A DNA stretch of 64,000 bases from Thermoleophilaceae bacterium (GTDB taxonomy: Bacteria; Actinomycetota; Thermoleophilia; Solirubrobacterales; Thermoleophilaceae): assembly GCA_036378175.1 (NCBI GenBank), contig DASUWY010000034.1, forward strand, positions 117,998-181,997, written 5' to 3'. Shown piece after piece: positions 1 through 64,000 of this stretch. The notes beneath the pieces are model-generated. The model did no database searches and was not told where the DNA came from. It saw only the letters and a list, made by a program, of their open reading frames with translations. The translations under genes and the position numbers were made by a program. Numbering within the stretch: position 1 is the stretch's first letter; each line of letters begins with the position of its first letter.

Positions 1-855
1 GGCCTCTCCGCTCGTCTGCCCGGCGCGAGTGGCCTCGAGCGCGAGGGCATCTTCGAGGTCGATCAGCATCTGCTCGATCGTCCGGTAGCGGTTGCGCGTC
101 TCCTTGGCGGTGGCGCGGTCCACGATCGCGGCGGTGTTGGCGGACACCTCCGGGCGCGCCAGCTGCACGTCGGGCATCGGCTCGCGCACGTGCTTCATCG
201 CCACGGCCACCGGCGCGTCAGCCCTGAACGGCACGTCGCCCGTGAGCATCTCGTACAGCACGACGCCGAGCGAGTAGATGTCGGACTGCGGGGTGACCTC
301 ACGGCCGAGCGCCTGCTCGGGCGACACATAGTCGGTGGTGCCGAGCACACGCCCCGCGAGGGTGAGGCCGTCCCCGCCCTCGAGCGAGCGAGCGATGCCG
401 AAGTCGGTGACCTTCGCCCGGCCGTCCGTATCGAGCAGGACGTTCTGCGGCTTCACGTCGCGGTGCACGAGCATCTCCGAGTGTGCGGCCTGGAGCGCAC
501 GCGCGATCTCGATCGCATAGGCGAGCGCCTCGGGCACCGGGAGGCGGCCGAGCCGGCGGATGCGCTCCTTCAGCGTCTCGCCCGAGATGTACTCGAACAC
601 GATGTACGGGCAACCCTGGTCCTCACCCGCATCGATCACGGTGACCACGTGCGGATGGTTGAGCCGCGCGACCGCGCGCGCCTCGCGGCGGAAGCGCTCG
701 AGCTGGTCGTCGTCGTCGGCGATCTCGTTCTGGAGGATCTTGATCGCCACCCAGCGCTCGAGCGTCTCATCGAAGGCGCGGTAGACCGTGGACATGCCCC
801 CGGAGCCCACCCGCTCCTCCAGGCGAAAGCGTCCGCTTAGAAGGGTGCCGATCAC
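1..855 (-). CDS. Serine/threonine protein kinase, N-terminal 285 residues (runs off window)
   Basis: Reading frame is open from a GTG at 855 to the window edge, so the C-terminus is missing. It is a Hanks-type kinase: glycine-rich loop GSGGMSTVY at residues 17-25, the VAIK lysine at about 39, catalytic HRDVKPQN at 131-138, DFG at 151-153 and the SPE form of the APE motif at 178-180. All catalytic residues are present, so an active kinase is expected. Bacterial relatives of the PknB type usually continue into a membrane segment and a sensor domain, which cannot be seen here. The start is only 24 bases from the divergent gene at 880. An AT-rich stretch between them could serve as -10 for both. 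GTG fits because the loop motif then begins about 16 residues in, as in homologues. Confidence 0.93.
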   Translation of the reverse strand, partial: MIGTLLSGRFRLEERVGSGGMSTVYRAFDETLERWVAIKILQNEIADDDDQLERFRREARAVARLNHPHVVTVIDAGEDQGCPYIVFEYISGETLKERIRRLGRLPVPEALAYAIEIARALQAAHSEMLVHRDVKPQNVLLDTDGRAKVTDFGIARSLEGGDGLTLAGRVLGTTDYVSPEQALGREVTPQSDIYSLGVVLYEMLTGDVPFRADAPVAVAMKHVREPMPDVQLARPEVSANTAAIVDRATAKETRNRYRTIEQMLIDLEDALALEATRAGQTSGEA

Positions 856-863
856 TGCTCGTC

Positions 864-870
864 TATTTTG
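864..870. promoter_or_regulatory. Possible shared divergent -10 region
   Basis: TATTTTG read on plus ends 10 bases before the ATG at 880. Its complement CAAAATA lies 8 bases before the GTG at 855 on minus. It is the only AT-rich run in the 24-base gap. If both promoters use it, both mRNAs would be leaderless or nearly so. No clear -35 is visible. Confidence 0.35.
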
Positions 871-879
871 GGCGACCGC

Positions 880-1680
880 ATGGCCGTAGGTGTCCAGTAC
901 TTCACCGATCCCGCAAGTGTCTGGTCCTGGGGCGCGGAGCCGAAGATCCGCAAGTTGATGGTGGAATTCGGCGACTCACTGTCCTGGACCTACGTGATGG
1001 GCGGTCTCGTCCGCCAGTACGAACTACCCGCAGAACGCGAGCAACACATCATCGAGTGGCTCTCGGCTGCCGACGATAGCGCCATGCCGGTGGACCCCCG
1101 TCTGTGGACGGAAGGGCCGATTTCCAGCACGTTTCCCGCCTGTATGGCGGTGAAGGCCGCGGCGGAGCAGGCGGACGACGGCGGTTATGGCTACCTGCGG
1201 GCCCTGCGCGAGGGGCTCATGTGCTTCCGGCGCAAGCTGGACACCACCGAGGCGCTCGTTGAGGAGGCACGCTCGGCGAGGCTCAACGTGGAGCGCTTCC
1301 GAGTCGACCTCGGCTCGCACGCCATCGTGGAGGCCTTCGGCGCCGATCTCGAGGCCACACGCGGCGCCACGAGCGGCCAGGACGGCGAGCGCCTGCCATT
1401 TCCCACGGTCGTGTTCGGCGGCTCCCATGTGGTCCACGGGCCGAAGCCGTACGAGGACTACCGCGCGGCGGCCCTCGCCGCGGGCGCCGAGCCGGGCGGG
1501 GCTGAGGTGCCCGGCGTGCTCGACGCGGTGAAGCGCTTCGGCCGCATGGCCACCGCGGAGGTGATGGAGGTGTGCGAGCTGCCGGAACCGCGCGCGGCGC
1601 TCGGGCTCTGGCAGCTTGCCGCCGAGTGGAAGCTGCGACCGGTGAAGGTGCTTACGGGCCTTCTGTGGGAGACGACCTGA
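880..1680 (+). CDS. DsbA-like thioredoxin-fold protein lacking the active-site cysteine
   Basis: 266 residues from the ATG at 880 (an in-frame TTG at 868 is less likely). The N-terminal beta strand followed by DPASVWSWGAEP (residues 10-21) is the active-site signature of the DsbA/FrnE-like family (Pfam Thioredoxin_5 type), where relatives typically read DP-x-C-x-WSW. Here the cysteine position is Ser13, so classical thiol-disulfide chemistry looks impossible. The later PACMAVKAA segment and the helical insert match the family. No signal peptide is visible, so it is probably cytosolic. Its role may be glutathione- or mycothiol-like binding or dithiol-independent isomerisation; this is not determined. 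Its 3' end overlaps the anti-sigma gene by 29 bases tail to tail. Confidence 0.72.
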   Translation: MAVGVQYFTDPASVWSWGAEPKIRKLMVEFGDSLSWTYVMGGLVRQYELPAEREQHIIEWLSAADDSAMPVDPRLWTEGPISSTFPACMAVKAAAEQADDGGYGYLRALREGLMCFRRKLDTTEALVEEARSARLNVERFRVDLGSHAIVEAFGADLEATRGATSGQDGERLPFPTVVFGGSHVVHGPKPYEDYRAAALAAGAEPGGAEVPGVLDAVKRFGRMATAEVMEVCELPEPRAALGLWQLAAEWKLRPVKVLTGLLWETT

Positions 1681-1882
1681 GCAGCGCCACCAGGCTGTCG
1701 TGCTCCTCGGAGCACGCCGGGCAGCCTTCCAGGTGGGCCGCCATGCCGGGCACCGCGGCGTCGGGATCGCCGCCGGCCACCTCGATCTCCACGTAACGGT
1801 CGAGCTGCTCGAAGCAGGCGTCGCACGTGACCTCCGGACCCTCGGGTCCGAGCAGGCGGCGAGTGAGCTCGCGATCGTTCAT
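1652..1882 (-). CDS. Zinc-finger anti-sigma factor
   Basis: 76 residues. The HLEGCPAC segment at 50-57 gives the H-x3-C-x2-C zinc motif of ZAS-type anti-sigma factors, and an earlier CDAC pair lies at 20-23. There is no membrane segment, so this is a small soluble anti-sigma factor that should bind the partner encoded immediately upstream. The ATG at 1882 overlaps the sigma stop by four bases (ATGA), indicating translational coupling. The 3' end overlaps the convergent DsbA-like gene. Release is presumably by zinc loss or a redox or other cytosolic signal, which is inference from the family. Confidence 0.85.
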   Translation of the reverse strand: MNDRELTRRLLGPEGPEVTCDACFEQLDRYVEIEVAGGDPDAAVPGMAAHLEGCPACSEEHDSLVALLRSSPTEGP

Positions 1883-2499
1883 GCGGCCGCCTCCTTCCGT
1901 CCGGCGTCGATGTGGAAGCCCTGCTCCGCGAGCCGCAGCCGCAGCTTGCGCCGGGCGTCGTGCAGCGTCTTGTACAGGGCGCCGCGCGTGCTGCCGAGCC
2001 GCTCCGCCAGCACGTCGATGGGCACGCCCTCGATCGCCACCTGAACCAGCACCAGGCGCTGGTGCGGCGTGAGCGCCTCCTGAATGGCGCGCCGCAGCGC
2101 CAGCATCAGCTCGCTCGCCTCGGCGCTGCCGGCCGGCCCGGCGGCGAGATTGGGCATACGGGTCCATGCGTCCGAGTCGAGCGACACCTCGCGCTCGCGC
2201 CAGGCCCGCCGCCGCACCTTCACGGCGGCCTCCAGCAGCGCGAACTTGTAGACCCAGGTGGTGAAGCGGCTGTCGCCCCTGAAGGTGTGGAGCTTCGCCA
2301 TCACGGCCATCAGCGCGTCGTGCGCGGCGTCGGCGGCAAGCTGATCCACGTCCACCGAGCTGTCGAGAGCGTTGCGGCGGCGATTCACCTCGAAGCGGGC
2401 AGCGCGCAGCAGCAGCTCGTGAAGCCGCCGCGTGGCGTCCTCCTGCTCGTGCCCACCCGCAGAGAGAGCGGACACCCAATCGAAGGTCTGCTCGGACAT
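1879..2499 (-). CDS. ECF RNA polymerase sigma factor
   Basis: 206 residues from the ATG at 2499; an earlier in-frame ATG at 2532 would add 11 residues and is not excluded. Region 2 includes FRGDSRFTTWVYKFALLEA, the helix that contacts core polymerase and the -10. Region 4 shows LTPHQRLVLVQVAIEGVPIDVLAERLGSTRGALYKTLH, a normal helix-turn-helix. The gene is followed, with a 4-base overlap, by the zinc-finger anti-sigma gene. It diverges from the DoxX-like gene at 2631 across a 131-base region containing several inverted repeats. Autoregulation and control of the DoxX-like gene are plausible inferences. Confidence 0.92.
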   Translation of the reverse strand: MSEQTFDWVSALSAGGHEQEDATRRLHELLLRAARFEVNRRRNALDSSVDVDQLAADAAHDALMAVMAKLHTFRGDSRFTTWVYKFALLEAAVKVRRRAWREREVSLDSDAWTRMPNLAAGPAGSAEASELMLALRRAIQEALTPHQRLVLVQVAIEGVPIDVLAERLGSTRGALYKTLHDARRKLRLRLAEQGFHIDAGRKEAAA

Positions 2500-2534
2500 G
2501 CCCGTTGGAATGAGGGTAAGCGCTGGAGCCATGT

Positions 2535-2586
2535 CTCACCACGTGAGCGTCCCCTGGCGCGAGGTTCTTACCTCGTAAGAAACGAG
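2535..2586. promoter_or_regulatory. Cluster of interleaved inverted repeats between sigma and DoxX-like genes
   Basis: Several perfect inverted repeats lie here: CTCAC/GTGAG at 2535-2539 and 2543-2547, GAGGT/ACCTC at 2561-2565 and 2570-2574, TTCTTAC/GTAAGAA at 2565-2571 and 2575-2581, and CTCGT/ACGAG at 2572-2576 and 2582-2586. This is a good candidate operator for one or both divergent genes. Nothing in the sequence identifies the binding protein. Confidence 0.45.
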
Positions 2587-2630
2587 TTTCGCGGGACGCC
2601 AATGCCATAGGTCCCAACAAAGGAGAACCA

Positions 2631-3098
2631 ATGGCAACAGAAGCTCTCAGAGTCCCGCCTCTCGAGACTCGAAACTCCACGCCCGACCGTACGGCCGCCT
2701 GGCACGACCCGCGCTACCAGGCGTTTGCGCTGATGCGCCTCGCCTTCACCGTGGCCCCGATCGCGTTCGGCGTGGACAAGTACTTCAACGTGATGGTGCA
2801 CTGGCCGAAGTACCTGGCGCCGTGGATCAACAACATCGCGCCGGGCTCCGGGCAGGACTTCATGTACTTCGTCGGAGCGGTCGAGATCGTCGCCGGGCTC
2901 GTGGTGGCCATCAAGCCACGCTACGGCTCGTATCTCGTGGCCGGCTGGCTGTTCGGCATCGTGATCAACCTGCTGAGCTACTCCGGCTTCTACGACATCG
3001 CGCTGCGCGACTTCGGCCTGATGCTGGGGGCGCTCACGCTGGCCCGCCTCGCCGCGGTGTACGACCCGCCGCTGCGCATCTTCGGCGGACGCTTCTGA
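2631..3098 (+). CDS. DoxX-like membrane protein
   Basis: 155 residues with four predicted membrane helices (about 33-50, 80-95, 102-122, 126-142). The arrangement, with FGVDKYFNVM after helix 1 and a conserved GAVEIVAGL in helix 2, resembles the DoxX/DoxD-like family. Members are small quinone-related or stress-linked inner-membrane proteins of uncertain function. The start is well supported by AAAGGAG seven bases before the ATG. It diverges from an ECF sigma/anti-sigma operon, so control by that sigma factor is a reasonable inference. Confidence 0.75.
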   Translation: MATEALRVPPLETRNSTPDRTAAWHDPRYQAFALMRLAFTVAPIAFGVDKYFNVMVHWPKYLAPWINNIAPGSGQDFMYFVGAVEIVAGLVVAIKPRYGSYLVAGWLFGIVINLLSYSGFYDIALRDFGLMLGALTLARLAAVYDPPLRIFGGRF

Positions 3099-3105
3099 TC
3101 AGAGG

Positions 3106-3137
3106 TGCGGTATTGCGGAGTCGCGGAATTGCCGGAC
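3106..3137. repeat. Four degenerate 8-base tandem repeats between convergent genes
   Basis: Units TGCGGTAT, TGCGGAGT, CGCGGAAT and TGCCGGAC fill the whole gap between the convergent DoxX-like and cupin genes. The last unit abuts the cupin stop codon on minus. See the stop-anchored repeats at 17367, 22638, 35831 and 62299. Confidence 0.5.
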
Positions 3138-3562
3138 TAGTCGGGTAGATCGCTGGGCAACGGGACCTCCTGGGGCGGGCGGCCGTCCCCGCCTTCGTCC
3201 CAGGACTCCCACGCCCGGCCATCTCGTCCCACGTGCTCGCCCGCGCCGCCGAGGGCCAGCAGCACGAGCCGTTCGGGGCCCCGGTTCACGAGCTGGCGCC
3301 GCACCCCGGGCCCGACGCGGACGGCGCCGTCGCGCTTCACGCCGTGCTCCTCGGCACCGTCCAGCACGAGCGCGAGCTCGCCCTCGAGCACCAGGTAGAC
3401 CTCCTCCTGCCGCTCGTGCGCGTGAATCCGCCCACGCTCGCGCGGCTGGAGCGTGATCAGGTTGATGCCGAAGCTCGACACTCCGAGCTCGCGGCGCAGC
3501 GACTGGAAGCGCTCGCCGGTGGCGGGATCGAGCGTGGTGAAGGCGACGTCCTGTTCGGCCAT
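3137..3562 (-). CDS. Single-domain cupin protein
   Basis: 141 residues forming one cupin barrel. Motif 1 is HAHERQEE, giving metal-binding candidates His47, His49 and Glu53. In motif 2 the usual histidine is replaced (GPGVRRQLVN, Arg89), so a full three-His/one-Glu metal site is absent. The function is therefore unclear: it could bind a small sugar or act as a polyketide-type cyclase, or be a degenerate enzyme. It is encoded 10 bases downstream of the YjbR-like gene and probably ends the purM transcript. It has no signal peptide. Confidence 0.8.
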   Translation of the reverse strand: MAEQDVAFTTLDPATGERFQSLRRELGVSSFGINLITLQPRERGRIHAHERQEEVYLVLEGELALVLDGAEEHGVKRDGAVRVGPGVRRQLVNRGPERLVLLALGGAGEHVGRDGRAWESWDEGGDGRPPQEVPLPSDLPD

Positions 3563-3572
3563 GCGCGCGAGC

Positions 3573-3935
3573 TTACGACAGCCAGCCGAGCTCGGTCTGC
3601 TTGGCCTTCGGCAGCTTCGCCACCACGAGGTCGTATGAGTCCTCGATCATCTCCAGCACCATCCGCTCCGGCACCGACCCGTCGAGCACGACCGTGTTCC
3701 AGTGCTTCTTGTTGAGGTGGTAGCCGGGGATGATCGAGGCGTGCGCGGCCCGCAGCCCCTCCGCCAGCTCGGGCTCGCACTTCAGGCTGATCCGCAGCGG
3801 AGGCTCCGCGCCGAGGCGCGATATGGCGAACATCTTGCCCGCGACCTTGAACACGGAGTTCTCGGGGCCGAAGGGGAAGGTCTCTTCCGCGCCGGTGAGC
3901 GCGAGGCAGGCGCGGCGAACCCGCGCGGCGGTCAT
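3573..3935 (-). CDS. MmcQ/YjbR family protein
   Basis: 120 residues from the ATG at 3935, which overlaps the purM stop by four bases (ATGA). It shows the family landmarks: early FPFGPENSVFKVAGKMFA, the ISLKCEPELAEGLRA strand-helix, GYHLNKKHWNTV near residues 71-81, and a C-terminal helix. The fold is CyaY-like, and members are thought to bind DNA or act in stress responses; no reaction is known. The tight coupling to purM may only reflect shared transcription. A longer upstream reading is out of line with homologues. Confidence 0.85.
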   Translation of the reverse strand: MTAARVRRACLALTGAEETFPFGPENSVFKVAGKMFAISRLGAEPPLRISLKCEPELAEGLRAAHASIIPGYHLNKKHWNTVVLDGSVPERMVLEMIEDSYDLVVAKLPKAKQTELGWLS

Positions 3936-4999
3936 GCGCGGTGAAAGCCCTCGCCGCGGCGGCCTGCGAGCCCGGCGGCGGGGATCTCCACGAGTCCCGG
4001 CCTGTCCGTCACCGAGCCGATCGTAGCCGCGCCGGGATGCCGCCGCGCGAGCAGCTCGATCGCCGCATCGGCGTGCTCCGCCGGCACGACGCAGCAGAAG
4101 CCGCAGCCCATGTTGAACGTCTCCCACATGTCCTCCGCCTGCACCGACGCGCGCTCCGCGATCAGCCCGCAAACGGCTGGAACCGGCAGCGGCGAGTCGA
4201 TCGACCAGCCCACGCCGTCGCTGAGCCGCGGCAGGTTGAGGAAGCCGTCGCCGGTGATGTGCGCGAGGCCATGAACGTCCACGCCGTCAGAGCGCAGCAG
4301 CTCAAGCGCGGCGCGCACGTAGATCGCGGTCGGGCGAAGGAGCTCGTCTCCAACGGTCGCGCCGCCGAGCTCGGACGGCGCTTCGAAGAGATCGGGAAGC
4401 GCTCGCCGGGCGAGTGTGTAGCCGTTCGAGTGAAGCCCGTTCGACGGCAGGCCGATCACGGCGTCGCCGGGAGCGATCGCCTCGCCGCTCACGATCCCGT
4501 CGAGCGGCACAACGCCGATCGACGCCGCGGCGAGATCGAACCCGCGGGGCGACGGATGCCCGCGGATCAGCTCGGGCAGCTGGGCGAGCTCTCCGCCGGG
4601 GATCTCCACCCCCGCCTGCTCCGCGCCCTCCTTCAGCCCTACGCCGATCTGGCGCAGCACATCCGGGTCCGCGTCCTCCACCGCGATGTAGTCGAGCAGC
4701 GCGATGGGCTCCGCTCCCACGCACACGAGGTCGTTCACGTTCATAGCCACGCAGTCGATGCCGACGGTGTCGTAACGGCTGAGCTGCTCGGCAACGATCA
4801 CCTTGCTGCCAACGCCGTCGGTGGAGAGGGCGAGGCCCACGCCGTTGAGGTCGATCACCGTGGCGTAGTGCCCCGAGCCGAGCACGACGCGCGACGGCCG
4901 CCCGATGTCGATCGTGCGCAGCACCCCGACCAGCGCTGAGATTGCGCTGTCCGCGCGGCTCGTGTCCACGCCTGCTCGGGCGTACGCGCCATCGGCCAT
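3932..4999 (-). CDS. purM: Phosphoribosylformylglycinamidine cyclo-ligase (AIR synthetase)
   Basis: 355 residues, the normal length. It converts formylglycinamidine ribonucleotide plus ATP to aminoimidazole ribonucleotide, step five of de novo purine synthesis, in the cytosol. Visible family motifs are YARAGVDTSRADSAI near the N-terminus, the ATP/phosphate loop GVGSKVIVA, NDLVCVGAEPIALLDYIAVE, HSNGYTLAR, HITGDGFLNLPR and MGCGFCCVV. purF and other pur genes are not adjacent within this window. It lies 13 bases downstream of uppP on minus and is translationally coupled to the YjbR-like gene behind it. Confidence 0.97.
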   Translation of the reverse strand: MADGAYARAGVDTSRADSAISALVGVLRTIDIGRPSRVVLGSGHYATVIDLNGVGLALSTDGVGSKVIVAEQLSRYDTVGIDCVAMNVNDLVCVGAEPIALLDYIAVEDADPDVLRQIGVGLKEGAEQAGVEIPGGELAQLPELIRGHPSPRGFDLAAASIGVVPLDGIVSGEAIAPGDAVIGLPSNGLHSNGYTLARRALPDLFEAPSELGGATVGDELLRPTAIYVRAALELLRSDGVDVHGLAHITGDGFLNLPRLSDGVGWSIDSPLPVPAVCGLIAERASVQAEDMWETFNMGCGFCCVVPAEHADAAIELLARRHPGAATIGSVTDRPGLVEIPAAGLAGRRGEGFHRA

Positions 5000-5012
5000 T
5001 GCGGCTATTCAA

Positions 5013-5813
5013 TCAGCGCGTCCGGAGGCGCCGGAGCGCGAGCGCGCCGATGGCCACGCGGTACGCCGCGAAGGGCAGGTACGAGCGCGCGCGGTCCATC
5101 ACGCCGATCAGGCGGCGTGAGCCCAGGGTCGAGACGAACGCAGCCCCGGCGCCCACGGCGAAGGGCGCCCGGAGATCGCCCGGCAGCCCGCGTCGCGCCA
5201 ACCGCAGGCCCTTCAGCCCGGTGGCTCCGGCGATCACGGGAAGCGCCGCGTGGCGGGAGAGCACGCTCGCGGCGCGGCGCTCGAAGCGCAGGAGCCGAGC
5301 CGCGGTGAGTGTGGCGCCGTTGCGTGACACGCCGGGCACCAGCGCTGCGGCCTGGCCGCAGCCGATCAGCAGGTGGTCGATCGCGCCGGCGGATGAGTAC
5401 GGCCGCTCGGCCGGGCGGAGGTCCGCGAGGGCGAGCGCCGTGCCCGCCACGAGCTGCGCGACCGCCACGGAGCGGGCCGAGCCGAGGCGCCGCTCGATCG
5501 CCCGCTCGAACACGGCCGCCACGGCGGCGGCCGGCGCGAACGTGAGCGCCACCCCGGCCACCCGCCGCACGTCGAGCGCCACGAGAACCCCCAGCACCTC
5601 GTCGCGCAGCGCGATCGCGAGCGCCGCGGCGGTACCCGTGTGCAGAGCCACCTCGAAGGACTTGCGGAACTCCGGGTCGAGCGAACCGGAGTCCCAGCCC
5701 AGCAGCTCGGGCACGAGCGCGAGATGACCGGAGCTCGATACCGGCAGAAGCTCCGTGGGTCCCTGAAGCGCGCCGAGCGCAGCGGCGCGCCCGATGCCCA
5801 GCGTCTCAGACAG
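5013..5813 (-). CDS. uppP: Undecaprenyl-diphosphatase (UppP/BacA family), probable CTG start
   Basis: The membrane enzyme recycles undecaprenyl diphosphate to the monophosphate carrier for peptidoglycan and wall polymers. Near the N-terminus LQGPTELLPVSSSGHLAL carries the (E/Q)xxxE motif (Q17, E21) and His30. The second signature is VPGVSRNGATLTAARLLRFERRAA, with the conserved arginine. The nearest ATG (5714) would start after the first catalytic motif and cannot be right. Upstream in frame I find no ATG, GTG or TTG close by; CTG at 5813 gives 266 residues, the family's usual size, and overlaps the dedA stop (5806). The start is therefore inferred. It was found by extending the frame, because a methionine start misses 33 residues. 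Confidence 0.88.
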   Translation of the reverse strand: MSETLGIGRAAALGALQGPTELLPVSSSGHLALVPELLGWDSGSLDPEFRKSFEVALHTGTAAALAIALRDEVLGVLVALDVRRVAGVALTFAPAAAVAAVFERAIERRLGSARSVAVAQLVAGTALALADLRPAERPYSSAGAIDHLLIGCGQAAALVPGVSRNGATLTAARLLRFERRAASVLSRHAALPVIAGATGLKGLRLARRGLPGDLRAPFAVGAGAAFVSTLGSRRLIGVMDRARSYLPFAAYRVAIGALALRRLRTR

Positions 5814-6441
5814 CCTCGGTCTCGGCGGGGCGGGAGCGCCGCCGCACCACGAGGTAGACGATGCCGATGACGATCGCCGCGAGCGCGACGTAGTCGAGGT
5901 AGCTGAAGTAGTGCTTCCAGTGGCGCCAGTTGTCGCCCGCCGCGTTGCCGATCGCGGTGAGCATCAGTACCCACGGAATGCAGCCGAGCACCGTGAAGAG
6001 GGTGAAGCGCCAGAAGGGCATCTTCGCCACGCCGGCCGGCAGCGAGATGAACGTGCGGATGATCGGCAGCATGCGCGAGAAGAACACCGTGGCCTCGCCG
6101 TGGCGCTCGAACCAGCGGTCCGCCCAGTCGAGGTGGCTGCGCTTGATGTGCAGCACGCCCATGTGCTTCTCGAGCAGGTCGATGCGGCCGAAGTAGCCGA
6201 TCGCGTACGCGATCCAGGAGCCCACGACGTTCGCGGCCACGCCAACCACCACGGGCTCCCAGAGCGGGTAGTGCCCGTTCGACACGTTGAAGCCGGCGAA
6301 CAGCATCGTCGCCTCGCTCGGAATCGGGATCAGGGCGCTCTCGGCGAGCATCAGGACGAATACGCCGCCGAGGCCGAGATCGCCGATCACGTTGACGGCG
6401 AAGGTGACGAGCCGCTCGCTGATCGAGGCGAGAAGGAGCAT
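5806..6441 (-). CDS. DedA family membrane protein
   Basis: 211 residues with about five or six membrane segments. Family hallmarks are the early ESALIPIPSEATMLFAGF region with charged and proline residues inside a hydrophobic stretch, and FFSRMLPIIRTFISLPAGVAKMPFWRF around 120-146 with the conserved R-x3-P-x-R pattern. DedA proteins are linked to lipid scrambling, including undecaprenyl-phosphate recycling, and to membrane potential. Its direct overlap with the downstream uppP gene is functionally meaningful, since both may act in carrier-lipid recycling. It diverges from the sugar-nucleotide dehydratase gene at 6518. Confidence 0.92.
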   Translation of the reverse strand: MLLLASISERLVTFAVNVIGDLGLGGVFVLMLAESALIPIPSEATMLFAGFNVSNGHYPLWEPVVVGVAANVVGSWIAYAIGYFGRIDLLEKHMGVLHIKRSHLDWADRWFERHGEATVFFSRMLPIIRTFISLPAGVAKMPFWRFTLFTVLGCIPWVLMLTAIGNAAGDNWRHWKHYFSYLDYVALAAIVIGIVYLVVRRRSRPAETEAV

Positions 6442-6517
6442 CGCGGGCGCAGAAGCCTAGCGGCGGCGGGTGAGAAGACCCTTAGAGCGGCCACGGGACG
6501 CCCGCATCGTCGCTAGC

Positions 6518-8479
6518 ATGAAGCCCGTCCGGCTGCTGGTTTCGCATGCCGTTTTTCCTGTAGTAGGAAGAAGGCAACCCCTGACTGCCCTGAAGTCCCG
6601 CTTCTTCTCATCAATCGGTGCCCGCCGCGCGGGCCAGGTATTGATCGACGGCTGCGTGGTGGCGGCTGCGTGGTGGCTCGCGTTCGCCCTGCGCTTCGAC
6701 AACGGGGTGCCGGAGCGCTACAAGACGCTTCTCTGGGGCACGATCCTGTTCGTAGTCCCCGCGAAGCTGATCGTCTTCGCGCTCTTCCGCATGTACCACA
6801 AGCTCTGGCGCTTCGTTGACCAGAAGGACTTCGAGGCGATCTTCCAGGCGGTCGCGATCTGCACGGCGGGGCTCGTGGTCGCGCTCTTCCTCTTCACGCC
6901 CGGCGGCACCGACCCGCCGCGCGGCGTGATCGCACTCGACTTCCTGCTCACCCTCGCCGGCGTGGGCGGCACGCGCTTCCTCGTGCGCACGATGCTCGTG
7001 GAACGCTCGTTCCGGGCGGCGCTCGGGCCGAAGGACGCGCGCGAGGTTCTGGTGGTCGGCGCCGGCAACGGCGGCCAGCTCGTGGCCTCCGAGCTTCGCC
7101 GCAACCCGGAGCTCCACCAGGTGGTGATCGGCTTCGTGGACGACGACCCGCGCAAGCAGGGCATGCGCGTGGCCGGCCTGAAGGTGCTCGGCCGCACCGA
7201 CGAGCTCCCCGAGGTGCTCGACGTGTCCGACCCGGACGAGGTGATCATCGCGATCCCGTCGGCCCCCGGCGAGCTGCGCCAGCGCGTGGTGTCCGCGTGC
7301 CGCGAGCGCGGCATCCCGGTGCGCACGCTGCCCACGGTGTTCGAGATCCTGCGCGGCGGCGTGAACCTCATGCGCCAGGTGCGCGAGGTGCGCGTGGAGG
7401 ACGTGCTGGGCCGCGAGCCGGTGCGCATGGAGATCGACCGCCTGGGCCGCTACCTGGCGGACGAGACCGTGCTCGTCACCGGCGCCGGCGGGTCGATCGG
7501 CGCGGAGCTGTGCCGCCAGATCGCACGCGTGGGGCCCCGGGAGCTGATCCTCGTGGACAACAGCGAGAACAGCCTCTTCGAGATCCGTCGCGAGCTCGCC
7601 GACGGGCGCCACTTCAACCGCGCGCGTGCCGTCCTCGGCGACTGCAAGGACGCCACCCGCATGCGCGAGCTGTTCATCGAGTTGCGCCCTAACGTGGTGT
7701 TCCACGCGGCGGCGTACAAGCACGTGCCGCTGATGGAGGAGAACCCGATCGAGGCGGTGCGCAACAACGCCGTGGCCACGCGCCTCGTGGCAGCCGCCGC
7801 CGGTGAGTCCGGTGTGCAGCGTTTCGTTCTCGTGTCCACCGACAAGGCGGTGTCGCCCGCCACGGTGATGGGCGCGTCGAAGACGCTGGCGGAGTGGGCT
7901 GTGGAGGCCGCGCAGCATCGCTTCCCGCACACGCGCTACACCACCGTGCGCTTCGGCAACGTGCTTGGCTCGTCGGGGTCCGTGGTGCCGATCTTCCGCC
8001 GCCAGATCGCGGAGGGCGGCCCGCTGACGGTCACCGATCCGGCGATGACCCGCTACTTCATGACGATCCCGGAGGCGGTGCAGCTGATCATCCGCTCGGG
8101 CGACCTCGGCAAGGGCGGCGAGGTGTACGTGCTCGAGATGGGCGAGCCGGTGAAGATCATCGAGCTGGCCGAGAACATGATCCGCCTCTCGGGGCAGGAG
8201 CCGGGCGTGGACATCGCGATCGACATCGTCGGCCGGCGCCCGGGGGAGAAGCTCCACGAGGAGCTGTTCAACCCGGACGAGCGCCCGCTGCCCACCCCGG
8301 CGGAGAAGATCGTGGCGGCCTCGCGCCCGCCGCTTGATCCCGAATGGGTCGAGGAGGCGTTCTCGCGGGTGGAGGAACTCGTGTACCACGGCAAGCCGGA
8401 CGAGCTGGCGAAGACGGTGGCGTCGCTGGCGCGCGAGCGCGGGCTCGTCCCGCCCTTGGGCGCCCGGCACTCCGTCTAA
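6518..8479 (+). CDS. Membrane-bound nucleotide-sugar 4,6-dehydratase/epimerase (WbpM/CapD type)
   Basis: 653 residues from the ATG at 6518. Four N-terminal membrane helices (about 25-130) precede a first Rossmann domain (VLVVGAGNGGQLVASELRR, near 180) and a catalytic SDR domain starting VLVTGAGGSIGAELCR (near 330). The large WbpM-type enzymes replace the usual Tyr-x3-Lys by Met-x3-Lys; the same is seen here in PATVMGASKT. The C-terminal EELFNPDERPLPT is also typical. Role: making UDP-keto or amino sugars for surface polysaccharide. Start caveat: TAGCAT at 6514-6519 looks like a -10 overlapping this ATG, so a later start (for example CTG at 6581 behind AGAAGG) or the upstream GTG at 6470 remain possible. 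Confidence 0.93.
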   Translation: MKPVRLLVSHAVFPVVGRRQPLTALKSRFFSSIGARRAGQVLIDGCVVAAAWWLAFALRFDNGVPERYKTLLWGTILFVVPAKLIVFALFRMYHKLWRFVDQKDFEAIFQAVAICTAGLVVALFLFTPGGTDPPRGVIALDFLLTLAGVGGTRFLVRTMLVERSFRAALGPKDAREVLVVGAGNGGQLVASELRRNPELHQVVIGFVDDDPRKQGMRVAGLKVLGRTDELPEVLDVSDPDEVIIAIPSAPGELRQRVVSACRERGIPVRTLPTVFEILRGGVNLMRQVREVRVEDVLGREPVRMEIDRLGRYLADETVLVTGAGGSIGAELCRQIARVGPRELILVDNSENSLFEIRRELADGRHFNRARAVLGDCKDATRMRELFIELRPNVVFHAAAYKHVPLMEENPIEAVRNNAVATRLVAAAAGESGVQRFVLVSTDKAVSPATVMGASKTLAEWAVEAAQHRFPHTRYTTVRFGNVLGSSGSVVPIFRRQIAEGGPLTVTDPAMTRYFMTIPEAVQLIIRSGDLGKGGEVYVLEMGEPVKIIELAENMIRLSGQEPGVDIAIDIVGRRPGEKLHEELFNPDERPLPTPAEKIVAASRPPLDPEWVEEAFSRVEELVYHGKPDELAKTVASLARERGLVPPLGARHSV

Positions 8480-8482
8480 GGT
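8477..8482 (+). promoter_or_regulatory. Candidate -10 hexamer TAAGGT
   Basis: Lies 11 bases before the ATG at 8494 and overlaps the preceding stop codon. It would give a leaderless or very short-leader mRNA for the LytR_C gene. No conserved -35 is seen. Confidence 0.3.
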
Positions 8483-8493
8483 AGGGACTCGGG

Positions 8494-9414
8494 ATGCATC
8501 TCGTTCAAGAGATCGGCTCCTACGCGGGTTTTGCGGCGGTGGTCGGGCTGGCGGTGCTCAGCGCCCTCTACTTCTCGCAGGCGCGGGACGTGAAGCGTCT
8601 GCGCGAATGGGCGGGCCGCGCGCCCGAACGTGCCGCGGAGGAGGAAGCGCGCATAGCCGCGCAGGCGCAGGCTGCCCAGACACAGGCGCAGCAGCAGCGC
8701 ACTGCGGCCGCGGCTTCGGGCGGCGGAGCCACCGTGGCGGCGCCGGCCGTGCGGCCGCAACCCGGCAATGCAGCGCCGCCACCGAGCGGTGTGCCCACAC
8801 CTCCGCCGCCGACGTTGCCCACGGCGCGCTCCGCGCCCGCCGGGGACAGGCCGAGCTATCCGATTCTCGGAAACGTCGGGCACGGCGACCCGTGGTACCG
8901 GCGGATCAGCTGGCCGGCGCCGCGCTACATCGCGCTGATCGTGGTGGGGATCCTCGTCATCGGCGCGGGCGCGGCGTACGGCATCTCGCAGCTCACGAAG
9001 AACAACGGCAGCGGCAGCGGCACCGCCAACGTGTCTCACATCTCCGGCGGAGGGAGCAGCAGCTCCAGCTCGCACCATTCGCACCGCACGGCCTCACTCG
9101 ATCCCAAGTCGATCACGGTGGCCGTGCTGAACGGCACCACCGTCACCGGCCTCGCGGCCACGGTCGCGGACAAGGTCGAGCAGGCGGGCTTCCGGCGCGG
9201 CAACACGAACAACGCGCTCACGCAGGGCCAGCAGGCCGAGTCCGTGGTGGAGTACTCGAACGGCAACCAGCGCGCGGCCGAGCTCGTTGGCAAGAGGCTC
9301 GGTATCTCGCAGGTGGAGAAGATCGATCCGCAGACGCAGGGGTTGGCGGGTGACGCCACGGTCACGGTGATCGTCGGCGCTGACAAGGCCGGGGGCGCCG
9401 GCTCCTCGGGATAA
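8494..9414 (+). CDS. Membrane protein with C-terminal LytR_C domain
   Basis: 306 residues. Helix 1 is at about 12-28, then a charged coiled segment and an Ala/Gln-rich and proline-rich linker (40-115), a second helix at about 143-165, and a Ser/Gly-rich spacer. The C-terminal domain (about 205-300) begins ITVAVLNGTTVTGLAATVADKVEQAGF, the signature of LytR_C domains found behind LytR-CpsA-Psr catalytic domains. The LCP catalytic domain itself is absent, so this is probably an accessory cell-wall protein rather than a wall-polymer ligase. Two helices around a repetitive linker place the C-terminal domain outside the membrane if the loop is cytosolic. Confidence 0.8.
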   Translation: MHLVQEIGSYAGFAAVVGLAVLSALYFSQARDVKRLREWAGRAPERAAEEEARIAAQAQAAQTQAQQQRTAAAASGGGATVAAPAVRPQPGNAAPPPSGVPTPPPPTLPTARSAPAGDRPSYPILGNVGHGDPWYRRISWPAPRYIALIVVGILVIGAGAAYGISQLTKNNGSGSGTANVSHISGGGSSSSSSHHSHRTASLDPKSITVAVLNGTTVTGLAATVADKVEQAGFRRGNTNNALTQGQQAESVVEYSNGNQRAAELVGKRLGISQVEKIDPQTQGLAGDATVTVIVGADKAGGAGSSG

Positions 9415-9436
9415 GCCCGCCCCAGGGCACGCGGGG

Positions 9437-9442
9437 TACCTT
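9437..9442 (+). promoter_or_regulatory. Candidate -10 hexamer TACCTT
   Basis: Seven bases before the GTG at 9450, in the 35-base gap after the LytR_C gene. This fits a leaderless transcript; there is no Shine-Dalgarno sequence in front of this GTG. Confidence 0.4.
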
Positions 9443-9449
9443 TACGCGC

Positions 9450-11225
9450 GTGCCGAGCAGCGTCCTGGTCCGCGTGGTCTTTGGCCTTCTGGTGGTCGCG
9501 ACAGCGGCCGCTTTTCTCGTGGCGCAGCGCCTGAAGCGCTCCACGCCGATCGTCGAGAACGTCTACTACAACCGCTACTTCTCGCCCACCTGCCGCTGTC
9601 CGAAGGACCGGGTGAAGATCTACTTCACGCTGCGCGACGCGGGCCGCGTTACCGCGACGATGGTGAACTCGGCGGGCGATGACGTGCGCACGCTGGTGGA
9701 CGCCCGGTTCCTGCACCGCGGCCGCCACCACTACAGGTGGAACGGGCGAACCGACTCCGGCGTGGTGGCGCCCGATGGCCGCTATCGCCTTCGCGTGACG
9801 CTGCGCGATCAGGCCCGTGCCGTCACCTCCGGCCGCATCCTCATCCTCGACACCACGCCCCCGCACCCGCGCATCCTGGCGGTCACGCCAAGCGTGATCG
9901 TCCCGGGCGCGCCCGGCGCGATCGGTCGCGCAAGGGTGCGCTACCACGGCCGCTCGAACCCGCACCCGCTCGTGCGGATCTACCGCACGGACGTGCCGAA
10001 GCCGAAGGAGGTGGCCTTCTTCCAAGCGCCGCGCTTCCGCAAGACGGTGATGTGGGATGGCATGGTGGGCGGCAAGCCCGCGCCCGACGGCATCTACGCG
10101 ATCACGATCACGACCTACGATCGCTCGGGCAATGCAGGCAGCTGGCCCCGGCTGCTGCCGCCCGATCGCAGCGAGACCAAGCCGAACACCGGCGTGTCCG
10201 TGCGCTACCTCACAGTCAGCGGCTCGCTCGACCCGGTCACGGCCGGATCGGTGGCGCGATTCCACATCGGCCCGCTGCCGCGGCGGCTGCGCTGGAGCCT
10301 CGGCCCGGTGCGGCCGGCCGCGGCCGTGGCGCACGGCACGGGCGGAGGGCGGGGGCTGTCGGTACGTGTGCCGTCGAGCGCGGCCAGCGGCGTCTACCTG
10401 CTGCGCGTGCAGGCGGGCGGCCACCACGCCACGCAGCCGGTGGTGGTGCAGGGTCGCCAGCGAGGGAAGGTGCTCGTGGTGGTGCCGGCGATCGCCTGGC
10501 AGGGCGGCAACCGGGTGGATGACGACGGCGACGGCTTCGCCAACACGCTCGCCGCCGGCGACAGCGTGCAGAGCGAGCGCGCCTTCGCGCACGGCCTGCC
10601 GCCGGCCGGGCTTGTGGACCGCGTGGATCCGCTGCTGCGCTTCCTCGACCGCACGAAGGTGCCGTACGAGATCACGAGCGACCTGGCGCTCGCTGAAGGT
10701 CGCGGGCCGCAGCTGGCAGGTCGCAGGGGCGTGATGTTCGTCGGGGACGAGACGTGGCTCACCGACAAGCTTGATCTTGCCCTGCGCTCGTACGTGGAGC
10801 GAGGAGGGCGCGTGGCGTCGTTCGGCACGGACTCGTTCCGCCGGCGGGTGGGGCTCGCGGGGAGCCAGCTCGTGAATCCCACGCCGCCGGAGCGCGTGAA
10901 CGTGTTCGGCGAGCAGACCGCGAGCGTGCGGATCCAGCAGGCGCCGATGGTGGTGAACCAGCCGGACACGCTCGGGCTGTTCGCCGGCGTCAGCGGCGGG
11001 CTCCTCGGCAGCTTCGATCAGTTCGAGCAGTCGCAGCGGCTCGTTGGCGGCACGCAGATCCTGTCCTCCGCCGGCCGGGATCCGAAGCATCCGGCCTTCG
11101 TCGCCTACCGGCTGGGCAAGGGCATCGTGGTGCGGGTGGGAAGCTCGCAGTGGGCGTCGAGCCTGGCGGGCGACGTTGAGCTCACGGACGTGACGAGGCG
11201 GGTGTGGTCGCTCCTCTCGCAGTAG
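9450..11225 (+). CDS. Membrane-anchored protein with FlgD-like Ig domains and a DMFase-like C-terminus
   Basis: 591 residues from a GTG. An uncleaved N-terminal helix is at 7-24. Residues about 45-130 form a FlgD-type Ig fold (YFTLRDAGRVTATMVNSAGDDVRTL, then HYRWNGRTDSGVVAPDGRYRLRV), and a second copy follows at about 130-240 with MWDGMVGGKPAPDGIYAITIT. The last 250 residues include RVDDDGDGFANT, an acidic calcium-type loop, and an alpha/beta region (LVVVPAIAWQGGN, YVERGGRVASFGTDSFRR) that recalls the C-terminal domain of N,N-dimethylformamidase large-subunit-like proteins. No enzymatic residues can be named. Its place between LytR_C and O-antigen-ligase genes suggests an envelope role. Confidence 0.7.
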   Translation: MPSSVLVRVVFGLLVVATAAAFLVAQRLKRSTPIVENVYYNRYFSPTCRCPKDRVKIYFTLRDAGRVTATMVNSAGDDVRTLVDARFLHRGRHHYRWNGRTDSGVVAPDGRYRLRVTLRDQARAVTSGRILILDTTPPHPRILAVTPSVIVPGAPGAIGRARVRYHGRSNPHPLVRIYRTDVPKPKEVAFFQAPRFRKTVMWDGMVGGKPAPDGIYAITITTYDRSGNAGSWPRLLPPDRSETKPNTGVSVRYLTVSGSLDPVTAGSVARFHIGPLPRRLRWSLGPVRPAAAVAHGTGGGRGLSVRVPSSAASGVYLLRVQAGGHHATQPVVVQGRQRGKVLVVVPAIAWQGGNRVDDDGDGFANTLAAGDSVQSERAFAHGLPPAGLVDRVDPLLRFLDRTKVPYEITSDLALAEGRGPQLAGRRGVMFVGDETWLTDKLDLALRSYVERGGRVASFGTDSFRRRVGLAGSQLVNPTPPERVNVFGEQTASVRIQQAPMVVNQPDTLGLFAGVSGGLLGSFDQFEQSQRLVGGTQILSSAGRDPKHPAFVAYRLGKGIVVRVGSSQWASSLAGDVELTDVTRRVWSLLSQ

Positions 11226-11248
11226 CCACCGGCTTCAAGGGAATCGGC

Positions 11249-12793
11249 ATGGTGGCGGCGTCGCTCGCGGTCGCCGGCGCGTTCTTCCTGAGCACGCCGC
11301 GCGCCAGAGCGTGGGCTGCGCTCGTGGCACTCGTGCTCACCCCGGTGCTGCTCGTGGGGGAGCTGTGGAAGTCGAGCCACCAGATCGTGACCCTGCGCTC
11401 CCATCCGGCTGAGCTGCTCGCGCTCGCGGTGGTGGGGATCGCGCTGATCCTCGCGCTGGCCGCGCTGTTCCTGCGGCGCCCGCTGCTGTTGCCGGTGCTC
11501 GCGGTTGCCGCGCTCCCGTTCCGCATCCCGGTGCAGGCCGGCGGGCAGTCGGCGCTCCTGCTCGTGCCGCTCTACGTGGTGGTGGGTGGCGGCGGGCTTG
11601 CGTACGTGTGGGAGCGGCTCCGGCCGCGGCCGATGGGCGCCGAGAACGGCTACCGCCTGGCGCCGGCGGAGCGCTCGCCGGGCTACGTCGAGCTGGCGCT
11701 GCTGATCGCGGTCACGCTCTACTCGATCCAGTCGGTGTACTCCACCGACTTCGAGACGGCGCTCAAGAACGTGGCGTTCTTCTACATCCCGTTCGCGCTG
11801 CTGCTCAAGCTGATCACGTCGCTCGAGTGGACCGCGCGGCTCGAGACGTGGTGCCTGCGGGTCACGGTCGCCCTGTCGCTCCTGTTCGTGGCGATCGGGG
11901 TGGGCGAGTTCGCCACGAAGCGCCTGCTGTGGAACCCGAAGGTGCTCGAGGCGAACCAGTTCCGCTCGTACTTCCGGGTGAACTCGCTGTTCTTCGACCC
12001 GAACATCTACGGGCGCTACCTCGCGATCGTGATGGTGCTGCTCACCACGCTGCTCCTCTGGACGCGCCGCCGGCGCTCCGTGGTCTGGATCAGCGTCCTG
12101 CTCGCGGTTCTATGGGTCGGCCTCGTGCTGAGCCTCTCCCAGTCGAGCTTCGCCACGCTGCTCGTGGGGCTGGCCGTGCTGGCCGCGGTGCGCTGGCGCA
12201 TCGGGCCCGTGGTGGGCGCCGCGGCCGCGGCGCTGGTGTTGCTGGCGATCGTGGTGTTCGCGATCCCGGGCTCCGTGCACCTCCAGGGGCACTCGGCGAA
12301 GTCGCTCAACCGCGCCACCAGCGGCCGCGTGGACCTCATGCGCGGCGGCCTGGGGATGTTCGCGGACCGCCCGCTGTACGGCTACGGCTCCGGCTCGTTC
12401 GCCGAACGCTTCCGCGCACGCGAGAAGAAGGGCCAGGCGCAGGCGGCGTCCGCATCCCACACGATCCCGATCACGGTGGCGGCGGAGCAGGGGGTGATCG
12501 GCCTGGCCGCCTATGTGTTCGTGCTGGTGACCGCCTTCCGGCTGCTGTTCGGAGGGCTGCTGCGGCTGCGCCGGGATGAGGAGCCCGGGGCTCGCCTGCT
12601 CGGCCGGATGGCGGTGGTGGCGGCTTTCGCCGCACTCGTGTTCCACACGCTCCTGTATGCGGACTTCCTGGAGGACCCGATCGCGTGGACGCTCATCGGC
12701 ATCGGGATCGCGCTGAGGCGCGGGCCGCCGCGCGCTCGCGGCAGCCGGCTGGAGCACACCGCGGGCGCGCCCGCGGAAAGCGTGCCGCGTTAG
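11249..12793 (+). CDS. O-antigen ligase/polymerase-like membrane protein (Wzy_C family)
   Basis: 514 residues from the ATG at 11249, preceded by AAGGGA; an upstream GTG at 11204 would overlap the preceding gene by 22 bases. About a dozen membrane helices. The large extracellular loop in the second half has the Wzy_C landmarks RVDLMRGGLGMFADRPLYGYGSGSF and SASHTIPITVAAEQGVIGLAAYVFVL, with the conserved Arg and His. These proteins polymerise or ligate lipid-linked glycans at the outer face of the membrane. The context of glycosyltransferases and an initiating sugar transferase supports a Wzy-type role. It converges on, and overlaps by four bases, the propeller gene. Confidence 0.9.
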   Translation: MVAASLAVAGAFFLSTPRARAWAALVALVLTPVLLVGELWKSSHQIVTLRSHPAELLALAVVGIALILALAALFLRRPLLLPVLAVAALPFRIPVQAGGQSALLLVPLYVVVGGGGLAYVWERLRPRPMGAENGYRLAPAERSPGYVELALLIAVTLYSIQSVYSTDFETALKNVAFFYIPFALLLKLITSLEWTARLETWCLRVTVALSLLFVAIGVGEFATKRLLWNPKVLEANQFRSYFRVNSLFFDPNIYGRYLAIVMVLLTTLLLWTRRRRSVVWISVLLAVLWVGLVLSLSQSSFATLLVGLAVLAAVRWRIGPVVGAAAAALVLLAIVVFAIPGSVHLQGHSAKSLNRATSGRVDLMRGGLGMFADRPLYGYGSGSFAERFRAREKKGQAQAASASHTIPITVAAEQGVIGLAAYVFVLVTAFRLLFGGLLRLRRDEEPGARLLGRMAVVAAFAALVFHTLLYADFLEDPIAWTLIGIGIALRRGPPRARGSRLEHTAGAPAESVPR

Positions 12794-14172
12794 CCCTTCC
12801 GCTTGGCCTTGCGCTTGTGGTGCTTCGCGTGGCGGTGCGCCTTCTTCTTCACGCGGTTGCGGTGCACCTTGCGCGCGGCGGCGCCGATCGCCGCGGTGGC
12901 CTTCGGCTGGTGAAGCGGCTCATACGCGGTCTCGCCCGAGTGGCCCGTGATGTACAGCCAGCGGCCGTCCGAGATCGCGGGGTTGTAAGCGCCGCGGGCG
13001 ACGTTGAACTTCACCTTGCCGGTGCGCACGTCGAGGCCGTAGGTGCGTAGCGAGTCGAGCGTGGAGAAGTACACGATGCGCCCGATCACGCTGGCCGCGC
13101 CGGAGATCGGACCGCTGGCGGAGTAGGTCCAGCGCACCGCCCCGGTCCGGGCGTTGAGCGCGTAGAAGTTGTGGTCGTAGGAGCCCACGAACACGGTGGG
13201 GGTCACGCCGGGCACCGCGGCCACCGCGGGCGCGGCGTACACGTACCCGCCCGTGGAATGGCTCCAGGCGAGCTTGCCGGTGCTTGCGTCGAAGGAGTAG
13301 ACCTTCCGGTCGAGGTTGCCCACGTACACCCGCCCGAACGCGATGGCCGGCGTGCCGTAGAAGCCCCCTGAGCGGCCGAAGGGCAGCCCCGCCTCATGCG
13401 TCTTCCACACGAGCGAGCCATTGCTTGCGCGCACCGCCTGCACGTTGCCGCCGTAGTCGCCGAAGTAGAGGAGGCCCTTGGAGAACGCGGGCCCCGAGGT
13501 CACGTCACCGGACGTGTGGTAGGTCCAGATCTGCTTGCCGTCCGAGGCGCGCATCGCGTAGACCGTGCCGCTCTCGGCGCCGAAGTACACGCGCCCGCGG
13601 TAGGCGAGCGGCGGCGACTCCGTGCGCGCACCCACGTTCTTCGCCCACACGATGTTCCCGTTGGTGGCGTTCATCGCGGTGATGCGCCCGGAGAGCGTGG
13701 TGAAGTACACCTTGCCCTGGTACCAGGTGGGGGACGAGGCCGCGAGGCTCCCGATCCTCCGCCTCCACTTGATCCGCCCGGTGGTGGCGTGCAGGGCGTA
13801 GGCCGTGCCGTTGTTCGTGATGAAGTACATGAGACCCCCGTGGATCGAGGGCTGGAACTCCATGAGGTCGTGGAACGAGCGCGCCCACACCTGGCGGTAG
13901 GGCGGCTTCACGTACTTGGCGCTGCTGGCCGGCATGTAGTGGGTGCGCTGCATGTCGTAGCCGTACAGCGGCCAGTTCAGCTGCTTGGGTGCCTGCGGCT
14001 TCTTCTTCGCCGGCGGCGGCGGCGGGGGCGCCGGAGCGGTGAAGGGAACGTTGGTATCGAGAACGTCGCCGGGACGTTGTCCCACCGTCAGGTAGATCGC
14101 GACGGCGCCACCAACCAAGAGGGCTACGCCGGCCGCGAGGTACGCCCAGCGACGGCGCATCCATCTCAGCAT
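12790..14172 (-). CDS. Membrane-anchored PQQ-type beta-propeller protein (BamB-like)
   Basis: 460 residues. A helix at about 10-29 is followed by a proline/lysine linker and then repeated blades of the PQQ/BamB type: for example GTAYALHATTGRIKWRRRIG, GRITAMNATNGNIVWAKNVG, GTVYAMRASDGKQIWTYHT and GNVQAVRASNGSLVWKTHE. Each has the Ala-x-Asn/Ser-x-G-x-x-x-W signature, about seven or eight blades in all. The last 25 residues are almost purely basic (Lys/His/Arg), which may bind wall polymer or membrane surface. It is likely a scaffold at the outer face of the membrane. No quinone-enzyme catalytic residues are recognisable, so a dehydrogenase role is not supported. Confidence 0.88.
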   Translation of the reverse strand: MLRWMRRRWAYLAAGVALLVGGAVAIYLTVGQRPGDVLDTNVPFTAPAPPPPPPAKKKPQAPKQLNWPLYGYDMQRTHYMPASSAKYVKPPYRQVWARSFHDLMEFQPSIHGGLMYFITNNGTAYALHATTGRIKWRRRIGSLAASSPTWYQGKVYFTTLSGRITAMNATNGNIVWAKNVGARTESPPLAYRGRVYFGAESGTVYAMRASDGKQIWTYHTSGDVTSGPAFSKGLLYFGDYGGNVQAVRASNGSLVWKTHEAGLPFGRSGGFYGTPAIAFGRVYVGNLDRKVYSFDASTGKLAWSHSTGGYVYAAPAVAAVPGVTPTVFVGSYDHNFYALNARTGAVRWTYSASGPISGAASVIGRIVYFSTLDSLRTYGLDVRTGKVKFNVARGAYNPAISDGRWLYITGHSGETAYEPLHQPKATAAIGAAARKVHRNRVKKKAHRHAKHHKRKAKRKG

Positions 14173-14207
14173 CGCGTGCAGGATAGGAGAGCCGCCTGAA
14201 AGCCTTA

Positions 14208-15125
14208 TTAAGCGGCCTTCGGGAGCGGCTCATCGTGGCGCTCCGCCGCCTCCCGGAGCCCCTCGCCGCGCCATGGCCTCAGCGCCTGCCGGGCGTGGAG
14301 GAGATAGCGCTCGCGCCGGCCGGGGCGAACGAGGGTCCGCGCCGCGTAGCCCCAGGCGCTCAGCGCGCGCACAACGGCCGCCGCGGCGGGAGAATGGTGC
14401 TTGCGCATGTAGCGGTCGCGCCCGCGCTGGAACTCCACGATGCGCCTCTCGTCCCGGTCGCTTGCGAGCTGGTTGTGGTGGATCGCCCGCGCCGCGGGGA
14501 CCCAGAGGATGCGCCAGCCCACGTCGCCCAGCCGCTTGCAGAAGTCGGTCTCGTCCGAGTAGAGGAAGAAGGCGGGATCGAGCCAGCGCACGTCCGCGGC
14601 GGCGCTGCGGCGCACGAGCATCGCGCTGGATTGCGTCCAGCCCACGCGGCGCGTGCGCGAGCCGCGGCTCTGCACCGTCACGAGCCGGTGCAGGAAGAGC
14701 GCGCCCGCCAGCGCGGTGCCCACGCCGGGGAGCCGCCAGGCGCACTGTTGCGGCGCCCCGTCGGGACGCACGAGCCGCGCGCCGGCCACCGCGGCGTCGG
14801 GATCCGCGTCGAGCGCCTCCATCAGCGCCTCCACCGCGCCGGGCAGCAGCTGCGTGTCCTCGTTCAGCATCAGGCAGTACTCGCCTCGGGCCGTCCGAAG
14901 CAGCGTGGAGTCGTTCGCCGCCTTGCCGTTCCGGCGGTCGAGCGCGAGCAGCCGGATGCCCCCGCGGCGGCTCATCACGGCCTCCACCGAGCCGTCCCGG
15001 GAGGCGTTGTCGAGCACGAGAATCTCGTGCTCCACGCCCGCCGGAGTGGCGAGCTCGATGGCGTCGAGGCACGCCATCAGCAGGTCGCGCTTTGCGGTGT
15101 TCACGACGCAGTAGGACAGCCGCAC
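14208..15125 (-). CDS. Glycosyltransferase family 2 (rhamnosyltransferase-like)
   Basis: 305 residues from the GTG at 15125. GT-A fold: HEILVLDNASRDGSVEAV (about 33-50) binds the nucleotide, NEDT near 94-97 replaces the usual DxD, and FFLYSDETDFCKRLGDVGWRILWVPAARAIHH (about 185-217) carries the acceptor-side ED-type motif. The C-terminus is amphipathic, without clear membrane helices. It should transfer a sugar, perhaps rhamnose, to a lipid-linked glycan. It is divergent from the next glycosyltransferase, with only 17 bases between start codons. Confidence 0.9.
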   Translation of the reverse strand: MRLSYCVVNTAKRDLLMACLDAIELATPAGVEHEILVLDNASRDGSVEAVMSRRGGIRLLALDRRNGKAANDSTLLRTARGEYCLMLNEDTQLLPGAVEALMEALDADPDAAVAGARLVRPDGAPQQCAWRLPGVGTALAGALFLHRLVTVQSRGSRTRRVGWTQSSAMLVRRSAAADVRWLDPAFFLYSDETDFCKRLGDVGWRILWVPAARAIHHNQLASDRDERRIVEFQRGRDRYMRKHHSPAAAAVVRALSAWGYAARTLVRPGRRERYLLHARQALRPWRGEGLREAAERHDEPLPKAA

Positions 15126-15142
15126 GGTTGAATCCTCCCGGA

Positions 15143-16243
15143 ATGCGCGTGCAACTCGTGGATCCCTCGGCGTTCACCCCGCCTTACGACCGCTCCCTGG
15201 CGGCGGCCCTTGCGCGTGCCGGGGTGGACGTCGAGCTCGTCACGAGCCGTTTCCTCTACGGCACGGTACCCCCGGCGGAGGGATACGAAGTTAAGGAGCT
15301 GTTCTATCGGCGTGCGAGCGCCCGCGGGCTCGGCGCGCGCGGCCGGCGGCTCCGCAAGCTCGGCGAGCACGTCCTGGACATGCTGCGCTACCGGCGCCAT
15401 GCCGAGACGGCCGATCTCGTGCACTGGCAGTGGCTGAGCGTCGAGCAGCTCGACGCCTGGCTGCTCGCGCCGCGCCGCCCGCGAGTGCTCACCGCCCACA
15501 ACGTGGTTGCGCACGAGCGGCGGCCGGGCCAGGCCGCGGCCCGCAGGCGGGTCCTGCGCGCGATGGACGCGGTGGTGGTGCACTCCGAGCACGGGCGCGA
15601 TCAGGCCGTGGGTCTTGGCACGGATCCCGCGCGCGTGCACGTGATCCCGCACGGCGCGTTCGACTACCTCACGCGGCAGGAGGGCGAGCTGCCGCTGCCT
15701 GCCGAGCTCGCCGCCGTGGACGGCCCGGTGGTGCTGTTCTTCGGCCTGATTCGCGACTACAAGGGCGTGGACGTGCTGCTGCGCGCCTGGCGCGAGGTGC
15801 CGGACGCGGAGCTCTGGGTGGTGGGGATGCCGCGGGTGGACATGGCGCCGCTCCGGGCGCTCGCGCCGGAGCGGGTGCGCTTCGTGCCGCGCTTCGTGAG
15901 CGATCTCGAGCTTCCGGCGTACTTCCGCCGCGCCGATCTGGTGGTGCTGCCCTACCGCGACGCCGACCAGTCGGGGGTTCTCTACACGGCGCTCGCCTTC
16001 GGCAAGCCGCTCGTGCTGTCGGACGTCGGCGGCTTCGGCGAGGTGGCGGCGCATGGGGCCGCGCGCCTCGTGCCACCGGGGGACGAAGGCGCGCTGGCCG
16101 GCGCGCTGCGCGACCTGCTTGCGGAGCCGCAGGCGCGGGCCCGACTGGCCGAGAACGCACGCCGAGCCGCGGCGGGGCCGTACTCGTGGGACAGCGTCGC
16201 CCGGCGGACGCTGGCGCTCTACCGCGAGCTCCTTGACGCATAA
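15143..16243 (+). CDS. Glycosyltransferase family 4
   Basis: 366 residues from the ATG at 15143. The open frame reaches far upstream, but that part is the antisense of the family 2 gene. GT-B fold: N-terminal Rossmann domain starting RVQLVDPSAFTPPYDRSLAAAL, VLTAHNVVAHE, DAVVVHSEHGRDQ, then the C-terminal donor domain with VVLFFGLIRDYKGVDVLLRA and DQSGVLYTALAFGKPLVLSDVGGFGEV, where the donor-binding glutamate is in the final GEV. It is followed after 8 bases by another glycosyltransferase. Acceptor and sugar are unknown; the context is assembly of an exported polysaccharide. Confidence 0.92.
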   Translation: MRVQLVDPSAFTPPYDRSLAAALARAGVDVELVTSRFLYGTVPPAEGYEVKELFYRRASARGLGARGRRLRKLGEHVLDMLRYRRHAETADLVHWQWLSVEQLDAWLLAPRRPRVLTAHNVVAHERRPGQAAARRRVLRAMDAVVVHSEHGRDQAVGLGTDPARVHVIPHGAFDYLTRQEGELPLPAELAAVDGPVVLFFGLIRDYKGVDVLLRAWREVPDAELWVVGMPRVDMAPLRALAPERVRFVPRFVSDLELPAYFRRADLVVLPYRDADQSGVLYTALAFGKPLVLSDVGGFGEVAAHGAARLVPPGDEGALAGALRDLLAEPQARARLAENARRAAAGPYSWDSVARRTLALYRELLDA

Positions 16244-16251
16244 TCGCGCGC

Positions 16252-17367
16252 GTGCTCGCCCTCGAGATCGTGTTCTGGTGCTCCCTCGGGCTGCTCGTGT
16301 ACACGCACGCGGGCTACCCGCTGCTTCTCTTGGCACTTGCCCGCGGGCGCCGCGAATCGCTGCCGGCCGACCCGGCCGAGCCGCCCACCGTGTCGCTGGT
16401 GGTGGCCGCATATGACGAGGAGGGCGTGATCGAGGAGAAGGTGCGGAACGCGCTGGCGCTCGACTATCCGCGCGATCGCCTCGAGCTGATCGTCGCGTCC
16501 GACGGCTCAGAGGACCGCACAGTCGAGCTCGCGACCGCCGCCGGCGCCGATGTGGTGCTCGACCTCCCGCGAGTGGGCAAGGCGGCCGCGCAGGACGCGG
16601 CGGTGGAGAGCGCGCGCGGAGAGATCGTGGCGTTCTCGGATGCCAACAGCCTGTGGGCGCCGGACGCGCTGCGCAGGCTCGTGGCGCCGCTCTCGGACCC
16701 GTCGGTGGGATATGTGTGCGGCCAGGTGCGCTTCACCTCGAGCGACGGCGCCGCGAACCAGGAGGGCGCCTACTGGCGCTACGAGATGGCGGTGCGCTCG
16801 CTCGAGTCGCGCCTCGGCGGGATCACCGCCGGCAACGGCGCGATCTACGCCCTGCGGCGCTTCCACTACAAGCCGGGCGACCCGTACACGGGCGACCTCT
16901 CGCTTCCGTTCCGGATGGCGCGCCGCGGGCTGCGCGCGGTGTACGCGGCGAGCGCGCTGGCGGAGGAGCCGATGGTGCCCACGCTCGAGGGCGAGTTCCG
17001 GCGCAAGCGGCGGATGATGAGCCGCGCGTTCGGCACGGTGCTGCGCGGTGGCATGCTCAACCCGCGCGGCTACTCACCGCTGTTCGGCTTCGAGCTGTTC
17101 TCGCACCGGGTGCTGCGGTACGGCTCGCCCCTGCTTCACCTCGTCGCGCTCGGCACGAACATCGCCCTGCTCGGGCATGGGGCCATCTACGCCGTGATGC
17201 TCGGCCTGCAGATCGCGTTCCTCGCGGCGGCGGCGCTGGGGGCGTTCGTGCCGCTCAGGCCACTGAGGCTCGCCTACTACTACGTCCTCGTCACAGCCTC
17301 GATAGCGGTGGGCTTCGTGGACTGGCTACGGGGTGGCACCCCGCTCGTGTGGGAGAAGGAGCGGTGA
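16252..17367 (+). CDS. Membrane glycosyltransferase family 2
   Basis: 371 residues from the GTG at 16252. An N-terminal helix (4-25), a GT-A catalytic domain (VSLVVAAYDEEGVIEEKV, LELIVASDGSEDRT, AFSDANSLW as the DxD equivalent, GITAGNGAIYALRR) and three C-terminal helices (about 285-355). The order matches processive or polyprenyl-anchored GT2 enzymes. The usual QxxRW is replaced by KRRMMSRAFG, so processivity is uncertain. Its stop overlaps the start of the sugar-phosphate transferase gene by four bases inside a heptamer repeat. Confidence 0.9.
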   Translation: MLALEIVFWCSLGLLVYTHAGYPLLLLALARGRRESLPADPAEPPTVSLVVAAYDEEGVIEEKVRNALALDYPRDRLELIVASDGSEDRTVELATAAGADVVLDLPRVGKAAAQDAAVESARGEIVAFSDANSLWAPDALRRLVAPLSDPSVGYVCGQVRFTSSDGAANQEGAYWRYEMAVRSLESRLGGITAGNGAIYALRRFHYKPGDPYTGDLSLPFRMARRGLRAVYAASALAEEPMVPTLEGEFRRKRRMMSRAFGTVLRGGMLNPRGYSPLFGFELFSHRVLRYGSPLLHLVALGTNIALLGHGAIYAVMLGLQIAFLAAAALGAFVPLRPLRLAYYYVLVTASIAVGFVDWLRGGTPLVWEKER

Positions 17368-17957
17368 GGTCGCAGGTCGCAGGTCGCAGGTCGCAGGTCC
17401 CGGGAGCGCTCGACTTCCTGATCGCGGTCGTCGGGCTCGTTCTCACCTCGCCGTTGCTCGTGATCGCGATCGTCGCGATTCGGCTCGAGTCGCGTGGCTC
17501 GCCGATCTTCAAGCAGCGGCGCGTGGGCAAGGACGGCGTGCCGTTCGACATGTACAAGCTGCGCACGATGGTGTCCGGATCCGACAGCGGCCCGGACCTG
17601 CCGCTGAGCGAGGGCGACCCGCGGATAACGCGCGTGGGCGCGCTGCTGCGCCGCTACTCGCTCGACGAACTGCCCAACCTCGTGAACGTGCTGCGCGGCG
17701 AGATGGCGATCGTTGGGCCGCGACCCACGATCCCACCACAGGTGGAGCGCTACACCGATCGCCAGCGGCGCCGCCTCGAGGTGAAGCCCGGGCTCACAGG
17801 CTGGGCGCAGGTGAACGGGCGCGTGTCGCTGTCATGGCCGGAACGGATCGAGCTCGACATCTGGTACGTGGAGCACCGCTCGCTGTGGCTCGACCTGCGC
17901 ATCCTCGTGAAGACGTTCTGGCTGCTCGTCTCGGGCCACGGCCTGTACTCGGGTTGA
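17364..17957 (+). CDS. Undecaprenyl-phosphate sugar-1-phosphate transferase (initiating enzyme)
   Basis: 197 residues from the GTG at 17364, coupled to the preceding gene (GTGA). One helix (about 16-36) and the compact catalytic domain of the bacterial sugar transferase family (PglC-like small form): KQRRVGKDGVPFDMYKLRTM, SLDELPNLVNVLRGEMAIVGPRP with the catalytic Asp-Glu pair, and VKPGLTGWAQVNGR. It starts a glycan by moving a sugar-1-phosphate to undecaprenyl phosphate, which ties the whole block to lipid-linked assembly. The first ten codons are four tandem copies of a 7-base repeat, so slippage there would shift the frame. Confidence 0.94.
   Translation: MRSQVAGRRSQVPGALDFLIAVVGLVLTSPLLVIAIVAIRLESRGSPIFKQRRVGKDGVPFDMYKLRTMVSGSDSGPDLPLSEGDPRITRVGALLRRYSLDELPNLVNVLRGEMAIVGPRPTIPPQVERYTDRQRRRLEVKPGLTGWAQVNGRVSLSWPERIELDIWYVEHRSLWLDLRILVKTFWLLVSGHGLYSG
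17367..17399 (+). repeat. Tandem heptamer AGGTCGC, four copies plus a variant
   Basis: Perfect copies begin at 17367, 17374, 17381 and 17388, then AGGTCCC. The array starts at the last base of the upstream stop codon and lies inside the N-terminal coding part of the sugar transferase. A 7-base unit is not a multiple of three, so copy-number change would switch frame. Confidence 0.85.
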
Positions 17958-17959
17958 AA

Positions 17960-17965
17960 TAGGCT
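17960..17965 (+). promoter_or_regulatory. Candidate -10 hexamer TAGGCT
   Basis: Eight bases before the GTG at 17974 and just after the upstream stop codon. It would give a leaderless mRNA; no Shine-Dalgarno sequence is present. Confidence 0.35.
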
Positions 17966-17973
17966 GCTCAACC

Positions 17974-18489
17974 GTGCGGGTCGGGCTGAGGGACTTCCTG
18001 CCGATGGACGCCCATGCGGTGCATCGCTGGTTCAACACGCCGCAGGTGATCGAGGGGCTGGTGGAGCAGCGCGATTCCTTCAGCGAGGAGGAGGCGCGGC
18101 GCTGGGTGGAACGCGCATCGCTGAGCGAGGGGCCGGACCTGAAGTGGGCCGTGACGGTGGACGAGCGCCCGGAGCCCGCTGGTTTCACTGCGCTCTACGG
18201 CGTGGGCCGGCAGGCCGCGCCCGAGCTCGGCATCCTGATCGGCGATCCTGACCTGTGGGGCCGCGGCGTGGGCACCGAGGCCCAGCGCCTCACGATCGCC
18301 AGGGCGTTCGGCGAGCTTGGGGCGCACCGCGTGTTCGAGCTGATCCTGGCCGACAACAGCGCGGCGCGTCACGTGGTCGAGCAGCTTGGCTTTCAGCAGG
18401 AGGGTGTCATGCGCGGTCACGTGCGCCGCAGTGGCCGCCTGCTCGACGTGGTGGTGTACGGGCTCAGGCCCGAGGACTTCACGGCGTGA
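17974..18489 (+). CDS. GNAT N-acetyltransferase (RimJ/RimL type)
   Basis: 171 residues from a GTG. It has the layout of the Acetyltransf_3 family: RVGLRDFLPMDAHAVHRWFNTP at the start, PELGILIGDPDLWGRGVGTEAQRLTI (about 88-113) with the acetyl-CoA pyrophosphate loop in GRGVGTEA, and the C-terminal DNSAARHVVEQLGFQQEGVMRGHVRR. Relatives acetylate ribosomal proteins, amino sugars or antibiotics. Position among polysaccharide genes and coupling to the FemAB-like gene (GTGA overlap) make an amino-sugar acetylation possible, but the substrate is unknown. Confidence 0.9.
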   Translation: MRVGLRDFLPMDAHAVHRWFNTPQVIEGLVEQRDSFSEEEARRWVERASLSEGPDLKWAVTVDERPEPAGFTALYGVGRQAAPELGILIGDPDLWGRGVGTEAQRLTIARAFGELGAHRVFELILADNSAARHVVEQLGFQQEGVMRGHVRRSGRLLDVVVYGLRPEDFTA

Positions 18490-19400
18490 GGGCGGAGCTG
18501 ATCGAGGACGGTGGCGAGCGAGCCCGCGACGCCGCCTTCTTCCGCAGCGACGAGTACCAGCGGGCGGAGAAGGTCACGCACTCTCTCGTGGTGGAGGGCC
18601 GCTTTGCCGCGGGGCTCGTGGTGCGCGAGGTGCCGGGGGGCGACGGCGCGCTCGACGCCACGTCCGCATACGGGTATCCGGGTGCCGTCGTGCCGAGCGC
18701 GCCCGAGCCGCTCGACCCGCGCGACGTGGACTGGTCGGGCACCGGCCTCGTGAGCGTGTTCCTGCGCGACAGCGTGGGCGGCGAGCCGTGCCTCGAGGGC
18801 GGCACGCTGCGCAGCGAGGTGCAGCTCGTGGACCCGCGCGCGGAGATCGAGATCCGCTCCACTCACGCGCGCCACATCCGCCGCAACGAGCGGCTGGGCT
18901 ACACCACCGCAAAGTCCGATGACGTGGCCACCTTCGGCTCGCTCTACCGAGAGACGATGGCCCGCACGCAGGCGGCGCCGCGCTACTTCTTCGACGATGC
19001 CTACCTCGGGCAGGTGCTGGCCGCTCCGAGCGCGCGCCTTCTGCTCACGCACGCGCCCGACGGCCGCGCCGCCGCCGGCGCGATAGTGGCGGAGAGCGAC
19101 GGCTTCCTGCACTACTTCTTGGGCGGCACCGCGGAAGGCCTGCTCGAGCACTCGCCGTTCAAGACCACGGTGGCCGCGATGATCGACCTCGCGCGCGAAC
19201 TCGAGCTGCCGCTCAACCTCGGCGGCGGCCTCACGCCCGGTGATGCGCTCGAGCATTTCAAGCGCGGCTTCGCCAACGACTCCGCGCCGTTCTACACCCA
19301 CGAGCTCGTGTGTGACCCGCTGGCCTACGAACGCCTCAGCGCCGGCCGCGAGGCGAGCGGCTACTTCCCCCTATACCGCGCGAATGTGGACGGTGCTTGA
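18486..19400 (+). CDS. FemAB/BioF2-like GNAT-fold acyltransferase
   Basis: 304 residues from the GTG at 18486, overlapping the previous stop. The first half begins with a DAAFFRSDEYQRAEKVTHSL-type leader seen in double-GNAT proteins. The second half has HARHIRRNERLGYTTAKSDD, FGSLYRETMARTQAAPRYFFDDAYL and LHYFLGGTAEGLLEHSPFKTTVAAMIDLARE, typical of the FemAB/CelD (Acetyltransf_6) fold. Such enzymes modify peptidoglycan precursors or exopolysaccharide. The 3' end overlaps the convergent amidase gene by 30 bases. Confidence 0.75.
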   Translation: MRAELIEDGGERARDAAFFRSDEYQRAEKVTHSLVVEGRFAAGLVVREVPGGDGALDATSAYGYPGAVVPSAPEPLDPRDVDWSGTGLVSVFLRDSVGGEPCLEGGTLRSEVQLVDPRAEIEIRSTHARHIRRNERLGYTTAKSDDVATFGSLYRETMARTQAAPRYFFDDAYLGQVLAAPSARLLLTHAPDGRAAAGAIVAESDGFLHYFLGGTAEGLLEHSPFKTTVAAMIDLARELELPLNLGGGLTPGDALEHFKRGFANDSAPFYTHELVCDPLAYERLSAGREASGYFPLYRANVDGA

Positions 19401-21026
19401 GCCGGCTTTGAGGTTGGAGCGGTCACCCGAGAACAGCACGCGGTAGCTGTACAGGCCCGGCGCCGGCAGGCGGTACGCCTTCCGGAAGCGACCGTGCTTC
19501 GCCCGCAGCGTGAAGCTCGCCACCCGCACGTTCCTCCGCCCAACCCGGCGGTTGATCACCAGGCGCACACGGCTCTTTGCCGGCTGGATCACGCCGCTGA
19601 TGATCGGTGTGCGGCCCGCCCGCGTGTGCTTCACGGAACGGCGGATCACGATGCGCGGCCGCACCCGGAGGTTGAGCCGGGCCGAGGTGCTCGGCAGATG
19701 GCCGGCGTCGCCGGCGTAGACCACGCGGAACTGATGGGCCACGTGCGGGGCGAGCGGCACCGAGAAGGTGCCGTCCGCGGCCGACGCTCCCTGCGCGATC
19801 GTGTGCCAGCTCCCCTTGCCGTACAGCTGGACCTGCAGGGGACCGGCCAGCGGCGTGCTGTCGATCAGCGTGAGCGTGCCTGTGATCGCGGTCTTCTGCG
19901 GGTAGACGAGCAGGGACGGCTGGAACGCGGCCGTGAGCCGCGTGCGCTGCTTGGCCACCGTCACGTTGCCCACCAGCGCGCGGAGCGCGGGGAGCTGCCC
20001 GTAGAGGTCGGTGCCGGGGCAGTCTGTCGCGTCCACGTCGCGGTGCCCCGAGATGCGGTCGAGCGTGACGGGCGTGCCGGCGGGGTAGCGGTTGTCGCTG
20101 CCGCCGCCGGAGGTGAGCGTCACGCTCCCGCTCGTGGGCGAGCCGCTCAGCGGCAGCTTCCAGCGGATGAGCTGCGCCATCGCGTTCATCGCCGCGTCCG
20201 TCTCCGGCACGCTGTCGAACGTGCCGATGTTGGCGATGCCGGTGGACTCCGAGTTGAAGCCCTGCGCGTGTGCGCCCACCACCGGCTGGTTGATCCCCCC
20301 GGCGCGGCCCTCCCAGAGGGTGCCGAACTTGTCGACGAGGAAGTTGTAGCCAATGTCGTTCCAGCCGTTCGAGTTTCGGTGGTAGCGGCAGATGCCGAGG
20401 ATGATCGAGGGCACGTCGGCGGGCTGGTAGTCGTTCAGCGACACCGTGTGGTGAACAAACGCCACCTGCACGCTGCCGAACTCGGGAGCGGTGCGCGGCG
20501 GGCACTGATTGGTCGGGTCCCAGGCGCTCCGGGGCTGGATCGCGGGCTGCCCCGCCTGTGCGCGCAGCGCGCGCGGATGCCAGCCGTCGCTCGTCACCCG
20601 AACGAAGTGAAGGCGCAGCCCGGGCACGCGGCTCGACAGCCGGTACTGCACCCAGTCGGCGCTTCCCACCCAGACCGGAGACGACTCGCCCTGCCTCGCG
20701 CGGCCCTCGCCCGCCTGCGGATCGGGCGCTCCGTCGGGGGCGCCCGGCAGCCTGATCCAGCGCGTCCAGCGGTGGCCGCTGCGGCGCACCCGAAGTGCGA
20801 TCGCCGGTTGCGCGGCACCCCGCCAGCGCAACCCGACGAGGCTGAAGCGCCGCGGCGCGCGCAGCGGCTTCGACACCACGCGAGCGTGCGAGGCGGATGC
20901 GGCGGTGGCCGGTGGCGCCAGCTCGAAATCGCTCGCATGCGGCGTTCCGGCTCGCGCCGCGGGTGACACGGCGAGCACGAGCAGGCAGGCGGACAGGAGC
21001 GAGCGCTTCACAGAACGACGGAACAC
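19371..21026 (-). CDS. Secreted N-acetylmuramoyl-L-alanine amidase with PGRP domain
   Basis: 551 residues from the GTG at 21026; GTG at 21011 gives the neatest signal peptide (KRSLLSACLLVLAVSPAARA), and a TTG at 21083 is also in frame. After an N-terminal beta-rich region comes the PGRP/amidase_2 domain: VAFVHHTVSLNDY (zinc His), HRNSNGWNDIGYNFLVDKFGTLWEGRAGG, and ISGHRDVDATDCPG (His and Cys ligands), so the zinc site looks complete. The C-terminal 180 residues form two Ig-like beta domains (TAITGTLTLIDSTPLAGPLQVQ, TPIISGVIQPAKSRVRLVI). It should cleave peptidoglycan stem peptides outside the cell. Confidence 0.92.
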   Translation of the reverse strand: MFRRSVKRSLLSACLLVLAVSPAARAGTPHASDFELAPPATAASASHARVVSKPLRAPRRFSLVGLRWRGAAQPAIALRVRRSGHRWTRWIRLPGAPDGAPDPQAGEGRARQGESSPVWVGSADWVQYRLSSRVPGLRLHFVRVTSDGWHPRALRAQAGQPAIQPRSAWDPTNQCPPRTAPEFGSVQVAFVHHTVSLNDYQPADVPSIILGICRYHRNSNGWNDIGYNFLVDKFGTLWEGRAGGINQPVVGAHAQGFNSESTGIANIGTFDSVPETDAAMNAMAQLIRWKLPLSGSPTSGSVTLTSGGGSDNRYPAGTPVTLDRISGHRDVDATDCPGTDLYGQLPALRALVGNVTVAKQRTRLTAAFQPSLLVYPQKTAITGTLTLIDSTPLAGPLQVQLYGKGSWHTIAQGASAADGTFSVPLAPHVAHQFRVVYAGDAGHLPSTSARLNLRVRPRIVIRRSVKHTRAGRTPIISGVIQPAKSRVRLVINRRVGRRNVRVASFTLRAKHGRFRKAYRLPAPGLYSYRVLFSGDRSNLKAGSSTVHIRAV

Positions 21027-21093
21027 GCTGGCAGCGCGCGCGCTGCGGTGGTGGGAAAAACCTTGCAGCGGTGGCCGCTGCAACGCCCGTTGC

Positions 21094-21726
21094 TCAGCCG
21101 GCCCTGTCGCGGTAGGCGGAGCGGAAGTCGCGCAGCGCGTCGAACGTGAACCCGTTCAGGCTGCTGCAGCCGAGGTAGTGGCGCCAGGCGGTAACCGCTA
21201 CCGCGTACGGCATGCCGGTCTGGTTCACGGTGAGGATCACGTGCCGCGGATCCTCGTTCACGAGCGTCTTGAGCTGGCCGCGCAGCTTCGGTGGGGCGCC
21301 GGGAGCGAACTGGTAGATCACGCGACCTCGCGCGAGCGCTCGCACCAGCTTCGACGTTCCGGCGGGCTCGTCGTAGATCCCGTCGGCGGCCGGCGCGGGA
21401 TCGCTTGGGCCCGATGTGGGCGGATTGGTCCGGTACTGGATGCGCGCGCTCGTCTGCTCGCTGCCGTAGCTCGGGAAGCTGCGCAGGGTGCAGCGCGCCT
21501 TCGCCGCGGCGCTGCCCAGTGAGCGCACGCGCGGCGCCGGGATCGAGGCCGCGGGATAGACAGAGGCCGAGCCGCCCGTCGGGCGAGCGCCGCTGCTGCC
21601 CCCGGTGGTCACCGCGACGATCCAGATCGCCGTGACGGCGAGCGCGGCCACCCCGAACACCATGAGCTGCCGAACCCTCCGCCGGTCCGACGCCGCGCGC
21701 TCGGCCTCGGTGCGCTCAGCCGTCAT
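21094..21726 (-). CDS. DUF3105 membrane protein
   Basis: 210 residues from the ATG at 21726, overlapping the upstream hydrolase stop by 11 bases. A charged N-terminus precedes one membrane helix (about 20-38). The extracytoplasmic domain contains YRTNPPTSGPSDPAPAADGIYDE, the core of the DUF3105 family, although the His commonly found after SGP is Ser here. YLGCSSLNGFTFDALRDFRSAYRD closes the domain. Function of the family is unknown. Confidence 0.82.
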   Translation of the reverse strand: MTAERTEAERAASDRRRVRQLMVFGVAALAVTAIWIVAVTTGGSSGARPTGGSASVYPAASIPAPRVRSLGSAAAKARCTLRSFPSYGSEQTSARIQYRTNPPTSGPSDPAPAADGIYDEPAGTSKLVRALARGRVIYQFAPGAPPKLRGQLKTLVNEDPRHVILTVNQTGMPYAVAVTAWRHYLGCSSLNGFTFDALRDFRSAYRDRAG

Positions 21727-22615
21727 CGCGGCGGAGCCGCTGCGGCCCCCGCCTCGCGCGGCCCGCGCCGGCCGCGCGGCCGCCGTGATTCTGCTGCCGC
21801 GGCTTCGGCTTCCAGCAGTCGTCAACGAAGCCCGCGATCTCGCCAGTGAGCCGCTCGGGGGTGAGCCGAAGCTCGAAGATCGAGCTCGCCTCCACCAGCC
21901 GCGCGTTCGGCAGCTCGCGAACGAGCATGTCGGAGTCCGAGAAGGGGTGCACGGGGTCGCGCGAGTGCCCGATCACGAGCGCGCGGGCCTTGATGGTGCG
22001 CCGCTCGGCGCGCGGCGGCGCGGTGCGGCCGAAGAAGAGCCCCTGGAGGACGGCGGCGGACGGCGCCGGGTCCTGGCTCGCCCAGTCGAGTCCGACGTCC
22101 CAGAGGTTGTGCAGGCCACGGGGCACGCGCCGCGCCACCTGGTTCACGAGCCGGGTGAGCGGCGCGCCGAAGGTGAAGCCCACGAGCATCGGCGTGAACG
22201 CCAGCGCGCAGGCCACCAGCGCGTTGTCCAGCACCGGCATCTCCACGATCAGGCCCTGCATCCGGCCGGGCGCGAGCATCGCGGTCTCGAGCGTGACGTT
22301 GGCGCCGAGTGACGTTCCGCCCACCACGGCGCGCCGGATGTCGAGGTGGTCGAGCAAGCCCACCACCTGCTCGGCGAAGAGCGTCATCGAGTAGCGCCAC
22401 ATGTCGGTGGGGCGGTCGGACTCGCCGTGGCCCAGGAGGTCCAGGCTCACCACTCGACGCCCGCGCTCGGCCAGCGAACGCGCCAACGGGTCCTGCATCT
22501 TCCGCGACAGCAGGAGCCCGGGAAGCAGCACGACCGTCTCGGACCCAGACCCGTACACGTCATAGACGAGCCGCTGCCCGTCATGGAGGAAATCGCCGGT
22601 GATGAAGTCAGTCAC
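21716..22615 (-). CDS. Alpha/beta hydrolase, catalytic histidine not evident
   Basis: 299 residues. Oxyanion-side VVLLPGLLLSRKMQDPL, LDLLGHGESDRP, and the nucleophile elbow GGTSLGAN with Ser102; HSRDPVHPFSD supplies the acidic residue. In the segment where the catalytic His normally sits (before the final LTPERLTGEIAGFVDD helix) the sequence is EASSIFELRL, with no His. Either the His comes from elsewhere or the protein is not a classical hydrolase. The C-terminal tail of about 30 residues is Arg/Gly-rich. It is coupled to the DUF3105 gene. Confidence 0.85.
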   Translation of the reverse strand: MTDFITGDFLHDGQRLVYDVYGSGSETVVLLPGLLLSRKMQDPLARSLAERGRRVVSLDLLGHGESDRPTDMWRYSMTLFAEQVVGLLDHLDIRRAVVGGTSLGANVTLETAMLAPGRMQGLIVEMPVLDNALVACALAFTPMLVGFTFGAPLTRLVNQVARRVPRGLHNLWDVGLDWASQDPAPSAAVLQGLFFGRTAPPRAERRTIKARALVIGHSRDPVHPFSDSDMLVRELPNARLVEASSIFELRLTPERLTGEIAGFVDDCWKPKPRQQNHGGRAAGAGRARRGPQRLRRDDG

Positions 22616-22637
22616 GGGCCCGGAGGATATGCACTAG

Positions 22638-22664
22638 TCACCAGTCACCCGTCACCAGTCACCC
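22638..22664 (-). repeat. Heptamer repeats GTGACTG/GTGACGG at a stop codon
   Basis: Read on minus, four 7-base units (GTGACTG, GTGACGG, GTGACTG, GTGACTA) follow one another. The stop codon (TGA at 22654-22652) of the esterase gene is inside the array. The remainder of the 36-base gap up to the hydrolase start carries no other signal. Confidence 0.75.
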
Positions 22665-23305
22665 GGGACCGCTTCGCGCAACCAGCCTTCCAGCTCCGCT
22701 AAATACGCGGGATCCACCCCGTGCATCATCGGCGACTCCCTCCACGTCACGTCGAGGCCGGCCGCCTCCAGGATCTGCTTCGCCTCGCGGCCGAACTCCA
22801 CGCCGATCACAGGGTCGTGCGTGCCGTGGCCGATCGCCACCGGCAGCCCCTGGCGCGCCTCGAGATCGAGTGCGAAGCCGGGCACGCGCGGGAGGAAGCC
22901 GCTCAGCGCGATGATCCCTGCGGGCGGCGGCCGTTCGGCGCCGAGCCCGAGCGCGTACGACATCACGCTGCCCTGCGAGAAGCCGCCGAGCACGGTGCGC
23001 TCCATCGGCACGTCCAGATCCTCGTTCAGCGAGTCGAGCCAGCCGGACACGCGCTCGAACGTGCGCGTGAAGGTCGACGGATCGGGCGTGGGAATGCCCG
23101 CGAGCTGGTACCAGTGCCATCCGCCGGGCGGAAGGTTGAGCGGTCCGCGGAGCGTGTACCCGGCCAGCCGCCGCTCGGGATCGAGCATGTCGAGCAGCGG
23201 GAAGAGGTCGTTCTCATCGGTGGCGCGCCCGTGCAGCAGCACGAGGGCGCCCTCCGGCTCGCCGGCGGCCGGGCGCTCGCGGTGCACCAGCGAGTCGAGC
23301 GACAT
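22652..23305 (-). CDS. Phospholipase/carboxylesterase family hydrolase
   Basis: 217 residues, a minimal alpha/beta hydrolase of the Abhydrolase_2 family. LVLLHGRATDENDLFPLLDML is the typical N-terminal HG-x-G-x-[DN] region, GGFSQGSVMSYALGL carries nucleophile Ser110, HGTHDPVIGVEFGREA the acid, and SPMMHGVDPAYLAELEGWL the catalytic His. It should hydrolyse carboxyl esters or lysophospholipids in the cytosol. It is encoded between the MocR-type regulator and the other hydrolase, all on minus. Confidence 0.92.
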   Translation of the reverse strand: MSLDSLVHRERPAAGEPEGALVLLHGRATDENDLFPLLDMLDPERRLAGYTLRGPLNLPPGGWHWYQLAGIPTPDPSTFTRTFERVSGWLDSLNEDLDVPMERTVLGGFSQGSVMSYALGLGAERPPPAGIIALSGFLPRVPGFALDLEARQGLPVAIGHGTHDPVIGVEFGREAKQILEAAGLDVTWRESPMMHGVDPAYLAELEGWLREAVPGDW

Positions 23306-23316
23306 GCCGCCGGAGC

Positions 23317-24816
23317 TTACGACAGCGGCATCGTCGCGCCCTGCCGCGCCGTCCGCCGCAGCTGGCGCATCGCGCGCGCGAGCCGCCTCACGCCCTCATC
23401 GAGCTCCGCCGGATCGAGCAGCGAGAACGACAGCCGCAGGCTCGTCTGCGAGTGGCGCTCGGCGGTGACCACGCCGCCGGGCGTGAACGTCACGCCGTGG
23501 CGCGCGGCCTCGCGGTAGAGCTCGCGCTCGGACAGCGGTCGCGTGAGCGTGACCCACACGTGGTGGCCGCCATGCGGCGCGTTCACGTGGTACTCGCCCG
23601 CAAGGTGATGCTCGAGCGCGTGGATCAGCGCGTCACGGCGCTCGCGATAGAACGGAAGCGTTCGCTCGACCTGCCGCCGGTGAAGGTCCTCGGCGAGGAA
23701 GCGCGCCGCCATCCGCTGCGGCAGGGTGGCGGTGTGGAAGTCGCTCTGCAGCTTGAGCGCCGCCAGCCGCTCGTACACCGGACCGCGAGCGGCGATCCAG
23801 CCCACGCGCAGCCCGCCGCCCACCGTCTTCGAGAGCGAGTCCACGTAGATCACGTGCCCCGGCGCGAGCGCGCGCAGCGCCTCGGGCCGCGTTCCGTCGA
23901 ACCGGAGATCTGCGTACACGCCGTCCTCCACCACGAAGAAGTTGCGCTCCATGGCCAGCTCCGCAAGGCGGCGCCGACGCTCGGGCGACAGGTCGCGGCC
24001 GGTGGGGTTCTGGCAGCTCGTCTGCAGCGCGCACAGCTTCACCTCGTGGCGGGCGAGCACACGCTCGAGCGCCTCCACGTCCATGCCGTCCTCGTCCACC
24101 GGCACGCCGACGATGCGCGCCCCGGCCGCCCGCAGTGACGAGAGGAAGCCAACGAAGGTCGGCGACTCCACAACCGCCACGTCGCCCGGCTCGATCAGCG
24201 TGCGCACCACGAGGTCGATCGCCTGACGCGCGCCGGAGGTGACGATGATCTCGTCCGCGTCGGTGGCGTAGCCGTGCTCGCTACCGTGGCGGGCGAGCTG
24301 CTCGCGCAGCTCGAACAACCCCTCGGCGGTGAGGTACGAGATCGCCTCACCACCCTCCTCGCGGAAGATGTCAGCGGTGATTCGCGCGAGATCCTCGGTC
24401 GGGTAGAGGCGCGGAGACGGCCAGCCGGTGGAGAGCGACAGCATGCCCGGCTCGTTGGCGAGCCGGAATGCGTCCCCGGTCACCTGCTCGGCGTAGGTCA
24501 CCGGCCGATCCGGCAGCGCGTAGATCTGCCAGTCGTCGCCGTGGCGCTCGTCGGCGGCCGGCGCAAGCGTCCGGACGAAGGTGCCACGGCCCACCGTGGC
24601 GGTCACGTAGCCGAGCTCCGCAAGGCGCCTGTAGGCCCGCGCGGCGGTGAGATGGTTGATCCCCGCCTCCGCCGAGAGCGCCCGCGTGGTGGGCAGCTTC
24701 TCGCCCGGATCGAGCTGCTCGGCGTCGATGGCGGCGGCGAAGCGGTCCACCAGCTGCTGGGTCAGCGATACCTCGCCATCCCGCTTCAGCCCAGACAAGT
24801 CCACTTTGTATGACAT
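23317..24816 (-). CDS. MocR-type regulator: GntR helix-turn-helix fused to aminotransferase-like domain
   Basis: 499 residues from the ATG at 24816. A GntR-family winged helix occupies about 15-85 (LTQQLVDRFAAAIDAEQLDPGEKLPTTRALS..., HLTAARAYRRLAELGYVTATVGRGTFV). A fold-type I PLP domain follows, with EIIVTSGARQAIDLVVRTL, CQNPTGRDLSPERRRRL and the PLP-lysine motif VDSLSKTVGGGLRVGWIA. MocR proteins use PLP or an amino-acid adduct as effector. Repeated TTGTAT-type sites flank the start and the divergent gene at 24897, implying autoregulation and control of that gene. Confidence 0.94.
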   Translation of the reverse strand: MSYKVDLSGLKRDGEVSLTQQLVDRFAAAIDAEQLDPGEKLPTTRALSAEAGINHLTAARAYRRLAELGYVTATVGRGTFVRTLAPAADERHGDDWQIYALPDRPVTYAEQVTGDAFRLANEPGMLSLSTGWPSPRLYPTEDLARITADIFREEGGEAISYLTAEGLFELREQLARHGSEHGYATDADEIIVTSGARQAIDLVVRTLIEPGDVAVVESPTFVGFLSSLRAAGARIVGVPVDEDGMDVEALERVLARHEVKLCALQTSCQNPTGRDLSPERRRRLAELAMERNFFVVEDGVYADLRFDGTRPEALRALAPGHVIYVDSLSKTVGGGLRVGWIAARGPVYERLAALKLQSDFHTATLPQRMAARFLAEDLHRRQVERTLPFYRERRDALIHALEHHLAGEYHVNAPHGGHHVWVTLTRPLSERELYREAARHGVTFTPGGVVTAERHSQTSLRLSFSLLDPAELDEGVRRLARAMRQLRRTARQGATMPLS

Positions 24817-24885
24817 TGAGTCTCCCGATGTGCGGCCGTACATTGGATTGTAAGACGCACACAACCCTCTTGATGTAATACAAGG
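24804..24885. promoter_or_regulatory. Divergent control region with repeated MocR-type sites
   Basis: CTTTGTATGACATTGAG (24804-24820, spanning the regulator's start) and, inverted, CCTTGTATTACATCAAG (complement of 24869-24885, touching the Shine-Dalgarno of the 24897 gene) match at 13 of 17 positions. A third partial copy, ATTGTAAGACG, lies at 24847-24857. Paired sites flanking both start codons suit a MocR dimer. Confidence 0.55.
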
Positions 24886-24896
24886 AGGATCGCACA

Positions 24897-25304
24897 ATGT
24901 TCCATGGATTTCTACTCCCCCGCGGTCCCCGCAGCTCCCCGAAGGCGCCTGCGGTCCGCACCACACGGCCTTCCCGCCGCGTGGACGCGCAGCCGCATCG
25001 CTTCATCGTCAGGCTCGCGGAGCCCGGCGACGAGAGCAATCTGCGCCACCTCGCGGCGCTCGACAGCGCCCGTTTGCCCGCTGGACCGCTCCTCGTGGGC
25101 GAGATGGGCGGCGGCATCCAGGCCGCGGTGCCGGTGATGGGCGGCCGCGCGATCGCGAACCCGTTCGTGCGCACGGCCGAGCTCGTGAGCGTGCTCGAGC
25201 TGCGCGCCGAGCAGATGCGCGCGGCGGGCGCCCACAAGGCCGAGCTCGGACGGGTGATCCCGCTGCCGCGGCGGCGCCCTACCTTCGCCGGCCGCATCGC
25301 CTGA
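24897..25304 (+). CDS. Small conserved protein resembling the N-terminal half of a GNAT domain
   Basis: 135 residues with a strong AAGGAGG nine bases before the ATG. The central part, FIVRLAEPGDESNLRHLAALDSARLPAGPLLVGEMGGGIQAAVPVMGGRAIANPFVRTAELVSVL, resembles the start of GNAT acetyltransferases (beta1-alpha1-beta2-beta3), but the acetyl-CoA loop is missing. Similar short proteins are common in high-GC actinobacteria, so it is probably an intact family rather than a fragment. It is likely controlled by the divergent MocR-type regulator. Function unknown. Confidence 0.75.
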   Translation: MFHGFLLPRGPRSSPKAPAVRTTRPSRRVDAQPHRFIVRLAEPGDESNLRHLAALDSARLPAGPLLVGEMGGGIQAAVPVMGGRAIANPFVRTAELVSVLELRAEQMRAAGAHKAELGRVIPLPRRRPTFAGRIA

Positions 25305-25344
25305 GTGCCGAGGTCCCGCTAAGCGCTCTCTCGTACAGCCTTTA

Positions 25345-25360
25345 GCGCCGTTTCAGGCGC
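25345..25360 (+). terminator. Weak hairpin after the 24897 gene
   Basis: GCGCC and GGCGC (25345-25349 and 25356-25360) can pair over a 6-base loop, 40 bases after the stop. There is no T-run, so termination is uncertain. Confidence 0.25.
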
Positions 25361-25367
25361 GGGCTGT

Positions 25368-25373
25368 TAGCTT
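25368..25373 (+). promoter_or_regulatory. Candidate -10 hexamer TAGCTT
   Basis: Lies 17 bases before the GTG at 25391. The leader would be about ten bases and has no Shine-Dalgarno sequence. Confidence 0.3.
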
Positions 25374-25390
25374 GGCGCGTCGCTTCGCCT

Positions 25391-26449
25391 GTGACGCGCC
25401 CCAGCACCAAGACCCCCGCCCGTACTCGCTCTCGGCAGCGACAGGTGCGGCAGCGCCGCCTTCAGGCGCTGCTGGTTGCTGCCCTGATCGTGCTGGGCGT
25501 GATCGCGGCGCTCGTCTCGCGCGGGGGCGGCGGCCACAAGGCCGGCGATGAGCAGGGTGGCGGCCCGCCACCACCGCGTGCCTCCGTGCAGCCGATCAGG
25601 CTCACGGCCCGGACGGTCGGGCAGCTGAGCGCGCCGGAGCAGGATGCCGCCGTGGCCCAGGTGGGCTCGGCGAGCGCCGTTCTCCTCGGCGGGCTCACGG
25701 CGGCGGACACCTCGCGCGCCGACATCGTGGTGCTCCATGGCGCACGCGAGGTGAGGCACGACCTCCTGCCTGCGGCGGTGCACGACGCCGCGGCCGTGCG
25801 GCTCGGCCGTGCGGTGTACCTCTTCGGCGGCGGAAACCTCACCTCGAGCGACGCCATCGTGAAGGTGAGCCTCTCGGGCCGCCCGGCGCAGGAGGTGGCC
25901 AAGCTGCCCAAGCCGCTCTCGGACATCGCCGCCACCACCGTGGGCAGCACGGCATTCATCGTCGGCGGCTACGACGGCACGAATCCGAGCGACGAGATCC
26001 TCGCGTGGCGGCCGGGCCATCAGATCCAGGTGGTGGGCCACATGCCGCATCCGCTGCGCTACGCGGCGGTTGCGGCGCTTGGGCGTAACCTCTACATCGC
26101 GGGCGGCAGCACACCCACCGGCGCAAGCCACGACGTGCTCGCCTTCGACACAACCACGCGCAAGCTCACAGTCGCGGCGCGGCTGCCGCGCCCCACCACC
26201 CACGCGGCCGCCGCGGCATTCGGCTGCTGCGTCTACGTGATCGGCGGACGGCAGGAGCAGATCGGCACCCCCACCCGGCGCATCTTTGCCGTGCAGCCGG
26301 GCAAGCAGCGCGTCCGGACCGCGGGTCACCTTCCGGTACCGCTCTCGGACCTCGGCGCGGTGCCGCAGCGGCGACGCATCCTGGCCATCGGCGGGCGCTC
26401 CGGCACGGGCACCGTGGCGAGCGTCGTCGAGCTGCGTCCCGCGCAATGA
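25391..26449 (+). CDS. Membrane-anchored Kelch-repeat beta-propeller protein
   Basis: 352 residues from a GTG. A basic N-terminus and one membrane helix (about 25-42) precede a low-complexity linker. Then come about six Kelch-like blades with the GG doublet: ASAVLLGGLT, RAVYLFGGGNLTSSD, STAFIVGGYDGTNPSDE, RNLYIAGGSTPTG, CCVYVIGGRQEQ and RRILAIGGRSGTG. The propeller is extracytoplasmic and probably binds a ligand or glycan. It is translationally coupled (ATGA) to the YVTN-propeller lipoprotein gene, so the two may act together. Confidence 0.88.
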   Translation: MTRPSTKTPARTRSRQRQVRQRRLQALLVAALIVLGVIAALVSRGGGGHKAGDEQGGGPPPPRASVQPIRLTARTVGQLSAPEQDAAVAQVGSASAVLLGGLTAADTSRADIVVLHGAREVRHDLLPAAVHDAAAVRLGRAVYLFGGGNLTSSDAIVKVSLSGRPAQEVAKLPKPLSDIAATTVGSTAFIVGGYDGTNPSDEILAWRPGHQIQVVGHMPHPLRYAAVAALGRNLYIAGGSTPTGASHDVLAFDTTTRKLTVAARLPRPTTHAAAAAFGCCVYVIGGRQEQIGTPTRRIFAVQPGKQRVRTAGHLPVPLSDLGAVPQRRRILAIGGRSGTGTVASVVELRPAQ

Positions 26450-27618
26450 CGCCCGCGAGCCGCCTCGCGATCGCAGCAGCCGCCGTGCTCGCCCTCACGC
26501 TGGCGGGTTGCGGTGGCCACAAGCGGCAGGACCCGACGACGCACACGGCGCAGTCCGCCGTCAAGCCGCCGAGCACGCCGGCGGCGCGCGGGCTCCTGCC
26601 GGGCATGCCGCCGCCGCTCGACCCGCACGACGTCTACGCGGCGGATCACCCGGGCGCAATTGCGGCAGCGGCTAGCAGCGCGCGCCCGCTGGTGTACGTG
26701 CCCAACAGCGAGTCGAACACGGTCGACGAGATCGACCCGCGCACCTACAAGATCGTGCGCCACTTCAGCACCGGCGCGCTTCCGCAGCACGTGGTGCCGT
26801 CATGGGACCTGAAGACGCTGTGGGTGGCGAACGACAACGGAAACAGCCTCACGCCGATCGACCCGCGTACGGGCAAGCCAGGCAAGCCGGTGCCGGTGGA
26901 GGACCCGTACAACCTCTACTTCACGCCCAACGGCCGCTACGCGATCGTCGTGGCCGAGCGGCTCATGCGGCTCGACTTCCGTGACCCGCACACGATGAAG
27001 CTCCACAAGTCGCTGCCCGTGCCCTGTCGGGGCGTGGACCACATGGACTTCACCGCCAACGGGCGCTACGCGCTGGCGAGCTGCGAGTTCTCCGGGCAGA
27101 TGCTCGTTGTGGACATCGAGCGCCAGAAGGTCGACGGCGTCATCTCGCTGCGCCCCGGCAGCATGCCGCAGGATGTGAAGCTCTCACCGGACGGCCGCAT
27201 CTTCTACGTGGCCGACATGGCATCGAACGGCGTCTGGGAGATCTCGGCGCACAGCTTCCACAAGCGCGGCTTCATCGCCACCGGCGCGGGCGCGCACGGG
27301 CTGTACGCGAGCCGGAACTCGCGCTACCTGTACGTGTCGAACCGCAACGAGGGATCGATCTCGCTGATCTCCTTCAAGTCGAGGCACGTGGTGCGCAAGT
27401 GGCACCTGCCGGGCGGCGGGAGCCCGGACATGGGCGGCGTATCGGCGAGCGGCCGCGTGCTGTGGCTCACCGGCCGCTACAACGGCGTTATCTACGCGAT
27501 CAACACTCGCAACGGGCACCTGATCAAATCGGTGCCGGTGGGCGCAGGCCCGCACGGCGCCTGCGTGTGGCCGCAGCCCGGCCGCTACTCGCTGGGACAC
27601 ACCGGCATCCTGCGCTGA
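26446..27618 (+). CDS. Lipoprotein with YVTN-type beta-propeller
   Basis: 390 residues. Signal peptide with lipobox LAGC, lipidated Cys22. Propeller blades of about 42 residues start at about 80: PLVYVPNSESNTVDEIDPRTYKIVRHF, KTLWVANDNGNSLTPIDPRTGK, GRIFYVADMASNGVWEI, RYLYVSNRNEGSISLIS and RVLWLTGRYNGVIYAINTRNG. These are the surface-layer/YVTN family. It is presumably anchored in the outer leaflet of the cytoplasmic membrane. It starts inside the stop of the Kelch gene. No enzymatic signature is seen. Confidence 0.9.
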   Translation: MTPASRLAIAAAAVLALTLAGCGGHKRQDPTTHTAQSAVKPPSTPAARGLLPGMPPPLDPHDVYAADHPGAIAAAASSARPLVYVPNSESNTVDEIDPRTYKIVRHFSTGALPQHVVPSWDLKTLWVANDNGNSLTPIDPRTGKPGKPVPVEDPYNLYFTPNGRYAIVVAERLMRLDFRDPHTMKLHKSLPVPCRGVDHMDFTANGRYALASCEFSGQMLVVDIERQKVDGVISLRPGSMPQDVKLSPDGRIFYVADMASNGVWEISAHSFHKRGFIATGAGAHGLYASRNSRYLYVSNRNEGSISLISFKSRHVVRKWHLPGGGSPDMGGVSASGRVLWLTGRYNGVIYAINTRNGHLIKSVPVGAGPHGACVWPQPGRYSLGHTGILR

Positions 27619-27644
27619 CGCCCTTCAGGGGCCGCCGCCACTGC

Positions 27645-27650
27645 TAGCGT
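27645..27650 (+). promoter_or_regulatory. Candidate -10 hexamer TAGCGT for the 27660-35832 cluster
   Basis: Nine bases before the GTG at 27660, in the 41-base gap after the lipoprotein gene. If used, it starts the whole seven-gene cluster with a leaderless mRNA. No conserved -35. Confidence 0.4.
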
Positions 27651-27659
27651 GGCGCCGCT

Positions 27660-29618
27660 GTGAAGGCCGGCCGTCTCGAACTGCTCGGGCAGGATCGCTA
27701 CGTCCTCCGGGGCCCGTTCGGTGACGCGGGCGAGGTGGTGCTGCGCGAGGCGTCGTCGGGCCGGGAGTTGCGCTTCGAGCTGGCGGCCGGTCAGGCAGAG
27801 ATCCCGCTCGACCACTTGCGGCCCGGCGACGGCGCGGCATCGTGGGCGGTGGACGGCGTGAGCGCCGCGGAGGTCCCGCACCCGAGCGAGTTGCCGAGCG
27901 GCGACGGCGTGTACCGCGTGCGCCCGCACGCCGCGTCCGGCGGCGTGCTGACGATCGACGCGAAGCTTCTGCCTCCCTACGCGCGCGTGGATGAGGTGTG
28001 GGTACGCGGCACCGTGCTCGAGGTGCGCTGCGGCGGCGCTTCTGCCACCGCGGTGATCGCGCGGGCGCGCCATGCCGCGGAGGAGCTGCAGGCAGAGGTG
28101 GAGGCGGACACCGCGGGCTTCGTCGCGATGTTCGACCTCGGGCGCTTCGGCTCCGGCACCTGGGACCTGTTCACCGACGACGGCACGCGCCTCGCGGCGC
28201 ATCTGGACGCCATGCCGGATCGCTGGCGCAGCACCGTCTATCCGGCCGTACGCACGCGACCTGGGCTGGCGGTTGAGCCGTACTTCACCGTGGACAACGA
28301 GCTGTCGGTGCGGGCGCGCGCGCCGCGAGCGAGGAAGCCGGCGCGGCGCACTGCGGCCGGCGGAGCGCGCCACAGGCTTGCGCGGCGCGCGAAGCTGCTG
28401 GTGCTCGCCCTGCTGCAACCGCCCGGCCGCGCGTTCGTCCGGCTCGTGGCTGGCCGCCCCGAGCGCGAGCCGGAGGGCGGCCGCCCGAATGTCAAGCTGC
28501 TTCTGCTCCATGCCTATGGCGTGGGAGGGACGATCCGCACCACGTTCAACACCGCGGCATGGCTCGCGCGCTCCCACGACGTGGAGGTGATCAGCGTGAT
28601 CCGCCGGCGCGAGACGCCCGCGTTGAGCTTCCCCGATGGCGTCGCGCTGAGTGCGGTGGACGATCTGCGCGTGACCCGCGGTCCGCTCGAGCGTCTGCTC
28701 CGCGCGCTGCCGAGCGCGCTGGTGCATCCGGAGGACTACGGCTTCAGCGCGTGCAGCCTGCTCACCGACGTTCGACTCACACGGCGGCTGCGCTCGCTCC
28801 CGAGCGGCGTGCTGATCACCACGCGGCCGGGCCTCAACGTCGCGGCGCCCGGGCTCGTGCCGGCGGGCGTGCGGGTGGTGGGGCAGGAGCACATGAACTT
28901 CCTCTCGCACCGGCCAGGCCTGTTCGCGCGCATCAAGCGCGAGTACCCGAAGCTCGATGCGCTGGCGGTGCTCACGGAGGACGACATGCGCGACTACTCG
29001 CGGCTCCTCGAAGGAAGCGGCACGAGGGTGGCGCGCATCCCGAACGCGCTGCCGCACTTCGATGGCCCGCGCGCGACGCTCGACGAGAAGGTGGTGGTGG
29101 CGGCCGGGCGGCTGCGGATGCAGAAGGGCTTCGATCTGCTCATCCGCGCCTACGCGGAGGTGGCGAACGCGCACCCTGACTGGAAGCTCCGCATCTACGG
29201 CTCCGGCGAGCAGCGGGCGGCGCTGCGCGACCTGATCGTCGAGCACGAGCTGTACAACCACGTGTTCCTGATGGGCACGAGCCGCAACCTCCACGAGGAG
29301 CTTGCGAAGGGCTCGACCTTCGCCCTCAGCTCGCGCTATGAGGGCTTCGGGATGGTGATCCTCGAGGCGATGAGCCGCGGCCTGCCCGTGGTGAGCTTCG
29401 ACTGCCCGCGTGGTCCGGGCGAGCTCGTGAGCGACGGCCACGATGGCACCCTCGTGCCCGATGGCGACGTGAACGGGCTGACGCGCGCGCTGGCGGAGCT
29501 GATCGAGGACGAGGAGAAGCGGCGCCGGTACGGCGCGGCGGCGCTGGACAAGGCGCGCCAGTACGAGCTCGCGAACATCGGCCCGCTCTGGGATGCGCTG
29601 CTGGGTGAGCTCCGATGA
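27660..29618 (+). CDS. Glycosyltransferase family 4 with large N-terminal beta-rich domain
   Basis: 652 residues from a GTG. Residues 1 to about 225 look like two beta-sandwich-like segments (GRLELLGQDRYVLRGPFGDAGEVVLRE..., FTVDNELSVRAR) that I cannot assign; a basic hinge follows. From about 275 a GT-B domain begins (NVKLLLLHAYGVGGTIRTTFNTAAWLA), with EHMNFLSHR, KVVVAAGRLRMQKGFDLLIRAYAEV and the donor motif SRYEGFGMVILEAMSRGLPVVSFDCPRGPGELV. The arrangement recalls poly(glycerol-phosphate) glucosyltransferases. It is first in a cluster for CDP-activated glycerol chemistry and is coupled to the next gene (ATGA), so it may decorate or extend a glycerol-phosphate polymer. That role is inference. 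Confidence 0.9.
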   Translation: MKAGRLELLGQDRYVLRGPFGDAGEVVLREASSGRELRFELAAGQAEIPLDHLRPGDGAASWAVDGVSAAEVPHPSELPSGDGVYRVRPHAASGGVLTIDAKLLPPYARVDEVWVRGTVLEVRCGGASATAVIARARHAAEELQAEVEADTAGFVAMFDLGRFGSGTWDLFTDDGTRLAAHLDAMPDRWRSTVYPAVRTRPGLAVEPYFTVDNELSVRARAPRARKPARRTAAGGARHRLARRAKLLVLALLQPPGRAFVRLVAGRPEREPEGGRPNVKLLLLHAYGVGGTIRTTFNTAAWLARSHDVEVISVIRRRETPALSFPDGVALSAVDDLRVTRGPLERLLRALPSALVHPEDYGFSACSLLTDVRLTRRLRSLPSGVLITTRPGLNVAAPGLVPAGVRVVGQEHMNFLSHRPGLFARIKREYPKLDALAVLTEDDMRDYSRLLEGSGTRVARIPNALPHFDGPRATLDEKVVVAAGRLRMQKGFDLLIRAYAEVANAHPDWKLRIYGSGEQRAALRDLIVEHELYNHVFLMGTSRNLHEELAKGSTFALSSRYEGFGMVILEAMSRGLPVVSFDCPRGPGELVSDGHDGTLVPDGDVNGLTRALAELIEDEEKRRRYGAAALDKARQYELANIGPLWDALLGELR

Positions 29619-31534
29619 CGCGGGCGATCGTGCTGGCCACAGCAGCGGCCGAGGACGGCGGTATCGCGGCGGCCCTGCGGCTCGGCGATCGCACGCCGCT
29701 CGAGCGCCTCATCGGCCAGCTCGAGGGCGATGAGATCCACGTGATCGCGCGGCCCACGTTCGCGTCCGCTCTCGACTCGCTGCTGCCGGGCGTGACGGTG
29801 CACGCCTCGCCCGACACCGCGGGCGACCTGCGTGCGGTGGCCGAGCTGGCGAGCGCCGCGGGCGAGGGGGATCTCGTGCTGCTTCCCGGGGAGCTGGTCA
29901 CCCAGCCGTCGCCGCTCGACAGGCTCGGCGGGGGCACCGCCGCGCTCACGATGTCGCGGCGCTCGGAGTTCCCTGTGCGCGCGGCCGGCGGTCAGGTCCT
30001 GAGCTCTTCCAGCTCGTACCACTGGGTCGCGTCGCCCAGCGCGTTCTTTGCCGGTGTCCTGCGAGCGGACGCGCCCGCGCTGGCGGACGCCGCACTCCGC
30101 GCCGCCGATCTCGGCTCGGCGGACGGCGACGTGGTGGCGCTGCTCCTCACCGCGCTCGTGCGCGGCGGTACGCGCGTGGCGGCGCGGGACGCGCGCACGC
30201 AGTTCTGGGCGCGTCCGGTGTCGAAGACCGAATCGGCGCGCGTGGCGGGCGAGCTCGAGGAGTACGACGAGGATCGCGCTCGGCTCGACGCCGCGGTGAA
30301 GGCAAACGACGGCTTCTTCACCACCTTCTTCGTCAGCTCGTACTCGCGTTTCGTGGCGCGGGCGGCCGCACGCGCGCGGCTCACCCCCAACCAGATCACG
30401 GTTCTCTCCCTGTGCGTGGGCGTGCTCGCGGCCGCCGGGTTCGCCACCGGGCACCGCTGGGGCCTGATCGCCGGAGCCGTGCTGCTCCAGGTGGCCTTCA
30501 TGCTCGACTGCGTGGACGGCCAGCTCGCGCGCTACACGCGCAACTTCTCGCGCTTCGGCGCCTGGCTCGACTCCGTGTTCGACCGCGGCAAGGAGTACCT
30601 CGTGTACGCCGGGCTGGCGATCGGGTCGGTGCGCGGCTTCGGCGTGAACGTGTGGCCGCTCGCTGCAGCGGCGCTCAGCCTGCAGACCGTGCGCCACATG
30701 CTCGAGTTCTCGTACTGGGAGGTGCACTACGAGGCACTGGCGTCGGCGCCGCAGCCGCCGCTCGACCAAGCGGGGGACCGGCCGGGGCCACGTCCGAGCG
30801 ACGACGCCGGACTGGTGCGCGCGCCCGCGGCCGTGCACGACGGAGGCGGAGCCGCCGTGCGCGCGCTCGGGATCTCGCGCCTGCTCGACAAGCCGCCGGG
30901 CGTGCACTGGCTGAAGAAGATGATCGTCTTCCCGATCGGCGAGCGCTTCGCGGCGATCTCGCTCACCGCCGCGCTCTTCACTCCGCGCACCACCTTCATC
31001 GTGGTGCTCGTTTGGGGCGGCATCGCAGGCGTCTACTCGCTCGCCGCGCACCTCATGCACACGATCGCCAGGCGCTCCGGCCACGTGGAGTCCCTCTTCG
31101 TCACGGCGCTGAGGGACGACGGTCTCCTCGGGCGCCACCTGCGCGTCCGCGGCCGCTTCAGCTGGCTCGCGCCCGGCGTGATCCGCGCGCTCGAGTACGG
31201 CCTGCTCATCCTCACCGCCGCGCTCGCTCGCGGTGACGCGATGAAGGCCTGCTTCGGGCTGCTCGCCGTGCTGGCCTTCCACCATTACGACACCGTGTAC
31301 CGTCTGCGCCAGCAGGGCGCGCCTCCGCCGGCCTGGGTGAGCATCGCCACGGGCGGCTGGGACGGGAGGATCATCCTCGCGTTCGTCGCTCTGCTGGTGG
31401 CCGTGACCACCGCCGGAATGGCCGTGGCGGCTGTGCTTTTCGCAATCGTGTTCGTGGGCGAGAGTGTGTGGAGCTGGACGCGTCACGCACCCGGGCCCAT
31501 CACATACGCCGACGAGGAGGACGCAAACGAATGA
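29615..31534 (+). CDS. CDP-alcohol phosphotransferase with degenerate nucleotidyltransferase-like N-terminus and DUF5941-like C-terminus
   Basis: 639 residues. Residues 1-200 follow the course of a sugar nucleotidyltransferase (AIVLATAAA..., GDLVLLPGELVTQPSPL) but lack the G-x-G-x-R-L and PK motifs, so this part is probably inactive. The membrane domain (about 240-410) has the complete CDP-alcohol phosphatidyltransferase motif: D298, D301-G302, A305-R306, G315, D319 and D323. A further membrane region (about 440-620) corresponds to the actinobacterial DUF5941 type. It should transfer a phospho-alcohol from a CDP-alcohol to an acceptor in the membrane. The layout recalls inositol-phosphate cytidylyltransferase/DIPP synthase fusions. 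It overlaps both neighbours by four bases. Confidence 0.88.
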   Translation: MTRAIVLATAAAEDGGIAAALRLGDRTPLERLIGQLEGDEIHVIARPTFASALDSLLPGVTVHASPDTAGDLRAVAELASAAGEGDLVLLPGELVTQPSPLDRLGGGTAALTMSRRSEFPVRAAGGQVLSSSSSYHWVASPSAFFAGVLRADAPALADAALRAADLGSADGDVVALLLTALVRGGTRVAARDARTQFWARPVSKTESARVAGELEEYDEDRARLDAAVKANDGFFTTFFVSSYSRFVARAAARARLTPNQITVLSLCVGVLAAAGFATGHRWGLIAGAVLLQVAFMLDCVDGQLARYTRNFSRFGAWLDSVFDRGKEYLVYAGLAIGSVRGFGVNVWPLAAAALSLQTVRHMLEFSYWEVHYEALASAPQPPLDQAGDRPGPRPSDDAGLVRAPAAVHDGGGAAVRALGISRLLDKPPGVHWLKKMIVFPIGERFAAISLTAALFTPRTTFIVVLVWGGIAGVYSLAAHLMHTIARRSGHVESLFVTALRDDGLLGRHLRVRGRFSWLAPGVIRALEYGLLILTAALARGDAMKACFGLLAVLAFHHYDTVYRLRQQGAPPPAWVSIATGGWDGRIILAFVALLVAVTTAGMAVAAVLFAIVFVGESVWSWTRHAPGPITYADEEDANE

Positions 31535-32265
31535 TCGGGATGGTGCTGGCGGCGGGAGCCGGGCGGCGGCTGCAGCCGCTCACCGACGACCTGCCGAAGA
31601 CGCTGCTCCAGATCGATGACGAGCGCTCAATCCTCGACCTCGCGGTGGCCAACCTCAAGCAGGTGGGGCTCGACGAGGTGGTGGTGGTCACGGGGTTCGC
31701 CGCTGCGCGCGTGGACGAGCGCAAGCCCGAGCTCGAGAGGCGCTATGGCGTGAAGATCGAGCTGGTGGAGAACCCCAAGGCCGAGATCTGGAACAACGCC
31801 TACTCCCTCTGGTGCGCGCGCGATGCGTTCGCCGAGGGCGTTCTGCTCGTGAACGGGGACACGGTGCATCCGGCGTCCGTGGAGGAGCGGCTGCTGGCGT
31901 CGCGCGGCGACGACATCGTGATCGCGATCGACGACGATCTCGACAGGCTCAGCGAGGAGTCGATGAAGGTCGGTCTTTCAGAAGAGGGCTTCATGCGCCG
32001 GATCACGAAGCAGTTGCCCATGGACGAGGCCCGCGGCGAGTACATCGGGCTCACGCTGATCGAGCCGGTGGCGGCGGAGCGGCTGGCCGACGCCCTCGAG
32101 GCCACCTGGAAGCGCGACCCGCAGCTCTACTACGAGGACGGCTTCCAGGAGTTCGTGGACCGCGGCGGCGTGGTGGGCACCGCCCCGATCGGCGCGGTGG
32201 ACTGGGTGGAGGTGGACGACCACGACGACCTGGGCCGCGCCCGGGAGCTCGCGTGCCTCTACTAG
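31531..32265 (+). CDS. LicC-like CTP:phospho-alcohol cytidylyltransferase
   Basis: 244 residues from the ATG at 31531 (ATGA overlap). The nucleotide-binding loop AAGAGRRLQPLT (7-18), Lys23 in LPKTLL, the NNAYSL motif (88-93) that marks the phosphocholine cytidylyltransferase (LicC) branch, and Asp110 in VNGD for metal binding are all present. The substrate is not fixed by sequence. The next gene makes glycerol-1-phosphate, so the likely product is CDP-glycerol of the sn-1 type. Phosphocholine is an alternative, but no choline uptake or kinase gene is present here. Confidence 0.88.
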   Translation: MIGMVLAAGAGRRLQPLTDDLPKTLLQIDDERSILDLAVANLKQVGLDEVVVVTGFAAARVDERKPELERRYGVKIELVENPKAEIWNNAYSLWCARDAFAEGVLLVNGDTVHPASVEERLLASRGDDIVIAIDDDLDRLSEESMKVGLSEEGFMRRITKQLPMDEARGEYIGLTLIEPVAAERLADALEATWKRDPQLYYEDGFQEFVDRGGVVGTAPIGAVDWVEVDDHDDLGRARELACLY

Positions 32266-32270
32266 CGCGG

Positions 32271-33314
32271 ATGCTCGCCGCCCCGATGGCGGTGGAGATC
32301 GGACCCGGCGCCGTGGCCGGGCTGGGCACCCTCCTGGCCGACAGGCGCATATCGGCCGGCGGTCACGTGGCCGTGGCCGTGGGACCCGGCTACGGCGACG
32401 AGATCGCCGCGGTGGTGGATCCCGCGCTCGAGAACTGCGACATCGTGCGCGTGGCGGAGGGCGGCTCGCTCGACTCCGCGCTCGCGCTGGCCGACCGCCT
32501 GCGCAAGCACTTCTACGACGCCGTGGTGGGGATCGGCGGCGGCGGCACGCTCGACGTCGCGAAGCACGCGGCGAGCCTGGTGGGCCTGCCGATGGTGGCC
32601 GTGGCCACGAGCCTCTCGCACGACGGCATCGCGTCGCCCGTGTCATCGCTCGCGCACGAGGGCCAGAAGGCCTCCTATGGCGTGCAGATGCCGGTGGCGG
32701 TGCTCGTGGACCTCGACTACGTGCGCACGAGCCCGGTGCGGATGCGCCGCTCAGGCGTTGGCGACGCCATCAGCAACCTAGCCGCGATAGCGGACTGGCG
32801 GCTGGCGAGCCGTGAGCGCGGCGAGCCGATCGACGGGCTGTCCGTAGCCCTGGCGCACACCGGGGCGGAGGCGGTGCTCCACAGCGACGGCGGCGTGGAG
32901 GACGACGACTTCCTTGTGGTGCTGGCGGAGGCGCTGGTGCTGTCCGGCCTCGCGATGGCCACGGCCGGCTCGAGCCGGCCGTGCAGCGGCGCCGATCACG
33001 AGATCGTGCACGCCATCGACCATCTCTTCCCGGACACGGCGCTCCACGGCGAGCTGGCGGGCCTGGGCGCGCGGTTCGCCGCACACCTCCAGGGCGATCC
33101 CGGCCTTGCCGCCGAGCTCGACTCGTGCCTCGCGCGGCACGAGCTGCCGCGCACGCACCGCGATGTCGGCCTGAGCGACGAGCAGTTCGCGCAGGCGGTG
33201 GCCTATGCGCCGCGCACGCGGCCGGACAGGTTCACCATCCTGGAGCATCTCGATCTCGACGAGGAGGCGATCCTCAATCACGTCCACTCGTACGCCGACG
33301 CCCTCGCTGGCTGA
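32271..33314 (+). CDS. sn-Glycerol-1-phosphate dehydrogenase, archaeal EgsA/AraM type
   Basis: 347 residues from the ATG at 32271 (a GTG at 32253 is also possible). The family would reduce dihydroxyacetone phosphate to sn-glycerol-1-phosphate with NAD(P)H. Visible motifs are the nucleotide loop GIGGGGTLDVAK (87-98), SLSHDGIASPVSS (114-126), GVGDAISNLAAIADWRLA with metal ligand Asp165, AGSSRPCSGADHEIVHAID with His243/His247, and LHGELAGLG with His259. These match archaeal G1P dehydrogenases more closely than glycerol dehydrogenases or dehydroquinate synthase. No archaeal lipid genes such as GGGP synthase are in view, so G1P is probably used by the CDP-alcohol enzymes on either side. Confidence 0.9.
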   Translation: MLAAPMAVEIGPGAVAGLGTLLADRRISAGGHVAVAVGPGYGDEIAAVVDPALENCDIVRVAEGGSLDSALALADRLRKHFYDAVVGIGGGGTLDVAKHAASLVGLPMVAVATSLSHDGIASPVSSLAHEGQKASYGVQMPVAVLVDLDYVRTSPVRMRRSGVGDAISNLAAIADWRLASRERGEPIDGLSVALAHTGAEAVLHSDGGVEDDDFLVVLAEALVLSGLAMATAGSSRPCSGADHEIVHAIDHLFPDTALHGELAGLGARFAAHLQGDPGLAAELDSCLARHELPRTHRDVGLSDEQFAQAVAYAPRTRPDRFTILEHLDLDEEAILNHVHSYADALAG

Positions 33315-34068
33315 GATCAGGGCGATCGGCCAGCCGGCCGAGATCTTCGACCGCCACAGCGCCGAGCACTGGGCGGGACGGCTTTACATGCGCCGCGTGT
33401 CGCCGTACCTCACGCGCCTGCTCCTGCCCACGCGCATCTCGCCGAACCAGGTCACCGGCATGATGACCCTGGTGGGCCTGGCGGCGGCCGCGCTCACGAG
33501 CCTCCCGAGCATCGCAGCGGCGGTGGGCGCCGCGCTCCTGGTCCAGCTGCAGCTGCTCCTCGACTGCAGCGACGGCGAGCTCGCGCGCGTCCGCGGCCAG
33601 TCGTCGCCGGCCGGCATCTACCTCGACCGCATCGCCCACTACCTCACCGAGGCCGCGCTCCCGATCGGGCTCGGCATCCGCGCGGACGGCGGCTGGCACT
33701 CGCTCGGCGGCTGGACCACGCTCGGCCTGGTGATCGCGGTGATGGTGCTCCTCATCAAATCGGAGACCGTGCTGGTGAACGTGGCGCGCGCGGAGTCGGG
33801 CCGGCCGAAGGCCGTGGACGCCCGGTCGGTGGCCGCTCCGCGGGGCGGCCTGCTGCGCCGGATCCGGCGCGCTGTGGGCCTGTTGCCGTTCTTCAGAGCC
33901 TTCGTCGCGGTGGAGTTCTCATTGCTAGCCTTGGCCGCTGCGATCGCGGACACGGCCGCGGGAGACCAGATCGGCTCGCGCGTGCTCGTGATTGCGCTTC
34001 TGCCGGTGGGGGCAATAACCCTCGTCGGCCATCTCGTGGCGATTCTCGCGTCGGACCGCCTACGGTGA
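33307..34068 (+). CDS. CDP-alcohol phosphotransferase with His in place of the last motif Asp; probable CTG start
   Basis: 253 residues if the CTG at 33307 is used. The next ATG (33388) would cut off a conserved-looking stretch, and the ATG at 33205 adds 34 low-complexity residues. Five or six membrane helices. The CAP motif reads D86, D89-G90, A93-R94, G103, D107, but the fourth Asp is His111 (LDRIAHYLTE). That Asp is the proposed catalytic base in structures of the family, so the chemistry may differ or His may serve. The gene overlaps the G1P dehydrogenase stop by 8 bases and is followed by the ABC exporter. A lipid- or polymer-forming transfer of phosphoglycerol is inferred. Confidence 0.85.
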   Translation: MAEIRAIGQPAEIFDRHSAEHWAGRLYMRRVSPYLTRLLLPTRISPNQVTGMMTLVGLAAAALTSLPSIAAAVGAALLVQLQLLLDCSDGELARVRGQSSPAGIYLDRIAHYLTEAALPIGLGIRADGGWHSLGGWTTLGLVIAVMVLLIKSETVLVNVARAESGRPKAVDARSVAAPRGGLLRRIRRAVGLLPFFRAFVAVEFSLLALAAAIADTAAGDQIGSRVLVIALLPVGAITLVGHLVAILASDRLR

Positions 34069-34086
34069 CCTCGCGAGGCGGCACAC

Positions 34087-34092
34087 TTAATT
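34087..34092 (+). promoter_or_regulatory. Candidate internal -10 (TTAATT)
   Basis: The only AT-rich patch in the 29-base gap before the ABC permease, five bases from its ATG at 34098. It may give an extra leaderless transcript for the exporter. Confidence 0.25.
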
Positions 34093-34097
34093 GAGCA

Positions 34098-35030
34098 ATG
34101 AGCACGACCTCGGCTGAAGAAAAGGCAAAGGAAGCCATCGCCGCGGAGCGCGAGGCGCTCGAAGAGGGCCATCTCGTACCCCAGGCGTACCGCGACGACG
34201 AGTACGCCGAGCGCCACGTCTACCTGCCGCACAAGGTGGGCCTGCCGCCGATGGGCCACTACCTCCGCCTCGTGTGGAAGCGGCGCGAGTTCGCCTTCGA
34301 GCTTTCGCGCACCACCATGCGGGCGAAGCACTTCGACACCGCGTTCGGCCAGATGTGGCTCCTGCTCAACCCGCTGCTGCTCGGCTCGGTCTACTTCCTG
34401 CTGGTGGACCTGATCCGCCACCACCCGCGGCCGCTCAGCTTCTTCGCCCACCTTCTCGGCGGCCTCTTTCTCTTCCAGGTGCTCCACACGGCGGCGACCG
34501 AGGGGTCCAACTCCGTCGTGCGCGGCGGCGGCCTGATACTCAACACCGCGTTCCCGCGGACGCTCTTGCCGCTCGCCTCGGTCACCACCTCGTTCAAGCG
34601 CTTCGTGCCGACGATGGCGGTGTACTTCGTGATCCACTTCGCGGCCGGTCTCGGGCTGACGGTGGAGATGCTGTGGGCGCTTCCGATCATCGTCATGGTC
34701 ACCGTGTTCTCCGCGGGCTTCGCGATGTTCTGCGGCGCCGCCCAGGTGTACTTCCGCGACCTCGCGAGCTTCCTGCCCTACCTGCTGCGGATCTGGATGT
34801 ACGTGTCGCCGATCCTCTACTACTGGAACGACGTGCCCAAGCACATCCAGCACTGGCTGATGCTCAACCCGATGGCGTCGATGCTCGCGGCATGGAGCGA
34901 TGTGCTGAACAAGGGGCAGGCGCCGCCCCTGAACCTCATGGTCATCGGCACCGGGTGGGCGATCTTCGGGCTCATCTTCGGGGCGCTGTTCTTCATCTCG
35001 AGGGAGCGTGACTTTGCCGTCCGTATCTGA
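34098..35030 (+). CDS. ABC-2 type polysaccharide/teichoic-acid exporter permease (Wzm/TagG-like)
   Basis: 310 residues. A 60-residue charged cytosolic N-terminus precedes six membrane helices. Family features include KHFDTAFGQMWLLLNPLLLGSVYFLLV at the first helix, RTLLPLASVTTSFKRFVPTMAVYFVIH, VYFRDLASFLPYLLRIWMYVSPILYYWNDVP and a final NPMASMLAAWSDVL. It should form the membrane pore for an undecaprenyl-linked or lipid-linked glycan or polyol-phosphate polymer. Its partner ATPase gene overlaps it by 23 bases. Its place after the CDP-alcohol genes points to export of their product. Confidence 0.93.
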   Translation: MSTTSAEEKAKEAIAAEREALEEGHLVPQAYRDDEYAERHVYLPHKVGLPPMGHYLRLVWKRREFAFELSRTTMRAKHFDTAFGQMWLLLNPLLLGSVYFLLVDLIRHHPRPLSFFAHLLGGLFLFQVLHTAATEGSNSVVRGGGLILNTAFPRTLLPLASVTTSFKRFVPTMAVYFVIHFAAGLGLTVEMLWALPIIVMVTVFSAGFAMFCGAAQVYFRDLASFLPYLLRIWMYVSPILYYWNDVPKHIQHWLMLNPMASMLAAWSDVLNKGQAPPLNLMVIGTGWAIFGLIFGALFFISRERDFAVRI

Positions 35031-35832
35031 GCAGGCGCAGGAGAGCGCGACCTTGCCGTCCGCCTCCGAGCCGAGCATCAAGGTCGAGAACGTCTCGATC
35101 ACCTACCGCACCGCGTACGAGAAGGTGCCCACGCTGCGCACCACGCTGCTCCGCCTCGGCCGCCGCGAGAAGCTCGTGCGCGAGATCGAGGCCGTGAAGA
35201 ACGTGTCCTTCCAGGTGGAGAAGGGCACGGTGCTGGGCGTGGTCGGCGCCAACGGGGCGGGCAAGTCCACGCTCGTGCGCACGATCGCGGGGATCCTGCC
35301 GCCGACCGAGGGCCGGGTGGAGGTGCTCGGGCGCGTGAGCACGCTGCTGGCGCTCGGAGTGGGCTTCAACCGCGACCTCAGCGGGCGTGAGAATGTGATC
35401 CTCGGCGGCCTCGCGGCTGGGCTCAACAAGGATGAGCTCGAGGAGAAGTACGACGAGATCGTGGACTTCGCCGAGCTCGGCGAGTTCATGGACCTGCCGA
35501 TGCGCGCCTATTCGTCGGGCATGTACGGCCGCCTCGCCTTCGCGGTGGCGATCCACATGGAGCCGGACATCCTGCTGATCGACGAGGCGCTGTCCGTGGG
35601 CGACGCCAAGTTCCGCCGCAAGTCCTTCCAGCGCATGCGCGACCTATGCGCGCAGGACCGGACGATCGTCCTCGTTAGCCACGCCTTCGGCTCGATCCGC
35701 GAGCTCTGCCATCAGGCCGTGTGGATGAACAAGGGCCACATGGAGATGTGGGGCGAGGCCAATGAGGTTGTGGATGCCTACCGGGACTTCCTCGGGGTGA
35801 AGGAAGACCGGACGGATAAGGAAGATCTCTAG
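35008..35832 (+). CDS. ABC transporter ATPase for polysaccharide export (Wzt/TagH-like)
   Basis: 274 residues from a GTG. Walker A GANGAGKST (80-88), the LSGRENV segment, signature YSSGMYGRLAFAVA, Walker B ILLIDEALSVGDAKF and switch His in LVSHAFGSI. There is no C-terminal carbohydrate-binding domain of the long Wzt kind, so the protein resembles the short TagH-type. The first 22 residues contain an imperfect duplication (TLPSVSE and TLPSASE). It powers the permease encoded just upstream and ends the seven-gene cluster. Confidence 0.95.
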   Translation: MTLPSVSEQAQESATLPSASEPSIKVENVSITYRTAYEKVPTLRTTLLRLGRREKLVREIEAVKNVSFQVEKGTVLGVVGANGAGKSTLVRTIAGILPPTEGRVEVLGRVSTLLALGVGFNRDLSGRENVILGGLAAGLNKDELEEKYDEIVDFAELGEFMDLPMRAYSSGMYGRLAFAVAIHMEPDILLIDEALSVGDAKFRRKSFQRMRDLCAQDRTIVLVSHAFGSIRELCHQAVWMNKGHMEMWGEANEVVDAYRDFLGVKEDRTDKEDL

Positions 35833-35921
35833 GGGTAGGGAGTAGGGAGGGCGGCCGTCGCGGACGGCGTCCTGCTCCGTGGCGCGGAGAGCGGACTCCC
35901 TACGCCTACGCCTTACTCCCC
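35831..35921. terminator. Branched hairpin with stop-anchored TAGG repeats between convergent genes
   Basis: GTAGGGAGT (35835-35843) pairs perfectly with ACTCCCTAC (35895-35903). Inside are GCCGTC/GACGGC (35854-35859, 35863-35868) and CTCCG/CGGAG (35875-35879, 35885-35889). Both flanking stop codons are TAG and lie in TAGGG- or TAGGC-type repeats, the right one reading AAGGCGTAGGCGTAGGG on minus. Likely a bidirectional terminator. Confidence 0.55.
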
Positions 35922-38188
35922 ACGGAGCCGTTTATGGCCTCCCAAACCCTCTCGCCATTAACGGGCATCTGCAGGTTCTTCACCCCAAACGGCTTGAGGG
36001 CGTCTATTGCCGCGTTGTGGACGGCCGGCGTTGCTCCGATGGTCCCTGACTCACCGATGCCCTTTGCGCCGAGTGGGTTCAGCGGGGTTGGCGTGACCAT
36101 CTCCACGCGCTCGATCGACGGCAGTTCCGCCGCCGAGGGGAATGCGTAGCCCACGAAGCTGCCGGTCACCGGGTTGCCGTCCTCGCTGTACATCACCTCT
36201 TCGTAGAGCGCCTGCGCGATGCCGGTGGCCACGCCGCCGTGCACCTGGCCGTCCGCCACGATCGGGTTGATCACGGTGCCGGCGTCGTCCACCGCCACGT
36301 GGCGCAGGATCTGCACCGCACCGGTCTCCGTGTCCACCTCCACAACGGCGAGGTGCGCACCGAACGGGAAGCTCGGGGCGTCGGCCTGGAAGTCCGTCTC
36401 CACGCTCAGCTCCTGGAGCCGGCCGTCGTTGTCGAGCCGCGCCGCCAGCTCTCCCCACGAGAGGCCGGACTGCGGGGCGCCTGCCACGTGGAAGCGGCCC
36501 TGCTGCGCGTCGAGCACGATGTCGTCGGGGCTCGCCTCGATCAGGTCGGCCACCAGGCGCCGCGCCTTCTCGAGCAGCTCCTCGGAAGCCTGGCCCGCGG
36601 CCGCGCCGCCGATCTGCGTGGACTTCGAGCCGTACGTGCCGGTGCCGCGCGCCACCTCGTCGGTGTCGCCCTTGATCACGGTCACGTTCTCCACCGGCAT
36701 GCCCAGCCGCTCGGCCACGATCATCGCAAACGTGGTCTCGTGGCCCTGGCCGTGGGAGAACGAGCCGGTGCGCAGGACCGCCTCGCCATCCTTCGTGATC
36801 CGCACGGCGCCGAACTCGGACTCGCCGAGCCCGTTCGTGATCTCCACGTACACGCTCAGGCCGATGCCGAGCTGCTTCGCGTCCCCGTTGTCGCGGCGGC
36901 GCTGCTGCTCGGCCCGCAGCTCGTCGTAGCCGGCGGCCTCCATCACCTTGTCGAGCGCACCCTCATAGTCGCCGATGTCGTACGTGGCGCCCGAGGCGGT
37001 GGTGAACGGGAACTCGTCCGGCTGGATGAAGTTCACCCGCCGGACCTCCGCCGGGTCCATGCCCAGCTCGTCCGCCCACATGTCCATCGCCCGCTCCACC
37101 GCCTGCGTGGCCTCGGGGCGTCCGGCGCCGCGGAAGGCGCCGATGGTCGTGGTGTTGGTGGTGACCGTGGTCACGTCCACGCCGATCTTCGGGATCTTGT
37201 AGACGCCGCTCGCCATCATGCCGGTGAGGTTGGGCAGGAACGAGCCGAGGCCGGGATACGCGCCCGCGTCGGACAGGATGCTCATCCGGAAGGCCTCGAC
37301 CTTGCCGGCGCGGCTGCCGCCGATCTTGAAGTCGATCACCATGCCGCGGCCGTGGTCGAGCGCGACCATGTTCTCGCTGCGCGACTCCACCCAGCGGATC
37401 GTGCGGCCGGTCTTGCGCGCCAGCCAGCAGAGCAGGATGTCCTCCACCTTGAGGCCCTTGGCGCCGAAGCCGCCGCCCACGTCAGGCCCGACCACGCGCA
37501 CGTTCTGCGGCTCCATGCCGAGGTTCGCGGCGATGCCCTCACGATCCTGGTGCGGGGTCTGAGTGGAGAGCCAGGCGGTGAGCTTGCCGTTCTCGTCCAC
37601 GCTCGCGGCCGCCGCACGCGGCTCCAGCGGGCTGGACGCCATGCGCTGGCTCACCAGCGTCCCTTCGACCACCGCCTCGCATCCCCCGAAAAGCTCGTCG
37701 TCGGACTGGGCAGGCGGCCGCTTGGCCGCCACGTTGGTTCCCACTTCCGGGAACAGCAGCACCTCGTCCTTCACGGCCTCGCGCGGATCGGTCACCACCG
37801 GGAGCGGGTCGTAGTCCACGAGCACGAGCTCCGCGGCGTCCTCGCCGGCGGCCTTGGTCTCCGTGAGGATGCACGCCACGATGTCGCCGGCGAAGCGCAC
37901 GGTGTCCTTGGCCACGAACGGCCGGTACATCCGCTCGTCGATGCCCATGAACGGCGGCAGCGGGTTGGTGCCCAGGTCGATGTCTTCCGCGGTGAACACC
38001 TGGGTGTTCGGCAGGGTGCGCGCCTGCGACACGTCGATGTTCGTTATGCGCGCGTGCGCGATGGGCGAGCGCACGTAAGTCAAGTAGAGCGCGTCGTCGA
38101 TCTTCATGTTGTCGACGTAGCGACCTTCACCTCTGAGGAAGCGCGGGTCCTCCTTGCGACGGACCCGCTGTCCGATCACGTTGGCCAT
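35906..38188 (-). CDS. Molybdopterin-binding xanthine dehydrogenase/CoxL-like large subunit (orphan)
   Basis: 760 residues from the ATG at 38188; another ATG lies six codons upstream. It begins IGQRVRRKEDPRFLRGEGRYVDN, as in CO dehydrogenase large subunits. It holds the hammerhead domain and both cofactor-binding domains, and the GIGESGTIGATPAVHNA segment with the catalytic Glu. The active-site loop reads AFRGAGRPE, that is the form II-like AYRGAGR and not the AYxCSFR of true (form I) CO dehydrogenase, so the substrate is probably another aldehyde or N-heterocycle. The FAD (medium) and iron-sulfur (small) subunit genes normally beside it are absent here. Confidence 0.93.
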   Translation of the reverse strand: MANVIGQRVRRKEDPRFLRGEGRYVDNMKIDDALYLTYVRSPIAHARITNIDVSQARTLPNTQVFTAEDIDLGTNPLPPFMGIDERMYRPFVAKDTVRFAGDIVACILTETKAAGEDAAELVLVDYDPLPVVTDPREAVKDEVLLFPEVGTNVAAKRPPAQSDDELFGGCEAVVEGTLVSQRMASSPLEPRAAAASVDENGKLTAWLSTQTPHQDREGIAANLGMEPQNVRVVGPDVGGGFGAKGLKVEDILLCWLARKTGRTIRWVESRSENMVALDHGRGMVIDFKIGGSRAGKVEAFRMSILSDAGAYPGLGSFLPNLTGMMASGVYKIPKIGVDVTTVTTNTTTIGAFRGAGRPEATQAVERAMDMWADELGMDPAEVRRVNFIQPDEFPFTTASGATYDIGDYEGALDKVMEAAGYDELRAEQQRRRDNGDAKQLGIGLSVYVEITNGLGESEFGAVRITKDGEAVLRTGSFSHGQGHETTFAMIVAERLGMPVENVTVIKGDTDEVARGTGTYGSKSTQIGGAAAGQASEELLEKARRLVADLIEASPDDIVLDAQQGRFHVAGAPQSGLSWGELAARLDNDGRLQELSVETDFQADAPSFPFGAHLAVVEVDTETGAVQILRHVAVDDAGTVINPIVADGQVHGGVATGIAQALYEEVMYSEDGNPVTGSFVGYAFPSAAELPSIERVEMVTPTPLNPLGAKGIGESGTIGATPAVHNAAIDALKPFGVKNLQMPVNGERVWEAINGSVGSKA

Positions 38189-38275
38189 GGCGCGGCAGTC
38201 TGCCATGCGGGGTGCCGCGACGGCAAGCCGGGCGCTTCTAGACGGCGCTCAGCGGGGACGTTTCCTGCACGCATT

Positions 38276-39208
38276 TCATGAGCGAACGGCCACGTCGACC
38301 CTCAGGCGCTCGTTCTCCATCGCCGGCCTGCGGATGGCTATGCCGTTGCGTCCGAGCTCGAGCAGAACGTTCCACGCCGGCCACACGAAATCGCGGTGCT
38401 CCCACGCCGGAGGCTGCCAGCGCAACTCACGGACGAGGCGCGACATCTCGCCGGCCAAGTCCCAGTCGGGCCGGACTCCCATGTCCGCGCGCAGGCCGTC
38501 GAGCACGGCGGTGACGTTCTGCTCGTTGAGCTCGAGGATCTCGCTCCACAGCGCGGGGTCCGATGCGGCCACGCGCGCGACCTCGCGGAAGGAGCCGCCG
38601 GACAGCGCGGCGGTGAGCGGCGGCGCGCTGCTCTGCGCGATCGCGGCGGCGAGCGTGGCCGCCACCACGTGCGGCACGTGGCTCGTCTGCGCCACTGCGC
38701 GGTCGTGTTCCTGCGGATCGCACACGATCACGCGCGCGTCGAATGCGTCGAACACCGCGGCCCAGCGACAGAGCAGCTCGGGAGACGCGTCCTCGGCCGG
38801 CGGGCACACGGCCCACGTCGCACCCTGGAGAAGCTCGGCTCGCGCGGCGGACCAGCCGGCGCTCTCGGACCCGGCGAGCGGGTGGCTCGGAAGGAAGCGC
38901 GGGTGCAGGCCCACCTCATCCACGATCGGCGCCTTCACCGACGACACGTCCGTCACGAGCACGTCCGGGTCCGCGTCGAGCAGCGTGCGCACCACCTCGC
39001 CCGTCACGTGGGGCGGCACGGCCACCACCACCATGTCCGCGCCCTCCGCGAGCTGCTCGAGCGAATCTGCGAGCTCGAGGCCGGAACGCGGCTGACGCTG
39101 GACGTCGAACCCGATCGGCTCGTACATGTCCGGCTGCTCCGCGAGCCGCCGCGCGATCGAGCCGCCGATCAGGCCGAGGCCGGCCACGCCGATCCGCGTG
39201 AGGCTCAC
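38276..39208 (-). CDS. tyrA: Prephenate dehydrogenase
   Basis: 310 residues. Oxidative decarboxylation of prephenate to 4-hydroxyphenylpyruvate with NAD(P), in tyrosine synthesis. Rossmann loop GVAGLGLIGGSIARRLAE (8-25), VVVAVPP, VTDVSSVKAPIVDEV, catalytic-region FLPSHPLAGSESAGWSAARAELLQGATWAVCP and a helical C-terminal dimer domain. There is no ACT or chorismate mutase fusion. Start overlaps the pheA stop by four bases, so the two aromatic amino-acid genes are co-translated. Confidence 0.94.
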   Translation of the reverse strand: MSLTRIGVAGLGLIGGSIARRLAEQPDMYEPIGFDVQRQPRSGLELADSLEQLAEGADMVVVAVPPHVTGEVVRTLLDADPDVLVTDVSSVKAPIVDEVGLHPRFLPSHPLAGSESAGWSAARAELLQGATWAVCPPAEDASPELLCRWAAVFDAFDARVIVCDPQEHDRAVAQTSHVPHVVAATLAAAIAQSSAPPLTAALSGGSFREVARVAASDPALWSEILELNEQNVTAVLDGLRADMGVRPDWDLAGEMSRLVRELRWQPPAWEHRDFVWPAWNVLLELGRNGIAIRRPAMENERLRVDVAVRS

Positions 39209-40110
39209 GGCTCCACCTTCACCTTTCCAAGCATCTCCTCGTACGCCGCGGCGGCCCCGCTCGCGTCCACCCTGTGCTGCGGCGGCCGCCCGGAGTCCTC
39301 GGGGAACGACCCGAGGAAGCGGGTCACGCTGTCGAAACGCAGCACGCCAAGCAGCGCGTCACGAAGGTGCGGTTCCTTGATGTGGCCCTCGCACTCGATG
39401 TAGAAGATGTACTCACCGAGCAGCTCCTTCGTCGGGCGCGACTTGATCGCGGTGAGGTTGATGTCGCGCAGCGCGAACTCCTGGAGGAGCCGCACGAGGC
39501 TGCCCGGCTCGTCGTGGCTGGGCCTGAACGAGAAGGCGGAGCGGTCCTTCCCGGTGGGATCCGGACAGCTCGTCCGCAGCACCACGAAGCGCGTGGCCGC
39601 TCGCTCGTCGTCCTCGATGTGATCGCGCTCCGCTCGCAGTCCGTACATGTCGCCCGCCACCGGAGGCCCGATCGCGCCCCAGCCGCGCTTCGGCGACTCC
39701 GCGAGATCGCGGCAGGCACCGGCGGTGCTCGGCGCCTCGCGCGCCTCCACGCCGGCCTCCTCGATGAAGCGCGAGCACTGGGCCAAGCCGAAGGCGTGGC
39801 TCGTCACCACCTCGAGCGGTGAGTCGTCATCCGGCGTGCGGAAGAGCGTGAAGGACACCGGCAGCACCCGCTCGCCGGAGATCACGCAGCGCGTGGTCTG
39901 GAGCAGGAGCTCGTCGAGGTTCGCCGGCACCGGACCCTCGAGGCTGTTCTCAAAAGCCACCACCCCGGCCGCCGCCTCTCCCTTCTCCACCGACTGCACC
40001 ACGTCCCGCACGCTTCCGAGCGGCTCGAGCTCCTCGCCGGCACGCGCGAGGTCGCGGGCGGCCTGATGGGTGAACGTGCCTTCGGGCCCGAGGTAGGTGA
40101 GCTTCGGCAT
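39205..40110 (-). CDS. pheA: Prephenate dehydratase
   Basis: 301 residues. Converts prephenate to phenylpyruvate in phenylalanine synthesis. LTYLGPEGTFTHQAAR at the start, VVAFENSLEGPVPANLDELL, STAGACRDLAESPKRGWGAIGPP and TRFVVL (the catalytic Thr-Arg-Phe) form the catalytic domain. The ACT domain (about 195-270: GSLVRLLQEFALRDINLTAIKSRPTKELLGEYIFYIECEGH) carries the KSRP variant of the ESRP phenylalanine-binding motif, so feedback inhibition is likely. Divergent from the gene at 40152 across 41 bases. Confidence 0.96.
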   Translation of the reverse strand: MPKLTYLGPEGTFTHQAARDLARAGEELEPLGSVRDVVQSVEKGEAAAGVVAFENSLEGPVPANLDELLLQTTRCVISGERVLPVSFTLFRTPDDDSPLEVVTSHAFGLAQCSRFIEEAGVEAREAPSTAGACRDLAESPKRGWGAIGPPVAGDMYGLRAERDHIEDDERAATRFVVLRTSCPDPTGKDRSAFSFRPSHDEPGSLVRLLQEFALRDINLTAIKSRPTKELLGEYIFYIECEGHIKEPHLRDALLGVLRFDSVTRFLGSFPEDSGRPPQHRVDASGAAAAYEEMLGKVKVEP

Positions 40111-40134
40111 CCGCGCATCCTGTCACGCAGCCGC

Positions 40135-40140
40135 TAGAGT
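40135..40140 (+). promoter_or_regulatory. Candidate -10 hexamer TAGAGT
   Basis: Eleven bases before the ATG at 40152 in the 41-base divergent gap with pheA. This fits a nearly leaderless mRNA; no Shine-Dalgarno sequence is present. Confidence 0.4.
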
Positions 40141-40151
40141 CACCTGGCCGG

Positions 40152-41678
40152 ATGGCCACCGCCACGCGTCCCAGACTGGCGCCGGCCGCACTTCGTCGGG
40201 GCGAGATTTCCGCGAAGGCGCGCAGGGTGCTGCCAGCGCTCGCCGTGATCCTCGGCGTGCCCGCTGTGCTGTGGCTTCTCTACAAGCCGAGCTACGTCAA
40301 CTTCGACGCGCGCTATTCGCTCCTCTGGGCGCGCGACATCGTCCACGGGCATACGCCCGACTACACGGGCGTGTTCGCGCCCACGCCGCACCCGCTCCAG
40401 ACCCTCGTGAGCTTCCCCGCCCTGCTGGCGGCAGACGGCTCCGCGAAGGTGATGGTGGCCTTCACGCTGCTGGCGCTCGGCTTCCTCACTTGGCTCATCT
40501 ACCGCCTGGGAGCCGAGCTGTGGAGCCCGGCCGTGGGCGTGGTGGCCGCCGTCGTGGTCGCCACCCGGCCGAGCCTCGACCGCTTCGCACTCATCGGCTA
40601 CCAGGACCTCGCGTTCGCGGCGCTCGTGGCGTGGGCGCTGCTGCTCGAGACACGGAGGCCCAAGCGCGGAGCGCCGGTGTTGCTCGTGCTCGCGGTGGCG
40701 GGGCTGATGCGGCCGGACGCGTGGGTGCTGTCCGTTCTGTACGTGGCGTACCTCTGGCGCGGGCTCGACACGCGCGAGCGCGTGCAGCTCAGCTCGCTCG
40801 CGCTCGCCGCACCTGCTCTGTGGGTCGCGCAGGACTGGATCATCACGGGCCAGCCGCTGCACTCGCTGCACGGCACGAAGACGCTGGCGGGAGAGGTGAA
40901 CCGCGACCGTCCGCCGCTCACAATTCCAAAGCGCACCACCTGGTACTACAAGCTGCTCCTCCTCTGGCCGCTCATGGCCGGGGTGCCAGCTGGACTCGTG
41001 TTCGCGTGGCTCTATGCGCGCAGGCGCTTCGCGCCCCTCGTGGGCGTGGCCGCGGCACTCACTCTCTTCATCGTCGTCACGTCCCTGATCGGCCTGTCGC
41101 TGATCCAGCGCTACCTCGTCACGCCGGGGGCGCTGCTCACGGTGGTCTACGGCCTCGCCGTATTCGGCTGGATGAAGCTCCGGCCGGGCCAGCCGCGCCA
41201 GGTGTGGGCCGGCGTGGGCGTCTTGGCGCTCGTGCTCTCGCTGGCCTACATCCCGGCTCAGGCGAGCAAGCTCCACTCGATCAAGAACACGATGAACCGC
41301 GAGGCGCGCAACTACGCGGACCTCAAGCTGGTGGGCACGTCGCCGGTGGTGCGGGCGCGCTTCGAGCGCTGCGGCACCATCTCGACGATCGGCCACAAGG
41401 CGATGCCCGACCTGCGCTACTGGCTGAATGCGCCACCCCGGTCGATCGATCTCGTGGAGGGATCGAAGACGAAGGTGGGGCCGCTGATGCTCGAGCCGCG
41501 GCCGACGCAGCAGATGTGGGGCTTCGACCGCGTTCACTTCGCCACGGTCAAGCCCCCGGCGGGCTACACGCGGATCTATCGCAACCACTCATGGGTGGTG
41601 TACGCGGCACCTGGCTGCGGAAGCGGCAGGCTCTCAGCGCCGCCGGGCGGCGACGTCCAGGCGGATCAGGACCAGTAG
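40152..41678 (+). CDS. Polytopic membrane protein, possible GT-C glycosyltransferase
   Basis: 508 residues with about ten membrane helices. Between helix 1 and 2 is a loop YVNFDARYSLLWARDIVHGHTPDYTGVFAPTPHPLQTLVSF, resembling the first acidic loop of GT-C (PMT/ArnT-like) enzymes that use polyprenyl-phosphate sugars. VATRPSLDRFALIGYQDLAFAALVAWALLLE and LMRPDAWVLSVLYV are also usual in that fold. The C-terminal 130 residues are extracytoplasmic. There is no adjacent dolichol-phosphate sugar synthase, so acceptor and donor are unknown. Confidence 0.65.
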   Translation: MATATRPRLAPAALRRGEISAKARRVLPALAVILGVPAVLWLLYKPSYVNFDARYSLLWARDIVHGHTPDYTGVFAPTPHPLQTLVSFPALLAADGSAKVMVAFTLLALGFLTWLIYRLGAELWSPAVGVVAAVVVATRPSLDRFALIGYQDLAFAALVAWALLLETRRPKRGAPVLLVLAVAGLMRPDAWVLSVLYVAYLWRGLDTRERVQLSSLALAAPALWVAQDWIITGQPLHSLHGTKTLAGEVNRDRPPLTIPKRTTWYYKLLLLWPLMAGVPAGLVFAWLYARRRFAPLVGVAAALTLFIVVTSLIGLSLIQRYLVTPGALLTVVYGLAVFGWMKLRPGQPRQVWAGVGVLALVLSLAYIPAQASKLHSIKNTMNREARNYADLKLVGTSPVVRARFERCGTISTIGHKAMPDLRYWLNAPPRSIDLVEGSKTKVGPLMLEPRPTQQMWGFDRVHFATVKPPAGYTRIYRNHSWVVYAAPGCGSGRLSAPPGGDVQADQDQ

Positions 41679-41681
41679 CCG

Positions 41682-42671
41682 CTAGCTCGGCGGCAGATTG
41701 GTGCAGCCGGGCTGGATCCTGCAGGGATAGATCTGCCACGCGCGCAGATCGCCTTGGGGGTCGAACAGGTAGGCGCCGTCGCCGATCTGCTTCTCCGTGT
41801 TGATGTTGTTGAAGAGCGGATAGCGGATGCCCCAGTAGAAGGTGTCGAGCGTGTCCGTGCCCCTGCCCACGTGAACCGTCACGTGGTCGCCCGGCTGGAC
41901 CGTCGTGCCCGCCGGGAAGTGGAAACGCTTGGTGGCGGAGTCGCGCACCCACCAGTTGCTCAGATCGAGCGGGCGCGGACCCTGGTTGTAGACGCGCACG
42001 TACTCGCCGTTCACGTTCAACGTGTCGTTGCCCTTGGCGTTCCAGTGCACCGTCACCCGGATCGGGATGTCCTGATCCGGCCCGAAGCCGCAGAAGGTGG
42101 GATCGAACAGCCCGATCCGGCGCGCCGCGGCCTGCTGCATCAGGTACATGTACTGGCGGTTCCACGCGAACTCGTTCGAGTTCGGCAGGAAGAGAGCGTC
42201 GCCTCGCGACACGAGCAGCGCGTTCAGGTCGTGCCAGGAGCCGCGGATGTACACCTGGATGTCCTTCACGAACCTGTTTCCCGCGCGCGTGAGCTTGTTC
42301 TGGTACACGAGCCGCACCTGGTTGTTGCTGCGCCTGATCATGCTGGTGGTCAGGTAGGTCGCATTCAGGGCATGGCACTCGCCCTGCTGCTTGGCAAGGC
42401 TGCTGTTGTAGATCGACTGCTCGGTGGCGTTCACCCCGGTGAAGCGGATGCGGTGATTGCCGGCACCCGGAATCCGGACGTCGATCGTGTCACCGTCGTC
42501 CACGAAGTCGAGCTTCGCGTTCTCGGCGTAGCACATGGGCTGCGCCTGGCCCGGCATGCACGGCGCCTGGAAGACCTGGGACGCGGCGTGCGCGCGCCCG
42601 GCGAACAGGGACAGTGCCGCGAGCGCCGAGAGCGCCGCGAGGCTGCAGAACACTTTGCTCGTCACTCGCAT
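41682..42671 (-). CDS. Secreted nuclease-like (SNase fold) plus lamin-tail domain protein
   Basis: 329 residues from the ATG at 42671 (another at 42692). Signal peptide with cleavage after AHA (about 29). Residues 52-195 resemble staphylococcal nuclease: VDDGDTIDVRIPG (Asp61) and IRFTGVNATEQS (Arg76, Glu84), but the second metal Asp is Asn81, so nuclease activity is doubtful. Residues about 200-320 form a lamin-tail domain (TLNVNGEYVRVYNQGPRPLDLSNWWVRDSATKRFHFPAGTTVQPGDHVTVHVG). Similar secreted pairs occur in actinobacteria, where the lamin-tail domain may bind DNA or the envelope. Only 3 bases separate its stop from the convergent membrane protein gene. Confidence 0.8.
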   Translation of the reverse strand: MRVTSKVFCSLAALSALAALSLFAGRAHAASQVFQAPCMPGQAQPMCYAENAKLDFVDDGDTIDVRIPGAGNHRIRFTGVNATEQSIYNSSLAKQQGECHALNATYLTTSMIRRSNNQVRLVYQNKLTRAGNRFVKDIQVYIRGSWHDLNALLVSRGDALFLPNSNEFAWNRQYMYLMQQAAARRIGLFDPTFCGFGPDQDIPIRVTVHWNAKGNDTLNVNGEYVRVYNQGPRPLDLSNWWVRDSATKRFHFPAGTTVQPGDHVTVHVGRGTDTLDTFYWGIRYPLFNNINTEKQIGDGAYLFDPQGDLRAWQIYPCRIQPGCTNLPPS

Positions 42672-42777
42672 ACGGGCAGGTAACACAGCCATCGCAAGAT
42701 AGATGCGCGTCGTCCTGGCCGGGCTGTCGGGTGGCGGACAGGTGGCCGAGGGCGTGCATCGGGCTCGCGCATGTTGA

Positions 42778-42815
42778 CATGTAGCGCGTCAATGTGACAC
42801 GCTTCATGTCATGAA
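42778..42815. promoter_or_regulatory. Operator-like palindromes at the TetR gene start
   Basis: A 31-base imperfect palindrome at 42778-42808 (12 of 14 positions in each arm complementary; arms CATGTAGCGCGTCA and TGACACGCTTCATG) is followed by a perfect 13-base palindrome TTCATGTCATGAA at 42803-42815 that covers the start codon. A consensus -35 (TTGACA, 42774-42779) overlaps the left edge, but no good -10 follows at 16-19 bases. Autorepression by the TetR protein is likely. Confidence 0.6.
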
Positions 42816-43407
42816 TGCTGTGAGCCTCCGCGAACAACACGCCGAGGTCACGCGCGAGCGGATCCTCGGCGCCGTGGCGGAGTTGCTCGAGAGCGGTGAG
42901 GCGGACGAGCTGACGGTGCCCGAGGTGGCTGCGGCTTCCGGCGTCTCGCTGCGGACGATCTACCGCTACTACGCCACGCGCGAGCAGCTGCTCGAGGCGG
43001 CCGGCCGCTGGATCGGGGATGAGCTCTTCAACCACCCGTTCCCCCGCAGCCTCGACGACACTGCCGAGCGCTTTCGCATGGAGTGCCGTCACTTCGACGA
43101 CCGGCCCGGGCTCGTCCGCGCCCTGGCGCTCTCGCAGCTCGGGCGCGAGGTGCGCTCGCACCGCCGCCAGGAGCGGATGGGGGCGATCCGCCGAGCGCTG
43201 CACGAGGAGGTGGGCGCGCTCCGCGAGCACGAGTTGCGCCGCGCCGAGGCGGTGCTGGGCTACCTCCACAACATGCTCGCCTACACCACGATGCGTGAGG
43301 AGAACGGCCTCACCGGCGCTGAGATCGGGGAGGCGTTGGGATGGGCAATCGGAACACTGGTCGCCGACCTGCGCCGGCGAGATCGAAAGCAAAGGAGAAA
43401 CAAATGA
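42811..43407 (+). CDS. TetR family transcriptional regulator
   Basis: 198 residues. DNA-binding domain at about 12-60: TRERILGAVAELLESGEADELTVPEVAAASGVSLRTIYRYYATREQLLEAA, a standard TetR helix-turn-helix. The ligand domain is all-helical. The start codon is covered by a palindrome, and upstream bases contain no ribosome-binding site. It leads a three-gene operon with a cupin protein (ATGA overlap, AAAGGAG) and a RidA-like protein (TGATG overlap). The effector may be a metabolite handled by those two proteins. Confidence 0.94.
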   Translation: MNAVSLREQHAEVTRERILGAVAELLESGEADELTVPEVAAASGVSLRTIYRYYATREQLLEAAGRWIGDELFNHPFPRSLDDTAERFRMECRHFDDRPGLVRALALSQLGREVRSHRRQERMGAIRRALHEEVGALREHELRRAEAVLGYLHNMLAYTTMREENGLTGAEIGEALGWAIGTLVADLRRRDRKQRRNK

Positions 43408-43877
43408 GTGAGCAGGTGATCGTCAGCCGGCCGGGTGAGGGCCGCTCGCTGCTCGTGGGCGGTGGGGATTACGTCACCTACAGGGTGCGCAGCGCCGACA
43501 CCGGCGGCGCGTACTTCTGCTTCGAGGTGTCCACCACTCCCGGCTTCGGGCCACCGCTGCACAAGCACGAGTACCGCGAGCTCTTCTACGTCCTCGAGGG
43601 CGAGTACGAGTTCACGCTGGACGGCCAAACGATCAGCGGCGGCCCGGGCACGGCGATCGCCGTCCCGCCCAACGTGCCGCACACGTTCAGGAACGCCACC
43701 GACGGTCCCGCCAGGCTGCTCTTCATCCACCAGCCGGCGGCGCTCGAGGAGTTCTTCGAGGAGTTCGGAGTGCCGGTGTCGGCCGCCGGAGAGGCTCCGG
43801 CCGACCTCGAGCCGCCGGACTTCGCCGCGATGGGCGCCGCGCTCGAGCGCAACGGTGTGCGGGTGCTGGCGAGCTGA
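43404..43877 (+). CDS. Cupin-domain protein (quercetinase-like)
   Basis: 157 residues from the ATG at 43404, with AAAGGAG in front. It is a single cupin: PLHKHEYRELFYVLEG gives His53, His55 and Glu59, and VPPNVPHTFRN gives His93, so a full 3-His/1-Glu metal site is present. Oxygenase, isomerase and non-catalytic ligand-binding roles all occur in this family. The gene lies between a TetR regulator and a RidA-like protein with overlapping start and stop codons. It is the likely target of that TetR protein. Confidence 0.9.
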   Translation: MSEQVIVSRPGEGRSLLVGGGDYVTYRVRSADTGGAYFCFEVSTTPGFGPPLHKHEYRELFYVLEGEYEFTLDGQTISGGPGTAIAVPPNVPHTFRNATDGPARLLFIHQPAALEEFFEEFGVPVSAAGEAPADLEPPDFAAMGAALERNGVRVLAS

Positions 43878-44272
43878 TGGACAGCCGCGTAATAAACCCG
43901 TGGACATGGCAGGACCGCCTCGGCTTCGTGCAGGGCAAGGAAGTCGTCGGCGCCGAGCGCACGCTCTACTGCGCCGGGCAGACCTCGGTGGACGAGAACG
44001 GCCGGCCGCTGCACGAGGGCGACATGCAGGCACAGGCCCTGCAGGCCCTCGACAACCTCGAGACGGTGCTGCGGGAGGCGGGCTACGAGATGTCCGACCT
44101 CGTGCGCCTCACGATCTACGTCACGGACCTGCCCGCCTACCGGGAGGCGGCGCCGGCTGTGGGCGCGCGGCTGGGCAAGGCGGGCGTGCGCCACACGTCC
44201 ACGCTGCTGGGCATCTCGCGTCTGGCCCTGCCTGAGCTGCTGGTGGAGATCGAGGCGACCGCCGTGAAGTGA
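43877..44272 (+). CDS. RidA family enamine/imine deaminase-like protein
   Basis: 131 residues; its ATG overlaps the cupin stop (TGATG). Typical RidA fold: TLYCAGQTSVDENGRPLHEGDMQAQALQALDNLETVLREAGYEMSDLVRLTIYVTDL and a C-terminal RHTSTLLGISRLALPELLVEIEA, with Arg105 at the place of the catalytic arginine. RidA proteins hydrolyse reactive enamines and imines released by PLP-dependent dehydratases. The very next gene, convergent with zero bases between stop codons, is such a PLP enzyme, which supports a metabolic link. Confidence 0.92.
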   Translation: MDSRVINPWTWQDRLGFVQGKEVVGAERTLYCAGQTSVDENGRPLHEGDMQAQALQALDNLETVLREAGYEMSDLVRLTIYVTDLPAYREAAPAVGARLGKAGVRHTSTLLGISRLALPELLVEIEATAVK

Positions 44273-45289
44273 TCAGGCGGCCACGCCGGTCCTGCCCTCG
44301 GAGGCAATCAGGAGCACGCGTGTGTGCCGGCCGGTGGCGAGGTGTTCTCGAAGCTCGCGGCAGTCCTCGTCGCTCTGCAGTGCTCGCAGCCCGGCGAGCG
44401 GCGCCGCGCCGGACTCGCCGATGGTGAGGCCGCCCGCGGCGAGGTCCTGCATGGCGGCATGGGCCTCATCGTCCGTGACGGTGATGGTGCCGGCGATCCC
44501 GTGGAGCAGGCTCGGCCAGGCGGCGGATGAGACCTCGGCGCAGTCGAGCCCCGCCATCGTGGTTCCCGGGGTGGGCACTGCCGTGGGCGCGCCGCGTACC
44601 AGCGAGGCACTGAGGCAGGCTGCCGTGGCCGGCTCGACGCCAACAACGCGAGCGCCCACCTGCGCTCCGTGCCTCGCGGCGGCGGCGGCCAGCGAGCCCA
44701 CTCCAACCGGCACGAGGATGAGGTCGTAGGCGGCCTGCTCGGCGGCCTCCGAGAAGAGGGTTGCGTAGCCGTCGATCACCCATTCGGCGGGGCCGGTTTC
44801 TCCGACGTCGGCGATGAGCGCGATCCCGTCCTCCTCCGCCGCACGCGCGGCGGCCTCCACGGCGTCCTCGTAGGTGCCGTTCACCACCACCACGTCGGCG
44901 CCCTCGCTCGCGATGGCCTGCCGGCGCGCGGCGAGCGACCGCTCCGGCAGGAACACCCGGCAACCCAATTCACGAAGCGCGGCGGCGTGTGCCACCGCTC
45001 GCCCATGATTCCCGGCGCTGGCGGCCACCAGCGTGTGCACGGCCGGCTGGTCGCGCAGCGCACGTTCCACAGCCCACGACGCGCCGAGGATCTTGAATGC
45101 GGGCAGTCCCAATCGGTCGGACTCGTCCTTCACCTGCACGGCCGCCAGTCCCAGCTCGGACGCGACGGCGCCGAGCCGGTGCACGGGCGTGGGCGCGTAT
45201 CCCGGCAGGGCGCGGTGGAACTCGGCGGCCTCGTTGCTGGGCGCAGGCACCGCAGCGGGGTCGTACGCGGAATTGACGACCGCTCTCAC
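44273..45289 (-). CDS. PLP-dependent ammonia-lyase, diaminopropionate/threonine dehydratase type
   Basis: 338 residues from the GTG at 45289, which overlaps the peptidase stop (GTGA). Fold-type II PLP enzyme: KDESDRLGLPAFKILGASWAVE holds the PLP lysine (Lys66), ASAGNHGRAVAHAAA binds the substrate carboxylate and VPVGVGSLAAAAARHG forms the phosphate loop. The DESDRLGLPAFK-x-LG form is closest to diaminopropionate ammonia-lyases, though a threonine/serine dehydratase-like activity is also possible. It would release an enamine, the substrate class of the convergent RidA protein. It follows the M20 peptidase, so a peptide or N-acyl amino acid may be cut first and the amino acid then deaminated. 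Confidence 0.88.
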   Translation of the reverse strand: MRAVVNSAYDPAAVPAPSNEAAEFHRALPGYAPTPVHRLGAVASELGLAAVQVKDESDRLGLPAFKILGASWAVERALRDQPAVHTLVAASAGNHGRAVAHAAALRELGCRVFLPERSLAARRQAIASEGADVVVVNGTYEDAVEAAARAAEEDGIALIADVGETGPAEWVIDGYATLFSEAAEQAAYDLILVPVGVGSLAAAAARHGAQVGARVVGVEPATAACLSASLVRGAPTAVPTPGTTMAGLDCAEVSSAAWPSLLHGIAGTITVTDDEAHAAMQDLAAGGLTIGESGAAPLAGLRALQSDEDCRELREHLATGRHTRVLLIASEGRTGVAA

Positions 45290-46419
45290 GCGCAGAAGCG
45301 TTCGGCCAGGCGCAGCAGTATGCGCGCCACCGCCTCGGTGTCCGACAGGCTCACCCACTCCTCGACGGCGTGCGCACCCTCGCCGCCAGGACCGAACAGC
45401 ACCGTGGGGATCCCGGCGGCGGCGATGAACGCGGAGTCGGCCCAGTAGCTCGCGCCGCCGATCTTGGGCGGTTCCGGCAGCACCTCGCCCGCGGCCTCGG
45501 CCACGAGACCCACGAGCTCGTCCCGCTGGTCGATCTCAAAGGGCTCGCGCACGAGCAGGATGCGGTGGGAGGCCTCGAACTCGGGGTCCGCCGAGCGGCA
45601 CTCGTCCAGCAGGGCCACGAGCTCGGCCTCGATCTGCTCGCCCGTCTCGCCCGGAAGCGTCCGGCGCTCCAGGCCGAGCTTGCACCGCGCCGGATAGCTC
45701 GACAGCTCCACGCCCCCCTCGATCACCGAAGCGTGCACCGAGGCACGTCCGAGCAATGGATGTGTGCGCTCGGCCAGCGAGCGGTCGAGCTGCTCGAGCC
45801 GCCCAAGCACGGCGCCCATCTTGAGGATGGCGTCCACGCCGAGGTGCGGTCGCGAGCCGTGCGCCGAACGGCCGGTCACCTCCACCTCGCTCCAGACGAA
45901 GCCCTTGTGTGCCACCGCCAGCTCGAGCTCGGTGGGCTCGGTGACCACGGCGGCGTCGGCCGAGACGTGGCGGAGCGCCTCCTGCACTCCGAGGCTCGCG
46001 TGCTCCTCGTCGGCCACCGCGGCAACCACCACGTCGCCCGCCAAACCGAGCTGAGCGGCCTCGCGAGCGGCCATCAGCGCCGCGGCCACGCCCGCCTTCA
46101 TGTCATAGGCGCCGCGACCGTAGAGCCGGTCGCCGTCGATGCGCGGCGCGTGCGGACCGGTCATGCCCTCCACGTTCACGGTGTCGATGTGCCCGCAGAG
46201 GAGCAGCGTGCGACCACCGCCGCTGCCGCGCGCGCGAACAAGGACGCTCGGGCGGCCTGGCGTCTCCTCGAGACGCTCGCTCTCGAGCCCGGCATCGCGA
46301 GCCCACGCCTCGATCAGCGTCGCGATCTCCTCCTCGCCGGCGCCGCCCGGGACGAGCGACGGGTTCACCGACGGCGCGGCCACGAGCGACGAAAGCAGGT
46401 CAGTCAGGTCCGGCTTCAT
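45286..46419 (-). CDS. M20 family metallopeptidase (ArgE/DapE/CPG2-like)
   Basis: 377 residues from the ATG at 46419. Zinc-site motifs: LLLCGHIDTVNVEG, GRGAYDMKAGVAAALMA, DEEHASLGVQEAL (catalytic Glu and metal Glu), VVTEPTELELAVAHKGFVW, and a lid dimerisation domain with GRSAHGSRPHLGVDAI. It hydrolyses an amide such as an N-acyl amino acid or dipeptide. TACGGT (46431-46426) is a -10-like hexamer six bases upstream, so a leaderless start is possible, although it is only 13 bases from the regulator gene. It is coupled to the PLP lyase gene that follows. Confidence 0.93.
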   Translation of the reverse strand: MKPDLTDLLSSLVAAPSVNPSLVPGGAGEEEIATLIEAWARDAGLESERLEETPGRPSVLVRARGSGGGRTLLLCGHIDTVNVEGMTGPHAPRIDGDRLYGRGAYDMKAGVAAALMAAREAAQLGLAGDVVVAAVADEEHASLGVQEALRHVSADAAVVTEPTELELAVAHKGFVWSEVEVTGRSAHGSRPHLGVDAILKMGAVLGRLEQLDRSLAERTHPLLGRASVHASVIEGGVELSSYPARCKLGLERRTLPGETGEQIEAELVALLDECRSADPEFEASHRILLVREPFEIDQRDELVGLVAEAAGEVLPEPPKIGGASYWADSAFIAAAGIPTVLFGPGGEGAHAVEEWVSLSDTEAVARILLRLAERFCA

Positions 46420-46432
46420 GCAGTGACCGTAG

Positions 46433-47098
46433 TCAGCTGAGAGGCTCGGCCTCGGTCTCCACCAGGCCGGTGCGGTAGGCGAGCACGACCGCTTGCACAC
46501 GGTCGCGAAGCCCCAGCTTCTGGAGTATGTGCGTGACGTGCGTCTTGACCGTCGTCTCGCCGATGAACAGCTGCTGGGCGATCTCCGGGTTGGACAGTCC
46601 CTCGGCCACGAGCCGGAAGATCTCAAATTCGCGCGCGGTCAGCTCTTCGATCGCGGCCGGTGGGTCGGCCCGCGGAAGGCGGGTGAACTTCTTGATCACG
46701 CGCTTGGTGATCGTCGGCGACAGCAGCGCCTCGCCCGCGGCGACCGTGCGCACCGCCGCAATGAGCCGCTCAGGCGGCTCGTCCTTCAGGACGAAGCCGC
46801 TGGCGCCCGCGCGCAGCGCTTCGTACACGTACTCGTCGAGGTCGAAGGTCGTGACGATGAGAACTCGCGCGGACTGATCGGCCTCCACGATGCGGCGCGT
46901 GGCCTCCAGGCCGTCGAGCTCGGGCATGCGGATGTCCATCAGGATCACGGTTGGGTCGAAGCGCGCCGCCTTCTGCACGGCCTCGAGCCCGTTGCCGGCC
47001 TCCGCCACCACGTCGATGTCCGGCTCGTCGGCGAGGAGCATCCGGAAACCGGCCCGAACCATCGACTGATCGTCGGCCACCAGCACGTTGATGCTCAT
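46433..47098 (-). CDS. NarL/LuxR-type response regulator
   Basis: 221 residues. Receiver domain with acidic pair Asp9-Asp10, phosphoacceptor Asp55 in ILMDIRMPELDG, Thr in IVTTFD, and Lys in VLKDEPPERL. The C-terminal LuxR helix-turn-helix (about 150-212) has LTAREFEIFRLVAEGLSNPEIAQQLFIGETTVKTHVTHILQKLGLRDRVQ. It overlaps the kinase stop (ATGA). Its likely target is the palindrome at 48301-48318 in front of the MMPL transporter gene. Confidence 0.96.
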   Translation of the reverse strand: MSINVLVADDQSMVRAGFRMLLADEPDIDVVAEAGNGLEAVQKAARFDPTVILMDIRMPELDGLEATRRIVEADQSARVLIVTTFDLDEYVYEALRAGASGFVLKDEPPERLIAAVRTVAAGEALLSPTITKRVIKKFTRLPRADPPAAIEELTAREFEIFRLVAEGLSNPEIAQQLFIGETTVKTHVTHILQKLGLRDRVQAVVLAYRTGLVETEAEPLS

Positions 47099-48291
47099 GG
47101 CTGATCGCCACCCATCGGGAGCCGCGCCCTGAGCACGAACCCACCCCCGTTCGCGGTGCCGGTGGTCATCTCGCCGCCGTAGATCCGGATCCGCTCTCGA
47201 ATGCCGGCGAGGCCGTAGCCGCCGCTCACGCCGACCCCCACGCCTGTGCCATCGCCGTCGTCGCGCACGTCGATGCCCAGCGCGTCCGCGCCATAGCTCA
47301 GCACCACGTCAGCGTTTCTTGCGTGCGCGTGCTTGAGCGCGTTTGTCAGCCCCTCCTGCACGATCCGGTATGCGGAGAGGTCGATCGCCCCCGGGAGCGG
47401 GACCGGTTCGCCCTCCACGCGAAGGTGCACCGGAAGGCCGGCGCGGCGCACCTCGTCGAGCAGCGGCTCGAGCCGGGCGAGGCCCGGCTGCGGTCCCAGC
47501 TCTGGCTCCTCGTCACTCTGCCGCAGCGCGCCCAGGAGCCGCCGCATCTCGGTGAGCGCCTCGCGGCCGGTCTCCTCGACGCCGAGCAGCGCCTCGGAGT
47601 CGCGGGAGTCGGAAGCCGGGAGCCGGTGACGCACCGCGCCCACCTGCAGCACCATCACGCTCACCGCGTGGGCCACCACGTCATGGAGCTCGCGCGCGAT
47701 CCGGATGCGCTCCTCGGCCACCGCGATCCTCGCGGCGGTCTCGCGTTCGCGCTCGGCGTCACGCGCCCGCTGCTCGGCCAGCTCCGCGCGGACGCCACGG
47801 TCGCGCAGCGCGAACCCGGCGAACCAGGAGAGCACGAACAGTCCGGTGAGCAGGAAGGGCTCGGTGACGGTGTGGCTTGGGTCGTGAACCACCACGATCG
47901 CCGCGGATCCGGCAACGATCGCCAGGCCGATGCGTCCCTCGCGCTCGTCGCGCAGGTTCCCCAGCAGGAAGGCGGCCACGAGTCCGGCCAGCTGCACGGC
48001 GAACGGGAACGTGATCAGCCGCCCGTCGACGAACGAGCAGGCGGCCGCCAGCAGCCACATCACGGCCGGAGCGGCGAACGGCCAGCGATGGCGGCCGAGC
48101 AGAGTGAGCACGACCACCGCCACGGCCGGCGCGCCGAACCACGCCGTGGTCGTTGGCGCGTGCTGGGTGTCGGTCCGCAGCGCGACCTCCACGGCGGCTT
48201 CCGCCGCGGCCAGCACGATCAGCAGATCGAGCCCACGGCGATGAACGAAGGACTTCACGCGGCTCACGAAGCGACCGTAGCCCACCGCCAC
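47095..48291 (-). CDS. Sensor histidine kinase (HisKA_3 family)
   Basis: 398 residues from a GTG at 48291 (GTG at 48267 also possible). Four to six membrane helices in the first 160 residues with little extracellular loop, so the signal is probably membrane-related. Then a coiled dimerisation helix with phospho-His203 in RIARELHDVVAHAVSVMVLQ and an HATPase domain (GLTNALKHAHARNADV, VRDDGDG, GYGLAGIRERI). It phosphorylates the adjacent NarL-type regulator. Divergent from the MMPL exporter, which the pair may control, as in other actinobacterial DesK/LiaS-like systems. Confidence 0.95.
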   Translation of the reverse strand: MAVGYGRFVSRVKSFVHRRGLDLLIVLAAAEAAVEVALRTDTQHAPTTTAWFGAPAVAVVVLTLLGRHRWPFAAPAVMWLLAAACSFVDGRLITFPFAVQLAGLVAAFLLGNLRDEREGRIGLAIVAGSAAIVVVHDPSHTVTEPFLLTGLFVLSWFAGFALRDRGVRAELAEQRARDAERERETAARIAVAEERIRIARELHDVVAHAVSVMVLQVGAVRHRLPASDSRDSEALLGVEETGREALTEMRRLLGALRQSDEEPELGPQPGLARLEPLLDEVRRAGLPVHLRVEGEPVPLPGAIDLSAYRIVQEGLTNALKHAHARNADVVLSYGADALGIDVRDDGDGTGVGVGVSGGYGLAGIRERIRIYGGEMTTGTANGGGFVLRARLPMGGDQP

Positions 48292-48300
48292 ACCCCCTGC

Positions 48301-48318
48301 CTCCTACTGAGGTAGGAG
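48301..48318. promoter_or_regulatory. Perfect 7+7 palindrome, likely response-regulator site
   Basis: CTCCTAC-TGAG-GTAGGAG sits ten bases from the kinase start codon and 105 bases before the MMPL start. The dyad with a short spacer suits a NarL/LuxR-type regulator. Control of both divergent genes is inferred. Confidence 0.55.
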
Positions 48319-48423
48319 ACGAGATCGCCAACTCGGCGAGACCGAATCGGACCCTCCGACGACGACCGCAGCGCCCGCGCGAAGGACGCTTGGCCCATGC
48401 AAACCAGTCACCCAGGAGGGGAC

Positions 48424-50637
48424 ATGCAAACCAAGCGAAACATCGCAGCGCGGGCCGGGCGCTGGAGCGCGCGGCACCGCAAGATCGCCATCTTCGGGTG
48501 GCTTGGTTTCGTGCTCGTCGCGTTCGCGATCGGCGGCGCGATCGGCACGAAGCAGCTCGGCAACTCGCAGACCTCGCGGACCGGCGAGTCCGGCCGCGCG
48601 GACGCCGTGCTTCGGTCGGCGTTCAAGCGCAACTACGCCGAGCAGGTAATCGTCGAGGCGCGCAGCGGCGCTTCGCGCGCCGATATCCAGAGCGGAGTGG
48701 CTGACGTCGTCCGGCGCATCCGCGCCACCGGCAACGCGACCAACATCCGCTCACCGTTCGCCCCCGGCAACGCCGGGCAGATCTCGCGCAACGGGCGCTC
48801 CGCGCTCGTCACGTTCGAGGTGAAGGGAACGGCGAACGACACGCAGTACCAGCACGTCGATCGGGTCGACCCGATGCTGGCCGCCACCGCAGCGGCCGCC
48901 CGGGCGCACCCCTCGCTGCGCATCGAGCAGTTCGGCGACGCGAGCGTCCAGAAGGCCGTGGAGAAGTCCGTCAGCTCCGACCTGTCGAAGGCCACGAAGC
49001 TGTCGCTTCCCATCACGCTGGGCATTCTCGTGATCGCGTTCGGCGCGCTGGCCGCCGCCGGCGTGCCGGTTCTGCTTGCGCTCACCGCAGTGTTCGCCAC
49101 GTATGGCCTGATCGCGATCCCCAGCCACTTCGCGGCCGTGGACTCCTCGGTCAACGAGGTGATCCTCCTGATCGGTATGGCCGTGGGCGTGGATTACGCG
49201 CTGTTCTACCTGCGCCGGGAACGCGAAGAGCGTGCCGCGGGCAAGAGTCCCGAGGCCGCTCTCGAGGCCGCGGCCGCCACATCGGGCCGCTCGGTGCTGA
49301 TCTCAGGCCTCACCGTGATGACCGCGATGGCCGGGATGTACTTCACGGGCGACAACACGTTCGAGTCCTACGCCACCGGCGCGATCCTCGTGGTGGCCGT
49401 CGCCGTCCTCGGTTCGGTCACGGTCCTGCCCGCGATCCTGTCGAAGCTCGGTGACAAGGTGATGAAGGGCCGCGTGCCGATCATCGGCCGGCGGCGCGAG
49501 CAGGGCGCGGAGTCACGGTTCCTGGCGGCAGTGCTGAGGCCGGTGCTCCGGCATCCGGCAGTGGCGGCCACCACCGCGACCGCTGTGCTCGTCGCGCTGG
49601 CCATCCCGGCGTTCGGCATGCACACCGGAAGCTCCGGAATCAACGCGCTCCCGCAGAACCTGTCCGTCACCAAGACGATCAAGCTCGCGCAGGCCGCGTT
49701 CCCGGGCGACGGCGTGCCCGCGCAGGTGGTCATCCAGGCTCCGCGCGTGAACGCCCCGCCGGTGCAGCGGGCAATCCAGCAGCTCGAGCGCCGTGCAATC
49801 GACAGCGGGCGCTTCAGCGACCCCGTTCGCGTGGACACGAACCCGGCGAAGACGGTTGCCGTGGTCTCGCTGCCCGTCCACGCCGCAAACGCAACCGACA
49901 CCCGCGCGAACGACGCTCTGGCGGCGCTGCGCACGCGGCTCATCCCGCAGACCGTCGGCAGCGTTGAGGGCGTGACCGCGAACGTGTCGGGGCTGACCGC
50001 TCAGTCGAAGGACTTCAACACCCTCCTGCACGCGCGCGCTCCGATCGTGTTCGCGTTCGTGCTGACGGTGGCCTTCGTGCTGCTGCTCCTCACGTTCCGC
50101 TCGATCGTCATCCCCGTGAAGGCGGTCCTGATGAACCTGCTGTCGGTCGGCGCGGCCTATGGAGTGCTCGTACTGGTCTTCCAGAAGGGCTGGTTCGAGT
50201 CGCTGCTCGGGTTCAAGGCCACCGGCTCGGTGGAGTCCTGGATCCCGGTGTTCCTGTTCGTCGTCCTCTTCGGGCTGTCGATGGACTACCACGTGTTCAT
50301 CCTCAGCCGCATCCGCGAGGCGTTCGATCGCGGCATGAGGACAGACGACGCGATCGAGCGCGGGATCATGTCGACGGCCGGCGTGGTCACCAGCGCCGCG
50401 ATCGTGATGGTCGCCGTGTTCGCGATCTTCGCGTCGCTCGGCGTGCTCATGCTCAAGGAGCTGGGTGTGGGCCTGGCCGTGGCCGTGTTCATCGACGCGA
50501 CGATCGTGCGTGCCGTTCTCCTGCCGGCCACGATGAAGCTCCTGGGCGACTGGAACTGGTACCTGCCGAAGCGCCTCGAGTGGCTGCCGAAGTTCCGCCT
50601 CGAGCATGACGCGCGGCGCGAGCCGGTCCAGGCGTAA
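48424..50637 (+). CDS. MMPL/RND family membrane transporter
   Basis: 737 residues from the ATG at 48424, which has AGGAGGGG in front; an upstream ATG at 48397 would place that Shine-Dalgarno inside the gene. Twelve membrane helices in two halves, with one helix (about 25-45), a large extracytoplasmic domain, then a five-helix bundle, repeated. LLIGMAVGVDYALFYLRREREERAAGK (first half) and VLFGLSMDYHVFILSRIREAFDRG (second half) are the GxxxDY motifs that carry the proton relay. MMPL proteins export lipids or drugs. It is probably controlled by the divergent two-component system. Confidence 0.95.
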   Translation: MQTKRNIAARAGRWSARHRKIAIFGWLGFVLVAFAIGGAIGTKQLGNSQTSRTGESGRADAVLRSAFKRNYAEQVIVEARSGASRADIQSGVADVVRRIRATGNATNIRSPFAPGNAGQISRNGRSALVTFEVKGTANDTQYQHVDRVDPMLAATAAAARAHPSLRIEQFGDASVQKAVEKSVSSDLSKATKLSLPITLGILVIAFGALAAAGVPVLLALTAVFATYGLIAIPSHFAAVDSSVNEVILLIGMAVGVDYALFYLRREREERAAGKSPEAALEAAAATSGRSVLISGLTVMTAMAGMYFTGDNTFESYATGAILVVAVAVLGSVTVLPAILSKLGDKVMKGRVPIIGRRREQGAESRFLAAVLRPVLRHPAVAATTATAVLVALAIPAFGMHTGSSGINALPQNLSVTKTIKLAQAAFPGDGVPAQVVIQAPRVNAPPVQRAIQQLERRAIDSGRFSDPVRVDTNPAKTVAVVSLPVHAANATDTRANDALAALRTRLIPQTVGSVEGVTANVSGLTAQSKDFNTLLHARAPIVFAFVLTVAFVLLLLTFRSIVIPVKAVLMNLLSVGAAYGVLVLVFQKGWFESLLGFKATGSVESWIPVFLFVVLFGLSMDYHVFILSRIREAFDRGMRTDDAIERGIMSTAGVVTSAAIVMVAVFAIFASLGVLMLKELGVGLAVAVFIDATIVRAVLLPATMKLLGDWNWYLPKRLEWLPKFRLEHDARREPVQA

Positions 50638-50644
50638 GCGCAAC

Positions 50645-50684
50645 GGAAAGGAGGTGATGGTGCGGGTCCGCCTGGCGGGCCCGC
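50645..50684 (+). promoter_or_regulatory. Full anti-SD complement followed by a GC hairpin
   Basis: GGAAAGGAGGTGATG at 50645-50659 is complementary to nearly all of the 16S 3' tail. It is followed by a 9-pair hairpin (50662-50670 with 50676-50684). No convincing gene starts here: the frame runs into the antisense of a tRNA. It may be the 3' end of the MMPL mRNA with a terminator lacking a T-run, or a ribosome-binding decoy. Confidence 0.4.
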
Positions 50685-50721
50685 ATCGTCGTTCGATCGC
50701 GAGTCGAGGCAGATCTGCGGA

Positions 50722-50794
50722 TGGAGCTAGCCGGACTCGAACCGGCGACCTCCTGGGTGCGATCCAGGCGCTCTCCCAACTGAGCTATAGCCCC
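50722..50794 (-). tRNA. tRNA-Ala(CGC)
   Basis: 73 nt. Acceptor GGGGCTA pairs with TAGCTCC, including the G3-U70 wobble that identifies alanine tRNA. D arm GCTCAGTTGGGAGAGC, anticodon stem CCTGG/CCAGG with loop ATCGCAC (anticodon CGC, U33 present), T arm CCGG-TTCGAGT-CCGG within GCCGG/CCGGC. CCA is not encoded. A TACCAT hexamer lies 30 bases upstream on minus (50830-50825), and a small hairpin GGCACG/CGTGCC (50799-50804, 50808-50813) sits in the leader. Confidence 0.96.
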
Positions 50795-50898
50795 GAGGGG
50801 CACGGAACGTGCCTCGGATCGTTCATGGTAGCGGCCGGGAGGCTCTGCAGAGGCTAGAACGAATGTCCCTTATGGGTCTGTAGGCCGGGGCACGCGGG

Positions 50899-50904
50899 TA
50901 GCCT
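50899..50904 (+). promoter_or_regulatory. Candidate -10 hexamer TAGCCT
   Basis: Twenty bases before the diguanylate cyclase ATG at 50925. The short leader contains a three-codon ATG-GAC-GCA-TGA frame (50917-50928) whose stop overlaps that ATG. Confidence 0.35.
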
Positions 50905-50924
50905 TCGAGCCGGCCCATGGACGC

Positions 50925-52883
50925 ATGAGTTTCCGCAGTCGTCTCCTCCTCTTCTTCACGATCATCGTCGTTGTGCCCATGGGCGCGGTGGCGCTGGTGC
51001 TGTTCAGCATCACGTCGCAGAGCGAGATCGGGAAGGCCGATGCCCGAATAGCGGAAGGGCTGCGCGTGGCGTTTGCCGTGTACCGCCAGAACCGCGCGGA
51101 GGCTGTGCCGGAGCTGCGCCGCATCGCGCGCCAGCCTGGGCTCCAGCGTGCGCTCGCCGCCCGCACCCCGGCGGCCGCACAGCGTCAGCTCGCGGGCTTG
51201 ATCAAGCCACCCGTCACGAGCCTCGCGCTCTACCGCACCAACAGGCGGCTGATTGCTGCCGCGGGCAGCTCGCCGCCACTCGCGCCCGCGCTCGCCGCCC
51301 CCACGACCAAGGGCGGGAAGCAGTTCGGATCGCTTGCGGTATCGGTGGTCACGCCGAGCAGCTTCGCGGACACGGTCGCCGGCCTCACCGACCTCGACGT
51401 GCGGATCTTCACCGGCGGCCGGCGACTCGCCTCGACGCTGAATGAGGGCAACTCGAACGTCCCTCCCACCTCCGGCAAGGTGGAGATCGGCGGCAAGAGC
51501 TACCGGGGGCGCTTCGAGGAGCTTCAGGAGCCGGTGGGGCCGCCGGTTTCGATAGGGGTGTTCACCCAGTCGGAGGGCATCACGGCTTCGATCAGCCAGA
51601 GCCGCGTGCTGATCGGCGTGATCCTCCTCGGGTTCCTCGTGCTCGCGCTAGTGCTGTCGGTGTTCATCGTCCGCGCCCTCCAGAGCCAGATCGACCAGTT
51701 CCTCGGCGCGGCCAGGCGGCTCTCGAAGGGCGACTTCAGCACCCCCGTCCCCACCCACGGCGACGACGAGTTCGCGGCGCTCGGGCAGGAGTTCAACAAG
51801 ATGTCGCGCGAGCTCGAGGCGAAGATCCAGGAGGTCGAGAGCAAGCGCCGCGAGCTGGAGGAGACGATCCGCCGCGTGGGCGACGCGTTCGCCGCCGGGC
51901 TGGACCGCCAGGGCCTGCTCGAGCTGGCCGTCCGCACGGCCGTGGAGGCCTGCGAGGCGGATGCGGGCCGCGCGGTACCGATCGACGCCCGGCGGATGCA
52001 CTCCGTGCACGTCGGCGGGTCGCACGATCGCCTCATGCGCGCGCTCACCGCGGCCGAGCGCGACGCGTTTCGGATCCGGGAGGAGAACGTGGCGGAGCTG
52101 CTCGCCAACCTCGAGCCCACCTCGAGCGACCAGCCGGTGGAGCAGCACCGCCCCACGTCCGCCTCGATCGACGGCGTGCACGCGCTGGCCGGCCCGCTTC
52201 GCGCGCGCATCGGCGCGGGCAGCGACATCGACTACGTGGGCGTTATCTCGATCGTGCGGGAGGGCCCGGACTTCAACGACACCGAGCGGGATCTCTTCGC
52301 CTACCTCGTGGGCCAGGCGGCCGTGTCGATCGAGAACGCGAACCTGCACGAGACGGTCCAGCACCAGGCCGTCACCGACGAGCTCACCGGGCTCTTCAAC
52401 GTGCGCCACTTCCACGAGTCGCTCGACAACGAGATCGAGCGCAGCCGCCGCTTCAGCAGCGCGGTGGGCCTCGCGATGCTCGACATCGACAACTTCAAGG
52501 GCGTGAACGACACCTACGGGCACCAGCAGGGCGATCTGGTGCTGGTGGAGGTGGCGCGCTGCCTGCGCTCGCTCTCGCGTGACATCGACGAGCCCGCGCG
52601 CTACGGCGGCGAGGAGCTCGCCGTGATCCTCCCGCAGACCGACCTCTCAGGCGCGGAGCTTCTCGCCGAGCGCATGCGCTCCACGATTGCCGCCCTCGAC
52701 ATCAAGCGGCTCGACGGCAAGGGCACGCTCAAGGTAACCGCGAGCTTCGGCGTGGCGTCGATGCCGGAATCGGCGGGCGACAAGGTCTCCCTGATCGCCG
52801 CCGCCGATGCGGCGCTCTACAGAGCCAAGCGCGGCGGCAAGAACCGGGTGGAGCGCGCGGAGCCGGCGGCCGCCGCCACGTAA
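50925..52883 (+). CDS. Membrane diguanylate cyclase (dCACHE-like, HAMP, GAF, GGDEF)
   Basis: 652 residues. Helix 1 (8-30), an extracytoplasmic sensor of about 190 residues, helix 2 (about 228-248), HAMP (250-305), a GAF-like domain (about 320-475) and GGDEF (about 485-645). The catalytic motif is GGEEL at 561-565, and an RxxD inhibitory site (RDID) lies exactly five residues before it, so both c-di-GMP synthesis and product inhibition are expected. There is no EAL domain. The sensor ligand is unknown. The start has no Shine-Dalgarno. Confidence 0.94.
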   Translation: MSFRSRLLLFFTIIVVVPMGAVALVLFSITSQSEIGKADARIAEGLRVAFAVYRQNRAEAVPELRRIARQPGLQRALAARTPAAAQRQLAGLIKPPVTSLALYRTNRRLIAAAGSSPPLAPALAAPTTKGGKQFGSLAVSVVTPSSFADTVAGLTDLDVRIFTGGRRLASTLNEGNSNVPPTSGKVEIGGKSYRGRFEELQEPVGPPVSIGVFTQSEGITASISQSRVLIGVILLGFLVLALVLSVFIVRALQSQIDQFLGAARRLSKGDFSTPVPTHGDDEFAALGQEFNKMSRELEAKIQEVESKRRELEETIRRVGDAFAAGLDRQGLLELAVRTAVEACEADAGRAVPIDARRMHSVHVGGSHDRLMRALTAAERDAFRIREENVAELLANLEPTSSDQPVEQHRPTSASIDGVHALAGPLRARIGAGSDIDYVGVISIVREGPDFNDTERDLFAYLVGQAAVSIENANLHETVQHQAVTDELTGLFNVRHFHESLDNEIERSRRFSSAVGLAMLDIDNFKGVNDTYGHQQGDLVLVEVARCLRSLSRDIDEPARYGGEELAVILPQTDLSGAELLAERMRSTIAALDIKRLDGKGTLKVTASFGVASMPESAGDKVSLIAAADAALYRAKRGGKNRVERAEPAAAAT

Positions 52884-52901
52884 CCCGGCTGCCAAGCTCG
52901 C

Positions 52902-52907
52902 TACTCT
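52902..52907 (+). promoter_or_regulatory. Candidate -10 hexamer TACTCT
   Basis: Nine bases before the ATG at 52917, inside the 33-base gap after the cyclase gene. Fits a leaderless mRNA. Confidence 0.4.
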
Positions 52908-52916
52908 ACGCGCGCG

Positions 52917-53372
52917 ATGGGGCTTCTGGACGACGCGATACGGGAGCACCTCGAGCTCAAGCGCCGCCACGGCGCGAGCGACGAGGAGATCGCCCAGGAA
53001 GAAGCGGAGGCGCTCGGTCCTGCACGGCGCGAATTTCCGCAGCCTGCCACTGCAGAGGAGCAGAGTGCGGAGTTGCAGAGTGCGGAGGAGCCCGAGCCGC
53101 TGCCGGATGAGCCGGCTCCTATGGGCCTCGAGCCGGAGCTAGAGCCCGAGCCTGAAACAGAAGCGATGAGGGAACCGGAGCCAGAACCTCCGACCTCCGA
53201 CCCTCCCGCCTCCGACCGGCCGGACCCAGACCCTCCCACCTCCGACCTCGGGCCTCCCGCCTCTTCCGACGACGACGTCCTCGAAGAGACGCCCGAGTTC
53301 CTCCAAGACGCGCCCGAGCACGACCGCCTCTGGTTCGAGCAGAAGCCGCCGCGCGACTTCGACTTCGAGTAG
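52917..53372 (+). CDS. Conserved acidic protein with Pro/Glu-rich centre
   Basis: 151 residues. The N-terminal helix MGLLDDAIREHLELKRRHGASDEEI and the C-terminal HDRLWFEQKPPRDFDFE look conserved, and I recall both ends in uncharacterised actinobacterial proteins. The middle (about 40-125) is low complexity: Glu/Pro/Ser repeats, for instance PPTSDPP and PEPEPE, encoded by imperfect short DNA repeats (TGCAGAGTGCGGAG twice at about 53070-53095, CCTCCGAC-type units from 53187). It is probably disordered and very acidic. No function can be given. Confidence 0.8.
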   Translation: MGLLDDAIREHLELKRRHGASDEEIAQEEAEALGPARREFPQPATAEEQSAELQSAEEPEPLPDEPAPMGLEPELEPEPETEAMREPEPEPPTSDPPASDRPDPDPPTSDLGPPASSDDDVLEETPEFLQDAPEHDRLWFEQKPPRDFDFE

Positions 53373-53392
53373 CCGAAAACGCTCAAAAGACC

Positions 53393-53511
53393 CAAACCCA
53401 GACGTTCGTCCAGTTCGGGTTTGAAGGGCTGCGGGCGCCTGACGTGGCGCCGATAAAAGGGAACACGACGGCATGGAGGGTTCCGTCGTTCGGAGCGGCA
53501 AGAAAGCCGCT
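53393..53511 (+). ncRNA. Candidate structured RNA with four consecutive perfect hairpins
   Basis: Perfect stems follow one another: CAAACCC/GGGTTTG (53393-53399, 53417-53423), GGCGCC/GGCGCC (53434-53439, 53446-53451), ACGACGG/CCGTCGT (53465-53471, 53483-53489) and AGCGGC/GCCGCT over an AAGAAA loop (53494-53499, 53506-53511). A strong terminator follows at 53515. No supported reading frame. It may be a small RNA or a structured 3' UTR of the 52917 gene; strand is assumed plus. I do not recognise a known family. Confidence 0.4.
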
Positions 53512-53514
53512 AAC

Positions 53515-53557
53515 CGGCAGCGGGGGAGCCGCGGGCGCGCGGCTCCCCCAGCTGCCG
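53515..53557. terminator. Strong 18-pair hairpin terminator
   Basis: GGGGGAGCCGC (53522-53532) pairs perfectly with GCGGCTCCCCC (53539-53549) over a 6-base loop. The stem continues, past one bulged A, with CGGCAGC/GCTGCCG (53515-53521, 53551-53557). It lies 21 bases after the glutamate dehydrogenase stop on minus and ends the hairpin-rich segment on plus, so it probably works in both directions. Confidence 0.8.
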
Positions 53558-53577
53558 CTTCTCGCCCGGTCGGGCTG

Positions 53578-54882
53578 CTAGCCGATGTAGCCGCGAGTCT
53601 TCGCCGCCGCGAGCACGCGCTCGATCCCGAGCTCGTACGAGGCCACGCGCAGTGAGGTCTTGTCGCGGTTGGCGCGCTCGGCGACGTCGCGGAACGCGCG
53701 GCGCATGACGTTGCCGAGCTTGTCGTTCACCTCGCGCTCGTCCCAGCGGAAGTGCTGCAGGTTCTGCACCCACTCGAAGTAGGACGCCACCACCCCGCCG
53801 GCGTTGGCCATCACGTCGGGCACGATGTACACGCCCGCCTCGGTGAGGATCTCGTCCGCCTTCGGCGTGGTCGGGCTGTTGGCGCCCTCGATGATCATCT
53901 TGCAGTCGAGCAGGTGCGCGTTGTCCTTGTGGATCATGCCGCCGAGCGCTGCCGGGATGAAGACGTCGCACGGAACCTGGAGCAGCTCCTCCGGCTCGAT
54001 CGCGTCCGCGCCGTCGAAGTCGGTGAGCTTCCCGCCCTCGTCGTGCAGGAACGACATCAGCCGCTCCACGTCGATGCCGTGGTCGTTGCGGATCGCCCCT
54101 TCCACGTTCGAGATCCCCACGATCGGACAGCCGAGCTGGTGGCTGATGCGCGCCGCCCACGACCCCACGTTGCCGAAGCCCTGGATCACGATGCGCGTCT
54201 CGGCCGCGCTCAGCCCGATGTGCGGGCCCGCTTCGCGCAGCATGTAGATCAGCCCGCGGCCGGTGGCTGCCTCGCGCCCGTAGGAGCCCTCCAGCTCGAT
54301 CGGCTTGCCGGTGACCACCGCGGGGGTGTGGCCGTGCAGCTTCCCGTACTCGTCCATCAGCCATGCCATCGTCTGCGCGTTGGTGCCGACATCCGGCGCT
54401 GGAATGTCGCGCGTGGGGCCGAGCACCTTCTCGATCTTGTCCATGAACGAGCGCGCGATCTTCTGGACCTCGTCGGTCTCGAGCTCGTTCACGTTGCAGT
54501 CCACGCCGCCCTTCGCCCCGCCGAACGGGATGCCCACGATCGCGGTCTTCCACGTCATCAGCTGCGCGAGCGCGCGCACCTCGTCGAGGTCCACCTCGGG
54601 GTGGAAGCGGATGCCTCCCTTGTACGGCCCGCGCGCGCCGTTGTGCTGCACGCGGTAGCCCCTGTAGGTGTGGATGCGCCCGTCGCTCTGCGGGATCGCC
54701 ACCTGCACCTGCACCTCGCGATACGACGAGCGCAGCACGTCCGCCACGTCATCGCGCATCCCAAGCCGCTCCGCTGCGACGTCGAAGTAGTGCGAGACGA
54801 TCTCGAAGTTCGAAACGTCCGCGCGCGACGCCGCGGCCGGCCTGCTGTTGGCCGACGTCGACGACTGTCCCGAACCACCCAT
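53578..54882 (-). CDS. Glutamate dehydrogenase (Glu/Leu/Phe/Val dehydrogenase family)
   Basis: 434 residues from the ATG at 54882, with AAGGATG upstream; an earlier start at 54933 adds a non-conserved leader. Motifs: GPYKGGIRFHPEVDLDEVRALAQLMTWKTAIVGIPFGGAKGGV with the catalytic Lys, PAPDVGTNAQTMAWLMDEYG with the catalytic Asp, and the Rossmann loop VIQGFGNVGSWAA. Length and the PYKGGIRFHP form fit NAD-type hexameric glutamate dehydrogenases (GdhA/GudB class). It interconverts glutamate and 2-oxoglutarate plus ammonia. The first 25 residues are Ser/Gly-rich and probably flexible. Confidence 0.94.
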   Translation of the reverse strand: MGGSGQSSTSANSRPAAASRADVSNFEIVSHYFDVAAERLGMRDDVADVLRSSYREVQVQVAIPQSDGRIHTYRGYRVQHNGARGPYKGGIRFHPEVDLDEVRALAQLMTWKTAIVGIPFGGAKGGVDCNVNELETDEVQKIARSFMDKIEKVLGPTRDIPAPDVGTNAQTMAWLMDEYGKLHGHTPAVVTGKPIELEGSYGREAATGRGLIYMLREAGPHIGLSAAETRIVIQGFGNVGSWAARISHQLGCPIVGISNVEGAIRNDHGIDVERLMSFLHDEGGKLTDFDGADAIEPEELLQVPCDVFIPAALGGMIHKDNAHLLDCKMIIEGANSPTTPKADEILTEAGVYIVPDVMANAGGVVASYFEWVQNLQHFRWDEREVNDKLGNVMRRAFRDVAERANRDKTSLRVASYELGIERVLAAAKTRGYIG

Positions 54883-54927
54883 CCCATCGGCATCCTTACA
54901 AGGTGTGAGGCGGAGGCGCAACCCGCC

Positions 54928-54933
54928 TACCAT
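54928..54933 (+). promoter_or_regulatory. Candidate -10 (TACCAT) of tRNA-Ala
   Basis: Ten bases before the mature 5' end at 54944. The same hexamer lies upstream of the other tRNA-Ala gene. Confidence 0.4.
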
Positions 54934-54943
54934 TAGGGGCCGA

Positions 54944-55016
54944 GGGGCCTTAGCTCAGTTGGGAGAGCGCCTGCTTTGCAAGCAGGAGGTCGCCGGTTCG
55001 ATCCCGGCAGGCTCCA
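54944..55016 (+). tRNA. tRNA-Ala(TGC)
   Basis: 73 nt. Acceptor GGGGCCT/AGGCTCC with the alanine-specific G3-U70 pair, D arm GCTCAGTTGGGAGAGC, anticodon stem CCTGC/GCAGG with loop TTTGCAA (anticodon TGC), and a T arm with TTCGATC loop. CCA is not encoded. Nearly the same D and T arms as the tRNA-Ala(CGC) at 50722. Confidence 0.97.
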
Positions 55017-55038
55017 TTTCTCTTCGGGTTGGGTTCGC

Positions 55039-55044
55039 TAGGGT
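55039..55044 (+). promoter_or_regulatory. Candidate -10 hexamer TAGGGT
   Basis: Nine bases before the ATG at 55054, between the tRNA and the hydrolase gene. Fits a leaderless mRNA. Confidence 0.4.
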
Positions 55045-55053
55045 CGCGGCCGC

Positions 55054-55944
55054 ATGCCCGAGGAGCGAACCCACGACGTCCCGACCTCTGACGGGCGCAA
55101 CCTCAGCGCCACCGAGTTCGGGGCGCCGGACGCGCCGCTCGCCGTGGTGCACCACGGCACCCCCGGTTCGGGAGCGGTCCTGCGCTCCGAGGGCGAGAGC
55201 GCGGAGCGCCTCGGGCTGCGGCTGCTCGTGTATGACCGCCCCGGATACGCGGGCTCGACCCGCCACGAAGGACGCACGGTTGCCGACGCGGCGGCGGATG
55301 TGGCGGCGATCCTCGACCACCTGGGAGTCGAGCGCTTTGTGACCTACGGCGTGTCGGGCGGCGGTCCGCACGCGCTCGCGTGCGCGGCGCTGCTCCCCGA
55401 CCGTTGCGCCGCGGCGGCGAGCGTGGCCGGTATCGGCCCGGCCGATCAGCCGGACCTCGACTGGTTCGCCGGAATGGGCGAGGGCAACATCGCGGAGATG
55501 GGTGCAGCCCGCGAGGGTCCCGAGGCGCTCACGAAGAACCTCGCGGAGCAGGCGGAGGGCATTCTCGCCGTCGGGCCCGAGCAGCTCGCGGACGCGCTCC
55601 GCCCCCACCTGAGCGAGGTGGACGCAAGGGCGCTGACGGGCGAGCTCGCCGAGTTCCTCCTCGCGAGCGTGACGAAGGGGCTCGAGCCGGGCATCGACGG
55701 CTGGTTCGACGACGACATCGCCTTCCTCGCGCCCTGGGGGTTCGATCTGAGCGAGATCCGCGTGCCGGTCGCCATCTGGCAGGGCGAGCAGGATCACATG
55801 GTCCCGCCCGGCCACGGCCGCTGGCTCAGCGGTCACGTGGCCGGCGCCGACGCTCGCATCTATCCCGAGGAGGGACACATCACCCTCACCGTGAACCGCA
55901 TGAGCGACGTCCACGCCTGGGTGCTCGATCACCTGCGCGCGTAG
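55054..55944 (+). CDS. Alpha/beta hydrolase
   Basis: 296 residues, cytosolic. VVHHGTPGSGAVL (oxyanion loop), YDRPGYAGSTRHEG, nucleophile elbow GVSGGGPHALAC with Ser101, acid in WQGEQDHMVPP and catalytic His in YPEEGHITLTVNR: a complete triad. The cap domain (about 130-225) is helical. It resembles proline iminopeptidase or epoxide-hydrolase-like enzymes without a clear substrate. It overlaps the convergent DUF3089 gene by 16 bases. Confidence 0.93.
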   Translation: MPEERTHDVPTSDGRNLSATEFGAPDAPLAVVHHGTPGSGAVLRSEGESAERLGLRLLVYDRPGYAGSTRHEGRTVADAAADVAAILDHLGVERFVTYGVSGGGPHALACAALLPDRCAAAASVAGIGPADQPDLDWFAGMGEGNIAEMGAAREGPEALTKNLAEQAEGILAVGPEQLADALRPHLSEVDARALTGELAEFLLASVTKGLEPGIDGWFDDDIAFLAPWGFDLSEIRVPVAIWQGEQDHMVPPGHGRWLSGHVAGADARIYPEEGHITLTVNRMSDVHAWVLDHLRA

Positions 55945-57011
55945 GCCTTCGCCTCGAGCTTCACCAGCTTCACCAGGTTCCCCATCGCAAGCTGCATGTC
56001 GGCGAGATGGAGGCCCCACGCCGGCCCGAGCGACGGCGGCACGATCGGGCGCGGGTCGTTCGCCGCGTGGTTGATCTGGAGCCAGCTCGCACCGCCCTGG
56101 TTCATGCACTGCGCCGTATAGAGGTTCGGCACGAACACCCACGGGGTGGGCGCCTTGAACTGCGGCGTCGTGACCGCGGAGAGCGGCCCCGGCTCGGCGA
56201 TGGTCGGGAAGTAGCTGAGCAGCTTCCCGTGGTCGCCCGACAGCGCCGCGGGGTTCACGCAGAGGATCTGCCGCGTGGTGCTGCCCGGCACCCGCCCGAA
56301 CAGGGCGTCGGACGGTGGCGTGGTGTCGAAGGTCGAGTAGCCCACCACGCAGCCGATCTGGCCTCCGCGCGTGCATGCGGGCACGTGCTTGAAGTCACCG
56401 CCCACGGTCTTGCCGATCGGCACCTGGATGTTGCCGCCGATCAGCAGCGCGGACACGAGCCGTTTGCGCTCGGCCGGCCTGCGGTCGATCTCGGCCCTCA
56501 CGAGGCGGTCGAGCACGAAGCTCCCCTGGGAGTGCCCGATCAGCACCACCCCTCGCCCCCTGTTGAAGTGCTTGAGATAGTCGCGCCACGCGGCCAGCAC
56601 GTCCCCGTACGCCTTGCCCTTCCCGATCTCACCCGGATGGCTGAGGATTCCACCCGCCGTGAGCTGCCGGTACATGGGGGCGAACACGCGGCAGTCCCGC
56701 GAGAACCGCGATGCCTGGGCCTTCGCCACCACCTTCTCCTCCGGATCGATGTGGCGGTTGGCGTTCACGCCGGGCTGGCCGCTCACCGTCGGGTAGACGT
56801 AGAAGCAGTCGATCTTGGGCTTGCGCGAGGGATGCGCGTGCTGCGTGCCGGCGGGACCACCGGACGTCTCCACCGTGGCGGTCATGCTGCTGGTGCAGGG
56901 GTTGTGCCGCAGCCCCGGCTTGCACAGCCAGACCGTCTTCGCCGACGCGCTGGAGGCAAACGCCACAAGCCCCACCGCGAACACGAACAGAGCCAGAATT
57001 CCGCGGCGCAT
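55929..57011 (-). CDS. Secreted DUF3089 esterase-like protein
   Basis: 360 residues from the ATG at 57011, with GAGAGGAG in front. Signal peptide with cleavage near ASSASA (about 23-24). Family landmarks: DCFYVYPTVSGQPGVNANRHIDPEE, CRVFAPMYRQLT, and the alpha/beta hydrolase elbow GVVLIGHSQGSFVLDRLV with the nucleophile Ser. Four or more cysteines (CTSS, CRVF, CTRG, CVVG) suggest disulfides outside the cell. Lipase/esterase activity is inferred from the fold. Confidence 0.88.
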   Translation of the reverse strand: MRRGILALFVFAVGLVAFASSASAKTVWLCKPGLRHNPCTSSMTATVETSGGPAGTQHAHPSRKPKIDCFYVYPTVSGQPGVNANRHIDPEEKVVAKAQASRFSRDCRVFAPMYRQLTAGGILSHPGEIGKGKAYGDVLAAWRDYLKHFNRGRGVVLIGHSQGSFVLDRLVRAEIDRRPAERKRLVSALLIGGNIQVPIGKTVGGDFKHVPACTRGGQIGCVVGYSTFDTTPPSDALFGRVPGSTTRQILCVNPAALSGDHGKLLSYFPTIAEPGPLSAVTTPQFKAPTPWVFVPNLYTAQCMNQGGASWLQINHAANDPRPIVPPSLGPAWGLHLADMQLAMGNLVKLVKLEAKAYARR

Positions 57012-57078
57012 CACCACTCCTCTCCCTCGTGCAACACATCCAGGAACTGTCGCACGGGGAATTTAGCGGCGGTACGCC

Positions 57079-57094
57079 GTCAGGGTCCTGACGT
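57079..57094. promoter_or_regulatory. Perfect 7+7 palindrome between divergent secreted-enzyme genes
   Basis: CGTCAGG-GT-CCTGACG lies in the 126-base divergent region between the DUF3089 gene and the glycosidase gene. Candidate operator; the regulator is unknown. Confidence 0.4.
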
Positions 57095-57137
57095 GCACCG
57101 CAACCTGCCCCGGGCATGACGTGTTCCGAACCCCTAC

Positions 57138-58265
57138 ATGCGACGACACCTCAAGAACCTCACGATCACTGCCCTTGCCACCGCCGGCGTGCTCCTGCCG
57201 GCCGCGTCCGCCCACGCGGCGCGTCACATGGAGGTGGCCCTACAGGACGACCAGGTCTTCCTCAACCAGTCCTGGTACGGGCGGGAGAAAGGCTTCGAGA
57301 AGGCGAAGCAGCTGGGTGTCACGCGCCTGCGGGTGAACTTCATCTGGGCGCACGAGGTGGCCCGCGCGCGCAGCAGGCATGCGCCCAGGCATCCCGCCTA
57401 CAACTGGTGGCACTTCGATTCGCTGATCGATCAGGCCGCCGCCAACGGCATCCGGATCGAGATGACGCTCACCGGGCCGGCACCCGCGTGGGCCACGCGC
57501 AACCACCGCATCGGCGTCTACCGACCCAACCCGCGCGCGTACGGCAGGTTCGTGAGCGACGTCGCCAAGCACTTCAAGGGGCGCGTGGACCGCTACAGCA
57601 TCTGGAACGAGCCGAACTGGAAGAGCTGGCTGGCGCCGCACAACAGCGCGCCGCACATCTACAAGCTGCTCTACCTGGCGGGCTACCGCGCGATCCGCCA
57701 CGCCGACTCCAAGGCGAAGGTGCTGATCGGTGAGACCTCGCCACAGGCGCGCGGCCGGGCCGGAATGGCGCCGCTCGTGTTCCTGCGCCGGATGGTCGGC
57801 CATTCCCACCTCTTCGCGGACGGCTATGCGCACCATCCGTATGACTACTCGCATGCCCCCACCACGCGTCCCCGCGGTCGCGACGACGTGACGATCTCCA
57901 CGCTGGGACGCCTCACGCACGAGCTTTACGTGCTGCGCCGTCATCGCCAGCTGCGCACGCCGCGCGGCGGGACCCTGCCGCTGTACCTCACCGAGTACGG
58001 CTACATGGTGCGAGGCCGCTTCAGGCTGAGCTCACGCCGTCAGGCGAGCTACCTGCGGAAGGCGTTCTCGATCGCGTACCACAACCCGCACGTGAAGTCG
58101 ATGCTCCAGTACGGGCTCGTGTCGCCGCCGTTCGCGGCGAACTGGGACACGTCGCTACTGAACTCCCATGGGCACGCGCGAGGCACCTTCTACGCGCTGC
58201 GCTCGTGGGTGCGCCACGCGGCGGTGGCCAGGGCGCGGACGGTGTTGATACCGCCCGCGCCGTAG
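57138..58265 (+). CDS. Secreted glycoside hydrolase, clan A-like (cellulase/beta-xylosidase type)
   Basis: 375 residues. Signal peptide with cleavage near AHA (about 27). A TIM barrel of the GH-A kind: RLRVNFIWAHEVAR, IRIEMTLTGPAPAWAT, RYSIWNEPNWKSWL with acid/base Glu158, and LYLTEYGYMVRGR with nucleophile Glu286, spaced as in GH5/GH39/GH53-like enzymes. Both catalytic glutamates are present. The substrate is probably an extracellular polysaccharide. There is no carbohydrate-binding module. The start is 12 codons before the hydrophobic core, with no clear Shine-Dalgarno. Confidence 0.88.
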   Translation: MRRHLKNLTITALATAGVLLPAASAHAARHMEVALQDDQVFLNQSWYGREKGFEKAKQLGVTRLRVNFIWAHEVARARSRHAPRHPAYNWWHFDSLIDQAAANGIRIEMTLTGPAPAWATRNHRIGVYRPNPRAYGRFVSDVAKHFKGRVDRYSIWNEPNWKSWLAPHNSAPHIYKLLYLAGYRAIRHADSKAKVLIGETSPQARGRAGMAPLVFLRRMVGHSHLFADGYAHHPYDYSHAPTTRPRGRDDVTISTLGRLTHELYVLRRHRQLRTPRGGTLPLYLTEYGYMVRGRFRLSSRRQASYLRKAFSIAYHNPHVKSMLQYGLVSPPFAANWDTSLLNSHGHARGTFYALRSWVRHAAVARARTVLIPPAP

Positions 58266-58277
58266 CCGGAGTCGTCT

Positions 58278-58460
58278 TTAAGCGGCGAGCTTGTCGACGC
58301 TCGCGCGGATGGCGTGCAGGGTCTCGGCGATGGCCACGAGACTCGAGGCGATCGCGACGTTCACCTCATAGCCTGAGAGTGCGCCGTTCTGCTGAACGTC
58401 CGGCAGCGCACGCTCGGCGGCCTCGAGGTGCTTCATCGCTTCGTCGCGGTACTCCTTCAC
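58278..58460 (-). CDS. Small helical protein of unknown function
   Basis: 60 residues from the GTG at 58460, with GGAGGA eight bases in front. Two amphipathic helices (VKEYRDEAMKHLEAAERAL and a longer one over about 30-57, EVNVAIASSLVAIAETLHAIRASVDKL), so a helical hairpin or oligomer. The reading frame continues upstream, but without a better start. It ends 12 bases from the convergent glycosidase gene and diverges from the large cyclase gene, with a palindrome between. It could be a small partner or regulator of that protein; this is speculative. Confidence 0.7.
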   Translation of the reverse strand: MKEYRDEAMKHLEAAERALPDVQQNGALSGYEVNVAIASSLVAIAETLHAIRASVDKLAA

Positions 58461-58513
58461 AGCTGTCCTCCGTCGGTAAGGGGTTGCGTCCAAGTGATCG
58501 GCAGGCGCGGCGT

Positions 58514-58531
58514 TGCATTGACCGGAATGCA
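58514..58531. promoter_or_regulatory. Palindrome TGCATT-GACCGG-AATGCA
   Basis: Perfect 6-base arms in the 121-base divergent region between the 60-residue gene and the cyclase/ATPase gene. Candidate operator. Confidence 0.4.
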
Positions 58532-58565
58532 GCAAACATCACGCACCCGGGTAGCCGCTCGGGGG

Positions 58566-58571
58566 TACGCT
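58566..58571 (+). promoter_or_regulatory. Candidate -10 hexamer TACGCT
   Basis: Ten bases before the GTG at 58582. Fits a leaderless mRNA for the large cyclase gene. Confidence 0.4.
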
Positions 58572-58581
58572 CAGGTGCGAG

Positions 58582-61500
58582 GTGGCACGAGCGTGTCCCA
58601 ACTGCTCCTACGAGAACCCTGAGGGCGCTCGCTTCTGCATGTCCTGCGGCACCGCGCTGGAGCGGCGCTGCCCCGTCTGCGACACGCCGCTGCCGCCCGA
58701 GGCTCGCTTCTGCATGTCCTGCGGCGCGCCGCTCGAGGAGCCGGCGCGGGCGGGCGTGGAGGCGCGCACGCTCCCTGAGGAGCGGCGCCAGGTGACAGTT
58801 GTGTTTGCGGACCTCTCCGGCTACACGGCCGTGGCCGAGCGGATGGACCCGGAGGCGGTCAAGGGGCTCGTGGAGCGCTGCCTGCGCCGCTTGGGCGACG
58901 AGGTGGAGCGCTACGGCGGCACCGTCGACAAGTACATCGGGGACAACGTGATGGCGATCTTTGGCGCCCCGGTGGCGCACGAGGACGACGCTGAGCGCGC
59001 CGTCCGTGCGGCCCTCGGCATGCAGGCGGCGATGGCGGACATCAACGCGGCGCTCGACGACACCCACGGCGTGACCTTCGCGCTCCGTGTGGGCGTGAAC
59101 ACCGGCGAGGTGCTGGCGGGAGCCGTGGGCCGCGACTACACGGTGATCGGCGACACCGTGAACGTGGCGGCGCGTCTCCAGACCGCCGGGCGGCCGGGAT
59201 CGGTCACCGTCGGCGAGCGCACCTACCGCGCCACCAAGCACGCGGTGGAGTACCGGCCGCTCGAGGCGCTCGAGCTGAAGGGCAAGAGTGATCGCGTGAG
59301 CGCCTGGGAGGCCGTGGGCGTGGTGGCCGCTCAGCCGGCTGGCCGCGTGCTCGGCCGTAGCGAGGCGCCGCTCGTGGGGCGGCGCGAGGAGCTTCGCCTG
59401 ATCACGTCGCTGTACGGCCGGGTGGTGAACGAGCGGCGGCCGCACCTGGTCACCATGATCGGGCAGGCGGGCGTGGGCAAGAGCAGGCTGATGCGCGAGC
59501 TGGAGCGAGAGCTGGCGCGCCGCCCGAACCCGCCCACCGTGCGCCAGGGACGATGCCTGCCCTACGGCTCGAGCATCGTGTTCTGGGCGCTTGGCGAGGT
59601 GCTGCGCGCCGAGTGCGAGATCGTGGACTCGGACCCGGCGGACGTGGCCTGGGAGAAGATGGCGGCGAAGGTGGAGATGCTGCCCTACGACGGCGATCCC
59701 AAGCGCATGACCGCGCTCATGGGGCGGCTGCTCGGCATGGAGGTGCCGCCGGACGTGCCGGTGCCCGACATGCAGGACCCCCAGCGAATGCGCGAGAGCT
59801 TCTTCGCGGCGGTTCAGTCCGCGATCGAGGCGATGGCGCGGCGCAACGCGCTCGTGCTCGTGTTCGAGGACATCCACTGGGCCGATCAGGGAATGCTCGA
59901 CCTGATCGAGCACCTGGGCCAGTGGGTTCGCGGACCGCTTCTGATCCTCTGCCTGGCGCGCGACGAGCTGCTCGAGCGCCGGCCCGGCTGGGGCGGCGGT
60001 CGTCGCGGCGCCACCTCGATCTTCCTCGAGCCGCTCAGCCCTGACGAGACGCGAGACCTGATCGCGGCGCTGCTTCCCGCCGAAGCGGCGGACGCGTCGC
60101 TCGTGCCGGTGGTGGCGGAGCGCGCCGGCGGCAACCCGTTCTTCGCCGAGGAGATGGTGCGGCTCGTGACCGAGGACGGCGGGTCGAACGGCGGCGAGCT
60201 GCCGGACACCGTGCAGGCGCTGCTGGCGGCCCGGCTCGACCTGCTCGACCCGTTCGAGCGCCGGCTCGTGCAGCACGCCTCGGTGGTTGGACGGACCTTC
60301 TGGCAGGGCTCGCTGGTGGACGTGGCCGAGGGCGAGGGGCGCGACCTCTCGCAGGCGCTCGCCGCCCTGCAGGAGAAGGACATCGTGGTGCCCGGCGAGG
60401 GCAGCCGGCTGGCCGGGGAGCCAGAGCTCGCCTTCAAGCACGTGCTCATCCGCGACGTGGCCTACGGGATGCTGCCCAAGTCGGTCCGCGCCCACAAGCA
60501 CTTCGAGGTGGGCATGTTCGTGGAGGAGCGCGCCGGCGACCGCACCGACGAGGTGGTGGCGCTGCTGGCCGAGCACTACGGCCGCGCCGCCGCGCTCGGA
60601 CGGGAGGCCACGCTGGACGCCTCCGAGCTCGAGCGCATCGAGCGCAAGGCTCTCCACTACCTGGAGGCCGCGGGCGACGCCGCATCGAGCTTCTACTCGA
60701 ACAGCGAGGCCTTCTCGAACTACGAGCTGGCCCGGGACCTCGCGCGCCGTCACGATCCCGAGGCGCTCGCCCGCGTGGGTGAGAAGCAGGGCGACGCCGC
60801 GCTCCGCCTCGGCCGCGTGGACGCGGCGATCGAGGTGTGGGAGGAATGCCTCGAGCACCACCGCCGCCACGAGAACCTCGAGCGCCTCGCCGATCTCCAC
60901 CGCAAGATCGGCTCCGGCTACTGGCACAAGGGCGATCGCCGCGCGGCGATCGAGCACCACCAGAAGGGCATCAACCTGCTCAAGGACGGGCCGCCGTGCC
61001 TCGAGCTCGTGCGCCTCTACGAGGAGGCCGCCTGGCTCTACATGCAGACCGGCGACAACATGCTGGCCATCTACGCGTCCGAGAAGGCGCTGCGGCTGGC
61101 CGAGCGGCTCGGCGAGACGCGCGCCGCCTCGCGCGCGCACGGGATCTTCGGCCGCGTTTTCGGACGCATCGGGGACATGGCGAAGGCCCGCGAGAACCTC
61201 GAGCGCGCTGTTGAGCTGGCGCGCGGCTCGGACCAGAGCGAGACGATCCTCGCGCTGCTCGCGCTGGGGCAGCACCTCGAGGTGTCGGAGGCCGACTATC
61301 CGCACGCGCAGTCCGCGTACGCGGACGCGCTCGCTCTCGCGGAGGAGATCGGCGACGTGCCGTCCCAGGTGGAGCTGCATGCGGCGCTCGGCTGGCTCGC
61401 GCTTCACCGCGCGGACTGGGCGGCCGTGCGCGACTCGAGCGAGGCCAGCGCGCGCCTGAGCGAGCAGCAGGGCCTGGCCGGCAAGCTGTGCCTGTCATAC

Positions 61501-62097
61501 GTGCTGCGCGGGCTTCTGCACTGGCGCGACGGCGACTGGGACGAGGCGGAGCGGCTCTTCCGGCGGGCGCACGAGCTGGCGGAGCAGGTGGGCTGGTCGG
61601 AGGCGGCATTCTCGGCGCTGTTCGCGCTCTCGAACGTGCTGCGCGACCGCGGGGACTTCACCGGCGCCGTGACCGTGCTCGGCCAGGCGCTCGACGTGTG
61701 CGAGCGGGCGGGGCTCATCTCGCAGTCGATTCAGGCCACGGCCTCGCGCGCGGAGGCGTACGCTATGTCCGGTCGCGAGGCGCAGGGGCGCGAGGCGGCG
61801 GAGGAGGCGATGGAGCTCGCCGAGCGGCTGCACTACCCCGTCGGGCATGCGGCCGCCCTTCAGGCGGACGGCTTCACGACTGGCGATCTCGACAGGCTCA
61901 AGGAGGCGCGGCGCGCCTGGCTGAAGATCGGCCGGCCGCTGGACGCCGCGCGGGTTCGCCTGCTCGCCGGCCGGCTGGCGCGGGAGTCCGGCTCCGAGGT
62001 GGCGGCCACGATCCTCGAGGAGGCCGCATCGGACTTCGACTCGCTCGCGGTGCCCCAGCTCGCCAAGCGCGCGCGAGAGCTGCTCGCGATCGGGTAA
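58582..62097 (+). CDS. Adenylate cyclase/AAA-ATPase/TPR signalling protein with zinc ribbons
   Basis: 1171 residues from a GTG. Two zinc ribbons (Cys5, 8, 19, 22 and Cys30, 33, 44, 47), then a class III cyclase domain (about 68-190): metal Asp77 in FADLSG, VDKYIGDNVMAIFG with the second Asp and a Lys, and VIGDTVNVAARLQ with the Asp, Asn and Arg of adenylate cyclases. All catalytic positions look filled, so cAMP synthesis is expected. A STAND-type ATPase follows, with Walker A GQAGVGKSR at about 294-302 and Walker B LVFEDIHWAD at about 430. The rest (about 680-1150) is TPR-like helical repeats. Related proteins are regulators that bind partners through the repeats. Confidence 0.94.
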   Translation: MARACPNCSYENPEGARFCMSCGTALERRCPVCDTPLPPEARFCMSCGAPLEEPARAGVEARTLPEERRQVTVVFADLSGYTAVAERMDPEAVKGLVERCLRRLGDEVERYGGTVDKYIGDNVMAIFGAPVAHEDDAERAVRAALGMQAAMADINAALDDTHGVTFALRVGVNTGEVLAGAVGRDYTVIGDTVNVAARLQTAGRPGSVTVGERTYRATKHAVEYRPLEALELKGKSDRVSAWEAVGVVAAQPAGRVLGRSEAPLVGRREELRLITSLYGRVVNERRPHLVTMIGQAGVGKSRLMRELERELARRPNPPTVRQGRCLPYGSSIVFWALGEVLRAECEIVDSDPADVAWEKMAAKVEMLPYDGDPKRMTALMGRLLGMEVPPDVPVPDMQDPQRMRESFFAAVQSAIEAMARRNALVLVFEDIHWADQGMLDLIEHLGQWVRGPLLILCLARDELLERRPGWGGGRRGATSIFLEPLSPDETRDLIAALLPAEAADASLVPVVAERAGGNPFFAEEMVRLVTEDGGSNGGELPDTVQALLAARLDLLDPFERRLVQHASVVGRTFWQGSLVDVAEGEGRDLSQALAALQEKDIVVPGEGSRLAGEPELAFKHVLIRDVAYGMLPKSVRAHKHFEVGMFVEERAGDRTDEVVALLAEHYGRAAALGREATLDASELERIERKALHYLEAAGDAASSFYSNSEAFSNYELARDLARRHDPEALARVGEKQGDAALRLGRVDAAIEVWEECLEHHRRHENLERLADLHRKIGSGYWHKGDRRAAIEHHQKGINLLKDGPPCLELVRLYEEAAWLYMQTGDNMLAIYASEKALRLAERLGETRAASRAHGIFGRVFGRIGDMAKARENLERAVELARGSDQSETILALLALGQHLEVSEADYPHAQSAYADALALAEEIGDVPSQVELHAALGWLALHRADWAAVRDSSEASARLSEQQGLAGKLCLSYVLRGLLHWRDGDWDEAERLFRRAHELAEQVGWSEAAFSALFALSNVLRDRGDFTGAVTVLGQALDVCERAGLISQSIQATASRAEAYAMSGREAQGREAAEEAMELAERLHYPVGHAAALQADGFTTGDLDRLKEARRAWLKIGRPLDAARVRLLAGRLARESGSEVAATILEEAASDFDSLAVPQLAKRARELLAIG

Positions 62098-62132
62098 CAG
62101 GCGCCTACAACCCGACTTCGAGGAGCGAGAAG

Positions 62133-62303
62133 GTGCGAGTGATCGACTGCGAGTGCGGAAGCACGATCAAGGCGGCAAGCGACGAGGAGCTCACCACAGA
62201 GCTGCGCGAGCACATGGAGGAAGAGCATCCCGGCGACGAGCGCAGCGACGAGCAGCTCGATCAAATGGTGAAAGAGCGCGCCTACGACGCGGAAGATGCA
62301 TAG
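62133..62303 (+). CDS. DUF1059-like small protein
   Basis: 56 residues from the GTG at 62133, with GAGGAG eight bases upstream. CECGSTIKAASDEELTTELREHMEEEHPG has the Cys-x-Cys and His-x4-His pattern of the DUF1059 family, suggesting a small metal- or redox-related fold. Very acidic. It lies 35 bases after the cyclase/ATPase gene and may share its transcript. Its stop codon TAG is inside the heptamer repeat that follows. Function unknown. Confidence 0.8.
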   Translation: MRVIDCECGSTIKAASDEELTTELREHMEEEHPGDERSDEQLDQMVKERAYDAEDA

Positions 62304-62326
62304 GGCATAGGGCATAGGGCATAGGG
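62299..62326 (+). repeat. Four perfect CATAGGG heptamers at a stop codon
   Basis: Copies start at 62299, 62306, 62313 and 62320. The first contains the TAG stop of the DUF1059-like gene. The array fills nearly the whole gap to the convergent carboxypeptidase gene. Confidence 0.9.
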
Positions 62327-62331
62327 CGTAC

Positions 62332-63351
62332 CTAAGGTGTGTCCCGCCTGAACGCCTTGTTCAACAGCACTCGTGCCTGCTGCTGTGGGTTCGGTGAGTG
62401 CAGCAGCACCACGCCGAGCGTCAGCGGGCCGCGGCGCACTATCCCGATGAAGCAGTGGCCGGCGGCGTCGGTGTCGCCGGTCTTCAGGCCGATCGTGCCG
62501 GGATAGCCCAGTCGCAACAGCGGATTGGTGCTGTTCAGCCAGAGCTTGCCGCCCTTGATCGGGAAGCGCACGACGGCGTGGGCCTGCCGCACGATCCTGG
62601 CGATGCGGCCGTGGTGCAGGTCGATGCGTGCGAGCGCGGCGAGATCGGCGGCGCACGAACGATTGGCCGGCTCGAGCCCGTGCGGCGAGGCGAAGTGCGT
62701 GCAGCGCAGGCCGAGCGACTGCGCCTTCTCGTTCATCATCGCGACGAATTGCGGCTGACGGTGCGCGACCTTGTCCGCGAGCGCGATCGCGGCGTCATTG
62801 CCGGACGGCAGCAGCAGCCCGTACATCAGTGCCTTCACGCTCACGTGCTTGCCCTTGGGCAGGAGGCCGACGCCGGAGCCGGAGTAGTGGAGGGCGTCCG
62901 GCGTGATCAGCACCTGCTCGTTCGGGGTGGTGTGCTCCACCACGAGCAGTGCGGTCATGAGCTTCGTGAGGCTCGCGATCGGCATCACCTGGAGCGGGTT
63001 GCGCCGCCACAGCACGCGTCCGGTGTGCACGTCGAACACGAGCGCCGCGCGCGGCGGGTGCTTGAACGGGCTCGGGAAGAGGTCCGGCCGCTGAAGCTCG
63101 ACCTCGTACGGGTTGCCGGGGAGCGAGGGCGTGGCGGCCGGCGCGTGCGCCTTTGCGGCGGGTGGCGGCGGGGCCACCACGTGCTCGCCGATCGTGCCGC
63201 CGTTGTCGGAGAGCAGGAACCACGCGGCCGCGACTCCACCCACCGGCAGCAGCACGGCCAGAAGCGCCCGGACCCTGTGCCTTCGTACGCGCCGCCGTCG
63301 ATATTGCCGTCGCCGCGACCCGCCCTGGAGCGGGCTGGGACTAGTGGCCAC
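62332..63351 (-). CDS. D-alanyl-D-alanine carboxypeptidase (serine type, S11 family)
   Basis: 339 residues from the GTG at 63351. An Arg-rich cytosolic N-terminus and one membrane helix (about 28-48) anchor the protein. The penicillin-binding domain has SLTK (Ser127, Lys130), the SxN motif in LLPSGNDAAIA (near 183) and KTG in GLKTGDTDAAGHC (near 296). It trims the terminal D-Ala from peptidoglycan stem peptides outside the membrane. There is no C-terminal PBP5 beta domain. Its start shares a base with the stop of the small membrane protein gene (TAGTG). Confidence 0.94.
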   Translation of the reverse strand: MATSPSPLQGGSRRRQYRRRRVRRHRVRALLAVLLPVGGVAAAWFLLSDNGGTIGEHVVAPPPPAAKAHAPAATPSLPGNPYEVELQRPDLFPSPFKHPPRAALVFDVHTGRVLWRRNPLQVMPIASLTKLMTALLVVEHTTPNEQVLITPDALHYSGSGVGLLPKGKHVSVKALMYGLLLPSGNDAAIALADKVAHRQPQFVAMMNEKAQSLGLRCTHFASPHGLEPANRSCAADLAALARIDLHHGRIARIVRQAHAVVRFPIKGGKLWLNSTNPLLRLGYPGTIGLKTGDTDAAGHCFIGIVRRGPLTLGVVLLHSPNPQQQARVLLNKAFRRDTP

Positions 63352-63521
63352 TACTCATCCGATCCCAGAGCTCCCAGCACTCCGATTCCAACTATCGCCA
63401 GCACCACGAACGACACGATCACCAGGATGTCCACGCCGTGCTGAAGCGCGACGCCCAAGGTGAGGAACGCGATCAGCGCGATCATTGCAATCGCGATTCC
63501 GCGTACCACCAGTCGTTCCAT
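63351..63521 (-). CDS. 56-residue membrane protein with two helices
   Basis: 56 residues from the ATG at 63521. Residues 5-25 (VVRGIAIAMIALIAFLTLG) and 31-52 (ILVIVSFVVLAIVGIGVLGAL) are membrane helices joined by a short polar turn with HGVD. Its start shares a base with the rhomboid stop (TAATG) and its stop shares a base with the carboxypeptidase start (TAGTG), so all three are translated in turn. It is too short for usual gene callers. No homologous family is recognised; a partner or substrate of the rhomboid protease is a speculation. Confidence 0.8.
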   Translation of the reverse strand: MERLVVRGIAIAMIALIAFLTLGVALQHGVDILVIVSFVVLAIVGIGVLGALGSDE

Positions 63522-64000
63522 TAGTACACCGGCAACCGGTTGACTCGCTCGTAGTCCCTGTTCACGCGGTTCGCAAAGAGCTTGATCAGCAGTAGGCCGA
63601 ACGCGAAGCCGCCTATATGCGCAAAGTACGCCACTCCGCCGCCGAGCGGTGAATTAACCGCTGCATCCACGAGCTGGAGCACGAACCAGCCGCCGAGCAC
63701 CACGAGCGCCGGCAGGTCGAGCAGCGTGATGAAGAAGATGAGGATCACCGCGGTGATCACGCGGGCGCGCGGATATAAGAGCGCATACCCTCCCAATACG
63801 GCCGCGATGGCGCCGGAGGCCCCGATCCCCGGCGCGGTGGAGCTGGGCCCCACGGCGATCTGGGCGAAGTTGGCCACGGCTCCGCCCAGCAGGTAGAAGA
63901 GAACGAATCTCCAGCGGTCCATCGAGTCCTCGATGTTGTTTCCGAAGATCCAGAGGAACAGCATGTTGCCCGCGATGTGGAGCAGGCCGCCGTGCATGAA
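63521..64000 (-). CDS. Rhomboid family intramembrane serine protease, C-terminal part (runs off window)
   Basis: The frame is open to the window edge, so the N-terminus is missing. It begins in the L1/helix 2 region, MHGGLLHIAGNMLFLWIFGNNIED, where His and Asn of the oxyanion region are conserved. The catalytic Ser is in GIGASGAIAAVLGG (GxSG) and the catalytic His in GVAYFAHIGGFAFGLLL. Both are in the expected helices, so an active protease is likely. It ends in a positive tail (NRVNRDYERVNRLP) and is coupled to the small membrane protein gene. Confidence 0.94.
   Translation of the reverse strand, partial: FMHGGLLHIAGNMLFLWIFGNNIEDSMDRWRFVLFYLLGGAVANFAQIAVGPSSTAPGIGASGAIAAVLGGYALLYPRARVITAVILIFFITLLDLPALVVLGGWFVLQLVDAAVNSPLGGGVAYFAHIGGFAFGLLLIKLFANRVNRDYERVNRLPVY

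Follow-up and report, generated by a model that had tools for sequence, protein, structure and literature searches.

We identified, in an actinobacterium, a tightly packed cluster of seven genes whose likely role is to make sn-glycerol-1-phosphate (G1P), convert it to CDP-1-glycerol and pass it on to an acceptor, which would then leave the cell as a teichoic-acid-like surface polymer or lipid. The cluster occupies positions 27660-35832 of the window, that is, the whole 64,000-nucleotide stretch of DNA analysed. An earlier note on this DNA had proposed that G1P is converted to a CDP-glycerol of the opposite hand to normal teichoic acids and built into an exported lipid or polymer; synteny, TarF-type neighbours and the lack, in 54 genomes, of a full-length PcrB match and of a TarD match over the cut-off all support that reading, which we still infer from sequence. 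In the predicted pathway, an archaeal-type G1P dehydrogenase homologue (G1PDH) would reduce DHAP to G1P, which would be the mirror image of the usual bacterial glycerol phosphate, and a LicC-fold cytidylyltransferase would combine G1P with CTP. The resulting CDP-1-glycerol would be the enantiomer of the compound that TarD makes. One or both of two CDP-alcohol phosphotransferases (CDP-APs), AP1 and AP2, would then move the glycerol-1-phosphoryl group to a membrane acceptor with release of CMP. This acceptor is probably a glycolipid that the cluster's glycosyltransferase (GT) builds or lengthens, and the product would be flipped by a Wzm/Wzt exporter. The glycerophosphate would thus have the hand seen in lipoteichoic acid and phosphatidylglycerol, with a nucleotide donor rather than phosphatidylglycerol as its source. 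No proposal of a surface pathway from G1P to CDP-1-glycerol was found in the parts of the open-licence PMC literature consulted, subscription papers being outside that scope.

Gene content and predicted functions

Seven plus-strand ORFs are present, as previously described. The GT4-type glycosyltransferase (27660..29618, 652 aa, GTG start; PF00534 7e-39 over residues 474-628) overlaps AP1 (29615..31534, 639 aa) by 4 bases, and AP1 overlaps the LicC-fold enzyme (31531..32265, 244 aa) by a further 4 bases. The next junction depends on the start of G1PDH (32271..33314 from ATG), with a 5-base gap from that ATG or a 13-base overlap if the possible GTG at 32253 is used. For AP2 (33205..34068), the ATG at 33205 is the sole usual start codon nearby and gives a 110-base overlap with G1PDH, the conserved part of the protein running from approximately 33304. 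A gap of 29 bases separates AP2 from the Wzm-like ABC-2 permease (34098..35030), which overlaps the Wzt/TagH-like ATPase (35008..35832, 274 aa) by 23 bases. The description of these genes as mostly overlapping by 4-23 bases was therefore about right, save that there is one gap and two starts are not fixed.

G1PDH matched the Fe-ADH_2 profile, and its translation contains all four motifs listed in the earlier note (SHDGIASP, GVGD, SGADHEIVH and LHGE). The best NCBIfam model was PRK00843 (NAD(P)-dependent G1P dehydrogenase) at 241.5 bits, against 53.4 bits with the glycerol dehydrogenase model; as the former score is under the curated equivalog cut-off of 413, we refer to the protein as a homologue and not a certified equivalog. 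Searched as a single sequence, its top PDB matches were the G1P dehydrogenases 4rgq and 4rfl (E ~6e-41), while the family profile A2 placed 3ce9 first (3.9e-66; deposited as a glycerol dehydrogenase) and 4rgq second (1.5e-62), followed by 4rfl and 5fb3. In an alignment with 4rgq, GVGD, SGADHE and LHGE correspond to GMGD, SGSEHL and LHGE. Among 17 aligned sequences His242 and His258 are invariant and Asp164 nearly so, and we take these three residues to be metal ligands. The product is predicted to be sn-1, not sn-3, glycerol phosphate.

The neighbouring cytidylyltransferase, a predicted CTP:G1P cytidylyltransferase, matched the NTP_transferase profile and has LicC (1jyk) as its closest PDB structure, followed by 4jd0 from T. 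maritima, with PntC (6pd1) found by profile. The sequence GAGRRLxPxTDxLPK is kept in all 11 aligned proteins (alignment A4), where the NTase signature loop and the NGDT and EVD positions, presumably catalytic, are also invariant. Substrates of LicC-fold enzymes include phosphocholine, aminoethylphosphonate, inositol-1-phosphate and phosphoglycerate, and therefore sequence cannot fix the substrate. LicC, PntC and CpgD have the fold and signature of the cluster enzyme and, as is predicted for it, activate small phospho- or phosphono-compounds destined for the cell surface, but in the sources consulted they act on phosphocholine, aminoethylphosphonate and phosphoglycerate and not on G1P. CpgD offers a LicC-fold precedent for a C3 phospho-substrate in the consulted part of a preprint (PMC13228409).

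The CDP-OH_P_transf domain (PF01066) was matched twice, in AP1 and in AP2 (1.5e-7). AP1 combines a cytidylyltransferase-like N-terminal domain with the phosphotransferase domain and DUF5941, a domain that no paper in the open-licence PMC literature names. The sequence D-x2-DG-x2-AR-x8-G-x3-D-x3-D, which we take to be the CDP-alcohol phosphotransferase motif, is intact in AP1 of the window and in 21 of the 30 members of its ORF family among the named loci described below; among the other nine are Wzm ORFs and some that were probably called in the wrong frame. In AP2 the motif is incomplete: the last Asp is replaced by His in 34/34 family members of the named loci and, judged by eye, in the window's protein too, and PF01066 matches despite this. 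The N-terminal domain of AP1 lacks the NTase signature loop and probably has a structural role only. AP1 is most similar to two A. fulgidus proteins, IPCT-DIPPS and AF2299, with 4mnd as the best Foldseek match of a predicted structure that was built from 19 sequences and modelled DUF5941 poorly; the VIA-align list spans mainly AP1 residues 1-222. Both AP1 and AP2 score with archaetidylinositol phosphate synthase.

At the end of the cluster, an ABC-2 permease adjoins a Wzt/TagH-like ATPase, as in Wzm/Wzt exporters of the TagGH type. The permease scored 26.7 bits with ABC2_membrane (PF01061, 4.7e-6), just under the cut-off of 26.9, and 39 bits with the galactan Wzm model NF050109 (6.2e-10; cut-off 380). 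The ATPase matched ABC_tran, and its best NCBIfam models all concern teichoic acid or galactan export (PRK13545, 6.3e-66; NF050108, 2.5e-61; PRK13546, 5.6e-57). Neither protein reached an NCBIfam curated cut-off. A GT and Wzm/Wzt are also present in several other lineages. A relative of the GT adjoins AP1 in three loci (L049, L052 and L143) and lies a few kb off on the other strand in L144, and in many other loci a GT2 gene follows AP2 instead.

Conservation of the LicC-G1PDH-CDP-AP core

The LicC-like/G1PDH/CDP-AP core is a conserved actinobacterial module. The earlier note had suggested examining gene order in other actinobacteria, and the core order does recur across genera, so the cluster is not a chance arrangement. 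Genes in related loci were called with a simple GC-position script that gave wrong frames in places; counts based on the resulting ORF families are approximate, family 5 combining AP1 with Wzm ORFs, and adjacency was therefore counted by tblastn. The set of named loci comprised the best 80 of at least 585, and hence the closest relatives only, with no Streptomyces among them. Within these best 80, the LicC-like gene lay directly upstream of G1PDH in 79/79 evaluable loci and a CDP-AP directly downstream in 75/79 (34 of the AP2 type and 41 of a second type), while AP1 was found upstream in 26/73. The exporter was not constant, a Wzt match of at least 100 bits being present in 5 of the 57 loci among these 80 that span 20 kb; Micromonosporaceae-type loci carried LicC-G1PDH-CDP-AP without such a match.

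A second set of 43 loci included the window and the query-supplying loci G017 (a LicC match) and G063 (a LicC miss), and left out 14 further G1PDH matches, 13 of them of a distant G1PDH class (35-45 % identity). A LicC-like match was present within 1.5 kb of G1PDH in 37/43, the window included. This comprised 23 of the 27 loci at 49 % G1PDH identity or more and 14 of the 16 in the distant class, where the matches in L042, L045, L047 and L048 were weak (72-94 bits). The six loci without a match at this distance were L022 and L046, both at contig edges, L028, L030, L037 and L043, the last having a LicC-like gene approximately 4 kb away. By comparison, none of the four other Fe-ADH_2 matches in the window's genome had a LicC-like gene within 1.5 kb.

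Neighbouring genes bear on the identity of the shared intermediate. A TagF/TarF-family protein (PF04464) is encoded beside the LicC-like/G1PDH pair in 3/16 distant-class loci (G002, G017 and G034), that of G017 scoring 274.9 bits with TarF against a cut-off of 550. TarF-family enzymes use CDP-glycerol, and because such a gene adjoins the pair, CDP-glycerol is the simplest candidate for the intermediate. An IspD/TarI-like gene (PF01128) is found close by in some loci of Streptosporangiales and related groups, so CDP-polyol chemistry may be local there.

Genome-wide searches and alternative readings

We searched 54 G1PDH-bearing genomes, draft or complete, for PcrB, TarD and TagF/TarF-family proteins. 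Eleven of these fall outside the class of at least 90 % completeness and at most 5 % contamination, so absences are weaker in them. The search for a CDP-glycerol synthase covered the TarD type (TIGR01518) only. No genome had a TarD match over the cut-off, a threshold that 2/14 controls exceeded, and the window's genome had none at E<=0.001. Weak relatives occurred in 18/54 genomes, the best of them at 65.6 bits where the cut-off is 165.4. Canonical supply of CDP-glycerol by TarD was rejected for these 54 genomes. PF04464 proteins were present in 25/54 genomes, including that of the window.

It is unlikely, if worth weighing, that some other phospho-alcohol is the substrate of the dehydrogenase and the LicC-fold enzyme, giving another CDP-polyol for the same kind of surface polymer. 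The sub-threshold equivalog score of G1PDH, the several substrates of the LicC-fold family and the PF01128 genes near some loci would accord with this, whereas the G1PDH model scores far ahead of the glycerol dehydrogenase model, most top PDB matches agree with it, and part of the distant class has a TarF-like partner. We regard as improbable a small soluble phosphodiester made by the CDP-APs from CDP-1-glycerol, comparable to the glycerophosphoinositol and di-inositol-phosphate solutes of thermophiles: the window's cluster and several other lineages carry a GT and Wzm/Wzt, a TarF-like gene takes the place of the CDP-AP in some distant-class loci, and many hosts of the module are presumably mesophiles. 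Such a solute would fit the likeness of AP1 to IPCT-DIPPS and AF2299, the Micromonosporaceae-type loci without a Wzt match and the mention of CDP-1-glycerol in archaeal glycerophosphoinositol synthesis in the part of PMC8262930 consulted.

The chance is small that G1P feeds a prenylated or archaeal-type ether lipid to which the CDP-APs would add head groups, in the manner of AraM/PcrB in Bacillus. G1PDH is the enzyme of archaeal lipid synthesis, archaetidylinositol phosphate synthase is matched by the two CDP-APs, and crtB is listed in a Streptomyces gene block in the consulted part of PMC13118837; against this, the ether-lipid pathway needs no cytidylyltransferase for a small phospho-alcohol. 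The earlier note was also right that PcrB is not seen: a full-length match was found in 0/54 genomes, with fragments of at most 65/226 positions in seven, one over the cut-off and one, in the window's genome, below it, and the ether-lipid reading was rejected. Phosphocholine decoration of a surface glycan, with the LicC-like enzyme as a phosphocholine cytidylyltransferase and the dehydrogenase incidental, is highly improbable and was likewise rejected. LicC is the closest solved structure, and we take it that databases often name such genes in this way, but the invariable adjacency of G1PDH and the LicC-like gene in the evaluable loci of the best 80 argues otherwise. LicD was absent from the window's genome and matched in 1/26 cluster-type genomes, over 49/227 positions only.

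Relation to known systems

The predicted CDP-1-glycerol pathway resembles TarD/TarF (TagD/TagF) wall teichoic acid synthesis in joining glycerophosphate to CTP, in transfer to a surface glycan and in a TagGH-type exporter, but TarD has another fold and starts from sn-glycerol-3-phosphate, whereas the cluster is predicted to use G1P, a LicC-fold enzyme and CDP-APs. With LtaS-type lipoteichoic acid (LTA) it would share sn-1-hand glycerophosphate in the product, although LtaS draws its unit from phosphatidylglycerol and a nucleotide donor is predicted here. The archaeal/Aquifex glycerophosphoinositol pathway and IPCT-DIPPS similarly pair CDP-glycerol with CDP-AP chemistry and include an NTase-CDP-AP fusion, and the archaeal pathway uses CDP-1-glycerol according to the consulted part of PMC8262930; however, their product is a soluble solute, the cluster has a separate LicC-fold enzyme, a GT and an exporter, and the NTase-like domain of AP1, unlike that of IPCT-DIPPS, lacks the signature loop. 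AraM/PcrB of Bacillales also involves a bacterial G1P dehydrogenase, but there G1P is prenylated by PcrB, which was not matched in full in the 54 genomes here.

If true, the proposed pathway would give bacteria a new way to make teichoic-acid-like polymers, with sn-1 glycerophosphate coming from a nucleotide donor. Actinobacteria with polyglycerophosphate (PGP)-type LTA are reported to have no clear LtaS orthologue, an alternative pathway being only proposed in the consulted parts of two 2011 articles (PMC3196553, PMC3089915), and the cluster provides a concrete gene set for this question. It is possible, if on balance doubtful, that polymerization or attachment by the CDP-APs of CDP-1-glycerol from G1PDH and the LicC-fold enzyme constitutes the missing LtaS-independent actinobacterial pathway. 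This would explain the retention of an archaeal-lipid enzyme by many bacteria that do not produce archaeal lipids. Much of the deep bacterial G1PDH clan, which has been used to argue about the last common ancestor's membrane, is actinobacterial (PMC6431249, consulted in part); if they serve a surface polymer, these genes are not necessarily informative about membrane lipids. A Streptomyces block comprising araM, tagH, tagG, a CDP-AP, a sugar phosphate nucleotidyltransferase, GT2 and crtB has been described (PMC13118837, 2026). The consulted part of that article, the one article in the open-licence literature found to name this synteny, treats it as a case of teichoic acid biosynthesis and of gene duplication and proposes no CDP-1-glycerol pathway; the block is apparently the same locus as the cluster described here.

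Gene cluster and its conserved core

Seven genes were identified on the plus strand between 27660 and 35832, in a window that forms part of one contig of a 4.29 Mb draft genome. Pfam and NCBIfam assigned them, in order, to a GT4 glycosyltransferase, a 639 aa CDP-alcohol phosphotransferase with DUF5941 (AP1), a LicC-type nucleotidyltransferase, a homologue of sn-glycerol-1-phosphate (G1P) dehydrogenase (G1PDH), a second CDP-alcohol phosphotransferase (AP2; 33205–34068), a Wzm-like permease and a Wzt/TagH-like ATPase. The gene junctions comprised two 4-base overlaps, one 23-base overlap, one 29-base gap and two ambiguous starts. Two beta-propeller-type genes, one Kelch-like by eye and one YncE-like (PF21783), immediately precede the cluster on this strand (25391–27618) and end 41 bases before the glycosyltransferase gene.

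The cluster described in the earlier note proved to be real and conserved, with its gene order recurring in other actinobacteria. A scan of named genomes returned at least 585 G1PDH relatives, of which the best 80 loci were kept, every one of them titled as actinobacterial; 79 had sufficient sequence upstream (the remaining one being too short) and 79 sufficient sequence downstream. Among these best 80 of at least 585 loci, tblastn placed the end of a LicC-like match no more than 300 bases from the start of G1PDH in 79/79, and the beginning of a CDP-alcohol phosphotransferase match no more than 500 bases from the end of G1PDH in 75/79, comprising 34 of the AP2 type and 41 of a second type from Micromonosporaceae and relatives. 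Loci L050, L051, L054 and L057 had no such downstream match within 500 bases; immediately after G1PDH in L050 came a Wzm-like ORF, identified by eye, and a Wzt. AP1 lay upstream in 26 of the 73 loci that could be evaluated, and 5 of the 57 loci longer than 20 kb gave a strong Wzt match, again among the best 80 of at least 585. AP1 and the exporter are therefore variable, and LicC-G1PDH-CDP-alcohol phosphotransferase constitutes the core. A fuller order (AP1, LicC, G1PDH, CDP-alcohol phosphotransferase, GT2, Wzm, Wzt) was found in one genome of genus g73, inferred to be probably Streptomyces, whilst genome G015 shared the window's order and G046 had a similar order but with GT2. In AP2, His takes the place of the final Asp of the CDP-alcohol phosphotransferase motif, both in the window's own enzyme (by eye) and in 34/34 family members from the named loci; the motif was canonical in AP1 and the Micromonosporaceae-type enzyme.

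Named loci such as L065, L085 and L097 carried an IspD/TarI-like gene, an LCP ligase gene (PF01128 and PF03816, respectively, in L097) and GT2 genes near the module, a neighbourhood resembling a ribitol-type wall polymer locus. In some named loci, inspection by eye suggested that the IspD/TarI-like gene is joined to an SDR-like part in a fusion.

Dehydrogenase classes and their neighbours

The G1PDH scored 241.5 bits against PRK00843 (NAD(P)-dependent G1P dehydrogenase), under the cut-off of 413, and 53.4 bits against a glycerol dehydrogenase model. Its closest solved structures were the G1P dehydrogenases 4rgq, 4rfl and 5fb3, plus 3ce9, which was deposited as a glycerol dehydrogenase and was the top match of the profile search. 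Alignment showed retention of the Asp/His/His positions, which we take to be metal ligands. Matches at E≤1e-30 occurred in 42 of 396 sampled genomes of the phylum and formed two groups, at ≥49 % identity (21 genomes, the window's own included) and at 35–45 % (21 genomes). The nearest named relative among the matches listed was a Thermoleophilaceae MAG (L049) with a 95 % identical G1PDH. Actinobacterial G1PDHs are placed within a deep bacterial clan in the available part of PMC6431249. Second copies were present in some genomes (L022, G001:C124; and G386:C1); that of G001 was truncated at the end of its contig, and L037, one of the G386 copies, had no LicC-like or CDP-alcohol phosphotransferase match within 1.5 kb.

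Across both identity classes, a LicC-like match lay within 1.5 kb of G1PDH in 37/43 loci, and in 0/4 for the control, the four other Fe-ADH_2 matches of the window's own genome. In the 35–45 % class, a LicC-like gene was near G1PDH in 14 of 16 loci, including weak matches (72–94 bits) in L042, L045, L047 and L048; 13 further matches of the class lie outside this count. A PF04464 (TagF/TarF-family) protein neighboured the LicC-like/G1PDH pair in three of these 16 loci (genomes G002, G017 and G034), that of G017 being TarF-like at 274.9 bits (cut-off 550). CDP-glycerol is the substrate of TarF enzymes. That pairs of this kind, a dehydrogenase with a cytidylyltransferase, are accompanied by members of two unrelated transferase families points to CDP-glycerol as the intermediate that both contexts share.

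By eye, a mannitol-dehydrogenase-like ORF was close to the G1PDH, LicC-like and PF04464 genes in L136 (G017), L137 (G002) and L138 (G034). A third context for G1PDH was seen in another actinobacterial family (L149, G106; L151, G077), where a phosphodiesterase-like ORF of ~535 aa (by eye) adjoined it, with a bacterial sugar transferase-like gene nearby and only a weak LicC-like match upstream.

Alternative routes and the proposed pathway

Known pathways were sought in 54 G1PDH-bearing genomes, 43 of which were ≥90 % complete and ≤5 % contaminated. The earlier note's statement that PcrB is not seen held as the absence of any full-length match in 54/54 genomes; fragments covering ≤65 of 226 positions occurred in seven, one over the cut-off and one, below it, in the window's own genome. 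TarD, the standard CDP-glycerol synthase, was absent over its curated cut-off from all 54 genomes; weaker relatives occurred in 18 (best 65.6 bits, cut-off 165.4), and the own genome had no match at E≤0.001. PF04464 proteins were present in 25/54 genomes, with two in the own genome. LicD was found in one of 26 cluster-type genomes, as a partial match. The Bacillus ether-lipid route, standard TarD supply and a lic operon are thus poor fits for the LicC-like/G1PDH pair.

The cluster most likely works from G1P through CDP-1-glycerol to a membrane acceptor and export. G1PDH would convert DHAP to G1P, which the LicC-like enzyme would couple with CTP to give CDP-1-glycerol; AP1 and/or AP2 may then move a group from CDP-1-glycerol to a membrane acceptor, prepared or extended by the glycosyltransferase, before export through Wzm/Wzt. 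The analysis shows which genes are present, their order and conservation, the families into which they fall and the absences that were searched for; we infer each reaction, the stereochemistry and the acceptor. The earlier interpretation of CDP-activated, exported G1P was a good one. The strongest additions to it are the LicC-G1PDH-CDP-alcohol phosphotransferase core, the TarF-family partner found instead in some loci of the 35–45 % class, and the absence of TarD over cut-off and of full PcrB from the 54 genomes. In the available text of the preprint PMC13228409, the LicC-fold enzyme CpgD acts on phosphoglycerate, indicating that the fold handles three-carbon phospho-acids, and known glycerol-3-phosphate cytidylyltransferases have no structural homology to CpgD.

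Relation to previous work

The portions available of PMC8262930 consider that bacteria probably lack CDP-1-glycerol, and describe its use in archaeal glycerophosphoinositol synthesis. Those of PMC8262930, PMC3196553, PMC3089915, PMC13118837 and PMC6431249 propose no bacterial pathway from G1P to CDP-1-glycerol. The novelty is the predicted enantiomer and the enzyme set; the chemistry is a variant of nucleotide-activated polyol-phosphate surface chemistry and not new. As excerpted, PMC3196553 and PMC3089915 report polyglycerophosphate lipoteichoic acid in Streptomyces and other actinobacteria without clear LtaS orthologues, leaving its pathway open. PMC3196553, in the same excerpt, favours synthesis overlapping that of wall teichoic acid, citing the structural match between the two polymers and the existence of tagB/tagF orthologues. 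Such overlap would fit a TagF route as well, and speaks against treating the present cluster as the sole candidate; we offer its link to lipoteichoic acid as a testable proposal. A Streptomyces synteny of araM, tagGH, CDP-alcohol phosphotransferase, nucleotidyltransferase, GT2 and crtB is filed under teichoic acid biosynthesis in the part of PMC13118837 available.
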